A DNA stretch of 39,238 bases from Kiritimatiellales bacterium. Lineage in GTDB: Bacteria; Verrucomicrobiota; Kiritimatiellia; Kiritimatiellales; Pontiellaceae. Positions 1 through 39,238 of the stretch are shown here, in pieces. The notes below the pieces were generated by a model. The model was not told the DNA's origin. It did no database searches and saw nothing but the letters and a program-made list of their open reading frames with translations. The stretch covers positions 1-39,238 of the forward strand of contig JADGFE010000007.1 in assembly GCA_016744085.1 (NCBI GenBank), written 5' to 3'. The stretch's first letter is position 1; every line of letters begins with the position of its first letter. The position numbers were made by a program, and so were the translations under genes.

Positions 1-265
1 CACCACCAGTACCTGAAATTGATTCGCATCCTTTCAGGGGTTTCCACATTCTATCAGCAGGATCTTCATAGAGTATTTTATATTTATACTCTATTTTAGT
101 TTCCAGATTAATAATTACCCAGCCATCACTACTTTGCGATACGCCTAGACGCGGTTTATGCTCAGGTTCTATTTTTTCAGAAACACAGCCGCTTCCAAAA
201 AACATTCCTGCAACTAACAACACCCACACAAACCACTGAAGAATATTTTTTCGAAAATCTAACAC
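1..265 (-). CDS. Putative lipoprotein, 3' part cut by window edge
   Basis: An open frame of 88 codons runs leftward off the window. I place the start at a GTG at 265, two bases beyond the stop of the upstream gene, with GGAG about 10 nt ahead. The first 27 residues are a basic start, a hydrophobic core rich in W, V and L, and then FFGSGC. This is a lipoprotein-type signal peptide whose lipobox is non-canonical (Gly at -3). The mature part begins CVSEK and contains a short region with two Tyr-Lys repeats. It is probably an envelope lipoprotein co-transcribed with the secreted protein upstream. Function is unknown. Confidence 0.6.
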   Translation of the reverse strand, partial: MLDFRKNILQWFVWVLLVAGMFFGSGCVSEKIEPEHKPRLGVSQSSDGWVIINLETKIEYKYKILYEDPADRMWKPLKGCESISGTGG

Positions 266-266
266 C

Positions 267-1046
267 TTATTCCGTCTCCAATGCGGGCGTAACAGTCTCA
301 GCATTTCCTGCACCTAAAATAACCGCTTCCGGAACAGCATTGGTCAAAGGGTTCTCAATCGGTTGTTCAGATATTTCTGAGGAAGGCTCTTCTTCCACAA
401 CAGTATCTTCAGAATTTTCTATTATCGGATTTTCCTGAGCTGGCTGCTCCGTTTTTGGATATCGAATCGCCCGCCAAAATTTAAGATCTTCGGCAACAAT
501 CGCATCCCGCTTGGATAAGTTTTCAGTTAAGCGCTTATGATACCACGACACATTTAATCCTTCCGGGTTAATTGCTTCCATCGGCAATTCATAGTTATCT
601 GAAAACCAATTCCAGTCCTTATATTTAAAATCGTAGTACTGTCCTACCAAATGCAGCAATGGACGTACCTCGGTGGTCGTAATCGCATAAGCTGATACAC
701 ACCATTCTTCAGGAGGAAGAATAGATTCAGGCACAGGCTTCCCCGTCTCTTCAATCAGCAGGCAGGAATCAGGGCCGGTCCGGAAAAAATTCCCGGAGTG
801 ATAATCTTCCAACGACACATTTACCCATTCTATTCCTGACCATCCATGAAGAGATACTGCTCCATTCACTCCAATTTTATAACTAAGGAGTAAGGTTGGA
901 TATCGGTTCGCAATATCCATTCCCACGCGCAATGCGCTATCTTCTCTAGGAATGAGCAATACCGTTACCTCATCTTTTCGCGCCGAGAAAACGGTGACTG
1001 CTATACAGATTGTTAAAACAATAATATGGAATACACTTTTTTTCAT
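267..1046 (-). CDS. Secreted hypothetical protein
   Basis: A 259-residue protein that I do not recognise. It begins with a signal peptide (MKKSVFHIIVLTICIAVTVFSA, cleavage probably near residue 22). A compact Trp/Tyr-rich region follows to about residue 195, and then a low-complexity acidic, Pro/Glu-rich tail of about 60 residues. The start has a clear GAGGG ribosome site that overlaps the ferritin stop region. It lies 12 bases after the ferritin gene and 1-2 bases before the lipoprotein gene, so the three probably form one transcript. The tail resembles a flexible linker. An envelope location is likely and the role is unknown. Confidence 0.6.
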   Translation of the reverse strand: MKKSVFHIIVLTICIAVTVFSARKDEVTVLLIPREDSALRVGMDIANRYPTLLLSYKIGVNGAVSLHGWSGIEWVNVSLEDYHSGNFFRTGPDSCLLIEETGKPVPESILPPEEWCVSAYAITTTEVRPLLHLVGQYYDFKYKDWNWFSDNYELPMEAINPEGLNVSWYHKRLTENLSKRDAIVAEDLKFWRAIRYPKTEQPAQENPIIENSEDTVVEEEPSSEISEQPIENPLTNAVPEAVILGAGNAETVTPALETE

Positions 1047-1058
1047 AATGCTAACCCT

Positions 1059-1571
1059 CTACTTCGTAGGCAATGCCATTGGAGCGGCTCTTCCTGCCAA
1101 TTGCTGATCAATCATCATTAGACCGCCTTTATCATCACCAACCATACGTAATGGCGCCAATATATCATTAACATTTGCTTCTTCTTCCACCTGTTCTGTT
1201 ACATACCACTGAAGAAAGGTTTGGGTAGCATAGTCACGTTCTTCAACTGCCAGATCCATTAAATTATTTATGAGGCTCGTCACATACTGTTCATGCTTCA
1301 GCGTCTCCTCAAAAATCTCTAGCGGAGTGCCATAATTCCTTTCAGGCTCTTCAATAGCCTTTAGGTGCACTTCGCCGCCTTGATCCTGAATGTAGTCATA
1401 CATTTTCGTGACATGCATGTTTTCTTCTTCGTACTGCATGCGCATCCAATATGCAAAGCCAGGCAGACCTAATGTATTGCAATAAGATGACATAGCCAAA
1501 TACATGTAGGCTGAGAAAAACTCACGATTCACCTGTTCATTTAATGCTTCCTGCATTTTTTCTGAAATCAT
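1059..1571 (-). CDS. ftnA: Bacterial non-haem ferritin
   Basis: Ferritin stores iron in the cytoplasm by oxidising Fe(II) at a di-iron centre and mineralising it inside a 24-subunit shell. The protein is 170 residues, the usual FtnA length. From the ATG at 1571 the ferroxidase ligands fall at the same numbers as in E. coli FtnA: E17, E50, H53, E94, Q127 and E130. An upstream in-frame TTG at 1583 would add four residues, but it is part of the GGAGG ribosome site that serves the 1571 ATG, so the shorter form is preferred. It follows folD by 46 bases on the same strand. There is no haem-binding Met pattern suggesting bacterioferritin. Confidence 0.95.
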   Translation of the reverse strand: MISEKMQEALNEQVNREFFSAYMYLAMSSYCNTLGLPGFAYWMRMQYEEENMHVTKMYDYIQDQGGEVHLKAIEEPERNYGTPLEIFEETLKHEQYVTSLINNLMDLAVEERDYATQTFLQWYVTEQVEEEANVNDILAPLRMVGDDKGGLMMIDQQLAGRAAPMALPTK

Positions 1572-1617
1572 TTCTACCTCCAATACATTCGTTAATTTAC
1601 TACCCCATCACCCAAAT

Positions 1618-2505
1618 CTAATTTATGCCATTGGCTCGTTTAGCCGAATTCACCGTATTGAATAACAACATGGTTATCGTCATTGGTCCCACACCGCCGG
1701 GTACAGGCGTAATGAATGAGGCCTTTTCTTTTACGGCGTCGAAATCAACATCTCCAACAAGGCGGTATCCACGTTCTCGGCTAGCATCCTCAACTCGGTT
1801 CACGCCAACATCAATAACCACCGCGCCGTCCTTAACCATTTCAGCAGTCACCGTATTCGGCCAACCCGATGCCGCAATAATAATGTCTGCCTGACGGGTG
1901 TGATAGCTAAGATCCTTTGTGCGGGTGTGGCAAAGCGTTACCGTGGCATTGGCTCCATCTTTTTTCTGTAGCAGCATATTGGCAACCGGCTTCCCCACGA
2001 TGTTGCTTCGTCCCACCACAACAACGTGAGCTCCGGAGGTTTCAACACCACTGCGCTGAAGCATTTGAACCACCCCATGAGGCGTGCAGGGAAGGAACGT
2101 TTCTTCTCCCACCATCATTTTACCGACATTCATTGGGTGGAATCCATCCACATCCTTATCCGGATCAATGGCCAATAAGATAGCCGCTTCATTAATATGC
2201 TTTGGTAGCGGTAACTGAACCAAAATGCCATTAATTTTGGGATCCTTATTCATCTGATCCACTAACTTCAGGAGCTCTTCTTCCGATGTATCAGCCGACA
2301 GACGATTGTCGTCGGAGAAGATGCCGATATTTTTACAAGCCTTCTCTTTGGCAGATACATAAGATTGCGATGCAGGATCTTCACCTACCAGGATTACTCC
2401 CAAACCCGGGATAATATTCTGTTCTTTCAGAGCTGCAACTTCTGCTTTCAATTCTTCACGGATATCCGCTGCGATTTTCTTTCCATCTATGATCTTTGCT
2501 GACAT
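1618..2505 (-). CDS. folD: Bifunctional methylenetetrahydrofolate dehydrogenase / cyclohydrolase
   Basis: FolD interconverts 5,10-methylene-THF and 10-formyl-THF (NADP-linked dehydrogenase plus cyclohydrolase) in the cytosol. At 295 residues it is full length. Visible family signatures are QSYVSAKEKAC (substrate Tyr49 and catalytic Lys53), GILVQLPLP, DKDVDGFHP, the Rossmann segment VVVGRSNIVGKPVA and the C-terminal PVPGGVGPMT. It is the first gene of the probable folD-ferritin-hypothetical-lipoprotein run. The product links to the glycine cleavage genes nearby, which generate methylene-THF. Confidence 0.96.
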   Translation of the reverse strand: MSAKIIDGKKIAADIREELKAEVAALKEQNIIPGLGVILVGEDPASQSYVSAKEKACKNIGIFSDDNRLSADTSEEELLKLVDQMNKDPKINGILVQLPLPKHINEAAILLAIDPDKDVDGFHPMNVGKMMVGEETFLPCTPHGVVQMLQRSGVETSGAHVVVVGRSNIVGKPVANMLLQKKDGANATVTLCHTRTKDLSYHTRQADIIIAASGWPNTVTAEMVKDGAVVIDVGVNRVEDASRERGYRLVGDVDFDAVKEKASFITPVPGGVGPMTITMLLFNTVNSAKRANGIN

Positions 2506-2586
2506 TTTTTCCTTTAAAATTGGTGGGATTAAACCCTTTAGAAATCTGAAGCTCGAAATCTACACCGACAGATGCATGGAGCAAAT

Positions 2587-2616
2587 ATAAAACCGACCGA
2601 AGCCTGGTGGTTTTAT
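2587..2616 (-). terminator. Weak hairpin after the DUF4870 gene
   Basis: An 8-base inverted repeat (ATAAAACC / GGTTTTAT) with a 14-base loop sits just past the stop of the DUF4870 gene. There is no long T-run, so it may be only a weak terminator or an mRNA-end structure. Confidence 0.3.
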
Positions 2617-2620
2617 CGTT

Positions 2621-3025
2621 CTATTTGACAAACCGAAGACAGGCGGGATAACGAAAGCCTGCTCCCTCACTGGCCTTGATCGCCGCAATGATAATGCAGA
2701 CAAATCCAAAAACAGCCAACGGGAACAACAATAGAAGCCCGATACCGATAAAGGACAACAGGAAACAAACCGCGGCATAGATGAACAGGCTGATTTGAAA
2801 GTTCAATGCTTCCTTTCCTTGCTCATCAATAAATGGAGCATCTTCGCGCTTCAGCAACCAAAGAATCAGGGTACCAATCAATCCAGCAGCGGGCACAGGA
2901 ACAATTACGCCACATAGACCAATCAAATGACATCCCATAGCCCATTGACGGGCTGGCTTAGCGGTAACGGCTGGCTTAGACTCAACCTCGGAATTACTAA
3001 CGTCTTTGAACTCATCATTTTCCAT
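2621..3025 (-). CDS. DUF4870-family small membrane protein
   Basis: A 134-residue integral membrane protein. A polar N-terminal tail of about 28 residues precedes a first helix (HLIGLCGVIVPVPAAGLIG), a charged loop with DEQGKEALNFQ, and then two more hydrophobic helices. It ends in FRYPACLRFVK. This arrangement matches DUF4870/TIC20-like small membrane proteins of unknown function. The start has a GGGAG ribosome site 5 bases upstream. It reads in the same direction as folD but with about 115 bases between, so it may be separately transcribed. Confidence 0.8.
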   Translation of the reverse strand: MENDEFKDVSNSEVESKPAVTAKPARQWAMGCHLIGLCGVIVPVPAAGLIGTLILWLLKREDAPFIDEQGKEALNFQISLFIYAAVCFLLSFIGIGLLLLFPLAVFGFVCIIIAAIKASEGAGFRYPACLRFVK

Positions 3026-3111
3026 ACGATCTCCCTTGTTTGAAGGAACTAAAACATACCGTGGGGTTGGGAATGCCGCAAACTAGATTTCTTACTTTTC
3101 ATTAATTACAC

Positions 3112-3143
3112 AAAAAAGCCCCTCCGAGCGGAGAGGCTTTTAA
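3112..3143 (-). terminator. Rho-independent terminator of the Cys/Lys-rich gene
   Basis: AAAAAGCCCCTCCG, a 2-base loop, then CGGAGAGGCTTTTT form a 14-base stem with one mismatch. Read on the minus strand it ends in a run of Ts, directly downstream of the small exported Cys/Lys-rich gene. A-rich flanks on both sides could let it work in both directions. Confidence 0.85.
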
Positions 3144-3164
3144 AAAAACAAGCAAACGAAAAGC

Positions 3165-3371
3165 TTACTTAGCCGCGTCTTTCTTAGCGCAACATGCTTT
3201 TGAGCAGTCAGCTCCACATTTCTTTGCGTCAGATTTTTTTCCTTTAGTACAAGCTGAACATTCAGCTTTCTTTTCAGCTTTCTTTGCAGAACAGCCACAG
3301 CCATCGCATGCAAATACTGAAGAACCGGCCATAAACAACGCAATTGCAGCAATACTCATGATTCTTTTCAT
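3165..3371 (-). CDS. Small exported Cys/Lys-rich protein, possible metal binder
   Basis: A 68-residue protein starting at the ATG at 3371, which has AGGAG seven bases upstream. A longer reading from a TTG at 3395 would overlap that ribosome site and is rejected. The first 22 residues are a signal peptide ending VFA. The mature part of about 46 residues holds nine cysteines (CDGCGC, CSAC, KKCGADCSKACC) between lysine stretches and has no other recognisable fold. Such a composition fits metal binding or a disulphide-knotted periplasmic peptide. It has its own terminator downstream. The lysines between the Cys clusters are unlike a classical metallothionein, so function is open. Confidence 0.75.
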   Translation of the reverse strand: MKRIMSIAAIALFMAGSSVFACDGCGCSAKKAEKKAECSACTKGKKSDAKKCGADCSKACCAKKDAAK

Positions 3372-3457
3372 TTTGGAGCTCCTATTGTTAACCAACTAAG
3401 GTCAAAGACCCTTTTCTTTATATAACGTTCAAAACAATACTACTTTAGTCGCATTTG

Positions 3458-4903
3458 TCACGTATAACTTAAGCGCATATCGCGGGCGGCTTTTACCTCA
3501 TCCAACCTTCCAACAGGAGTTGAAACAGGTGCTTCATGCATTTTATCCGGATCGGTTTTAGCCAATTCAACCAGATCTTCCATCACCGTAACGAAGTGAT
3601 CCAAGGTATCTCGGTCTTCGGTTTCGGTCGGTTCAACCATGATTGCTTCGGAAACATTCAATGGGAAATAAACGGTGGGCGGATGAATGCCCCGATCAAT
3701 CATGCCCTTGGCTATGTCCAGCGTGTGCACCCCATATTGCTTCAGGAAATCGCCGGAAAAAACAAACTCATGCATGCAACGTCCTTTATCCGGAGCACCA
3801 AACAATGGTCGAAGTTTTTCCTGCAGATAGTTCGCATTCAAAACAGCCCGGTTACTGGTCCCCAGCATGCCATCACGACCGAGTGACAGGATATAGGCAT
3901 AGGCGCGAGCGATAATTCCAAAGTTGCCGTAAAACGGCGCAATATACCCGATGCTTTTAGGTTCGTCGTAATTCAGGGCATAAGTTCCATCTTTGGTTTT
4001 TTCTACCCGCGAAATAGGCAAGTATGGACGAATCTTTTCTACTACACCCACTGGCCCTGCGCCGGGTCCGCCCCCGCCATGCGGTGTGGCAAATGATTTA
4101 TGAAGATTCAAATGGCAGATATCAAAGCCCATATCGCCCGGCTTGTAGCGCCCCATGATTGCATTAAAGTTTGCTCCGTCATAATACATCAGACCATCGA
4201 CCTCATGTACCGCATCACAAATTTCTTTAATCCGTGGATTGAAAACACCCAGCGTATTCGGGCTCGTCAGCATAACCCCGGCAGTTTTTTCATTGAGCGC
4301 TTCCATGAACAAATCAAAATCCATGACTCCATTTTCATCAGAGGGGATGGTTACCACATTATAACCGGCCAGGCGCGCACTGGAAGGATTCGTCCCGTGA
4401 GCAGAGTCTGGGATAATGATATGATCTTTGTCGTTGCCCTTGTCCTTATGATATGCCGCCATCATCATAACGCCGGTTAATTCGCCATGCGCGCCAGCCA
4501 TTGGTTGCAACGTGAATTCATCCAGTCCCGTTGCTTCAGACAATAGACGCTCGGTTTTATAAAGAATCGCCAAAGAACCCTGTGTCAGTAGCCCCCCACC
4601 ACGCAACTGCGGCCAGAGTGGATGCACATCCGTTAGCTCCGGCAGGTTTGCTGCTGCTTCGCAGGCCTTCGGATTGTACTTCATGGTGCACGACCCGAGC
4701 GGATAAAAATGCGTATCCACCGAAAAATTCATACGTGAAAGTGCAGTAAAATGGCGAACCACTTCAGCTTCGGATACTTCGGGCAGTTCTGCCGGCTGGC
4801 TCCGTAAATATTTACTCGGGATCTCCTCTGTTGGCGAAATTTTGATGGAGGACATTTGAACCCCGGGACGACCGGGCGAGGATTTTTCGTAAATTAGTTT
4901 CAT
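3458..4903 (-). CDS. gcvPB: Glycine dehydrogenase (decarboxylating) subunit 2, P-protein beta
   Basis: This is the C-terminal half of the split P-protein, which decarboxylates glycine and passes the aminomethyl group to lipoyl-GcvH. At 481 residues it is normal for the subunit. The PLP lysine lies in NLHKSFATPHGGGGPGAGP. The DSAHGTNPSSA and EPTETEDRDTLD segments are also typical. The start is 12 bases after the gcvPA stop, with AAGGA upstream of the ATG. It is the last gene of a gcvT-gcvPA-gcvPB operon. Activity needs GcvH and a dihydrolipoamide dehydrogenase, neither of which is in the window. Confidence 0.96.
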   Translation of the reverse strand: MKLIYEKSSPGRPGVQMSSIKISPTEEIPSKYLRSQPAELPEVSEAEVVRHFTALSRMNFSVDTHFYPLGSCTMKYNPKACEAAANLPELTDVHPLWPQLRGGGLLTQGSLAILYKTERLLSEATGLDEFTLQPMAGAHGELTGVMMMAAYHKDKGNDKDHIIIPDSAHGTNPSSARLAGYNVVTIPSDENGVMDFDLFMEALNEKTAGVMLTSPNTLGVFNPRIKEICDAVHEVDGLMYYDGANFNAIMGRYKPGDMGFDICHLNLHKSFATPHGGGGPGAGPVGVVEKIRPYLPISRVEKTKDGTYALNYDEPKSIGYIAPFYGNFGIIARAYAYILSLGRDGMLGTSNRAVLNANYLQEKLRPLFGAPDKGRCMHEFVFSGDFLKQYGVHTLDIAKGMIDRGIHPPTVYFPLNVSEAIMVEPTETEDRDTLDHFVTVMEDLVELAKTDPDKMHEAPVSTPVGRLDEVKAARDMRLSYT

Positions 4904-4915
4904 GATTTAAATTCC

Positions 4916-6265
4916 TTATGCCTTCAGTGCGCTTTCAAGTTTCGCCGCCAGAATATCGATCTCTTCCTTCGTCCGTTTTTCGGTAAAGGCTAATAAAAGA
5001 ATGTTATCCATTCCCTTGTAATATCGCCCTACCGGAAATCCGCCAGCAATACCCTGATCAACCAAAGCACTGACCACCGTGGAAGCATCTTTTGGGAGCC
5101 GGAGAGCAAACTCGTTGAAGAAGCGTCGATTGAATGCTGGCTCAACGCCCTCAATTGCTGTGAGCTTGTGCCATGCATAGCTCGCCCGGTCCATACACTC
5201 GCGACCGACCTCTCGAAATCCTTCGCGGCCCACAAGCGACAGATAGATAATGGCTCGTAATGCGCAGAGCTGTACGTTACTGCAAATGTTCGATGTAGCT
5301 TTTTCGCGCCGGATGTGTTGCTCACGAGCCTGCAGTGTCAGTACATAGCCACGTCGGCCTTGCGCATCTTCCGTTTCTCCAACGATGCGGCCCGGCATTT
5401 TGCGTACGAATTTCTTTTTTGTGGCCATAAAGCCAAGATATGGCCCGCCGAAATTAAGTGGCAACCCAATGCTCTGCCCTTCTCCGGTCACAATATCAGC
5501 TCCCATCGCACCGGGTGTTTCAATATGCGACAGAGCAACAGGATAGGCCGACATAACAGCCAGGGCCTTCACTGAATGAACCTGATCAATCAGCTCGGTT
5601 AGATTATCAAGACAGCCGAAAAAGTTTGGATTTTGAAATACAACTGCACCCACCGAATCGTCAATGGCCTCGGTGTAGGCCACGCGATCTGATGCGCCGC
5701 TTCCTGAGAGAGGAACAACCTGATAATCCACCGATAGGTTTTGCGTGTAGCACTTCAGCATCGCCCGGTAAATTGGACTTACTCCTTCATCAACCAGCAC
5801 CTTGTTCCGCTTGGTTTGGCGCAGCGCCATCATCACGCCTTCAATCAAAGCCGTTCCGCCATCAAACAAGGACGCATTTGCCACTTCCATACCTGTTAAA
5901 CGGCAAATCGCAGTTTGATACTCAAATGCGGCCTGCAAGGTTCCCTGCGAGGCTTCCGGCTGATAAGGCGTATATGCAGTATAGAACTCCCCTCGGCTTG
6001 CCAAGGCACTGACGGCAGCCGGTATATAATGATCGTAAAAACCAGCTCCACAGAAATTCACCAGGTTCGTTGCATTTTTTGAAGCAACTTTCCGGATATG
6101 CTGCATCATTTCCATTTCGGAAAGGCCTTCGGGAATGTTCAGTTCATCCGAACGTAAATGATCAGGTATCGCTTCAAACAGCTCGTCGAATTCAGTAATG
6201 CCCAGCGTCTGGAACATCGCTTCCTGATCTTGCTCACTTGTCGCACAGAATGGAGTTTTTTTCAT
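4916..6265 (-). CDS. gcvPA: Glycine dehydrogenase (decarboxylating) subunit 1, P-protein alpha
   Basis: This is the N-terminal half of the split glycine decarboxylase, forming an alpha2beta2 PLP enzyme with GcvPB. From the ATG at 6265 it is 449 residues, the usual length, and begins MKKTPFCATSEQ. A longer in-frame reading to 6322 would run back through the gcvT stop region and adds residues absent from the family. Recognisable stretches are GAGFYDHYIPAAV, YTPYQPEASQGTLQ and the Rossmann-like central region. It starts 16 bases after gcvT. Confidence 0.95.
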   Translation of the reverse strand: MKKTPFCATSEQDQEAMFQTLGITEFDELFEAIPDHLRSDELNIPEGLSEMEMMQHIRKVASKNATNLVNFCGAGFYDHYIPAAVSALASRGEFYTAYTPYQPEASQGTLQAAFEYQTAICRLTGMEVANASLFDGGTALIEGVMMALRQTKRNKVLVDEGVSPIYRAMLKCYTQNLSVDYQVVPLSGSGASDRVAYTEAIDDSVGAVVFQNPNFFGCLDNLTELIDQVHSVKALAVMSAYPVALSHIETPGAMGADIVTGEGQSIGLPLNFGGPYLGFMATKKKFVRKMPGRIVGETEDAQGRRGYVLTLQAREQHIRREKATSNICSNVQLCALRAIIYLSLVGREGFREVGRECMDRASYAWHKLTAIEGVEPAFNRRFFNEFALRLPKDASTVVSALVDQGIAGGFPVGRYYKGMDNILLLAFTEKRTKEEIDILAAKLESALKA

Positions 6266-6281
6266 TTTATCACGTTCTCGT

Positions 6282-7361
6282 TTAAGTACGGGCGGTCCCG
6301 TTTTTATAAAAAGGCAGTTCAACTATTTCAGCGGGGAATTTTTTACCGCGGATTTCAACATCCAATATTTTACCGACTTCGGCTAAATCCGCTTTCACAT
6401 AAGCCATCGCCACAGCAACACCCAGGCTCGGAGCCAGCGATCCACTGGTAACTTCTCCAATTTCATCGCCTCCCAGATAAACCGCATCGTGCTCTCTAGC
6501 CGCTCGTTTTGAAGAAAATTTCAACCCAACAAGCAGTTTTTCCGGAATTTCGAGATCGTTCATCACGCATTCTTTGCCGATAAAATTCTTGCTCCGATCA
6601 ATGAACATACCTCTCGACATCAAAGCAGGCGATTGGCTATCGGAAAGCTCATGACCATACAACGGATAACCCATTTCTAAACGGAGTGTATCTCGGGCTC
6701 CCAAACCACCGGGCTCACAATACGGATGTTCCACAATCTTCTGCCATAGCTGGGCAGCTTCCTCAGCAGGCAGATATATTTCATAGCCAAGCTCACCGGT
6801 ATATCCCGTACGGCTGATTATAGTGGAAGATTCCAAAGCCTGAAATTCCTTGAAACGGAAATATCCTAGATCGGGTAGAGCACACCCAAACACTTCTTCC
6901 AGAACATCGCGCGATTCCGGCCCCTGCACATCCAGTTTGGCTAATTGGTCGGATAGGTCTACAAAGATGGTATCAGCCGAAATCCGACTTTGAATCCACT
7001 TGGCATCTTTTTCAGCAGTTCCTGCATTTACCACGAGCATATAGCGCTCTTCATCCATTCGATAGCAGGTCAGGTCATCGATTACGCCGCCCTGATCATT
7101 CAGCAGGAAGCCATATCGTACCTGGCCAATTTTAAGGGATCGGACATTACAAGTCAGGAGATTTTCCAGGTCCTCTAGAGCAGTTTTGCCGTAGAGCTCA
7201 AACTCACCCATGTGGCAGATATCAAAAATTGAGGTGTGATTTCTGGTTTGCTCATGTTCGTCGAGAATACCCGCATACTGAATCGGCATATCCCATCCAC
7301 CGAATTCCCCCATGCGAGCGCCTAATTTTTGATGCTGCTCATGCAGCGGAGTTTTCTTCAT
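6282..7361 (-). CDS. gcvT: Aminomethyltransferase (glycine cleavage T-protein)
   Basis: GcvT transfers the methylene carbon from aminomethyl-lipoyl-GcvH to THF and releases ammonia. The protein is 359 residues. Seen: GEFGGWDMPIQY near the N-terminus, HMGEFELYG, the region around VIDDLTCY holding the catalytic Asp, GYTGELGYEIYLP and GLGARDTLRLEMGYPLYGHEL. It heads the gcvT-gcvPA-gcvPB operon. I saw no tandem glycine-riboswitch-like structure in the 138 bases between it and the divergent kinase gene. The ribosome site is weak. Confidence 0.96.
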   Translation of the reverse strand: MKKTPLHEQHQKLGARMGEFGGWDMPIQYAGILDEHEQTRNHTSIFDICHMGEFELYGKTALEDLENLLTCNVRSLKIGQVRYGFLLNDQGGVIDDLTCYRMDEERYMLVVNAGTAEKDAKWIQSRISADTIFVDLSDQLAKLDVQGPESRDVLEEVFGCALPDLGYFRFKEFQALESSTIISRTGYTGELGYEIYLPAEEAAQLWQKIVEHPYCEPGGLGARDTLRLEMGYPLYGHELSDSQSPALMSRGMFIDRSKNFIGKECVMNDLEIPEKLLVGLKFSSKRAAREHDAVYLGGDEIGEVTSGSLAPSLGVAVAMAYVKADLAEVGKILDVEIRGKKFPAEIVELPFYKNGTART

Positions 7362-7499
7362 AATCCGCGCACTTTACGGAAACGCTACAAGTGCCGCAAA
7401 CGGAATTTGATCTTATTAGAGGATTTACATTAAAATTCTTCCCACAAACGACGAAGCATCATAAAGTGGCATCTCATCAGTAGGATTAATATTTTTAGA

Positions 7500-8501
7500 A
7501 TGATCAAACGAATACCCATTATCTATTCGCTAGCGTTCCTTGCATATCTAACTTTTGCTTTCACGATTTTTCCGGTGTTGAGCTACAACGCATCTATTCC
7601 CCTTATTCCACTGATCGCACTGGGAAGCTGGATAGGCGGCAGACGATTTGGTCTCTGGTTACTGCTCACAGGAATGATTTACTTCTACATTCTTTATCAG
7701 TACTACGCAGATATTTACATTCACTATTATGAACGTTTTCTAGCCCCATTACTCTGCCTTGCTATCATCGAGTTATTCGCAATACTTCGTCACAATCTCA
7801 ATGCCATCAAAACGGCTAATCAAAATTTAGGCCGAATGGTTGCTGAACGTACTACAGAACTGAATACCCTGACAGATCTATTGATCCGCGATTCGGAACA
7901 AAGAAGGGTACTACACGGACAGTGGTTGCATGATGGCATTGGACAATACTTGACCGGCATTCAACTGTATTGCGCTTCCTTGGCAGATCAACTCTTGGAC
8001 GAAGGAAACCCCAGCGCGTCCATTGCTTTTGCACTTCGCAACCAATGCCACTCAACGCATAATCAAATCCGACATCTGGCACGAATGCTATTTCCTATTA
8101 AAATCGGGGATGTTGGATTAATTACCGCACTTCATGAATTATCATCATGCTTCATCGATCTAAAGAATGTAAAATTCACAACAAGAGAGTTGGGCGAGTT
8201 ACCGGAACTTCCAGAAGATATCGCGTTACAAATGTACCGCATTTGTCAGGAAAACGCTAATTTTGCGATTTTTCATCTGAACGCCAGTCAGGTAGATATT
8301 CAGATACGTGCAACTAAACTGACTTATACGGTGACCTTCGGACATAATGGTTCTGCAAAATCGACAGAGGGAAAAGAACTACTGAATAAACTGATTGATT
8401 ATAGGCTTGAACAGATTTCAGGAACAGCTTCCTCTGGTTATTCTACTCATTATGAAAAAACCATAATTTACACCATTCCGAACCCAGAACAGGAAGGTTA
8501 G
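7500..8501 (+). CDS. Membrane histidine kinase-like protein with intact H-box but degenerate ATP domain
   Basis: A 333-residue sensor-kinase relative. Residues 1-97 carry about four hydrophobic helices, followed by a short coiled coil (AERTTELNTLTDLLI). A HisKA_3-type dimerisation segment follows, with the phospho-acceptor motif LHDGIGQ (H144, D145). The ATP-binding half is recognisable but damaged. The N-box reads QENANFAIFHL, with Phe255 where the family has its Mg-binding Asn. The G1 box DxGxG is replaced by FGHNGS, and the G2 glycines are not conserved. It is followed two bases later by a paralogue with the opposite set of losses. No response regulator is nearby. The ribosome site is weak. 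It is likely a phospho-accepting subunit that cannot bind ATP normally (inference). Confidence 0.85.
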   Translation: MIKRIPIIYSLAFLAYLTFAFTIFPVLSYNASIPLIPLIALGSWIGGRRFGLWLLLTGMIYFYILYQYYADIYIHYYERFLAPLLCLAIIELFAILRHNLNAIKTANQNLGRMVAERTTELNTLTDLLIRDSEQRRVLHGQWLHDGIGQYLTGIQLYCASLADQLLDEGNPSASIAFALRNQCHSTHNQIRHLARMLFPIKIGDVGLITALHELSSCFIDLKNVKFTTRELGELPELPEDIALQMYRICQENANFAIFHLNASQVDIQIRATKLTYTVTFGHNGSAKSTEGKELLNKLIDYRLEQISGTASSGYSTHYEKTIIYTIPNPEQEG

Positions 8502-8503
8502 GT

Positions 8504-9520
8504 ATGGGACATAAACAGCGATTTGTTTATCTCTTGTCTGGATGGTTCGCGTACGCACTCTTTAGCTTCAGCATGTTTCCAGATCTTCAAATTACCGTAA
8601 TGCTATTTTCAATTCCGTTGGCCATGCTTGCAGGCTGGTTGTTTAGTTATAAAGGAGCTTTATCGAATACTTTACTGACCATTCCTTACCATTATATTTT
8701 ATTGTGTCACTACTCGGATTTCCCAAGCGTACAGCTGGAAGCGCTAAACCCGTTTGGCATTGGGACGCTGCTCTTCTTTTCATTTGGAACCGCCTTTTTT
8801 AGAATAACCCAATTGCGCTACGAACAGCTCAACAGCACTCTTGAATTAGCCGTTCAGGAGAGAACTCAGGATTTAACCGCCCTCACTGATCACCTAATTG
8901 AAACAACAGAAATGCTACATATCCTTACCGCAAAAGGATTACTAAAAGAGCCAATCATTAAACTGACCCGTATGAAGGGTACGAGTAATCTCCTCGTTCA
9001 ATACCTTAAGGATTGCAACCATCCAGGAACTGAAACTGCTGAAAATATTGTGACACTTATTCATATTTGCAGTCATCAATTGATTACGCTGGGACAGCAA
9101 AAAGAACGAAACACAATGCAATGCCCCATCGAAGAAATGCTTAGTCAGTTACAACTCCTCGCTGGAGATAAAACCACAATTGATATTACCGGTAATTGGA
9201 ATCATATGAAGATCGATACCATTCGGAGTATGCATCCAATAATCCATGAAGCTGTTACCAACGCATTGCGACATGCCTATCCAAGGAAAATATTGATCAG
9301 CATTCAGAGCAAACCTTCTCATTTCATAATTTCAATAGAGAACGATGGAAAGCCAATACCCTCAAATTTTAAAGAAGGAATGGGATTTTCACTTATGCGC
9401 TACCGGATCAGACGTCTGGGAGGCTCCTTATCTGTTGAAGCAGGAACGAAACTAAAAACTCGAATTGAGTGCTTCATACCACGTATGCGTGATCACTCAG
9501 GCATTCCGCATTTTTCCTGA
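8504..9520 (+). CDS. Membrane histidine kinase-like protein with intact ATP domain but no phospho-acceptor His
   Basis: A 338-residue paralogue of the upstream gene with the same layout: helices in residues 8-100, coiled coil (VQERTQDLTALTDHLIE), dimerisation-like helices, then an HATPase_c domain. The catalytic half looks sound: N-box HEAVTNALRHA (N253), G1 box ISIENDGKP (D281, G282) and G2 box GMGFSLMRYR. The H-box is lost. Aligned without gaps from LTD onward, H144 of the partner corresponds to K148 here, in GLLKEPIIKL. The AGGAAGG ribosome site lies inside the end of the first gene, so the two are probably translationally coupled. It could act as the ATP-binding half of a heterodimer (inference). 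Confidence 0.85.
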   Translation: MGHKQRFVYLLSGWFAYALFSFSMFPDLQITVMLFSIPLAMLAGWLFSYKGALSNTLLTIPYHYILLCHYSDFPSVQLEALNPFGIGTLLFFSFGTAFFRITQLRYEQLNSTLELAVQERTQDLTALTDHLIETTEMLHILTAKGLLKEPIIKLTRMKGTSNLLVQYLKDCNHPGTETAENIVTLIHICSHQLITLGQQKERNTMQCPIEEMLSQLQLLAGDKTTIDITGNWNHMKIDTIRSMHPIIHEAVTNALRHAYPRKILISIQSKPSHFIISIENDGKPIPSNFKEGMGFSLMRYRIRRLGGSLSVEAGTKLKTRIECFIPRMRDHSGIPHFS

Positions 9521-9782
9521 ATCTGTTATCCCTGTGTGGTTTCAGCTCCCGATCGTTATTTGGCTTGGATTCATGGTCTACAAAAAAGGTAAATCCCATA
9601 TTACCTACGGAATTATCGCAACCGTCCTTATGTATCTAGCCATCATTATCGGCGCATTTTGCGGAGGCGTTGAAAAAGGGGACTGGCACTGTGACCATTA
9701 TTCGATGCCGTCAATCAGCTTCTGGGCGGACCTCGCTCTGCTCGTCATTACGGTATGGTTAGCCAAAAGAATATTTCAATAA
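9465..9782 (+). pseudogene. Small membrane ORF, possibly an internal piece of a decayed transporter
   Basis: An open frame of up to 105 codons overlaps the end of the kinase gene. It has only weak start candidates (TTG 9465, GTG 9489) and no clear ribosome site. The sequence holds three hydrophobic stretches, the first two reading QLPIVIWLGFMVYKKG and ITYGIIATVLMYLAIIIGAF. This spacing of helix, basic KG loop and helix reminds me of an internal region of the CstA carbon-starvation/peptide transporter family, but I cannot confirm that. It could also be a short membrane protein in its own right. Confidence 0.4.
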
Positions 9783-9957
9783 TCTATACCGAAATTCCTA
9801 TGGTTTTCATGACCAGCTGGGCCATGGCGATAAATTTAGCCGCTTCTATGAAAATTAAAAACGACTACTCTTCAGCACCGGATCCATTATCTCTATATTA
9901 CAAGTGTGGATAATTATTGAAGGAATCATTGCCTTGGTCCAGCTCAAACGAAAATAG
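9782..9957 (+). pseudogene. Frameshifted C-terminal remnant of a membrane protein
   Basis: Two overlapping reading frames give one plausible hydrophobic protein end. The first frame reads IYTEIPMVFMTSWAMAINL and on to SMKIKN. After the A-rich tract near 9850-9860 a second frame continues [20 protein letters not shown] and ends ALVQLKRK-stop at 9957. One indel would join them. The shape, two helices and a basic C-terminus, matches the end of a polytopic transporter such as CstA. Together with the preceding ORF it may represent a transporter gene with a large internal deletion. The rest of 9958-10054 shows no gene. Confidence 0.35.
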
Positions 9958-10054
9958 TACTTATTGCTTATTGCGTATTTTTTCCAGAACTCGGAAACTC
10001 CATAAATTCAGCAATCCGAAGTGCGTCATACGCAGTAACACTCAGGAGTATTTT

Positions 10055-10597
10055 ATGAAGAACCAATACAAAGAAATTCTAACCCAAATTGGCGAAAACC
10101 CAGAACGCGAAGGTCTACTCGACACCCCGCAACGTGCCGCCAAAGCGATGGAATTCCTGACCAAGGGCTATCACGAAAAACTTGAGGATGTCATTAACGA
10201 TGCTGTTTTCACGGTGGAAGATAATCACATGATTATCGTTAGAGACATCGAACTCTACAGCCTTTGCGAACACCACATGCTCCCCTTCTTCGGAAAATGC
10301 CACATCGGTTATATCCCTGAGGGAAAAGTTCTAGGCGTCAGTAAGCTGGCTAGGATCGTTGATCATTTTGCCCGTCGATTGCAAATTCAGGAACGGCTTA
10401 CCAATGAGGTGGCAAGCACACTAATGGAGACGGTCGCTCCTGAAGGCGTGGGTGTGGTTATCGAAGCTCAACATCTCTGCATGATGATGCGCGGCGTTGA
10501 AAAACAAAACTCATGTATGGTGACATCTGCCATGCTGGGTTCGTTCCGCAAGGATCCGTCTACCCGCACCGAATTCCTGAAGCTAATCGGGAAATAA
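10055..10597 (+). CDS. folE: GTP cyclohydrolase I
   Basis: FolE converts GTP to 7,8-dihydroneopterin triphosphate, the first step of folate and pterin synthesis. From the ATG at 10055 the protein is 180 residues. CAGGAGT lies 5 bases upstream, so longer in-frame readings from 9917 are rejected. The zinc ligands are C71 and H74 in [11 protein letters not shown] and C142 in QHLCMMMRG. The [14 protein letters not shown] and [19 protein letters not shown] segments are typical. It converges on lptD, 24 bases away. Confidence 0.97.
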
Positions 10598-10621
10598 AAA
10601 ACGTTCACTGAAGCAAGGATT

Positions 10622-12676
10622 TTACAAACCGCTCGATAGCTTCGCTTCAGGGAAGGCAGAAAGTCCGATCGACAGCATGACACGAACCTCATTGTTATCA
10701 TAAAAATGAGTTCCAAGGCCGTACCGCATACAACACCAATTCATGTAGCCGATCATACCGATTTCTTCGAGGTCATTGCTACGCTCCTCGTATCGGGCAT
10801 AACCCTCCAGCGACCATTTACTTTCCGAATATAGATCAAAACTTGTTGTCCAGAGCGACTGCTCCCCTTCTCGATACAGATGCTCGAAGCCAATGATCAG
10901 GTCATTACGGTTATATGAATATCGTGTATTAAAAAATGGAATCTCGCCTGAATTCCAGTCTATCTCACTTTCAAAATCAACCATCGTACGTTTCGTTAAT
11001 GGCATGCGGGCATCCATAAACAGGGAACCAAAATCAGAGTCCTGCGTGCCGTAATCCTCAACGTTGTAGAAGGTGTAGAGATCCAGATCAATAAACCGGG
11101 AAATACGATTGTTGCGACGCGTCTGCAAAACATTACGCAATCCAAGCTGAACTCTATTTTCATCCATCTGTTCATCCACATCATCAAACTGTAAAAGCTT
11201 ATCCGGATCAACAGAGCTGTCCGCATAGCGATAGTCAGCATACGGTTCAATTTTATGACGGAGCCCTCGCCCATACCAACGCTCACGTTCGGAAAGAATT
11301 TTCGTGGTCTGAAACGAAACCTCCAAACCGCCCCCATAGATCTGCCGCACCTCTTCAGAAACCGTATTCGTATTCGCCGTATCTGAATAATAAGTCGCCT
11401 GATACCCAGCACGCCCTACCAAATTCAGGAAACCTAAGCGCTGAGGAAAAAAGAGGGTGTTATCAGTATCAACTCGGTGTGAACTAAACGCACTGTCCGT
11501 CGTATTTGTTTTTGAAAATACGCGATCCAGATAAGCAACCGCATTTTCACTTTGTAGATAAAACGGCGTATTCGCTAATTTTGTACGATAAAGATCAAGC
11601 GAGTATTCCGTCCGGTCGGTATTCGAATAAAAATCATTGAGGCGTTTGTTTACGAAAACTTCATTCCCAACAAGATTATTGCCGTAGACCCACGATAGAT
11701 AATTTTCGGGTTGCGGATTTCTTCGGTATTCCGATTTAAAAAACTCCTCCAACACGGCAGGGTCACTCAGATAATTCAACTTGGTATTAACATAATGTGT
11801 ATCTGTAAAATGCTGCAGGTGTTCCAATTTCAGCCGATAGCGATCATCACCGATCAGGTCTTTTTGCGCTGGAGCATCATATCTCGTATAGGGCGCCTCA
11901 TCCTTCAAATAAAATGAAGCAAACTCACCTACTGCCTTAGGGGAATCCCAATTAAACCCCTGCCCCAACCCAACACCACGCTTGCCGTATAAGTTCAAAT
12001 CCGTACTTGATTCCACATACTCAGTCAGCGGAACCGCAGCGTTAATTAAACCATAGGCTCCCCACTCACTGCCAAAGCCTACCTCATACGTAAAAATACT
12101 CTTGCTCAGCTTTTGCCGCCAATAAGGAAAATAGAAAACAGGGACCTTTCCCGCATAAACCGTAACCCCTTTCGCCACCAGATATTTTTCATCAATCAGG
12201 CGCGCCTCTTTTGCCTTAACATGATAGTGAGGATGGCTGTTCGTGCAGGTGGTAAATTCCGCGTCTTGCAGCATATATTCATTGGTTGAGACGCGCTCAA
12301 TATGATCTACACTCATCAGCACAGGATCAAAATTAAGCGACGAGGGGCCGAAGTTTCCCGAGTGCGTTAGGTAGTTATAATCCAGTTCAGTTCCCTGCCA
12401 GATCACATTTTCCCGTTCGAATAAAATATTTCCTTCAACGTGCAATTCACCACTGTCCGGATTGCCGAAAATGGTATCAGCCCGAATCATCGCATTTTCA
12501 AAACGCCCGGTAACTCCGCCGCTGGCAATCAGCGTGTCGTTAGTATATTCAATCCGGTTCGCCTGAATATCAAATGGTTCGTCCAGCAACTCGGCAGGAA
12601 TTTCGACATCGGATGCATCGACCGACAAAGCAACCGCCGCACAGAAAGTCAAAATAATTCGGCTAGCCTTCAACAT
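10622..12676 (-). CDS. lptD: LPS-assembly outer membrane protein LptD
   Basis: LptD is the outer-membrane beta-barrel that inserts lipopolysaccharide into the outer leaflet together with LptE. The protein is 684 residues with a short signal peptide (cleaved near residue 21). An OstA/LptA-like periplasmic jellyroll follows (FDIQANRIEYTNDTLIASG, through the FTTCTNSHPHYHVKAKEARL region), then a long Tyr/Arg/Asp-rich barrel. The end, IGLSAFPEAKLSSGL, is atypical of barrels that finish in Phe. Its ATG overlaps the last 14 bases of the bamD-like gene, so the two are coupled. Shorter than gamma-proteobacterial LptD (about 780). Confidence 0.9.
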   Translation of the reverse strand: MLKASRIILTFCAAVALSVDASDVEIPAELLDEPFDIQANRIEYTNDTLIASGGVTGRFENAMIRADTIFGNPDSGELHVEGNILFERENVIWQGTELDYNYLTHSGNFGPSSLNFDPVLMSVDHIERVSTNEYMLQDAEFTTCTNSHPHYHVKAKEARLIDEKYLVAKGVTVYAGKVPVFYFPYWRQKLSKSIFTYEVGFGSEWGAYGLINAAVPLTEYVESSTDLNLYGKRGVGLGQGFNWDSPKAVGEFASFYLKDEAPYTRYDAPAQKDLIGDDRYRLKLEHLQHFTDTHYVNTKLNYLSDPAVLEEFFKSEYRRNPQPENYLSWVYGNNLVGNEVFVNKRLNDFYSNTDRTEYSLDLYRTKLANTPFYLQSENAVAYLDRVFSKTNTTDSAFSSHRVDTDNTLFFPQRLGFLNLVGRAGYQATYYSDTANTNTVSEEVRQIYGGGLEVSFQTTKILSERERWYGRGLRHKIEPYADYRYADSSVDPDKLLQFDDVDEQMDENRVQLGLRNVLQTRRNNRISRFIDLDLYTFYNVEDYGTQDSDFGSLFMDARMPLTKRTMVDFESEIDWNSGEIPFFNTRYSYNRNDLIIGFEHLYREGEQSLWTTSFDLYSESKWSLEGYARYEERSNDLEEIGMIGYMNWCCMRYGLGTHFYDNNEVRVMLSIGLSAFPEAKLSSGL

Positions 12677-13802
12677 TCCGCGATTCCTTTGTAAACGGGA
12701 GGGGTTTCGAGCGCGGTGTATCGGCAGTACGGGCCCTCACCGGCATCGCCAAAAGAGCCTCCAATTCAGCAATCCGTTCTTCAGCATACGGAACGAGTTT
12801 GCTCTTTGGGTACTCTTCGATTAACTTTTTATAATAAATAATGGCCGCTTCGGGTTCCTTAGGAACTTTGGCATAAAAAGCGGCTTCATCAAAAACCATG
12901 CCGGCTTTCACTTCGTATAGCCGATTACGAAGCTGAATAATTTCATCTTTATGCTCTGAACGGGGATAGGTACTCAGAAAAACAGTCGTCGCAGTTAGCG
13001 TGCGGTCCAACATTTCAGGTGCATGTGGAAATTGATCCCGAAGCTTCCGGAAGCATACAATTTGTTGCCAAGCCGCTTCTTCGGCGTATTGACTGTCTGG
13101 ATACCGATAACCGAGCACGCCATAGGCCGTAATCGCCAGCTCATATTCCTTCGCATCCTGATTACATTTTCCGATCATGAATTGAGCTTCAGATGCACGG
13201 ATCCACTGCGGTCCATTACGTATAACCGCTTCAAAGTATTCGACCGCATATTCAGGAGCCGTATAGCCGCCAAAGATCCACCGTAAACGCCGCCGCTCCA
13301 TAATTTTAAAGGAGATTTCAAATTGACGTTGTAAAGCCGAATTATAATCGCGCATCCGACTGGAATAGTTATCGATCAAATATTGATAGGCGTTAAACGC
13401 ATCATCCCATTTCCCCCGCTCAAAAAGAATATCCGCCCGGGCACGCGCCGCCCATGGAGCTTCCTTACTGTTCGGCCAACGGCGAAACAGATACACCATC
13501 CGTCGGTCCGCTTTTTTCAGCCAACCCTTATTTTGCGTATCACGGGCATAATCCCACTGCTCTGAAGAAGTCGGCTTCTTGGAGTCAAATTTGGAACGCA
13601 ATGTGGTGCGCCCCTGCTCCTGGGCCACATAAACCTTGTTGCCTTTTTCATCTGCGATATCCGAGCCATCACCCATTGGAGCAACCATCGGATCAGCATA
13701 TTCACTACCGTCAAATCCACCATCCGTCTGCGCAATGCAAACAACGGCTGAATTACAGAGAAAAAACACCAGAACAAGTCGAATATAGAAAGAAATTTGC
13801 AT
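12663..13802 (-). CDS. BamD-like tetratricopeptide outer-membrane assembly protein
   Basis: A 379-residue exported protein. A signal peptide ends near CIAQ/TDGG and has no proper lipobox, unlike classical BamD lipoproteins. After a low-complexity acidic stretch come repeated TPR-like helical pairs. Examples are APWAARARADILFERGKWDDAFNAYQ, then ASEAQFMIGKCNQDAKEYELA, and last AAIIYYKKLIEEYPKSKLV. The spacing matches the BamD/YfiO outer-membrane lipoprotein family. It overlaps lptD, which fits a role in outer-membrane biogenesis. The exact partner is inferred from context. Confidence 0.75.
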   Translation of the reverse strand: MQISFYIRLVLVFFLCNSAVVCIAQTDGGFDGSEYADPMVAPMGDGSDIADEKGNKVYVAQEQGRTTLRSKFDSKKPTSSEQWDYARDTQNKGWLKKADRRMVYLFRRWPNSKEAPWAARARADILFERGKWDDAFNAYQYLIDNYSSRMRDYNSALQRQFEISFKIMERRRLRWIFGGYTAPEYAVEYFEAVIRNGPQWIRASEAQFMIGKCNQDAKEYELAITAYGVLGYRYPDSQYAEEAAWQQIVCFRKLRDQFPHAPEMLDRTLTATTVFLSTYPRSEHKDEIIQLRNRLYEVKAGMVFDEAAFYAKVPKEPEAAIIYYKKLIEEYPKSKLVPYAEERIAELEALLAMPVRARTADTPRSKPLPFTKESRNVEG

Positions 13803-13849
13803 AAGTCGGATAATTTAGTTCACCGCAGGGAAATGAGCAATTCCAAACG

Positions 13850-13947
13850 CGTGATTCGTGAAGCGTGAAACGTGATTTCTTTTTTCATGCCTCACCCATC
13901 ATTCGTCATATTTAAATCAGTCACGTTTCACGCCTCAATCGTCACAC
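13850..13947. repeat. Heptad repeat cluster and 13-bp inverted repeat
   Basis: Four tandem 7-mers of form CGTGAnn lie at 13850-13877. On the other side of the spacer, TCAnnnn heptads run in the opposite sense (13921-13948). GCGTGAAACGTGA at 13863-13875 is perfectly inverted at 13921-13933 with a 45-base loop. The cluster lies between proS and the bamD-like gene. A related three-heptad stretch overlaps the hsdS stop at 21375-21395. Confidence 0.7.
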
Positions 13948-15468
13948 TTAGTAGCTTTTAGCAAAAACCACGCGACCGGAGCTGGCCTTACCACAACAGA
14001 CGCACTCGCCCGCCCCGCTTTCTTCGCGATCAAAAGGAACCGTACGAATCGTCACCGAGAGTTCGTTATTAATCTTATCTTCACAGGCTATAGCATCGCA
14101 CCAGTGGCTCATCGCAAACCCGCCATGCGCTTCCGGACGCTTCTTATTTTCTGGCGTGAAGTACTCAACAAATTCGTCGTAAGAATCGATTTCCTTGGTA
14201 TTTTCAGCCCGATGATCCAGCGCACGCTGCAACAAGGTCCGCTGAATATCATCCAGCGTTTCCACAATATTGGCCACAAAATCATCCTTATCTACGCCCT
14301 GCTTACCAAACGTGTCGCGGCGAGCCATGAAGACGGAGTTATTTCCCATATCACGCGGACCAACTTCAGCACGAATCGGAATACCCTTCTTCACCCAGCC
14401 CCAGCCCTTTTCGCCGGCATTAATATCGCGGCTATCCACCACTACTTCCACATCACGCTCATGATAACGCTGAACCCGTAGCTTGGCCGCAATTTCATTA
14501 CAGTACGCAAGGATCGCATCGCGATCCTCTTCCTTGCGGATGATCGGCAATATCACCACATGCTGCGGTGCCAAACGTGGCGGCATAATCATGCCGTCAT
14601 CATCACCATGCGTCATAATCATGCCGCCGATCAAACGGGTTGATACCCCCCAAGAAGTGGTCCATGCAAAATCTTTCCCACCGTCGCGGTTGCTGAACTG
14701 AATGCCCGATGCCTTCGCAAAGTTTTGTCCAAGAAAATGGCTCGTCCCCGCCTGCAGTGCCTTGCGATCCTGCATCATCGCTTCAATACAAAGCGTGCTT
14801 ACCGCACCCGGAAAACGTTCCCCGGCGGTTTTTTCACCCACCAGCACCGGCATGGCCATAAATTCCTCAGCAAAAGTTTTGTAGACGTCCAGCATCTTAC
14901 GGGTTTCTTCCAACGCTTCCGCTTCCGTCTCATGGGCGGTGTGCCCTTCCTGCCAGAGGAACTCGGCCGTGCGCAGAAACAGACGCGTGCGCATTTCCCA
15001 CCGTACCACGTTGGCCCATTGGTTAATCAGGATCGGCAGATCGCGATAGCTCTCCACCCATTTGGCATAGGTTGCACCAATAATCGTTTCTGAGGTCGGA
15101 CGCACAATCAGCGGTTCTTCCAGCTCGCCCGCCGGATGCAGCTTACCATCTTCACCCTGCTCCAAACGATGGTGCGTTACAACCGCGCATTCCTTGGCAA
15201 AGCCGTCAACGTGCTCCGCTTCCTTTTCCAGATAACTCTTCGGAATAAAGATCGGGAAATAGGCATTCACATGCCCCGTTTCCTTAAACATTTTATCCAG
15301 ACCCTTCTGGATATTTTCCCACAGGGCATAACCCCAGGGCTTAATCACCATGCAGCCGCGCACATCGCTGTTTTCCGCCAGATCCGCCGCACGAACCACC
15401 TGCTGATACCATTCGGGATAATTTTCTTCACGCGTCGGGGTAATCGCCGTCTTTTTCTGCTTTGCCAT
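13948..15468 (-). CDS. proS: Prolyl-tRNA synthetase, archaeal/eukaryotic type
   Basis: This enzyme charges tRNA-Pro with proline. At 506 residues it is the short class IIa form without the editing insertion. Class II motifs are visible in VRPTSETIIG, NQWANVVRWEMRTRLFLRTAEFLWQEGHTAH and WGVSTRLIGGMIMTHGDDDG. A C-terminal zinc-binding module holds four cysteines (WCDAIACEDK, ECVCCGK) and ends in KSY, the diagnostic Tyr terminus of this subtype. It is the first gene before bamD-like and lptD, separated from them by the heptad repeat cluster, so co-transcription is uncertain. Confidence 0.96.
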   Translation of the reverse strand: MAKQKKTAITPTREENYPEWYQQVVRAADLAENSDVRGCMVIKPWGYALWENIQKGLDKMFKETGHVNAYFPIFIPKSYLEKEAEHVDGFAKECAVVTHHRLEQGEDGKLHPAGELEEPLIVRPTSETIIGATYAKWVESYRDLPILINQWANVVRWEMRTRLFLRTAEFLWQEGHTAHETEAEALEETRKMLDVYKTFAEEFMAMPVLVGEKTAGERFPGAVSTLCIEAMMQDRKALQAGTSHFLGQNFAKASGIQFSNRDGGKDFAWTTSWGVSTRLIGGMIMTHGDDDGMIMPPRLAPQHVVILPIIRKEEDRDAILAYCNEIAAKLRVQRYHERDVEVVVDSRDINAGEKGWGWVKKGIPIRAEVGPRDMGNNSVFMARRDTFGKQGVDKDDFVANIVETLDDIQRTLLQRALDHRAENTKEIDSYDEFVEYFTPENKKRPEAHGGFAMSHWCDAIACEDKINNELSVTIRTVPFDREESGAGECVCCGKASSGRVVFAKSY

Positions 15469-15573
15469 AATAAATCCTGATTTCGGGTTTTAATCGCCGC
15501 TCCACGGCCCTGAAAAATGAAGCGCGCAATCTACAGGGCACACGCCGTGAATACACGAAAAAAAACATTCAAC

Positions 15574-15621
15574 TGGAGGGTCGCACGCCGTGCGACTGGG
15601 CAGACGGCGTCTGCCCCTCCA
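15574..15621. repeat. REP-like multi-hairpin element
   Basis: The outer arms TGGAGGG (15574-15580) and CCCTCCA (15615-15621) enclose two adjacent palindromes, GTCGCACG-C-CGTGCGAC and GGGCAGACG-G-CGTCTGCCC. It lies between the stop of the HTH-nuclease gene and proS. The same AACTGGAGGGTCG start recurs at 16387, and related hairpins lie at 16303-16378. The form is that of a REP/BIME element. It could also stop transcription of the nuclease gene, although no T-run follows. Confidence 0.7.
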
Positions 15622-15631
15622 ACCCCAGGAA

Positions 15632-16189
15632 TTAATAGGCCTGATAAACCGCGTGGCCAGCGGCGACAAGAGCGTCGTTCACATTGCTCCAAACGCCATC
15701 CTGCTCCATCCAGATTTCCGCCAGATAACGGCCATATTTACCGCGGCGATCTTTCAGCGTTTCAATAATGATTTCCCGCCCATCAATCAGTTCCCGCAGA
15801 AAATCGCGCGATGCCACGCCACGCGCCTTATCCGGCCCCGTCATTTCCGGCGCATTAATCCGCACCAACCGCAGCTTTTCGTTCCGGAGCCAAATACCCA
15901 GCCCCAGATCAATATCCACGCGGCAGGTATCGCCGTCATAGACCGATTGCACCTGCGCGGTGTAGTGGTAAAGTTCCGCGTCCTTTGCAATCAGGTTCAG
16001 CTTCATGCCCAGCGCATCCACATAGCTTTCCATCGTACCGATGCGAAAATTTAAATCGCCGCTTTCCAAACGACTGATCGTCGCCTGTGTAATCCCCGAT
16101 TTCTGCGCAACATCGCCCTGCGAAAACCCGACCCTCTTCCGTTCGCTCTTCAACAAAGATCCTATTTTCTGTCCATTTTCACCACTCAT
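15632..16189 (-). CDS. XRE-family HTH fused to staphylococcal-nuclease-like domain
   Basis: A 185-residue two-domain protein. Residues 7-67 are an XRE helix-turn-helix (FSQGDVAQKSGITQATISRLE). Residues 74-185 match the SNase/thermonuclease fold. DGDT (85-88), R107, E115 in the NAPE motif and R154 in KYGRYLAEIW correspond to D19/D21, R35, E43 and R87 of the S. aureus enzyme. The usual Asp40 is Asn112. SNase enzymes cut DNA and RNA with calcium, so the active site looks usable. There is no signal peptide, so this would be a cytoplasmic DNA-targeted nuclease or regulator. AAGGAG lies close before the ATG. It follows hsdR on the same strand behind its own putative promoter/operator. Function of the fusion is unknown. 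Confidence 0.88.
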   Translation of the reverse strand: MSGENGQKIGSLLKSERKRVGFSQGDVAQKSGITQATISRLESGDLNFRIGTMESYVDALGMKLNLIAKDAELYHYTAQVQSVYDGDTCRVDIDLGLGIWLRNEKLRLVRINAPEMTGPDKARGVASRDFLRELIDGREIIIETLKDRRGKYGRYLAEIWMEQDGVWSNVNDALVAAGHAVYQAY

Positions 16190-16206
16190 AACTCTCCTTT
16201 ATTTAT

Positions 16207-16265
16207 ATAGTATATGATATATTTATAACTACTTAGGCGTCTTTTCGGACATAAATATATACTAT
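16207..16265 (-). promoter_or_regulatory. Candidate promoter and operator of the HTH-nuclease gene
   Basis: ATAGTATAT (16207-16215) and ATATACTAT (16257-16265) are a perfect 9-bp inverted repeat about 40 bases apart in a strongly AT-rich stretch. They bracket a possible -10 (TATAAA on the minus strand). The nearer site is just upstream of the AAGGAG ribosome site. XRE regulators commonly bind such paired sites and repress their own genes, so autoregulation is plausible but inferred. Confidence 0.45.
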
Positions 16266-16302
16266 TCGATATTAAAATAAAGAGCCGACCAGCTTAAATT
16301 AT

Positions 16303-16406
16303 TGGAGGGTTTCCGTCCTCGGCGACCGCCCTACGAACGGGCCGATCCCACGCAAGGCATGGAGCCCATGCCCCTCCACCCTTCAAACTGGAGGGTCGTT
16401 TCGACC
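16303..16406. repeat. REP-like hairpin cluster between hsdR and the HTH-nuclease gene
   Basis: TGGAGGG (16303) and CCCTCCA (16372-16378) enclose the hairpins GCCC-GGGC and GGCATGG-AGC-CCATGCC. A second unit begins AACTGGAGGGTCG and folds as GGTCG-TTT-CGACC (16394-16406). It shares its opening bases with the element at 15571. Together the copies flank the nuclease gene on both sides. Confidence 0.6.
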
Positions 16407-16413
16407 AGCATAC

Positions 16414-19275
16414 CTACCCTCCCAACGCCCCTGTAATAAAGGTGTCGATGAAGGTATAGATTCGGTCGATAATCCGCTCGGCGGTGGAGGCGCGCTCTTT
16501 CAATCCGGGCTTTTTATCCATGGCTTCCACCACATCGTTTCGCAGAGGCGACCTGCTGGTATAGAGGACGTTTTCAACCAGTTTTTCGAGCTTGTCGCCA
16601 TCAAGCCCCTCTTCTTCAGCGAGCGTTGCGAACGCCATGATTTGCTCTTCCTTCCAGTAGGATTCGAATTCCTCCGGGATATCGGCGGGATCGTCGATCT
16701 GCGGAAGATGTTTTTCGATAAACCGTTCGATGAGCTCTCGCTTGCTGCGCAGATCCGTCTCGCCGCTCAACAGGTCGATAATCGTCTTCTTGCGGGCGGC
16801 CTGCTCTTCAACCGGAGCTTCCTTGAGTTCGGCCAGCAGCTTCAGAATGTAGGCCACGTTGATTTCATCGCGATGGATCAGCTCCAGTTCGAAATCGATA
16901 TCGTTGAGGATCGAAACCTTTTCGGTTTGGTTTGCCAGTTTCACCTTGTCGTGCAGATCAAGATATTTACTTTTGTAATCCGCAAAAGACTGCTCCGTCA
17001 TGGAAAGGTCGTCGAAGGTGAACTCGGTGAAGGTTTTCAGAACGTTGTGCAGGCGGATCAGGTTGCGGAAGGTTTTGATGAACTCCAGCTCCTCCTCTTC
17101 ATCGGCCAGCTGGGAGACGCTGTTGACCGACGGCGCAATTTGAATCAGCTCAATGAATGATTCATTGAACTGCTTCACATATTCTTCATACGGATCGAGC
17201 AGAATTTCTTCGGTCGGATTTTTGTTCGCGAAGAGCGTAATGGCAACATCCGTGTTCTTCTTAAGGTTGCGAAAGCAGACGATATTCCCCTGACTCTTCA
17301 GTTCCTTGCAAAGGCGGTTGGTACGCGAATAGGCCTGGATCAGGCCGTGGTATTTCAGGTTCTTATCCACATACAGCGTATTCAGCTTTTCGCTGTCGAA
17401 CCCAGTCAGGAACATATTCACCACCAGTAGCACATCAATCTGCCCGGTCTTCATACGCTTGGCCACATCGTTGTAGTAGTTGTAGAACGACTGCGAGTCG
17501 TGGGTGGTGTAGTTGGTGCCGAACAGCTGGTTATAGTCGGCGATGAAGTTTTCCAGCTGATCGCGGGAATGCTGCGTGCGGTAGGGCTCGTCCGGTTCCT
17601 CCATCACATGCAGATCCACCTCATCGTCCCGCATCGGGAAGGCCGCGTCCAGATCCTCCTCGTTCTGCTGATACGAGAATATGGTCGCGATTTTCAGGTC
17701 GTGTCCGCCCGCCTTCTTCAGCCGGGCGAATTCCTCGTAGTAGCGGATCACCGACGGAATGCCCGACACGCAGAAGATTGCGTTGAACTGCCGTCGATGC
17801 GTTTTACGGTCGTGATGCGCGGCAATGTATTCGGTAATGGCCGTAGTCCGCTCGGGTGCGCACAGCACCTCCGCCTCGTCGATGGCCTCCACCGCAAGAT
17901 CGGTAATCTGCCCATCCTTCTGCTTGAAGGTCTTCATGTATTCCACTGAAAACTTCAGTACGTTTTCATCGCGGATCGCATCGGTGATCACATATTTATG
18001 CAGGCAATCATCAAACAGCGTTTTCGTGGTTTTTTTGATTCCCTCCACGCTCATGGCGTTGTCCTTAAATATCGGCGTTCCGGTAAAACCGAACATCTGG
18101 CACTTCGTAAAAAACGCCTTGATCGCCTTGTGCGTATCGCCAAACTGGCTGCGGTGGCACTCGTCGAAAATAAAGACCACGCGCTGGGTTTGCAGCGGCG
18201 CCATCGATTCGCTGAACCGCGCCTTCTTGATGGCTGTATTCAGTTTCTGGATCGTCGTCGCAATCAGCTTGGTATCGGGCGAGGCAAACTGCTTCACCAG
18301 CATCTTTGTGTTGTTGGTTCCGTCGATGCTGCCCTTGCAAAAGCTATTGAACTCCCGGGTGGTCTGATAATCCAGATCCTTACGATCGACCACAAACACG
18401 ACTTTATCCACCTTCGGAGAGTTCGTCAGAATCTGGCTCGTCTTGAACGACGTCAGCGTCTTTCCCGACCCCGTTGTGTGCCATACATAACCGAATCCCC
18501 GACCATACTGCACCTTCTCAACAATCGCCTCGGTGGCATACACCTGATACGGGCGCAGCACCATCAGCATCTTCTTCGACTCGTTCAGCACCAGGAAGCG
18601 CGTCACCATTTTGGCTAGATGGCACTTTTCCAGAAACTGCTCCGCAAAAACCGACAGCTGCGGTACCGGCTTATTGTTCTTGTCCGTCCAGAAAAACGTC
18701 TGCTTAAAACTGCGCTGATCCACCCGGCCGTTGGCGTAATACTTTGTATTCACCCCATTGCTGATCACAAAAACCTGGATGTACTGAAACAACGCATCGT
18801 TCGCGCCGTAGGAATGGCGCTCATAGCGGTTGATCTGATTAAACGCCTCCTTCAGCTCCAGCCCGCGCCGCTTCAGTTCAATCTGCACCAGCGGCAAACC
18901 ATTGATCAGAATCGTCACGTCATACCGATTCTTAAACCGGCCTTCCACCGTCACCTGCTGCGTCACCTGAAATCGGTTCTTGCACCAGTCGATCTGATCC
19001 AGCAATTCCACCGTGCGCGTCTTGCCCTCGGCATCGACATATTCCACCCGATCGCGCAGCGTCTTTGCCTTCTCAAAAATCGACCCCTTGCTCAGCTTAT
19101 TCAGAATCTGCCGAAAATCAGAGTCGGTTAGCGCAATCTGGTTATGCGCCTCGAGCTGCATTTTCAGATTGGCCAAGAGCGAGGCCTCATCATGCACCGC
19201 CACCGAATCATAGCCCATGCCGACCAGCTGCTTAACCAGGCTATCCTCTAAAATCTGTTCGGGTTGGGTCGTCAT
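16414..19275 (-). CDS. hsdR: Type I restriction enzyme R subunit
   Basis: HsdR supplies ATP-driven translocation and cleavage to the HsdR2M2S1 complex. The protein is 953 residues. The N-terminal nuclease domain shows the PD-(D/E)xK residues D119 (RYDVTIL) and E133/K135 (QIELK). SF2 helicase motifs follow: Walker A HTTGSGKT (K272), DECH in IFDECHRSQ, TGTP, and motif VI QAYSRTNR. A helical C-terminal region for M-subunit contact completes it. It starts 21 bases after the pRiA4b-domain gene. All sites look intact, so restriction is probably active. Confidence 0.96.
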   Translation of the reverse strand: MTTQPEQILEDSLVKQLVGMGYDSVAVHDEASLLANLKMQLEAHNQIALTDSDFRQILNKLSKGSIFEKAKTLRDRVEYVDAEGKTRTVELLDQIDWCKNRFQVTQQVTVEGRFKNRYDVTILINGLPLVQIELKRRGLELKEAFNQINRYERHSYGANDALFQYIQVFVISNGVNTKYYANGRVDQRSFKQTFFWTDKNNKPVPQLSVFAEQFLEKCHLAKMVTRFLVLNESKKMLMVLRPYQVYATEAIVEKVQYGRGFGYVWHTTGSGKTLTSFKTSQILTNSPKVDKVVFVVDRKDLDYQTTREFNSFCKGSIDGTNNTKMLVKQFASPDTKLIATTIQKLNTAIKKARFSESMAPLQTQRVVFIFDECHRSQFGDTHKAIKAFFTKCQMFGFTGTPIFKDNAMSVEGIKKTTKTLFDDCLHKYVITDAIRDENVLKFSVEYMKTFKQKDGQITDLAVEAIDEAEVLCAPERTTAITEYIAAHHDRKTHRRQFNAIFCVSGIPSVIRYYEEFARLKKAGGHDLKIATIFSYQQNEEDLDAAFPMRDDEVDLHVMEEPDEPYRTQHSRDQLENFIADYNQLFGTNYTTHDSQSFYNYYNDVAKRMKTGQIDVLLVVNMFLTGFDSEKLNTLYVDKNLKYHGLIQAYSRTNRLCKELKSQGNIVCFRNLKKNTDVAITLFANKNPTEEILLDPYEEYVKQFNESFIELIQIAPSVNSVSQLADEEEELEFIKTFRNLIRLHNVLKTFTEFTFDDLSMTEQSFADYKSKYLDLHDKVKLANQTEKVSILNDIDFELELIHRDEINVAYILKLLAELKEAPVEEQAARKKTIIDLLSGETDLRSKRELIERFIEKHLPQIDDPADIPEEFESYWKEEQIMAFATLAEEEGLDGDKLEKLVENVLYTSRSPLRNDVVEAMDKKPGLKERASTAERIIDRIYTFIDTFITGALGG

Positions 19276-19296
19276 TTTTCTGCCGCCTTCTTTAAC

Positions 19297-21345
19297 TTAA
19301 AACCATGCGCGGAGTTGGGCATTGATCTCTTCAAGGTCAAACGCTTCCGGATCAATCGGTCCGCCGAGCCATTCGAGCAGTTCAGCCTTCTCCCCGCCAT
19401 CGGGGCCTTCGAGCGTTTCCAGCATTTGGAAATAACCGTACATTCCGCCGCAGTCATCCGGAGGACACGCCCGCTTACCCTTGATGCAAACCGGCAGCAC
19501 TTGTTCCGGATCGGCCGGAAGTATTTTTTCCAAAAGCACCTGATGCTCCCAGGAATCGCCGAAATCATATTCGTAGACGATCTTATCCTTTTCCTTGCGG
19601 AGAAAATTCCGAAGAGGAACCCCGATGCTATCGGCCACCTCCATTCCCGAAAACCCGTCATCCTCGCCGCCCGGCTGATAAAACGTCCGGCCATCAATAA
19701 ATTGATGCAAATGCGAATTCGTCCAGCCGAATGCGGCCTGAATTACGGCATGCAGATGCTCCAGCTCAATCGAGGCCGGAACCAGCACCCGCCGCCAAAT
19801 GGGGGGCTTGGCATCTTTCAGCGAAATCTTCAGCTGATAAATCGGCCCGTCGGGATCAGCGAACGATTCGCCCGAACCCTTTTGTTGAAGCTGTTCTGAC
19901 ATATCCTCAATGCCGGCGGACAGCGCCCGGGCCATTTCATCCAACGGCACCGGGAACACATCAGCAGACTGCTCATTTTGATTGCAGAAAACCAATACAG
20001 AATGGATCAGCCCGCTCAGCTCGCCCAGCTGCAGGGTTGCCGGGTGATTCATGGTGTCCATTGGATCCTGTGCATTTCGATCCATGCCGCGCAACACCTG
20101 TAGGCATTGATCGTTCAGGTCCAGAAAAACTGCACGCAATTCGCGGTGCACATCTTTGAGCGGCAGATAATCCGCACGCACGCCATCCCACCGTTCCTGC
20201 CAGAGGCGATGGAACTCCTGCTGATCATTTTCGGAAGGAAACGACAACGCTCGCCCGCTGATCACCCGTCCCAGCACGGCCTCCGGATTTGTTTCCCCGC
20301 GCGAAAATGCGTCGCGCATATAGGCCTCCGCCTCTTCCGAATCCAGCGACAACCCCAACAGTACAAAATGGGCATCCAGCTCGGTCGCGGGTTCCTTTTC
20401 TCCGCCCGCCATCGAATTCAGCATCCGGGAGTCGAGCGGCTCATCCTCCGGCCAGAAAAAACTGACATTGCCCGACGTTTGCATGGTCAAATCCTTCTGC
20501 GCATTAAAAAAGGTCGCCAGCGTAAGGGGCGGAGCGGAAAGAACCGACGATGCCTCTTCGTTGCACTCGGCCAACCACAGCATTCGGGCAAACTGTTCAT
20601 AACAATCATGATCCATTTCAGCATCTAAACAGGCTTCTTCAAACCCGAGCCGCAGCGCCTGCGTCCACTTCTGGATCGTTGTGAAATCAACCACGCCCTG
20701 CTCGGCTGGCATATGCCGAACCGAAAAGATGCCCGCCTGCCAATCCTCCACCGTCAGCATCAGCGAATCGCCGGAGAGGAACCCGCACGTTTCGAAAAAG
20801 GACTGTAGATCGAACACCGATATTTCCACATCCTTCTCGAAGGGCGGCTGGATTTTATTCGCATTCGACTCGTGGTCCACCGCCAAATACTCCATGGCAC
20901 CGTACTCACCGAAATACATCAGAAAGCGATGGACGGCTGCAAGCGGCTGCTGTACGGACCGGGTCGGCACCACCGAGCCATCCGGCAGCTTTAAAACCGC
21001 CTTGCTCGGGAAAACCTCGCGCGATAAATACGGAAGAAACCGATGCCCCGGAACCAGAAAACCGGACTCCACCTCTTCCCCCAGCGGCGTTACCCGAAAT
21101 TCCGCCCCCTGGAAAACAACAGGACGCGGTATAAAGCGATCCTCAAATCCCTCCCGGTCATCCTCAAACAGCCAATCCGACCCGCAGGCCAAATCAAACA
21201 GACGATCCTCATCGGCATCGTCGAACCCCTTCACATTCCGGGCCACATGTTTCGCCAACTCCTCAAAATCAAACGATCCGGCCTGCTTCAACGCAAAGGC
21301 CCGAATCAGTTCATCCATCTTTTCTACATCCATCTTCTTCTCCAT
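19297..21345 (-). CDS. Large protein with C-terminal plasmid pRiA4b ORF-3-like domain, embedded in the RM operon
   Basis: A 682-residue cytoplasmic protein with no signal peptide. The last 180 residues match the pRiA4b ORF-3 domain (YQLKISLKDAKPPIWRRV, VIQAAFGWTNSHLHQF, YEYDFGDSWEHQV, CPPDDCGGMYGY). These are short family signatures of a domain with unknown biochemistry. The first 500 residues are acidic and match nothing I recognise. An alternative ATG at 21333 has a better-placed GGAG and would shorten it by four residues. It lies between hsdS and hsdR in the same direction. Its role may be accessory to restriction or an independent defence gene; this is context only. Confidence 0.8.
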   Translation of the reverse strand: MEKKMDVEKMDELIRAFALKQAGSFDFEELAKHVARNVKGFDDADEDRLFDLACGSDWLFEDDREGFEDRFIPRPVVFQGAEFRVTPLGEEVESGFLVPGHRFLPYLSREVFPSKAVLKLPDGSVVPTRSVQQPLAAVHRFLMYFGEYGAMEYLAVDHESNANKIQPPFEKDVEISVFDLQSFFETCGFLSGDSLMLTVEDWQAGIFSVRHMPAEQGVVDFTTIQKWTQALRLGFEEACLDAEMDHDCYEQFARMLWLAECNEEASSVLSAPPLTLATFFNAQKDLTMQTSGNVSFFWPEDEPLDSRMLNSMAGGEKEPATELDAHFVLLGLSLDSEEAEAYMRDAFSRGETNPEAVLGRVISGRALSFPSENDQQEFHRLWQERWDGVRADYLPLKDVHRELRAVFLDLNDQCLQVLRGMDRNAQDPMDTMNHPATLQLGELSGLIHSVLVFCNQNEQSADVFPVPLDEMARALSAGIEDMSEQLQQKGSGESFADPDGPIYQLKISLKDAKPPIWRRVLVPASIELEHLHAVIQAAFGWTNSHLHQFIDGRTFYQPGGEDDGFSGMEVADSIGVPLRNFLRKEKDKIVYEYDFGDSWEHQVLLEKILPADPEQVLPVCIKGKRACPPDDCGGMYGYFQMLETLEGPDGGEKAELLEWLGGPIDPEAFDLEEINAQLRAWF

Positions 21346-21374
21346 TCCAATCCTTGGAAACTATCGTTTAAAAA

Positions 21375-21395
21375 TCACGCCTCACTCATCACACA
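21375..21395. repeat. Three TCAnnnn heptads overlapping the hsdS stop
   Basis: TCACGCC, TCACTCA and TCACACA run in tandem. The TCA at 21389-21391 is the hsdS TGA stop on the minus strand. The 10-mer TCACGCCTCA is shared with the heptad cluster near 13928. Confidence 0.55.
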
Positions 21396-22588
21396 AACAT
21401 TTTTTGAAGCAGCCCCTGCTTAAACGCCCGCGCCCCCGCAACCTGCTCCTCCACCAAAGCAATCCGCCCATCCACCGCCGATAAACAATCCGCGATCTTT
21501 TGCTGCTCGGCGAGGCAGGGATACGGAATCGGCATATCGAAGAAATCAGATCCAGTAATATTCATTCGATCATGACGAGCACCATAGTTGGCAACAGCGC
21601 ACATATATTTATGCCAACACGTCGTCGAGAAGTATGATTGGTAAAAACTGAGATCACCAGATTCGAACCGAATAACTGTATAGAGCGGCGACATAACCCC
21701 CTTCCTTAACTCATTTCTCTTGAGTGGCCCAACAGGCGCTGTCACAGAAATCCTAGGATTATAAACGAAATCATCGACATTAACGATGTAGTAGCCCTCA
21801 AGATTATCTTGATTCGCGATATCTTTATCAAAGTAATCGCTTTGGTCGACAATACCCTGAGTCGCAGAATTAGTCAGAACAGCACGCTCCATAGTCCCAG
21901 TGTTTTTTTCCATAACTTTTGATGCAACCTCCCCCAGCTTCTTCTCCTCCCAATCGGGGAAGGGATTTCCTTGGTCGTCTTTGAAGCGGAGGGATTGATT
22001 GAAGAGCTTTTGCATCAGCCCCTTTTTATAATCCATCAGCAGCGCCCGCTTTTTCTCCAGCCCCTCAATCCGTCCATCCACCGCCGAAAGAAAGGAGGCG
22101 ATCTTTTTTTGTTCGGGAAGTTCAGGAAGGTGAAAAGGGATTTTAGCACAAACCTCTTTATTAAGTTTTGGTTGCGCAGTGCCAGTGTTAAATGGCTCAT
22201 AATTAATTCTCTCAAGAACTTCACAAACAAAACTCTGGGCATTCTCATGCTTGCTTCTCATTACGTGAGCATGGTTGTTCACCCAGTATTTACCAGATGC
22301 TAAAAAAACTAACCTGCTATTACGCGTGATGATGTTTGCGCCATCTTCACCAAGCAAAATTAGCTCTTCTTCAAAAATATAATCATCAATGTAATCAATA
22401 ATTCCTGAAGCACCATAGTAAGGGTAAATACCCTGAATTTTTGAACGATCAGAATCCTTTAAAGGTTTTCTTTTCCCATCCAAGAAATCGACTACCTCTC
22501 CCAACCGTTTCTCCACCCACTCCGTGGAAAATTCGGGAAAGCGGAGAGCGGGGATTTTCTTTTTCAACTGGCGTTTATTGGCGGTCAT
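21389..22588 (-). CDS. hsdS: Type I restriction-modification specificity subunit
   Basis: HsdS recognises the split DNA target for methylation and restriction. From the ATG at 22588 it is 399 residues; a longer reading to 22669 would overlap the RAYT gene by 58 bases. It shows the usual double arrangement. TRD1 begins RFPEFSTEWVEKRLGEV, and TRD2 begins near FPDWEEKKLGEV. Each is followed by a conserved helical spacer: LPEQKKIASFLSAVDGRIEG first, and AEQQKIADCLSAVDGRI near the end. The TRDs are visibly more AT-rich than the flanking genes, as is common for exchanged specificity modules. The target sequence cannot be read from this. Confidence 0.93.
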   Translation of the reverse strand: MTANKRQLKKKIPALRFPEFSTEWVEKRLGEVVDFLDGKRKPLKDSDRSKIQGIYPYYGASGIIDYIDDYIFEEELILLGEDGANIITRNSRLVFLASGKYWVNNHAHVMRSKHENAQSFVCEVLERINYEPFNTGTAQPKLNKEVCAKIPFHLPELPEQKKIASFLSAVDGRIEGLEKKRALLMDYKKGLMQKLFNQSLRFKDDQGNPFPDWEEKKLGEVASKVMEKNTGTMERAVLTNSATQGIVDQSDYFDKDIANQDNLEGYYIVNVDDFVYNPRISVTAPVGPLKRNELRKGVMSPLYTVIRFESGDLSFYQSYFSTTCWHKYMCAVANYGARHDRMNITGSDFFDMPIPYPCLAEQQKIADCLSAVDGRIALVEEQVAGARAFKQGLLQKMFV

Positions 22589-22611
22589 CTGTGGCTCAAA
22601 ATTTTCGTGGT

Positions 22612-23526
22612 TTAGTTTGCATTCAACAGGCGGTCGAGCATGCCGTCGGGTTGGACGTGGGGCGTCCATAGGTCGGCGGCGTTTTCGATGACGAATCGGT
22701 TGCGGGCTTCGGCGGCGGCGAGGTCGCCGTCGGCGTTTTTCATCTCCAGCACCAGCATCCGATTTTCTTCGAGGGCCTGGCGGACGGCGGGGTCGGCCGC
22801 GGCGCGATCAAGCGTCCAGGCCGGGCACCAGATCAGCGGGCGTTTGGTTTCCAGCAGGCGGGCGAAGATTTGCTTTTCCATCGGCGAATGAAACCCGCTG
22901 AAATAGGCTTTTGCTGCGGGGATTTTTTCGGGCTTCGGCGCATTGCGGCTGCATAGAATTCCAAGGGTTGGAAGTTGCCAAAGTGCGGGATTGCCCATGC
23001 CGCGCAGTCCGTTGGAAAATTGCGTAACGCAACACCACGGATTCATTTGAATATAGTGCGCGATTTTTTCCTCGGCCTCCGGAGAGCGCACAATCATTTC
23101 ATAATAATTGCGGTGCCAGATTTTTCCCTTGAAGCGGGGAAATTTTCCGGCCTTCACGCCCTTAATATATTCGTGCGTGGTGCGGGATTTGAAGGCGCAA
23201 ATAAAATCGCCCAACGCCTTTTCGCCCTTCCGAATGGGGAGCAATCCATGAAAATGATCGGGCATAATTGTGTAGGGGTGCGCCTTGTGCGCACCCTCTC
23301 TTGTGGACGAGGCGGGCACGAGGCCAGCCCGTACGGACGCGGCGGCTTCGCAAAGAGTTTCCTCCCAGATTCGGGAGAGGATTTCTTTTGCCGATTCATG
23401 TGCAAAAATATTTCCCGCATCCCGATGTGCGCAGATCGTGATGAAATAGGTCCCGCCGCCGGCATAGTCGTGCCCTTGCAGGCGGATGCTGCGGCGGTGG
23501 TGCTTGGCTGGATCGTAGGGACTCAT
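22612..23526 (-). CDS. REP-associated tyrosine transposase (RAYT) with extra C-terminal domain
   Basis: A 304-residue Y1/HUH transposase-like protein of the RAYT group, which act on REP palindromes as single-stranded DNA. The opening RRSIRLQGHDYAGGGTYFITIC, the HUH motif H91-F92-H93 in IMPDHFHGLL and the catalytic Tyr158 in HYIQMNP are in place. Residues 61-85 look like an in-frame insert encoded by a palindromic sequence. Residues about 185-290 (FSGFHSPMEKQIFARLL, LIWCPAWTLDRA) form an added domain that may be DprA/SLOG-like; this is a guess from pattern. The ATG overlaps the hsdM stop by one base (TAATG), so translation is coupled. It sits between hsdM and hsdS, which is unusual for a RAYT. 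Confidence 0.87.
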   Translation of the reverse strand: MSPYDPAKHHRRSIRLQGHDYAGGGTYFITICAHRDAGNIFAHESAKEILSRIWEETLCEAAASVRAGLVPASSTREGAHKAHPYTIMPDHFHGLLPIRKGEKALGDFICAFKSRTTHEYIKGVKAGKFPRFKGKIWHRNYYEMIVRSPEAEEKIAHYIQMNPWCCVTQFSNGLRGMGNPALWQLPTLGILCSRNAPKPEKIPAAKAYFSGFHSPMEKQIFARLLETKRPLIWCPAWTLDRAAADPAVRQALEENRMLVLEMKNADGDLAAAEARNRFVIENAADLWTPHVQPDGMLDRLLNAN

Positions 23527-25076
23527 TAAAAGGGCGGCGCAATTCCAAGCTCCTTGCAGAAGTCGGCGATTTTCTTATCCGTTCCGGCCATGCCTTTTTC
23601 CAATGTCTGGAGATCGGCGGATACGGCGGCGAGGTCGATGGGTTCCTCTTCTTCAAACGTATCAACATAGCGCGGAATGTTGAGGTTCCAGTCGTTTTCC
23701 GCGATCTCAGCCATGCTCGCTTCATAGCTGTATTTATCGGTCCCCTTGCGCTGGCGATAGGTTTCGACAATGAGCGCCACATCTTCGTCGCGCAGGACGT
23801 TCTGGTTCTTCACCTTTTCAAAATGGCCGTCGCCGGAAGCATCGATAAAGAGAATGGAATCGTCTTTCTGGCGGCATTTTTTGAGCACGAGGATACAGGC
23901 GGGAATGGAAGTGCCGTAGAACAGGTTGGCAGGCAGGCCGATGACGGCGTCGAGATAGTTCAAATCCCTGATGAGGTATTCGCGAATATGCCCTTCCGCC
24001 GCGCCACGGAACAACACGCCGTGCGGCAGGACGCAGGCCATGGTGCCGTTGTCGGCGAGCTGATAGATCATGTGCTGCACAAAGGCAAAGTCGGCTTTGC
24101 TGGTGGGGGCCAGTTTGCCGTATTCGCAAAACCGCTCGTCGCTTTCGAGCACGGGACTTTCCTTGCCTTTCCACTTGGCGGAAAACGGCGGGTTGGCCAC
24201 CACGGCTTCGAAGCGCCGCTCTTTATGTTTTGGTTCTTCAAGCGTGTCTTCCTGCTGAATGTCGAAATCGCGATAGTGTACGCCGTGTAGGATCATGTTC
24301 ATGCGGGCGAGGTTGTAGGTGGTGCGGTTCATCTCCTGCCCGAAATATTCGGCCACCTTGGCCTCTTTTGCCACGCGCAGCAGCAATGATCCCGATCCGC
24401 AGGTCGGATCGTAAACCGAACGCAGCTGTTTTTTCCCGGTCGTCACGATTTTTGCCAGCACGGTGGAGATCTGCTGCGGGGTATAGAACTCGCCGGCCTT
24501 TTTTCCGGCTCCGGCGGCAAACTTGCCAATCAGATATTCATAGGCATCGCCCAGCACATCGGCCTTCGTGTCGCCCAGTTTAAAGTCGATTTCATCCAAA
24601 TGGCTGAGGATTTTGGCGATCAGTTCGTTGCGCGCGTTCGGGCTGCGCCCCAGCTTGGTGGACTGCAGATCCATATCCTCGAACAGCGCGGTGAAATCCT
24701 CCTCGCTCTCGGTGCCCATGGTGCTCTGCTCAATGTGCGTCAGGATTTCGGCGAGCTCGTCGAGGATGTAGTTCGATCGGCCCTTTTTCGAAATGGCGGA
24801 AAAGAGTTGTCCCGGCGCCAGGAAATAGCCGAGCGTTTCAAGCGACTCATTATGGATGGCCGCCAGCAGTTCGGGATCATCCAATGTGCGGTAGTCCTCG
24901 ACCGCCTCGCCTTTCAGCAGCCCGTTGGCATAGAGGTCCTGTTTTTCGGAAAGGTATTTGTAGAAAATGAAGCCTAGGCAATAGTCGCGGAATTCATCCG
25001 CGTGCATCTTCCCGCGCAGCTCATCCGCGATATCCCAAAGTTTTTGTTCCAACTGCCGTTTCTGATCACCAGACAT
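23526..25076 (-). CDS. hsdM: Type I restriction-modification DNA adenine methyltransferase subunit
   Basis: HsdM transfers methyl from SAM to N6 of adenine in the HsdS-defined target, and with HsdS protects the host DNA. The protein is 516 residues. The helical N-terminal domain holds YLSEKQDLYANGLL. SAM motif I is DPTCGSGS (223-229) and the catalytic NPPF is at 295-298. GEFYTPQQISTVLAKIV is the classical HsdM signature. It is the first gene of the operon hsdM-RAYT-hsdS-pRiA4b-hsdR. The start has GGGGA a few bases before the ATG. Confidence 0.97.
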   Translation of the reverse strand: MSGDQKRQLEQKLWDIADELRGKMHADEFRDYCLGFIFYKYLSEKQDLYANGLLKGEAVEDYRTLDDPELLAAIHNESLETLGYFLAPGQLFSAISKKGRSNYILDELAEILTHIEQSTMGTESEEDFTALFEDMDLQSTKLGRSPNARNELIAKILSHLDEIDFKLGDTKADVLGDAYEYLIGKFAAGAGKKAGEFYTPQQISTVLAKIVTTGKKQLRSVYDPTCGSGSLLLRVAKEAKVAEYFGQEMNRTTYNLARMNMILHGVHYRDFDIQQEDTLEEPKHKERRFEAVVANPPFSAKWKGKESPVLESDERFCEYGKLAPTSKADFAFVQHMIYQLADNGTMACVLPHGVLFRGAAEGHIREYLIRDLNYLDAVIGLPANLFYGTSIPACILVLKKCRQKDDSILFIDASGDGHFEKVKNQNVLRDEDVALIVETYRQRKGTDKYSYEASMAEIAENDWNLNIPRYVDTFEEEEPIDLAAVSADLQTLEKGMAGTDKKIADFCKELGIAPPF

Positions 25077-25173
25077 AAAATCCCCACTAAATAAACACGG
25101 GAAAAAACATATCGGTTCTCTGCCCCGCCTTCTAGCTATTGCTTAGGGAAAAGGCAGGTGCTACCTTCTTCGG

Positions 25174-25663
25174 ATGAATTTTACAGCCATCGATTTTTAA
25201 ACTGCCACAGGCAAGCGCGACAGTGCCTGCGCCGGCGGAATTGTTACCGTTGAAAACGGGGCCATTACCGAGGTAATATTATTCGCTGATCCAGCCGCCG
25301 GGAAATCAATATTTCGGGATGAATATTGCAGTGCATGGCATCCGACCGCAGGACACCTTGAATGCGCCGACGTTTGACGCTCTCTATCCCGAAATCCAGT
25401 CACGGCTGCAGGGCCGCACCATCGTTGCCCACAACGAGGTCTTCGATCGCTCTGTTCTGAAACGAACCATGGAATACTACGATCTTTATTACGGCGATTT
25501 AGGACTGGCGGATCGCTGGGAATGCACCATGCGGATTTATAAAGCGAAAGGTTTTGTGCCTTATAAACTGAACAGCTGCTGCGACCGGCTGGGCATTCCG
25601 CTCAATCACCACGAAGCCCTATCCGATGCCATCGGCTGTGCAAAGCTCTACCTACGTCGGTAA
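25174..25663 (+). pseudogene. DnaQ-like 3'-5' exonuclease pseudogene (nonsense plus frameshift)
   Basis: Read from the ATG at 25174, the translation gives MNFTAIDF, stop, TATGKRDSACAGGIVTVENG, so a TAA at 25198-25200 replaces the Glu codon of the DxE motif of a DEDDh exonuclease. Just after, one extra T near 25274 shifts frame. Deleting it restores EEYYSLIQPPGNQYFGMNI and the remaining intact reading to 25663, with AHNEVFDRSVL and HHEALSDA carrying the other catalytic Asp and His. The original protein would be about 163 residues. An open frame from 25319 is only the 3' half. It reads opposite to the RM operon and does not share its promoter. Confidence 0.85.
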
Positions 25664-25734
25664 AATTTAAACACGAAGACTCTAAGACCACTAAGCGTAC
25701 TTAACTCTCTTCGAGCCTTAAGCGCAGCGAGTGT

Positions 25735-26475
25735 TTACTGCTTCGCCGGCTTAGGTTCGTCTTTCTCAATGGTGTATTTGAGTACGCCGTTAAAGTAGGT
25801 CGGCAGAGGTGATTCGAAGGTCATCTCTTCTTTAGAAAAGGGGTGTTTAATCATCAATGACGTTGCATGCAGACAGAGGCGTTTGACGCTCTTATCTTTA
25901 ATTCCGTATTTTTTATCACCAGCAACGGGGCAACCCATGTCGGCCATATGTACACGGATCTGATTTTTGCGACCGGTGTGCAGCTTAACTTCCAGCAGGC
26001 TGTAGTCTTTTGCTTCTTTCACCACTTCATAGGCCGTCTGAGAAAACTTGCCCATTTCCGGATTCTGTACGGAATACATTTTATGGATGCTGTTTTCCAT
26101 CAGGTAAGAAGTAATCATGCCTTTCTTCTCTTTCGGGCAACCGCGAACCACGGCGTAGTATTTCTTTTTGAAATCTTTCCAGTTGTTCTGCAGGTATTCT
26201 TTGGCCTGCTCGCTTTTAGCGAAGACCAACACTCCAGAGGTATATTGATCCAGCCGGTGCACAATGAATATCCGATTTTTGGATTTTGAGTTACCCTTCT
26301 TTACATATTCATTCAGCAAATAGTGCGCGGTATTTTCATGAACGGTTTCACTGGCAACCGTCAACAACCCGCTTTTCTTTTCCACAACCACGATATCCCA
26401 ATCTTCGTAGATAATGTTCAGCCCTTTCGGATGAAATTTTTTGGGCGGCTGCTTAAATGGTTTCTTCTGCTGCAT
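25735..26475 (-). CDS. RluA-family pseudouridine synthase
   Basis: A 246-residue RNA pseudouridine synthase. The catalytic Asp lies in HRLDQYTSGVLVFAKS. ARKNQIRVH-like (TGRKNQIRVHMADMGCPVAGD) and YYAVVRG segments are typical of the RluA group. There is no S4 domain, so it resembles the shorter RluA/TruC-type enzymes. The ATG at 26475 has AAGGA 5 bases upstream; a TTG at 26490 would overlap it. The site on rRNA or tRNA cannot be assigned. A charged tail (DEPKPAKQ) follows the domain. Confidence 0.9.
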   Translation of the reverse strand: MQQKKPFKQPPKKFHPKGLNIIYEDWDIVVVEKKSGLLTVASETVHENTAHYLLNEYVKKGNSKSKNRIFIVHRLDQYTSGVLVFAKSEQAKEYLQNNWKDFKKKYYAVVRGCPKEKKGMITSYLMENSIHKMYSVQNPEMGKFSQTAYEVVKEAKDYSLLEVKLHTGRKNQIRVHMADMGCPVAGDKKYGIKDKSVKRLCLHATSLMIKHPFSKEEMTFESPLPTYFNGVLKYTIEKDEPKPAKQ

Positions 26476-26510
26476 ATTTTCCTTACTCAAAAATCATTTT
26501 TCTCGCAAAG

Positions 26511-26543
26511 TCGCAGAGCAGAAAGAGAAAAATAGCTCTGCGA
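26511..26543. repeat. Inverted repeat from a degenerate CGCAGAG-type intergenic repeat
   Basis: TCGCAGAGC and GCTCTGCGA form a perfect 9-bp inverted repeat with a 15-base loop. The neighbourhood (CTCGCAAAG, CTCTGCGAG) looks like a worn tandem of CGCAGAG units. It may end transcription of the DUF6172 gene. Confidence 0.5.
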
Positions 26544-26581
26544 TCTCGGCATCTCTGCGAGGGCAATTCGGGTGAAGAGAA

Positions 26582-26929
26582 TTACTCTTCGCCAAAGGTT
26601 TTCATTTTGGGGAGTTCCGACTGTACAGGCTCTTCACCTGGTTTCGGCTTTTTGGTTCGCACGCCCGACTTTGCGATAATTTCCACATAGAATGTTTGCA
26701 ATTCACGCGTTGCCGCATTGTTGATGCAGGCATCGATTTCAGACAGATGAATCACGTTAGCCTCAGCTTCAGTATCGCCGAATTTGCAGTCAAAGTCCCA
26801 AAAATCAATTCCTTCCGAGAGTTCTTTGCGGCGTTCGCGTTTGATATATTTCCGGATCTCATTTTTCACCGCATCAATCCTGCGGGGATATTTTATTTTT
26901 TCGTGGGTCAGGTTAAAGGTCTTCTTCAT
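26582..26929 (-). CDS. DUF6172-family protein
   Basis: A 115-residue soluble protein of unknown function. It opens MKKTFNLTHEKIKYPRRIDAVKNEI, followed by KYIKRERRK and GIDFWDFDCKFG, a pattern I associate with DUF6172. A central region with INNAATRELQTFYVEIIAKSG is followed by a Pro/Lys-rich tail. There is no signal peptide. It precedes the pseudouridine synthase on the same strand by about 105 bases with a repeat between, so coupling is uncertain. Confidence 0.7.
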   Translation of the reverse strand: MKKTFNLTHEKIKYPRRIDAVKNEIRKYIKRERRKELSEGIDFWDFDCKFGDTEAEANVIHLSEIDACINNAATRELQTFYVEIIAKSGVRTKKPKPGEEPVQSELPKMKTFGEE

Positions 26930-27115
26930 CAGTATTCTCTGGTTCGGGGCTGTTAATCATTGAAATCGCCCCCTTTTTACAGCAATCGGGAAATATAGCG
27001 ACACAGTTCCCTGCAAATTTCGCTCTGGTTCAGGCTCTCTCAATCATTGTTCCAATACTTGAATCTTTCTCGGGTTCTTTTATATTTTTCCAATTCAACA
27101 AAAGGATTCCCACCT

Positions 27116-27982
27116 ATGATTACAATTGAAAACGAAAGCTTTACCGCCGTGATTGCAACACAAGGAGCGGAACTACGTTCCCTGAAAAACAAACAATCCC
27201 AAGCGGAAACTATTTGGCAGGCCGACCCTGCGGTTTGGGCCTGCAGTGCTCCGGTATTATTTCCCATCGTTGGCAGCCTGATTGATGGAAAAACCAAAAT
27301 CGACCAGACGACCTATTCCATTCCGAAGCATGGCATTCTGCGCGGACGGGATTCCGAACTGATTGAACAGGGTGCGGACTATGCCATTTTCCGCTTCAGT
27401 GCAAATGCAGAAATAAAGGAACTCTACCCGTATTCATTCACACTCGATGTCACCTTCCGGTTGCAGGAAAATGAACTGGTCGTTTCCTATGCCATTTCAA
27501 ATTCAGGCGACGAGGAAATGATTTGTTCCCTTGGTTCCCATCCTGCCTTTGCATTGGATCTTAAAAACAATGCCCTCACCGACTACTTCATTGAGTTTTC
27601 CGAAGCAGAGTCATTGGATCTTTACGGGGTAACCGAGGGTATCTTTCATAAAAAAGATGAGCAGTACCTAAAGAATGAATCCCAAATTCCTCTCACGGAA
27701 AGCCTCTTTAATGACGATGCGCTTATGTTCCGTAACATTCGCTCCAGCACGATACGTATTAAGCGCCCTGCTGCAGAGAGCTCTATTGAAATCGATACGC
27801 ATGGCACGCCCCACTTAGGAATTTGGTCAAAACCCGGCGCGGCCTATGTATGCATTGAGCCCTGGCATTCCTGTGGCGACACCGCCGATAGCGATGGCCT
27901 CTTTGAAAATAAGCCGGATATGCAACGCCTGAAAAAAGGCGAAACCTATGAAACCGGATATACGATCCGAGTAATGGGATAA
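27116..27982 (+). CDS. Aldose 1-epimerase family protein (LacX/YeaD-like)
   Basis: A 288-residue mutarotase-fold protein that would interconvert sugar anomers or epimers at C1. Seen: GAELRSLKNK at the N-terminus, PVLFPIVGSL, PKHGILRGRDSE and LGSHPAFAL with conserved His residues, then PHLGIWSKPGAAYVCIEPW with the catalytic Glu region. The ATG at 27116 has AAGGA upstream. A reading from 27047 adds residues unlike the family. A strong terminator follows. The sugar substrate cannot be told. Confidence 0.88.
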   Translation: MITIENESFTAVIATQGAELRSLKNKQSQAETIWQADPAVWACSAPVLFPIVGSLIDGKTKIDQTTYSIPKHGILRGRDSELIEQGADYAIFRFSANAEIKELYPYSFTLDVTFRLQENELVVSYAISNSGDEEMICSLGSHPAFALDLKNNALTDYFIEFSEAESLDLYGVTEGIFHKKDEQYLKNESQIPLTESLFNDDALMFRNIRSSTIRIKRPAAESSIEIDTHGTPHLGIWSKPGAAYVCIEPWHSCGDTADSDGLFENKPDMQRLKKGETYETGYTIRVMG

Positions 27983-27987
27983 GACCT

Positions 27988-28025
27988 AAAAAAGGGCCCG
28001 TCGCGTATTAACGCACGGGCCTTTT
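27988..28025. terminator. Bidirectional terminator between aldose epimerase and glutamate dehydrogenase
   Basis: A long stem (AAAGGGCCCGT...GCGT / ACGC...ACGGGCCTTTT) with A and T flanks at both ends separates two converging genes. It should stop transcription from either side. Confidence 0.85.
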
Positions 28026-28041
28026 GAGTCGAAACAGCTTG

Positions 28042-29289
28042 TTATCCTATAAAGGTTGCAGGATCTAAATGCGTACGTGCCAACCCAGCCTTACCAACTC
28101 GACGAATGGCTAGAATGAACGCCGCCGTACGCAAATCCACCTGAAATTCGGCCGCCACATCAGAAACTCCCCGGTAGGCCTTAACCATAACCTTATTTAG
28201 CTCATCATTAATCCGGTCCAGCTCCCAGCGGAACTGCTGAATATTCTGCGTCCATTCGAAATAACTCACCGTCACACCTCCGGCATTGGCGAGAATATCG
28301 GGAATGATAATAACACCGCGCTCGAGCAGAATGGCATCGGCAGCCGGCGTAGTTGGAGCATTCGCCGCCTCAATTACAAGACCCGCCTTCACTTCATGAG
28401 CATTTTCTTCCGTAATTACATCCTGCAGGGCTGCTGGAATCAAAACATCCGCTTTCCAGGTAATAATTGAGTCTCCTGAAAAACCCGATCCTCCGGCAAA
28501 ATCTTTAACCCCACCCGTTTCAATCACCCAGGCTGTTAAGGCCGCAATATCCAATCCGTCTTCATTCGATACCCCGCCCGTATGGTCAGCAACCGCCACA
28601 ATTTTTGCACCGTGGTCAGCAATTAAACGGGCAGCATTGCTGCCCACATTACCAAACCCCTGAATGGCCACCGTTATGTCGGAAAAACTTTTCCCCTGCT
28701 CCGTCAACGCCTCGCGCAGCGATATCATTACGCCTCGCCCTGTTGCTTCTTCGCGACCCTCCGATCCGAACAACTCCAACGGCTTCCCGGTAACCACGGC
28801 GGGCGAAAACCCTTTGAATTTTGAATATTCATCCATGATCCAACCCATTACTCGGGCATTGGTATTCATATCCGGCGCAGGAATATCGATAGTCGGCCCA
28901 ATAAAGTCCTTCATTTCAGCCACGAATAGACGGGTGACCTGCGCAAGATCTTTATCCGACATTTCGCGCGGGTTACAATCAATCCCACCTTTGGCACCAC
29001 CGAATGGAATATCAACCACAGCGGTTTTCCAAGTCATTAACCCTGCCAGTGCAGATGCATGATCTTCATCCATTGAAGGATGGAAACGGAGCCCACCTTT
29101 CATCGGTCCTCGGGCATCGTTATGCTGAACACGGTATCCGGTATAATACTTCAGTTCGCCTTCACAGTTTTCGACGGCAAGCTCCACCGTCATGGTTCGC
29201 TGAGGAGTCAGTAGAATTTTACGAACTATGTCGGATAAACCGAGAACATCGGCAGCCTGATTAAAATAGAAATGAGTATCGCTCAGCAT
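28042..29289 (-). CDS. gdhA: Glutamate dehydrogenase (Glu/Leu/Phe/Val family)
   Basis: It catalyses reversible oxidative deamination of glutamate to 2-oxoglutarate. From the ATG at 29289 it is 415 residues, with AAGGAG about 9 bases upstream. A GTG at 29313 would place the ribosome site inside the gene. KGGLRFHPSMDED, TWKTAVVDIPFGGAKGGI (catalytic Lys region), and the Rossmann VAIQGFGNVGSNAARL are the family marks. The cofactor preference cannot be fixed without a model. Converges on the aldose epimerase. Confidence 0.95.
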   Translation of the reverse strand: MLSDTHFYFNQAADVLGLSDIVRKILLTPQRTMTVELAVENCEGELKYYTGYRVQHNDARGPMKGGLRFHPSMDEDHASALAGLMTWKTAVVDIPFGGAKGGIDCNPREMSDKDLAQVTRLFVAEMKDFIGPTIDIPAPDMNTNARVMGWIMDEYSKFKGFSPAVVTGKPLELFGSEGREEATGRGVMISLREALTEQGKSFSDITVAIQGFGNVGSNAARLIADHGAKIVAVADHTGGVSNEDGLDIAALTAWVIETGGVKDFAGGSGFSGDSIITWKADVLIPAALQDVITEENAHEVKAGLVIEAANAPTTPAADAILLERGVIIIPDILANAGGVTVSYFEWTQNIQQFRWELDRINDELNKVMVKAYRGVSDVAAEFQVDLRTAAFILAIRRVGKAGLARTHLDPATFIG

Positions 29290-29363
29290 ATCCAGTATCT
29301 CCTTCGATTGCACCGTTAGCCTTTAGCTAAACAGCTTACTCAAATCGATCAGGATTCCAATGG

Positions 29364-29864
29364 TTAAAGACTGAATAGATCATCAGCCGGCAAAGTTGGA
29401 CTCTCAAATCCAATATCGGGAGGAAGATCCTTTCCTTCGGATGCGGCCACAGCTAATTCATCGCACCGTTCATTTTCAGGATGATTGTTATGCCCTTTCA
29501 CCCATTTGAACTCGACCTTGTGCCCCGAGCATAAATTCAGCATCTGCTCCCATAAATCAGGATTCTTTGCCGATTTTGAGGGAGATAGCTTCCAGCCTTT
29601 TGAACGCCACTTTTTGGCCCAGCCTTTCACCATGGCGTTGACGACATACTTAGAGTCGCTGGTCAGCACAACGTTACTGGGTTGCTTCAGCGCCTTCAAT
29701 CCTTCGAGGCAGGCCATCAGCTCCATGCGGTTATTCGTGGTTTTAAGGAAGCCGCCGGAGAGTTCCTTTTTGCGATCGCCCGAAATCATTACGACCCCAT
29801 ATCCTCCCGGGCCCGGGTTCCCCTTACAGGCGCCATCGGTATAAATCTGAATTACATCCTGCAT
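29364..29864 (-). CDS. rnhA: Ribonuclease HI
   Basis: It removes RNA from RNA:DNA hybrids. From the ATG at 29864 the protein is 166 residues with the catalytic set D10 (IYTDGA), E48 (NNRMELM), D70 (TSDSKYV), H125 (KGHNNHPEN) and D135. A GTG five codons earlier is possible, but the numbering and start favour 29864. The Lys/Trp-rich handle (GWAKKWRSKGWKLS) is present. The last 20 residues extend past the core. Codes downstream of the DEAD-box helicase on the same strand. Confidence 0.95.
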   Translation of the reverse strand: MQDVIQIYTDGACKGNPGPGGYGVVMISGDRKKELSGGFLKTTNNRMELMACLEGLKALKQPSNVVLTSDSKYVVNAMVKGWAKKWRSKGWKLSPSKSAKNPDLWEQMLNLCSGHKVEFKWVKGHNNHPENERCDELAVAASEGKDLPPDIGFESPTLPADDLFSL

Positions 29865-29875
29865 AAATTCTTCTT

Positions 29876-29934
29876 CCACAGATTTCCCAGATTACTCGAA
29901 TTTCTTAATCTGTGAACATCCGTGTAATCTGTGG
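29876..29934. repeat. CACAGATT-type intergenic inverted repeat
   Basis: CCACAGATT (29876-29884) and AATCTGTGG (29926-29934) are a perfect 9-bp inverted repeat. A third degenerate copy of AATCTGTG lies between them. It fills the gap between the helicase and rnhA and may be a common intergenic repeat of this genome. Confidence 0.5.
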
Positions 29935-29947
29935 ATTATATATTCAA

Positions 29948-31060
29948 TTATGCGAGTTCGCGGAACGAAATACCGAGCTCACGTTCCAACCGCGTAATAC
30001 GCTTTTGATCATGACGGTTAGCCAACACCAAAGAGATTCCGGTTTTTCCTGCACGGGCGGTTCTGCCACTGCGGTGCGTATAGTATTCATTCTTTTCAGG
30101 AAGCTGGTGATGAATCACAAACGATAATCCTTCCACGTCGATGCCTCGTGCAGAAACATCGGTCGTAATCAAAATACGGGCGCGTTCTTTTTTGAACATC
30201 CGCATAATTTTATCGCGTTCGGTCTGCATTAGATCGCCATGCAATACCACATTGGAAAAGCCATGGGGCTCCAGCGCCTGTCCGAAAGCAATCGTGTCGG
30301 CTCGTGTCCGGCAAAAGATCAGTCCGCGTTGCTCGCCGCGCGCTTTCAGGAAATCAACAATCCGCTCCAGCTTTTCCCCATCCGTGCACCGAATGTATTC
30401 ATGTCGAATGTTCGGATTGACGATATTCTTTTTATCAATTTTCAAAAAAGGAGCATTCTCATCCAGATACTTATGAATCATCTTTTTAATGCCCTGCGGC
30501 ATGGTGGCCGAGAATAGCCAGATATGACTGGAGCTTTTTGTCAGCTTCATAACCGACTCAATATCATCTCGGAACCCGAGTTTCAGCATTTCATCCGCTT
30601 CATCCAGGACAAGTGTTTTAACCGAAGTTAGATCCACCGCTTTACGGCGCACCAAATCCATCAAACGCCCCGGCGTTGCAACCAAAATCTGCGTAGGACG
30701 TTTCAACGATTCAATCTGCCGTTCAATCTTATCCCCGCCGCAAACTACTTCGGAAAAAATACGGTCTGTGTATTTTGTGAATTTAAAAAGCTGTTTCTGC
30801 ACCTGCTTGGCAAGTTCACGGGTAGGCGCAATAACCACCCCTTGAATGCAAGGTTGTTTGGGATTGATGGACGCCAACAAAGGAAGTCCGAACGCGGCCG
30901 TTTTTCCGGTGCCGGTCTGCGCCTGACCGATAAAATCAGTCTCTTTCCCCAGAATCATCGGAATCGTTTTTGCCTGAATTTCAGTCGGCTCTTTGATGCC
31001 CAGCTCTTCAAGCCCCTGAAGGTATCCATTGCCGATGCCCAGTTCTTTAAATGTTTTCAT
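29948..31060 (-). CDS. DEAD-box RNA helicase
   Basis: A 370-residue ATP-dependent RNA helicase. Seen in order: Q-motif GIKEPTEIQAKTIP, Walker A AQTGTGKT, PTRELAKQ, ATPGRLMD, DEADEMLKLGF, SATMPQ, then TDVSARGIDVEG and HRSGRTARAGKTG of the second RecA domain. It lacks the long C-terminal RNA-binding tail of DeaD or the RhlE group, so no specific role is claimed. The ATG at 31060 gives the family's usual N-terminus (MKTFKELGIGN); an upstream GTG at 31108 would add 16 residues. Confidence 0.94.
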   Translation of the reverse strand: MKTFKELGIGNGYLQGLEELGIKEPTEIQAKTIPMILGKETDFIGQAQTGTGKTAAFGLPLLASINPKQPCIQGVVIAPTRELAKQVQKQLFKFTKYTDRIFSEVVCGGDKIERQIESLKRPTQILVATPGRLMDLVRRKAVDLTSVKTLVLDEADEMLKLGFRDDIESVMKLTKSSSHIWLFSATMPQGIKKMIHKYLDENAPFLKIDKKNIVNPNIRHEYIRCTDGEKLERIVDFLKARGEQRGLIFCRTRADTIAFGQALEPHGFSNVVLHGDLMQTERDKIMRMFKKERARILITTDVSARGIDVEGLSFVIHHQLPEKNEYYTHRSGRTARAGKTGISLVLANRHDQKRITRLERELGISFRELA

Positions 31061-31162
31061 ATCCTGTTGTCCTATAAGGGATTTATTTAGAATCGGAGGA
31101 ACCTGCACTGAAGAGGTAATAGACGCGAGTTAATATTAAGGGAAAGTGCGGAGACGAGGTTT

Positions 31163-31216
31163 GTAGTTCCGCCTTTAGGCGGCCATGCTGAAATAGCCGC
31201 CTAAAGGCGGAACTAC
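31163..31216. repeat. GTAG-headed palindromic REP-like element overlapping the recQ stop
   Basis: A 21-base arm (31163-31183) is perfectly inverted at 31196-31216 with a 12-base loop. Each arm is itself nearly palindromic (CCGCCTTTAGGCGG) and opens GTAG, the tetranucleotide type known at the foot of REP hairpins. The recQ stop TAG (31213-31215, minus) is inside the right arm. Confidence 0.85.
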
Positions 31217-33384
31217 GAACTTTTTACCTGCATAAACGCACGAACCAGGCGCAGGTCGGCATAGGTGACCTTATTTCCCGATGCCTCAATGATTGAGCGC
31301 ATGGAGGCCCCGGAAAGGCGATCAAACAGCTCCTCGCACATGATACGAATTTCCGGATCGATTAGACGATCAATATCCAGGTCATCGTGATGCCCTTCTG
31401 CCAACAGCGTTTCAATATGCTGACCAATGGTTCCTTCGCCCAGATCCCTTATGGCGGCGATACCTTCCACGGTCAAACCCTGCTTTGCCATCTTCAGGGT
31501 TTCTTTAACCGTCTTTCCGGTTTTATTTTTGCGGGTTTTCTTAATCTTAATCGGCGCCTGTAAAACAGCATGCTCTTCCGCTTCTTCCGGATTCATGAGT
31601 TTATACATCTCGATAATCGTCATGAAGGTATCGCCGTATTTCTTCAGTTTTGCATCACCCACACCGGAAACACCTCCCATTTTTTCCGGTGTATCTGAAA
31701 AGTAGAGCGCCATTTCGCGTAGCGTTCTATCTGAAAAAATAACGAAAGGAGGAACGCATTCTTTTTTAGCAATGCGCTGCCGTTCCGTACGGAGCTGCGC
31801 AAAGAGCTTTTGCGAATAGCCCGCAGTGATTCCTTCCGGAACCGCTTGCTGGACACTTTTCTGACGGATAACCTCAAATTGCTTTTTGCCCAGCAAAATC
31901 TGCTGTCCCTTCGGTGTCAGCTCAAGGGAAGAATGTTTTTCAGCATTTTGTAGAATGCAGTCCTGCGCCAGCAAATTATCAATGATCTGCCGCCAGTATT
32001 TTTTATCCTTCTCTTTCCCCGCACCATAGGTTTTGAGTTGGTCATGACCGAGTTTCTTTATTTTCTGAGTCTTTGCACCAACCACGATATCCGCAATATG
32101 CACCGCGCCGAATTTCTGACCGGAGCGATAAATGGCCGACATAATTTTCTGCGCAGGAACCGATGCATCGACGCATTCAACATCGCCCATACAGACATCA
32201 CAGGTTTTACAATTATCCTTTGTGTAGACCTCATCGAAATATCCCAGCAGGATTTTCCGGCGACAGGCATTCGTTTCGGCAAACCGTACCATCTGAAACA
32301 ACTGGTGTTCCGCAATTTTCCGATCATTCGGATCTTCGGTCTGTTCAATGAAATAGCGGATGCGGACAATATCACTTCGATTGAAAAATAGGCGGCAATG
32401 CGCGGATTCACCATCACGACCGGCCCGACCGGTTTCCTGATAGTAGCCCTCCATATTTTTTGGAAGATCTCCGTGCAGCACAAAACGAACATTTGATTTA
32501 TCGATGCCCATCCCGAATGCAATCGTAGCCACCACCACATGCACATCATCGCGGTTAAAGCGGTCCTGATTTTCTTTTCGTTGCTTCGGCGTAAGTCCGG
32601 CGTGATAGGCCAGCGCATACACACCCTGTTCCTGTAGGAATTCAGCCGTGGATTCAACGCTCTTGCGGGTGGTACGATAAATAATGCCCGACTCGCCCTC
32701 ATGATCACGCAGAAACTGCAACAGTTGGATATCCAGATTATCTTTGGGAACGACCTGATAAAACAGGTTTGGCCGATCGAAAGAGGCTCTTGTTAAATGC
32801 GGCTTGCGCAGCCCGAGTTTATTAACAATATCATCAGAAACTTTGTGCGTTGCTGTTGCGGTAAAAGCAGCAATCGGAGCCTTGGGGAAATGAATAATAA
32901 TATTGGATAGCGAGAGATAGTCTGGCCGAAAGTCATGGCCCCATTCTGAAATACAGTGTGCTTCATCGATTGCAAAAAAAGAAACCTTTGCCTGTTTCAG
33001 CTTGATCATAAAATCCGGCATCGCAAATCGTTCAGGCGACACATACAGCAAATCCAGCTCTTCGTTCTCAATCGCCTGATAAACTCGGATTCTATCTTTA
33101 GGCGACAGAGTGCTGTTCAGAAATTCCGCATTCAGACCGTTGGCCTTGGCCGCATCCACCTGATCCTTCATCAGCGAAATTAACGGACTGACCACCACAC
33201 ACAAACCATCCTGCATGTAGGCCGGCAATTGATAACAAAGCGATTTCCCGCCACCAGTTGGCATAACCGCAAATACATCATTCCCCTCAATTATATTGGA
33301 GACAATCTCTTCCTGATTCGGTCGAAAGGTATCAAAACCAAAGATCTGGTGTAATGCATCATTCATTACTTCATTCATTCCCAT
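31213..33384 (-). CDS. recQ: ATP-dependent DNA helicase RecQ
   Basis: RecQ unwinds DNA 3'-5' during recombination and repair. The 723-residue protein has Walker A MPTGGGKS, DEAH in FFAIDEAHCISEWGHDFRPDY, the zinc module ACRRKILLGYF with CKTCDVC, an RQC winged helix, an HRDC domain (PPFVIFSDRTLREMALYF) and an extra helix-turn-helix segment at the C-terminus (KQGLTVEGIAAIRDLGEG). Its last codons and stop lie in the palindrome at 31163-31216. The start overlaps 14 bases of the degenerate toxin gene. Exact start (33384 or the next ATG) is uncertain. Confidence 0.96.
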   Translation of the reverse strand: MGMNEVMNDALHQIFGFDTFRPNQEEIVSNIIEGNDVFAVMPTGGGKSLCYQLPAYMQDGLCVVVSPLISLMKDQVDAAKANGLNAEFLNSTLSPKDRIRVYQAIENEELDLLYVSPERFAMPDFMIKLKQAKVSFFAIDEAHCISEWGHDFRPDYLSLSNIIIHFPKAPIAAFTATATHKVSDDIVNKLGLRKPHLTRASFDRPNLFYQVVPKDNLDIQLLQFLRDHEGESGIIYRTTRKSVESTAEFLQEQGVYALAYHAGLTPKQRKENQDRFNRDDVHVVVATIAFGMGIDKSNVRFVLHGDLPKNMEGYYQETGRAGRDGESAHCRLFFNRSDIVRIRYFIEQTEDPNDRKIAEHQLFQMVRFAETNACRRKILLGYFDEVYTKDNCKTCDVCMGDVECVDASVPAQKIMSAIYRSGQKFGAVHIADIVVGAKTQKIKKLGHDQLKTYGAGKEKDKKYWRQIIDNLLAQDCILQNAEKHSSLELTPKGQQILLGKKQFEVIRQKSVQQAVPEGITAGYSQKLFAQLRTERQRIAKKECVPPFVIFSDRTLREMALYFSDTPEKMGGVSGVGDAKLKKYGDTFMTIIEMYKLMNPEEAEEHAVLQAPIKIKKTRKNKTGKTVKETLKMAKQGLTVEGIAAIRDLGEGTIGQHIETLLAEGHHDDLDIDRLIDPEIRIMCEELFDRLSGASMRSIIEASGNKVTYADLRLVRAFMQVKSS

Positions 33385-33682
33385 ACCGCCTTAACTTTTG
33401 GGTAGGATGGATGGGCGAGAGCTGTCCTGATTTCCAGGCAATTTCGGAATCGATCGGAACCTCTGTGACACCATGGTGCATAAGCGCCCGCTCAAAACGA
33501 GATAGAGGATTCTTTCCCCATTTTAATTTTGAACATTTGGTAAGCAACCTGATTTCAAGAGCGCTAATAACTGAAACGTGCAATTCCAATGCATGGAAAC
33601 GAATTGCCGACTTGGCTGACTCTGTCAATTGAGATAAATCCGTTGCCAGCCATATTAAGGCAGGGGTATTCAACACTAACAT
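33371..33682 (-). pseudogene. Degenerate PIN-domain (VapC-like) toxin
   Basis: A 103-residue PIN-type protein starting at the TAATG overlap with the antitoxin stop. It keeps the family outline (ALIWLATDLSQLTESAKSAI, VSVISALEIRLL with the second acid, RALMHHGVTEVPI). The first catalytic Asp, normally in LLLDTHALIW, is Asn here (LVLNTPALIW). The C-terminal DPxDR motif is missing: the frame ends at PIHPTQKLRRYGNE where it should begin. So two or more active-site acids are gone. It probably has no RNase activity. A short upstream start at 33691 is also possible. Confidence 0.75.
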
Positions 33683-33930
33683 TAGCGGCATTCCTCGGAC
33701 CAAAGATCCTCAGTAGACTCCAGAGGATCACAAAGATATACGGCCGTTCCCTTAAGTTTGAGATCCTGCTTAAGCGGATCAAAATATTTTACCGTCTCCT
33801 TATGAACCATAATATCCACCCTCGGCTTATTGCTCTTAAAAATCGTATAGGATTCGTCGGTTTCCTGGACCTGTTTGATCAACTCCGACAAATGTGTTTT
33901 AGCTTCGTATATATTGCTTCGTTTTTTCAT
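33682..33930 (-). CDS. Phd/YefM-type antitoxin
   Basis: An 82-residue antitoxin. The N-terminal half (MKKRSNIYEAKTHLSELIKQVQ) is a Phd/YefM DNA-binding region, and the acidic C-terminal half would bind the toxin. The ATG at 33930 has GAGG five bases upstream, and a GTG at 33948 is rejected. Its stop overlaps the toxin start as TAATG. The antitoxin looks intact although its partner does not. Confidence 0.8.
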   Translation of the reverse strand: MKKRSNIYEAKTHLSELIKQVQETDESYTIFKSNKPRVDIMVHKETVKYFDPLKQDLKLKGTAVYLCDPLESTEDLWSEECR

Positions 33931-33946
33931 TTCAGCCTCTAAACGC

Positions 33947-33975
33947 ACCCTAGTTGGTCAAGTTAACTAGGTCAA
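33947..33975 (-). promoter_or_regulatory. Promoter and palindromic operator of the toxin-antitoxin pair
   Basis: On the minus strand TTGACC (33970-33975) and TAGGGT (33947-33952) with a 17-base spacer form a possible promoter. CCTAGTT and AACTAGG (33949-33955 and 33965-33971) are inverted within it. Phd-type antitoxins usually repress their own operons at such sites. Confidence 0.5.
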
Positions 33976-34024
33976 TAATGCATAAGATTTGGGAGCCTGC
34001 ATTACCTACTCCCTCAACTCAAAC

Positions 34025-34681
34025 CTATTTCCCAGCCTTGAGGTCGGCGATCCGCTGCATAATCAGAGCGGCGTGCGCGTCGTACGCTTCCCGGCCGGAT
34101 CCCAATGCCTGGAAATCTTCCTGCGTGATCGGCTTGCCATAGGTAATGGTCACTTTAAGCGGTTTGATAAATTTTGCGCCCTTTGCGTGCGCTTTGTAGG
34201 AGCCGTCAATATAAGCGGGAACCACAACACATTTAGATTTTTCAATAATGAAGCCGACGCCTCCCTTGGCCTCCTGCAGCTCACCATCTTCGGTACGCGT
34301 GCCTTCGGGAAACATGGAAACCACCTTGCCCTCTTTCAGCATTTTAATCGTCACCGTCAGCGCTCTGCGATCGCCCGTACCACGAGCCACAGGAATACAA
34401 CCCACCGAATCCATCCACCACTTCCCGAAACCGGGCTTCCACAACGTATTTCGCGCCATAAAATGCACAGGACGACCACGGTAGCCAACACCTACAACCG
34501 GCGGATCGAGATAACTAGCATGGTTCGAGGCAATCATGACGCCGCCTTCATCCGGAATATTTTCTACCCCGCGAATCCCCAGCCGATGCCAGACCAGCAG
34601 AAAGAGTTTAAACATCCGCGTTGACCACCGATAAACCTCGCAGTCATTCATTTGTTCCGTTTTCATTAACTCAGTCGTCAT
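34025..34681 (-). CDS. plsC: 1-acyl-sn-glycerol-3-phosphate acyltransferase family protein
   Basis: A 218-residue acyltransferase of phospholipid synthesis, acting at the membrane face. The NHASYLDPP (NHx4D) and FPEGTR motifs are in place. One N-terminal hydrophobic stretch (MFKLFLLVWHRLGI) may anchor it. The ATG at 34681 comes 4 bases after the cmk stop and is preceded by AAGGG; a longer reading to 34702 would overlap cmk. Last gene of tyrA-aroA-cmk-plsC. Confidence 0.9.
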   Translation of the reverse strand: MTTELMKTEQMNDCEVYRWSTRMFKLFLLVWHRLGIRGVENIPDEGGVMIASNHASYLDPPVVGVGYRGRPVHFMARNTLWKPGFGKWWMDSVGCIPVARGTGDRRALTVTIKMLKEGKVVSMFPEGTRTEDGELQEAKGGVGFIIEKSKCVVVPAYIDGSYKAHAKGAKFIKPLKVTITYGKPITQEDFQALGSGREAYDAHAALIMQRIADLKAGK

Positions 34682-34685
34682 AACG

Positions 34686-35348
34686 TTATCCCTTAACCGC
34701 ATCCACCACCGTCTGAACCACTTCTTCCAACGTCATTGATGTACTATCAATCACCTGAGCGCCCAGCGGAACCACGAGCGGGTCGGCCTTGCGGGTGGAA
34801 TCAATCTTATCGCGCTTCTTCAAGCTCTCCATCACTTCCTCCGCCTTCTCACTTTCGCCAGCGTCCACCAGCTCCCGATACCGACGTTTGGCGCGCTCCT
34901 CCGGATCAGCATCCAAATAAAACTTATACGGAGAGTCCGGAAAAACTACCATTCCAATATCCCGCCCTTCCATCACCAGCGAGCCAAAATTGGCCAACGA
35001 CTGTAGACTCTCTACCACAAATTTCCGTACTTCCGGAATCGATGCAACATTAGCCACCGATTCACGAACCGCCTTTTCGCGGAGTTCCTGCACCGGCACA
35101 TCCCCATCAATTGAAAAGATGGAAGCACCCTCCTGCACAAAAAAATCCCATTCGGCATCATGCATCATATTCAATACCGCATCGGCATCCGTCGTATCAA
35201 TTCCTTTACGAATAGCCTGCCACGTCACCCCGCGGTAAAGCGCTCCGGAATCCACATAGGTAAATCCCAGCTCAGCCGCCACGCCTTTCGAAACACTCGA
35301 TTTCCCTGAGGCCGACGGCCCATCAATTGCAATTGTTTTTACCATCAT
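34686..35348 (-). CDS. cmk: Cytidylate kinase
   Basis: It phosphorylates CMP and dCMP with ATP. At 220 residues it is normal, with the P-loop GPSASGKSS near residue 10 and RDIGMVVFP in MEGRDIGMVVFPDS. YLDADPEERAKRRYREL in the lid completes the family pattern. Neighbouring aroA and plsC match a common bacterial order. Two ATGs start it (35348, 35345); the choice changes one residue. Confidence 0.95.
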   Translation of the reverse strand: MMVKTIAIDGPSASGKSSVSKGVAAELGFTYVDSGALYRGVTWQAIRKGIDTTDADAVLNMMHDAEWDFFVQEGASIFSIDGDVPVQELREKAVRESVANVASIPEVRKFVVESLQSLANFGSLVMEGRDIGMVVFPDSPYKFYLDADPEERAKRRYRELVDAGESEKAEEVMESLKKRDKIDSTRKADPLVVPLGAQVIDSTSMTLEEVVQTVVDAVKG

Positions 35349-35396
35349 CTCTCCCTTCGAAAAAAATTAAACACGCGGTGAACCATCCCTTTGTGT

Positions 35397-36701
35397 TTAC
35401 TGCACATGCCCGCCAAGTTTTTCCATATGTTGCCAGAATTCAGGATACGAAGTATCCACACAGCTCACATTATCGATTGTTATCGCTCCATCACTGAAAC
35501 TGTTTAAAACCGCCATCGACATGGCGATACGATGATCTCCATGACTATCAATTACTACATCCGGAGTTTTTAAATGGGTTGGTCCGGTGACAACCATGCC
35601 GTCCGATTTCTCTTCAACGTCGACCCCGAACAGTTTTAAATTTTTTACCATCTCCGCAATGCGGTCAGATTCCTTTACACGAAGCTCTGCGGCATCCCGA
35701 ATTTCCGTCTGCCCTTCCGCCAGCGCGCCAGCCACCGCAATCACCGGCAACTCGTCGATCAGATTTGGAATTTCGTCGCCTTCAATAACCGTGCCCTTCA
35801 GCTGCGCACCCCGGACTTTAATATTTCCGTAGGGATCGCCCTTCGCTTCCGTCACCGTAATTTCAATATCGGCACCCATGCGCTGCATCACATCCAGCAA
35901 GGCCGTGCGGCGGGGATTCAAACCCACGTTATCAATAGTTAATTCTGCACCCGGACGCGACGCCACGGCTACAATCCAGAAAGCCGCCGATGAAAAATCG
36001 CCGGGAACCACAAAATCACGCGCCTTAAATTTAGGCCCTTCTTCGCCAAAGCCCTCGATCGAAATCTCAAGACCATCGATGGTAATCGGTATATCCAATG
36101 CCTGAAAAAGTTTTTCGGTATGGTCGCGTGTCGGACGCGGTTCGATGACCGTCGTTTTTCCTTTAGCAAAGAGTCCTGCCAAGAGTACGCACGATTTAAC
36201 CTGAGCCGAAGCCATCGGCAATAGATAGCCAATACCTTCGAGCCGGCCTCCGGAAATCATCATGGGCAAGGTGCCCTTCTTTCCTGAAAGACCAATGCCT
36301 GCTCCCATCAGCTCAAGCGGATGACGAATACGACCCATTGGTCGGGATGAAAGCGAATCGTCGCCCACCATCGCCACTTCAACACCCGCGCCAGCCACCA
36401 GCCCTGCCAGCAATCGTGTGCCGGTGCCCGAGTTGCCCATGTTAAGCGCTTCCGCGGGTTTCTGCAGCTTACCGGCGACACCCGTAATATAGAGCGCATC
36501 GTCACGAAAATCCGCCTTCGCGCCCATCTGCTCCATGGCCGAGAGCGTACTGCGGGCATCCTCTCCATTGAGATAGCCGGAAACCTTTGATGTGCCTTCT
36601 GCCAATGAAGCCAGCATGGCAACACGCTGAGAAATACTTTTGTCCCCTGGCACCTTCACGGTGCCTTCTAATTTTGCTGGAAATACCTTTTTACTGTTCA
36701 T
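35397..36701 (-). CDS. aroA: 3-phosphoshikimate 1-carboxyvinyltransferase (EPSP synthase)
   Basis: It joins shikimate-3-phosphate and PEP in the shikimate pathway. The 434-residue protein has VPGDKSISQR (K21, S22, R26), GNSGTGTRLLAG and SSRPMGRI, and later DEIPNLIDELPVIAVAGA with a catalytic Asp and LRVKESDRI. The usual His in DKSISHR is Gln25 here. It follows tyrA by about 98 bases and precedes cmk by 48. Confidence 0.96.
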   Translation of the reverse strand: MNSKKVFPAKLEGTVKVPGDKSISQRVAMLASLAEGTSKVSGYLNGEDARSTLSAMEQMGAKADFRDDALYITGVAGKLQKPAEALNMGNSGTGTRLLAGLVAGAGVEVAMVGDDSLSSRPMGRIRHPLELMGAGIGLSGKKGTLPMMISGGRLEGIGYLLPMASAQVKSCVLLAGLFAKGKTTVIEPRPTRDHTEKLFQALDIPITIDGLEISIEGFGEEGPKFKARDFVVPGDFSSAAFWIVAVASRPGAELTIDNVGLNPRRTALLDVMQRMGADIEITVTEAKGDPYGNIKVRGAQLKGTVIEGDEIPNLIDELPVIAVAGALAEGQTEIRDAAELRVKESDRIAEMVKNLKLFGVDVEEKSDGMVVTGPTHLKTPDVVIDSHGDHRIAMSMAVLNSFSDGAITIDNVSCVDTSYPEFWQHMEKLGGHVQ

Positions 36702-36799
36702 ATTTTTTTAACCACTCGCTTCGCTTATAATTGAGAGTTGGTGAGCAATTTCACAAAGTACTCCAAGTTTCCATTTACTTCGTGGCCTTGGTGGTAAAT

Positions 36800-37681
36800 T
36801 TATTTTTTTAGAAATCGGTTTAGTTTTAAAATTTCGTCGCGATCATCGCGTGCATCTTCTAACCAGTTGCGAATGTCATCGCCCTTACCATCCTGCAGAA
36901 TGGTAATGAGCCCTTGAAGCTCTTCATTAAATCGGCCCAGCTCTGCTTCAAGCGCTTCTCGGTTGGTATCGATAATATCGACCCACATATCCGCTGAACC
37001 GGAAGCCACCCGAGTGGTATCTTTAAATCCGGTTCCACAAAAGTCGGCTTTCTGCTTCGGATCTCCATCTGCAACGGAGCGGGCAAGCGCCGCCGCAATC
37101 ATGTGCGGTAAATGGCTTGTGGAGGCCAGCATGGCATCGTGCTGTTCCGGCGACATTTCAACTACTTCTGAACCGGCAGTTTTCCACAGCTCAGAAACGG
37201 AAGCCTCTGCCTCTACTGGAGTTTCTTCCGATGGGCAGATAACAGTTAAGCGGCCTTCGTATAGATCAGGATTTCCTGCATCCAGTCCTGTTTTTTCAGA
37301 TCCGGCAATGGGGTGCGATCCCACAAAAAAGGCTTCGCTTTTGGCAAACAACGGCTGCATGATTTTCAGCAACTCCGACTTGGTGCTTCCCACATCGGTG
37401 ACCACAGCACCCGCTTTCAGCGACCCGATAATCTGTTCCGCTAGGTGAGCAATCGTCCAGATGGGAACACAGATAACCACCACATCCGCCTCCCGAACCG
37501 CTTCGGCCGGATCTGCAAATACCGTATCAACCACACCTGATTCCAATGCCTGAATGCGGGTTTCTTCCCGACGGGCATAGCCGGAAATACAGCCGGAAAA
37601 ACCACGCTTTTTTAGTCCCAGAGCCAACGAAGCGCCCATGAGGCCAAATCCTAAGATTGCGATGTTTTTCGGTTCATTCAT
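36800..37681 (-). CDS. tyrA: Prephenate dehydrogenase
   Basis: It converts prephenate to 4-hydroxyphenylpyruvate with NAD(P) for tyrosine synthesis. The 293-residue protein opens with a Rossmann ILGFGLMGASLALGLKKRG. VVICVPIW, VTDVGSTKSELL and SHPIAGSEKTG (catalytic His) follow, and then TSHLPHMIAAALA. No chorismate mutase or ACT domain is present. The ATG at 37681 is chosen because it begins the typical N-terminus. Confidence 0.94.
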   Translation of the reverse strand: MNEPKNIAILGFGLMGASLALGLKKRGFSGCISGYARREETRIQALESGVVDTVFADPAEAVREADVVVICVPIWTIAHLAEQIIGSLKAGAVVTDVGSTKSELLKIMQPLFAKSEAFFVGSHPIAGSEKTGLDAGNPDLYEGRLTVICPSEETPVEAEASVSELWKTAGSEVVEMSPEQHDAMLASTSHLPHMIAAALARSVADGDPKQKADFCGTGFKDTTRVASGSADMWVDIIDTNREALEAELGRFNEELQGLITILQDGKGDDIRNWLEDARDDRDEILKLNRFLKK

Positions 37682-37802
37682 ATTGGTTACCACGGGTTTT
37701 CAAGAAGCGACCATTCTCCAAGGATTAGAAATTAATTCAACCCTAAAGCCCCGCCCTCATCATTGGATCGAATTATATAATACTATTTTAGTTCTATTTA
37801 AA

Positions 37803-37850
37803 TTGACATGCACTCCATTTCTTCCATTATAGCGCCAGTTAATAATGGAA
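37803..37850 (+). promoter_or_regulatory. Promoter and inverted repeat upstream of superoxide dismutase
   Basis: A perfect TTGACA -35 (37803-37808) is followed after 16-18 bases by a CATTAT/TTATAG -10. TTCCATTAT (37822-37830) and ATAATGGAA (37842-37850) form a perfect 9-bp inverted repeat with an 11-base spacer across the -10 and the likely start point. It may bind a regulator or form a 5' leader hairpin. Confidence 0.6.
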
Positions 37851-37867
37851 CTTACAGGAGGCTTATT

Positions 37868-38482
37868 ATGGCTTACGAATTACCAAAATTACCCTATGCA
37901 TATGATGCACTCGAACCCCATATCGATGCGCGTACCATGGAAATACATCACTCGAAGCACCATCAGGCCTATGTAAACAATGTTAATGCCGCCCTAGCAG
38001 GAACTGGACCGGAAGACCTGGCCATCTGTCAGCTTTGCAGTCGCCTGGATGAACTGCCTGTGGAAAAACAAGCCGCTGTAAGAAACAATGGTGGCGGTCA
38101 TGCCAACCATTCTTTCTTCTGGACGGTCATGAGCCCGAATGGCGGCGGACTTCCTTCTGGAGATCTTGCTTCTGCAATTGATAGCTCATTCGGCGATTTT
38201 GATGCCTTCAAGGCCGAATTCAGCAAAGCCGCCGCAACACGTTTCGGTTCCGGCTGGGCCTGGCTCTGCAGACACGACGACGGCAAACTGAGCATATGCT
38301 CCACTCCGAATCAGGATAACCCTATGATGAAGGATGTTCCCTGCAACGGCAGACCAATTCTTGGTCTGGATGTCTGGGAACATGCGTACTATCTAAACTA
38401 TCAGAACCGTCGTCCCGACTACATTGCCTCATTCTTCAAGGTGGTTGATTGGAATAAGGTTGCTGAATACCACGCAATGTAG
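37868..38482 (+). CDS. sodA: Superoxide dismutase, Mn-type
   Basis: It dismutates superoxide in the cytoplasm. The 204-residue protein keeps the metal ligands H27, H81, D168 and H172. [11 protein letters not shown] with Gly at position 77 and the GGG after it favour Mn over Fe specificity, though cambialistic enzymes exist. The ATG at 37868 has AGGAGG seven bases upstream, and the reading from 37808 is rejected. It has its own promoter and terminator and is divergent from tyrA. Confidence 0.94.
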
Positions 38483-38505
38483 CATGAACTCGAACAGCTG
38501 ATGAT

Positions 38506-38534
38506 AACGGCGATCCAATGGATCGCCGTTTTTT
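38506..38534 (+). terminator. Terminator of superoxide dismutase
   Basis: AACGGCGATCC, AAT, GGATCGCCGTT makes an 11-base perfect stem followed by TTTT. It lies 24 bases after the sod stop. On the minus strand no T-run follows the stem. Confidence 0.92.
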
Positions 38535-38539
38535 ATTCT

Positions 38540-38635
38540 CTAGTTCACCATTCGGCTATTGAGCTGATCAACCTGCGAACAGGAAACCGTTTGTTCTGCC
38601 TGCAGCTTATTTAAATTTTCCCGCGTATAAACCAT
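38540..38635 (-). CDS. Possible 31-residue micro-ORF with leaderless promoter
   Basis: A minus-strand frame from ATG at 38635 reads MVYTRENLNKLQAEQTVSC and on, ending at a TAG at 38540. A TGG-TATAAT extended -10 on the minus strand (-10 at 38643-38648) would put the transcription start at about the A of the ATG. I do not recognise the peptide. It may be a real small gene, a small RNA or a chance frame. Confidence 0.3.
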   Translation of the reverse strand: MVYTRENLNKLQAEQTVSCSQVDQLNSRMVN

Positions 38636-38736
38636 GCCGCACATTATACCAAAACCGCTCCGAAAAACGCGGTATTAAGAACGCATAAATGCAAAAAAAA
38701 GTCAGCGCTGGCACCACGGATTGAGCGAACCTTGTT

Positions 38737-39030
38737 TCAGATCAACGCCATCGAGCAGGAGTGCCAGTGCCTCGAGAGCGAGTGCACGTTTTTCACTTTC
38801 GCCTTATTTTCCGAGGCAGTAGTGTTCTCCAGTTCCTCTTCACAAAAAGACACCTCATTTTCGTCCCGCTCAATACGCAACCATCTCGCCAGCGTTTTAG
38901 AATTGAGATTCCATTCCCTGCAAAATGCCACCTGCGTCAAATCCGATGAGTGAAACTCTTTCACCAACTCTCGGCGCTCTTCCTCGCGATACGAAGCCCG
39001 CCCCTGCATAGTATTTTCATTCGTATCCAT
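38737..39030 (-). CDS. Orphan IS66 TnpA-like HTH protein
   Basis: A 97-residue protein starting at the ATG at 39030. The segment RELVKEFHSSDLTQVAFCRE then LNSKTLARWLRIER resembles the helix-turn-helix of IS66 TnpA (the accessory protein of that insertion family). No TnpB or TnpC follows on either side and no terminal repeats were recognised, so this is a lone copy or a fragment. The last 20 residues (VHSLSRHWHSCSMALI) do not look conserved. It may be domesticated or decaying. Confidence 0.6.
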   Translation of the reverse strand: MDTNENTMQGRASYREEERRELVKEFHSSDLTQVAFCREWNLNSKTLARWLRIERDENEVSFCEEELENTTASENKAKVKNVHSLSRHWHSCSMALI

Positions 39031-39043
39031 GCCCAACAAGTTA

Positions 39044-39059
39044 CCAGGCTTTGGCCTGG
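39044..39059. repeat. CCAGGC palindrome upstream of the TnpA-like gene
   Basis: CCAGGC-TTTG-GCCTGG, a perfect 6-bp inverted repeat with a 4-base loop, sits 14 bases upstream of the orphan TnpA-like start. It may be an operator or a relic of an insertion element. Confidence 0.4.
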
Positions 39060-39201
39060 CTGCCTGAGGGGTCGGGGAAGAGACGCAAAGGCACCCCTCT
39101 TTTTTCAGGTGATCACACTCAGATGGAAGTTAACAAAAGCGGGTCTTCCGCCAAATCAGTGGGTAAATGAATGATTAACACACCGAGCAACTTATCTGTA
39201 A

Positions 39202-39238
39202 TGTGTTGTCGACGAAAACGACACTACACAGAAGGAGT
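39202..39238 (+). promoter_or_regulatory. Ribosome-binding site and inverted repeat at the right edge
   Basis: AAGGAG (39232-39237) ends the window in the plus direction, implying that a gene starts just outside. Upstream, TGTGT/ACACA and TGTCG/CGACA are nested inverted repeats, which could be an operator or leader hairpin. From 39060 to 39201 I see no gene. Confidence 0.45.

Follow-up and report, generated by a model that had tools for sequence, protein, structure and literature searches.

A likely split histidine kinase encoded by tandem, reciprocally inactivated membrane HisKA_3 paralogues

Histidine kinases are dimers, normally of identical chains, and whether phosphorylation occurs in cis or in trans and which protomer has which role can usually only be resolved with engineered half-dead mutants. 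The window, a stretch of 39,238 nucleotides from a Kiritimatiellales bacterium of the Pontiellaceae, contains two neighboring genes, here called A and B, whose products resemble membrane-bound histidine kinases, and the question arises whether these two proteins have to combine to form one working enzyme. A sequence-only reading of the window had proposed that they form a split histidine kinase with complementary catalytic losses. The tandem paralogous pair and the reading frames described there were confirmed:

7500..8501, + strand: gene A, membrane HisKA_3-type protein, putative phospho-acceptor subunit with a degenerate CA (ATPase-fold) domain; based on ORF, Pfam and core model
8504..9520, + strand: gene B, membrane paralogue of A, putative ATP-binding (kinase) subunit with a pseudo-DHp region lacking the histidine; based on ORF, HATPase_c match and core model

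The two genes are separated by only 2 bp and code for proteins of 333 (A) and 338 amino acids (B), which are paralogous over their full length (24% identity over 335 columns, E 2e-13). In Pfam searches, the sole match of A is HisKA_3 (residues 143-197; 21.4 bits, just below the cut-off of 24), and B matches HATPase_c (residues 242-326, E 1.1e-9) but not HisKA_3. B is nevertheless still built like a histidine kinase, with the complete membrane, coiled-coil and DHp layout. HisKA_3 and HATPase_c are the only kinase-related domains that Pfam finds in A and B; the criteria of a CheA-type split kinase, namely HPt (P1), P3 and CheW-like P5 domains, are not met by this measure. By domain and motif content, neither A nor B alone makes a complete histidine kinase. 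The residues on which this statement rests are the following:

7929..7946, + strand: HDxxxQ motif of A (His144-Asp145-Gly-Ile-Gly-Gln149), phospho-acceptor and phosphatase motif; conservation among 45 A and B proteins
8262..8264, + strand: Phe255 of A at the position of the N-box Asn; conservation among 45 A and B proteins
8942..8947, + strand: Leu147-Lys148 of B, replacing His-Asp; alignment of 45 A and B proteins
9260..9262, + strand: N-box Asn253 of B; Asn in 19/19 B
9341..9349, + strand: D/G1 box of B, Asn280-Asp281-Gly282; Asn280 and Gly282 in 19/19 B, Asp281 in 14/19
9377..9385, + strand: G2 box of B, Gly292-Met-Gly294; both glycines in 19/19 B, GxG in none of the A proteins

An alignment of 45 sequences confirmed the assignments of His144 and Asp145 as the acceptor motif and Phe255 as the N-box substitution in A, and the positions of Asn253, Asp281 and the GMGF stretch (residues 292-295) in B. 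Two details of the sequence-only reading did not hold: Lys148 of B had been placed opposite the acceptor histidine, but A-His144 aligns with B-Leu147, and Lys148 with A-Asp145. Furthermore, Asp281 had been named as the D-box residue, whereas the canonical position is occupied by Asn280 (I-E-N280-D281-G). An asparagine at this position is a minority but normal variant, which is found in 7 of 58 ordinary HisKA_3 kinases. Since the D-box residue of B is Asn, however, its affinity for ATP is not assured, and no biochemical data are available.

Since one such half-degenerate pair on its own might have arisen by accident, relatives were collected, yielding a set of 26 full-length A and 19 B proteins. 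In the A proteins, His144 and Gln149 are invariant (26/26 each) and Asp145 is present in 25 of 26. At the N-box position, ten different residues are found in all, with Asn in only two proteins; neither Asp nor Asn occurs at the D-box (0/26), and GxG is likewise missing (0/26), also in the two A proteins with an N-box Asn. The B proteins show the opposite pattern: Asn253, Asn280, Gly282, Gly292, Gly294 and Thr319 are each conserved in 19/19, the acceptor histidine is found in none of them and the glutamine of HDxxxQ in one, and the histidine position is occupied by Leu, Ile, Tyr or Cys. The positions lost in each partner thus vary freely, with ten residues at the N-box of A and four at the histidine site of B. 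Pfam leads to the same division in all aligned members scanned (25 A and 14 B): HisKA_3 is matched by 25/25 A and by 1/14 B (E 0.009), HATPase_c by 14/14 B and by 1/25 A (borderline, E 0.007). In a comparison of 19 matched genomes, identity in the H-box amounts to 81% for A versus 26% for B, and in the CA domain to 26% for A versus 41% for B, with the nucleotide-site residues forming the best-conserved part of the catalytic half of B. All 58 ordinary HisKA_3 kinases used for comparison possess both the histidine and the N-box Asn; as these kinases were retrieved by an N-box pattern, only the figure for the histidine is an unbiased control. Without exception, the 19 complete loci of the genus show the reciprocal loss; it is fixed and does not represent a background state. 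The proposal of complementary losses is hence supported and extended from one sequence to 19 complete loci.

It could be argued that A and B are each homodimeric kinases that work by an unrecognized route, with a divergent ATP pocket in A or a different phospho-acceptor in B. Two A proteins do keep the N-box Asn, and the CA fold of A is confidently modeled. However, Asp or Asn is absent from the D-box and GxG is missing in all 26 A proteins, the N-box position is occupied by ten different residues, and the invariant columns of B contain no histidine apart from the N-box residue His257, which is why an alternative conserved histidine in B was dropped as a candidate. We consider this explanation very improbable.

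The models of the cytoplasmic cores are in line with a kinase fold in both proteins. AlphaFold2 predicts a DHp hairpin and a CA fold for A (pLDDT 91) and for B (pLDDT 85); these are models of single chains, computed from alignments restricted to the window proteins and a limited set of loci. The best match in the PDB is DesK for the core of A, and DesK together with the CA domain of VraS for the core of B. Whole-core TM-scores reach only 0.4-0.5 with a large rmsd, as would be the case with differently hinged domains, and those of single CA domains reach 0.77-0.80. A sequence search of the PDB with A gave one chance match only.

A and B are part of a conserved locus. Among 29 genomes of the family, 19 contain a complete locus, and pieces are found at contig ends in two more (G004 and G015). 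The gene order is gcvT, one to three full-length A genes, a single B gene and usually cstA; B is single and last in every complete locus, and truncated A copies are additionally present in G002 and G021. With the exception of contig ends, no genome has A without B or B without A. It had been stated beforehand that the split-kinase proposal would be refuted by a pair that is not co-conserved, a full ATP site in A or an alternative histidine in B. Co-conservation held, no full ATP site was found in 26 A proteins, and no histidine other than the N-box His257 is conserved in B. In the window, the pair is bordered as follows:

6282..7361, - strand: gcvT, divergent neighbor that marks the conserved locus and is no part of the kinase; Pfam GCV_T, same neighbor in 20 genomes
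9486..9659, + strand: cstA remnant that extends into the 3' end of B; ~460 codons reduced to about 57
9917..10597, + strand: folE, flanking the pair on the side opposite to gcvT

The same divergent gcvT neighbor in 20 genomes points to one ancestral locus. In most genomes with A and B in which the region is assembled, B is followed on the same strand by a gene of the CstA family (Pfam CstA, E 4e-123), and in many of them the gap is only 40-60 bp. The genome of the window yielded no second CstA of this type. The last residues of B in the window are unlike those of its relatives and probably derive from the deletion junction with the cstA remnant. In genome G010, gcvT directly adjoins a CstA-family gene, and A and B are cleanly absent.

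Some further features of the window may be mentioned here. The glycine cleavage genes gcvT, gcvPA and gcvPB are consecutive (3458-7361); gcvT and gcvPA overlap by 41 bp when called from the first possible start, and the true start probably lies later. Positions 16414-25076 hold a type I restriction-modification operon (hsdM, an unassigned 304-aa ORF, hsdS, a gene for a 682-aa protein with a PRiA4_ORF3 domain, and hsdR), adjoined at 15632-16189 by a gene for a small protein with an HTH_3 and a staphylococcal-nuclease-like domain.

The truncated A copies in two genomes and the cstA remnant of the window might suggest that A and B are themselves degenerate paralogues on their way to being lost. 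This pseudogene reading was dropped because it is contradicted by conservation, and it can practically be ruled out: 19 species have full-length A and B, which share 23-49% identity and have low dN/dS ratios. Between G012 and G002, dN/dS is ~0.19 for two pairs of A genes and 0.08 for B. A and B are not decaying and are under purifying selection. Even the inactive CA domain of A has a dN/dS of 0.2-0.3 in the same comparison, and a structural or regulatory role is therefore the probable reason for its retention. If a split kinase is defined by acceptor and ATP-site residues that lie on separate proteins and are both under selection, A and B meet this definition by sequence; their function as such is inferred.

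In a tree of the cytoplasmic cores, the A proteins are monophyletic (support 97/90), a branch with support 100/97 sets A and B jointly apart from 27 complete kinases, and the B clade is unresolved. The simplest history is that a single duplication preceded the radiation of the genus, after which one copy lost its ATP site and the other its histidine. Outside the genus, no full-length A or B was found in 288 genomes at class level and 388 at phylum level at the thresholds used; essentially the catalytic part alone is matched in these searches. A scan of contigs with B alone as query yielded no relatives, and a scan with the B alignment yielded only ordinary HisKA_3 kinases, which served as background set, tree outgroup and for the structure alignments. 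The closest kinase in the sister family (G035), which is complete and encoded beside a regulator, was considered as the ancestral form, which neither the kinase tree nor the regulator tree could resolve.

Taken together, A and B likely make up a split membrane histidine kinase of the HisKA_3 (DesK/NarX) type, an obligate heterodimer in which phosphate would pass from B to A and on to a regulator; association and phosphotransfer are inferred, without biochemical data or a model of the heterodimer. In this view, A and B would pair via their DHp helices, as inferred from the shared ancestry of these regions. B would bind ATP and phosphorylate His144 of A in trans, the sole catalytically complete combination, and phosphorylated A would then pass the phosphate to a response regulator. 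The HDxxxQ motif is the phosphatase motif of the HisKA_3 family, as known from work on NarX. As A has kept this motif, A would act as a phosphatase when outside the kinase complex, and A that is not engaged with B would probably dephosphorylate the regulator.

B also matches the anti-sigma factors SpoIIAB and RsbW weakly, and one might suppose that B is a Bergerat-fold ATPase that works on its own, for instance as a Ser/Thr kinase of the anti-sigma type or as an allosteric partner, and that A acts solely as a phosphatase of the regulator, for which the retained HDxxxQ motif could be cited. However, B is paralogous to A over its full length and is laid out as a histidine kinase in its membrane, coiled-coil and DHp parts, and it would be unexpected for a mere phosphatase to hold His144 invariant in 26 A proteins. 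This possibility is regarded as remote.

In the sequence-only reading, it was stated that no response regulator is encoded nearby and that the target is unknown. The first statement held for the main ORFs of the window that were scanned, among which none was found. On the second, some progress can be reported, as a reasoned candidate is now at hand. HisKA_3 kinases usually partner with NarL-type regulators, and three proteins with a GerE match are encoded in the genome of the window (G000): a regulator beside a complete HisKA_3 kinase (C288), a protein that we take to be a sigma factor by its look (C204), and an orphan receiver-GerE protein of 220 aa (C168). Orthologues of this orphan regulator (55-68% identity) are present in 23 genomes, including 21/21 with A and B, and were not found in G001, G005, G006, G007, G011 and G013; the co-occurrence is significant without correction for ancestry (Fisher p 6e-5). 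In G018, the orphan is the sole NarL-type regulator detected. The DD, Asp and Lys residues of its receiver domain are invariant, and no kinase of this type is located near it in the ten neighborhoods fetched. The orphan regulator occurs without A and B in G010 and also in G024, in which no A or B was detected and whose genome is only 59% complete. As G010 keeps the regulator without the pair, the regulator does not strictly need A and B. The orphan NarL-type regulator is probably the target of A and B, which is inferred from co-occurrence and elimination, and shared ancestry can mimic such a pattern. Regarding the signal, CstA is a pyruvate importer in E. coli, and a kinase that senses pyruvate controls the related BtsT (PMC5847655, PMC7730263, PMC10653868); a metabolite connected to CstA is a possible signal for A and B, but this is a lead only.

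A further explanation is that A receives its phosphate from another, complete kinase, for instance the HisKA_3 kinase at C288, that B is a regulator or inhibitor that binds ATP for another purpose, and that the complementarity is incidental. Such a kinase with its adjacent regulator is indeed present in the genome of the window, and HisKA_3 paralogues are able to heterodimerize, as shown for ChrS and HrrS (PMC9491836). However, a kinase of the C288 type was not detected in G018 and several other genomes with A and B, and B is always present directly after A, with nucleotide-site residues as the best-conserved part of its catalytic half. We therefore consider this explanation unlikely and prefer a kinase composed of A and B.

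Some loci have two or three A genes, which differ in their membrane parts. One B would probably serve all A proteins of such a locus, an idea inferred from gene order, and several inputs would then feed one kinase subunit. In G012, two tandem A genes (at 7814 and 8840) are 97% identical in the DHp region and 28% in the membrane part. This is the pattern expected if the acceptors are bound to match the same B and the same regulator and their sensor ends are left to diverge; gene conversion in the common part would give the same pattern, and replacement of the sensor part is a further possibility. It is tempting to speculate that duplication and reciprocal inactivation created an obligate heterodimer in which one B is shared by up to three interchangeable acceptor and sensor subunits of the same locus, so that many inputs converge on one orphan regulator; this bolder version may equally well prove right or wrong.

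Split histidine kinases are already known, and the known examples found, CheA3/CheA4 and Hik36/Hik43, are CheA-type proteins divided by domain. The sequence-only reading had likened the pair to CheA3/CheA4 of Rhodobacter sphaeroides, a comparison that is apt for the mechanism, but not for the family. As in A and B, the acceptor histidine and the ATP-binding kinase are located on separate proteins; neither CheA3 nor CheA4 autophosphorylates alone, and together the histidine subunit is phosphorylated and then serves the regulator (PMC3591291). The histidine subunit also has phosphatase activity, and modeling links the split to switch-like responses (PMC3591291). However, CheA3 and CheA4 are soluble CheA-class proteins of a chemotaxis cluster that lack whole domains, whereas A and B are full-length membrane HisKA_3 paralogues that have kept both folds and lost active-site residues alone, and several species have more than one acceptor gene per kinase gene. 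Hik36 and Hik43 (PilL-N and PilL-C) of Synechocystis are also termed a split histidine kinase, and the two parts interact with each other and with one regulator (PMC7656254). Unlike A and B, they represent one cheA-type gene cut in two, with the HPt and CA parts separate and the genes distant from each other, and not duplicated membrane kinases. In Corynebacterium glutamicum, a ChrS pseudokinase and HrrS show that paralogous sensor kinases heterodimerize and that one partner may lack a working CA domain (PMC9491836); however, this case arose in laboratory evolution, the loss is one-sided and HrrS is still a complete kinase. The nearest solved fold is that of DesK of Bacillus subtilis, a HisKA_3 membrane sensor with a coiled coil, which acts on a NarL-type regulator and whose active dimer is asymmetric, with one CA domain contacting the DHp helix of the other protomer (PMC5231405). 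In contrast to A and B, each chain of the DesK homodimer carries both sites.

In the open-access literature searched, we found no description of a membrane HisKA_3 pair in which reciprocal loss is fixed, or of several acceptor subunits combined with a single kinase subunit. What is new here is that the pair consists of membrane HisKA_3 proteins with reciprocal inactivation, in some cases with more than one acceptor for each kinase subunit. Its half-dead partners have apparently been made and kept by evolution throughout a genus and would amount to a natural one-way heterodimer. If this is true, only phosphorylated A can form, and always in trans, and the arrays of one B with several A genes would show how inputs can be added by duplicating the acceptor half alone. 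Kinase (A with B) and phosphatase (A) would also be physically separable, which is the condition tied to switch-like responses in the modeling of CheA3/CheA4 (PMC3591291).
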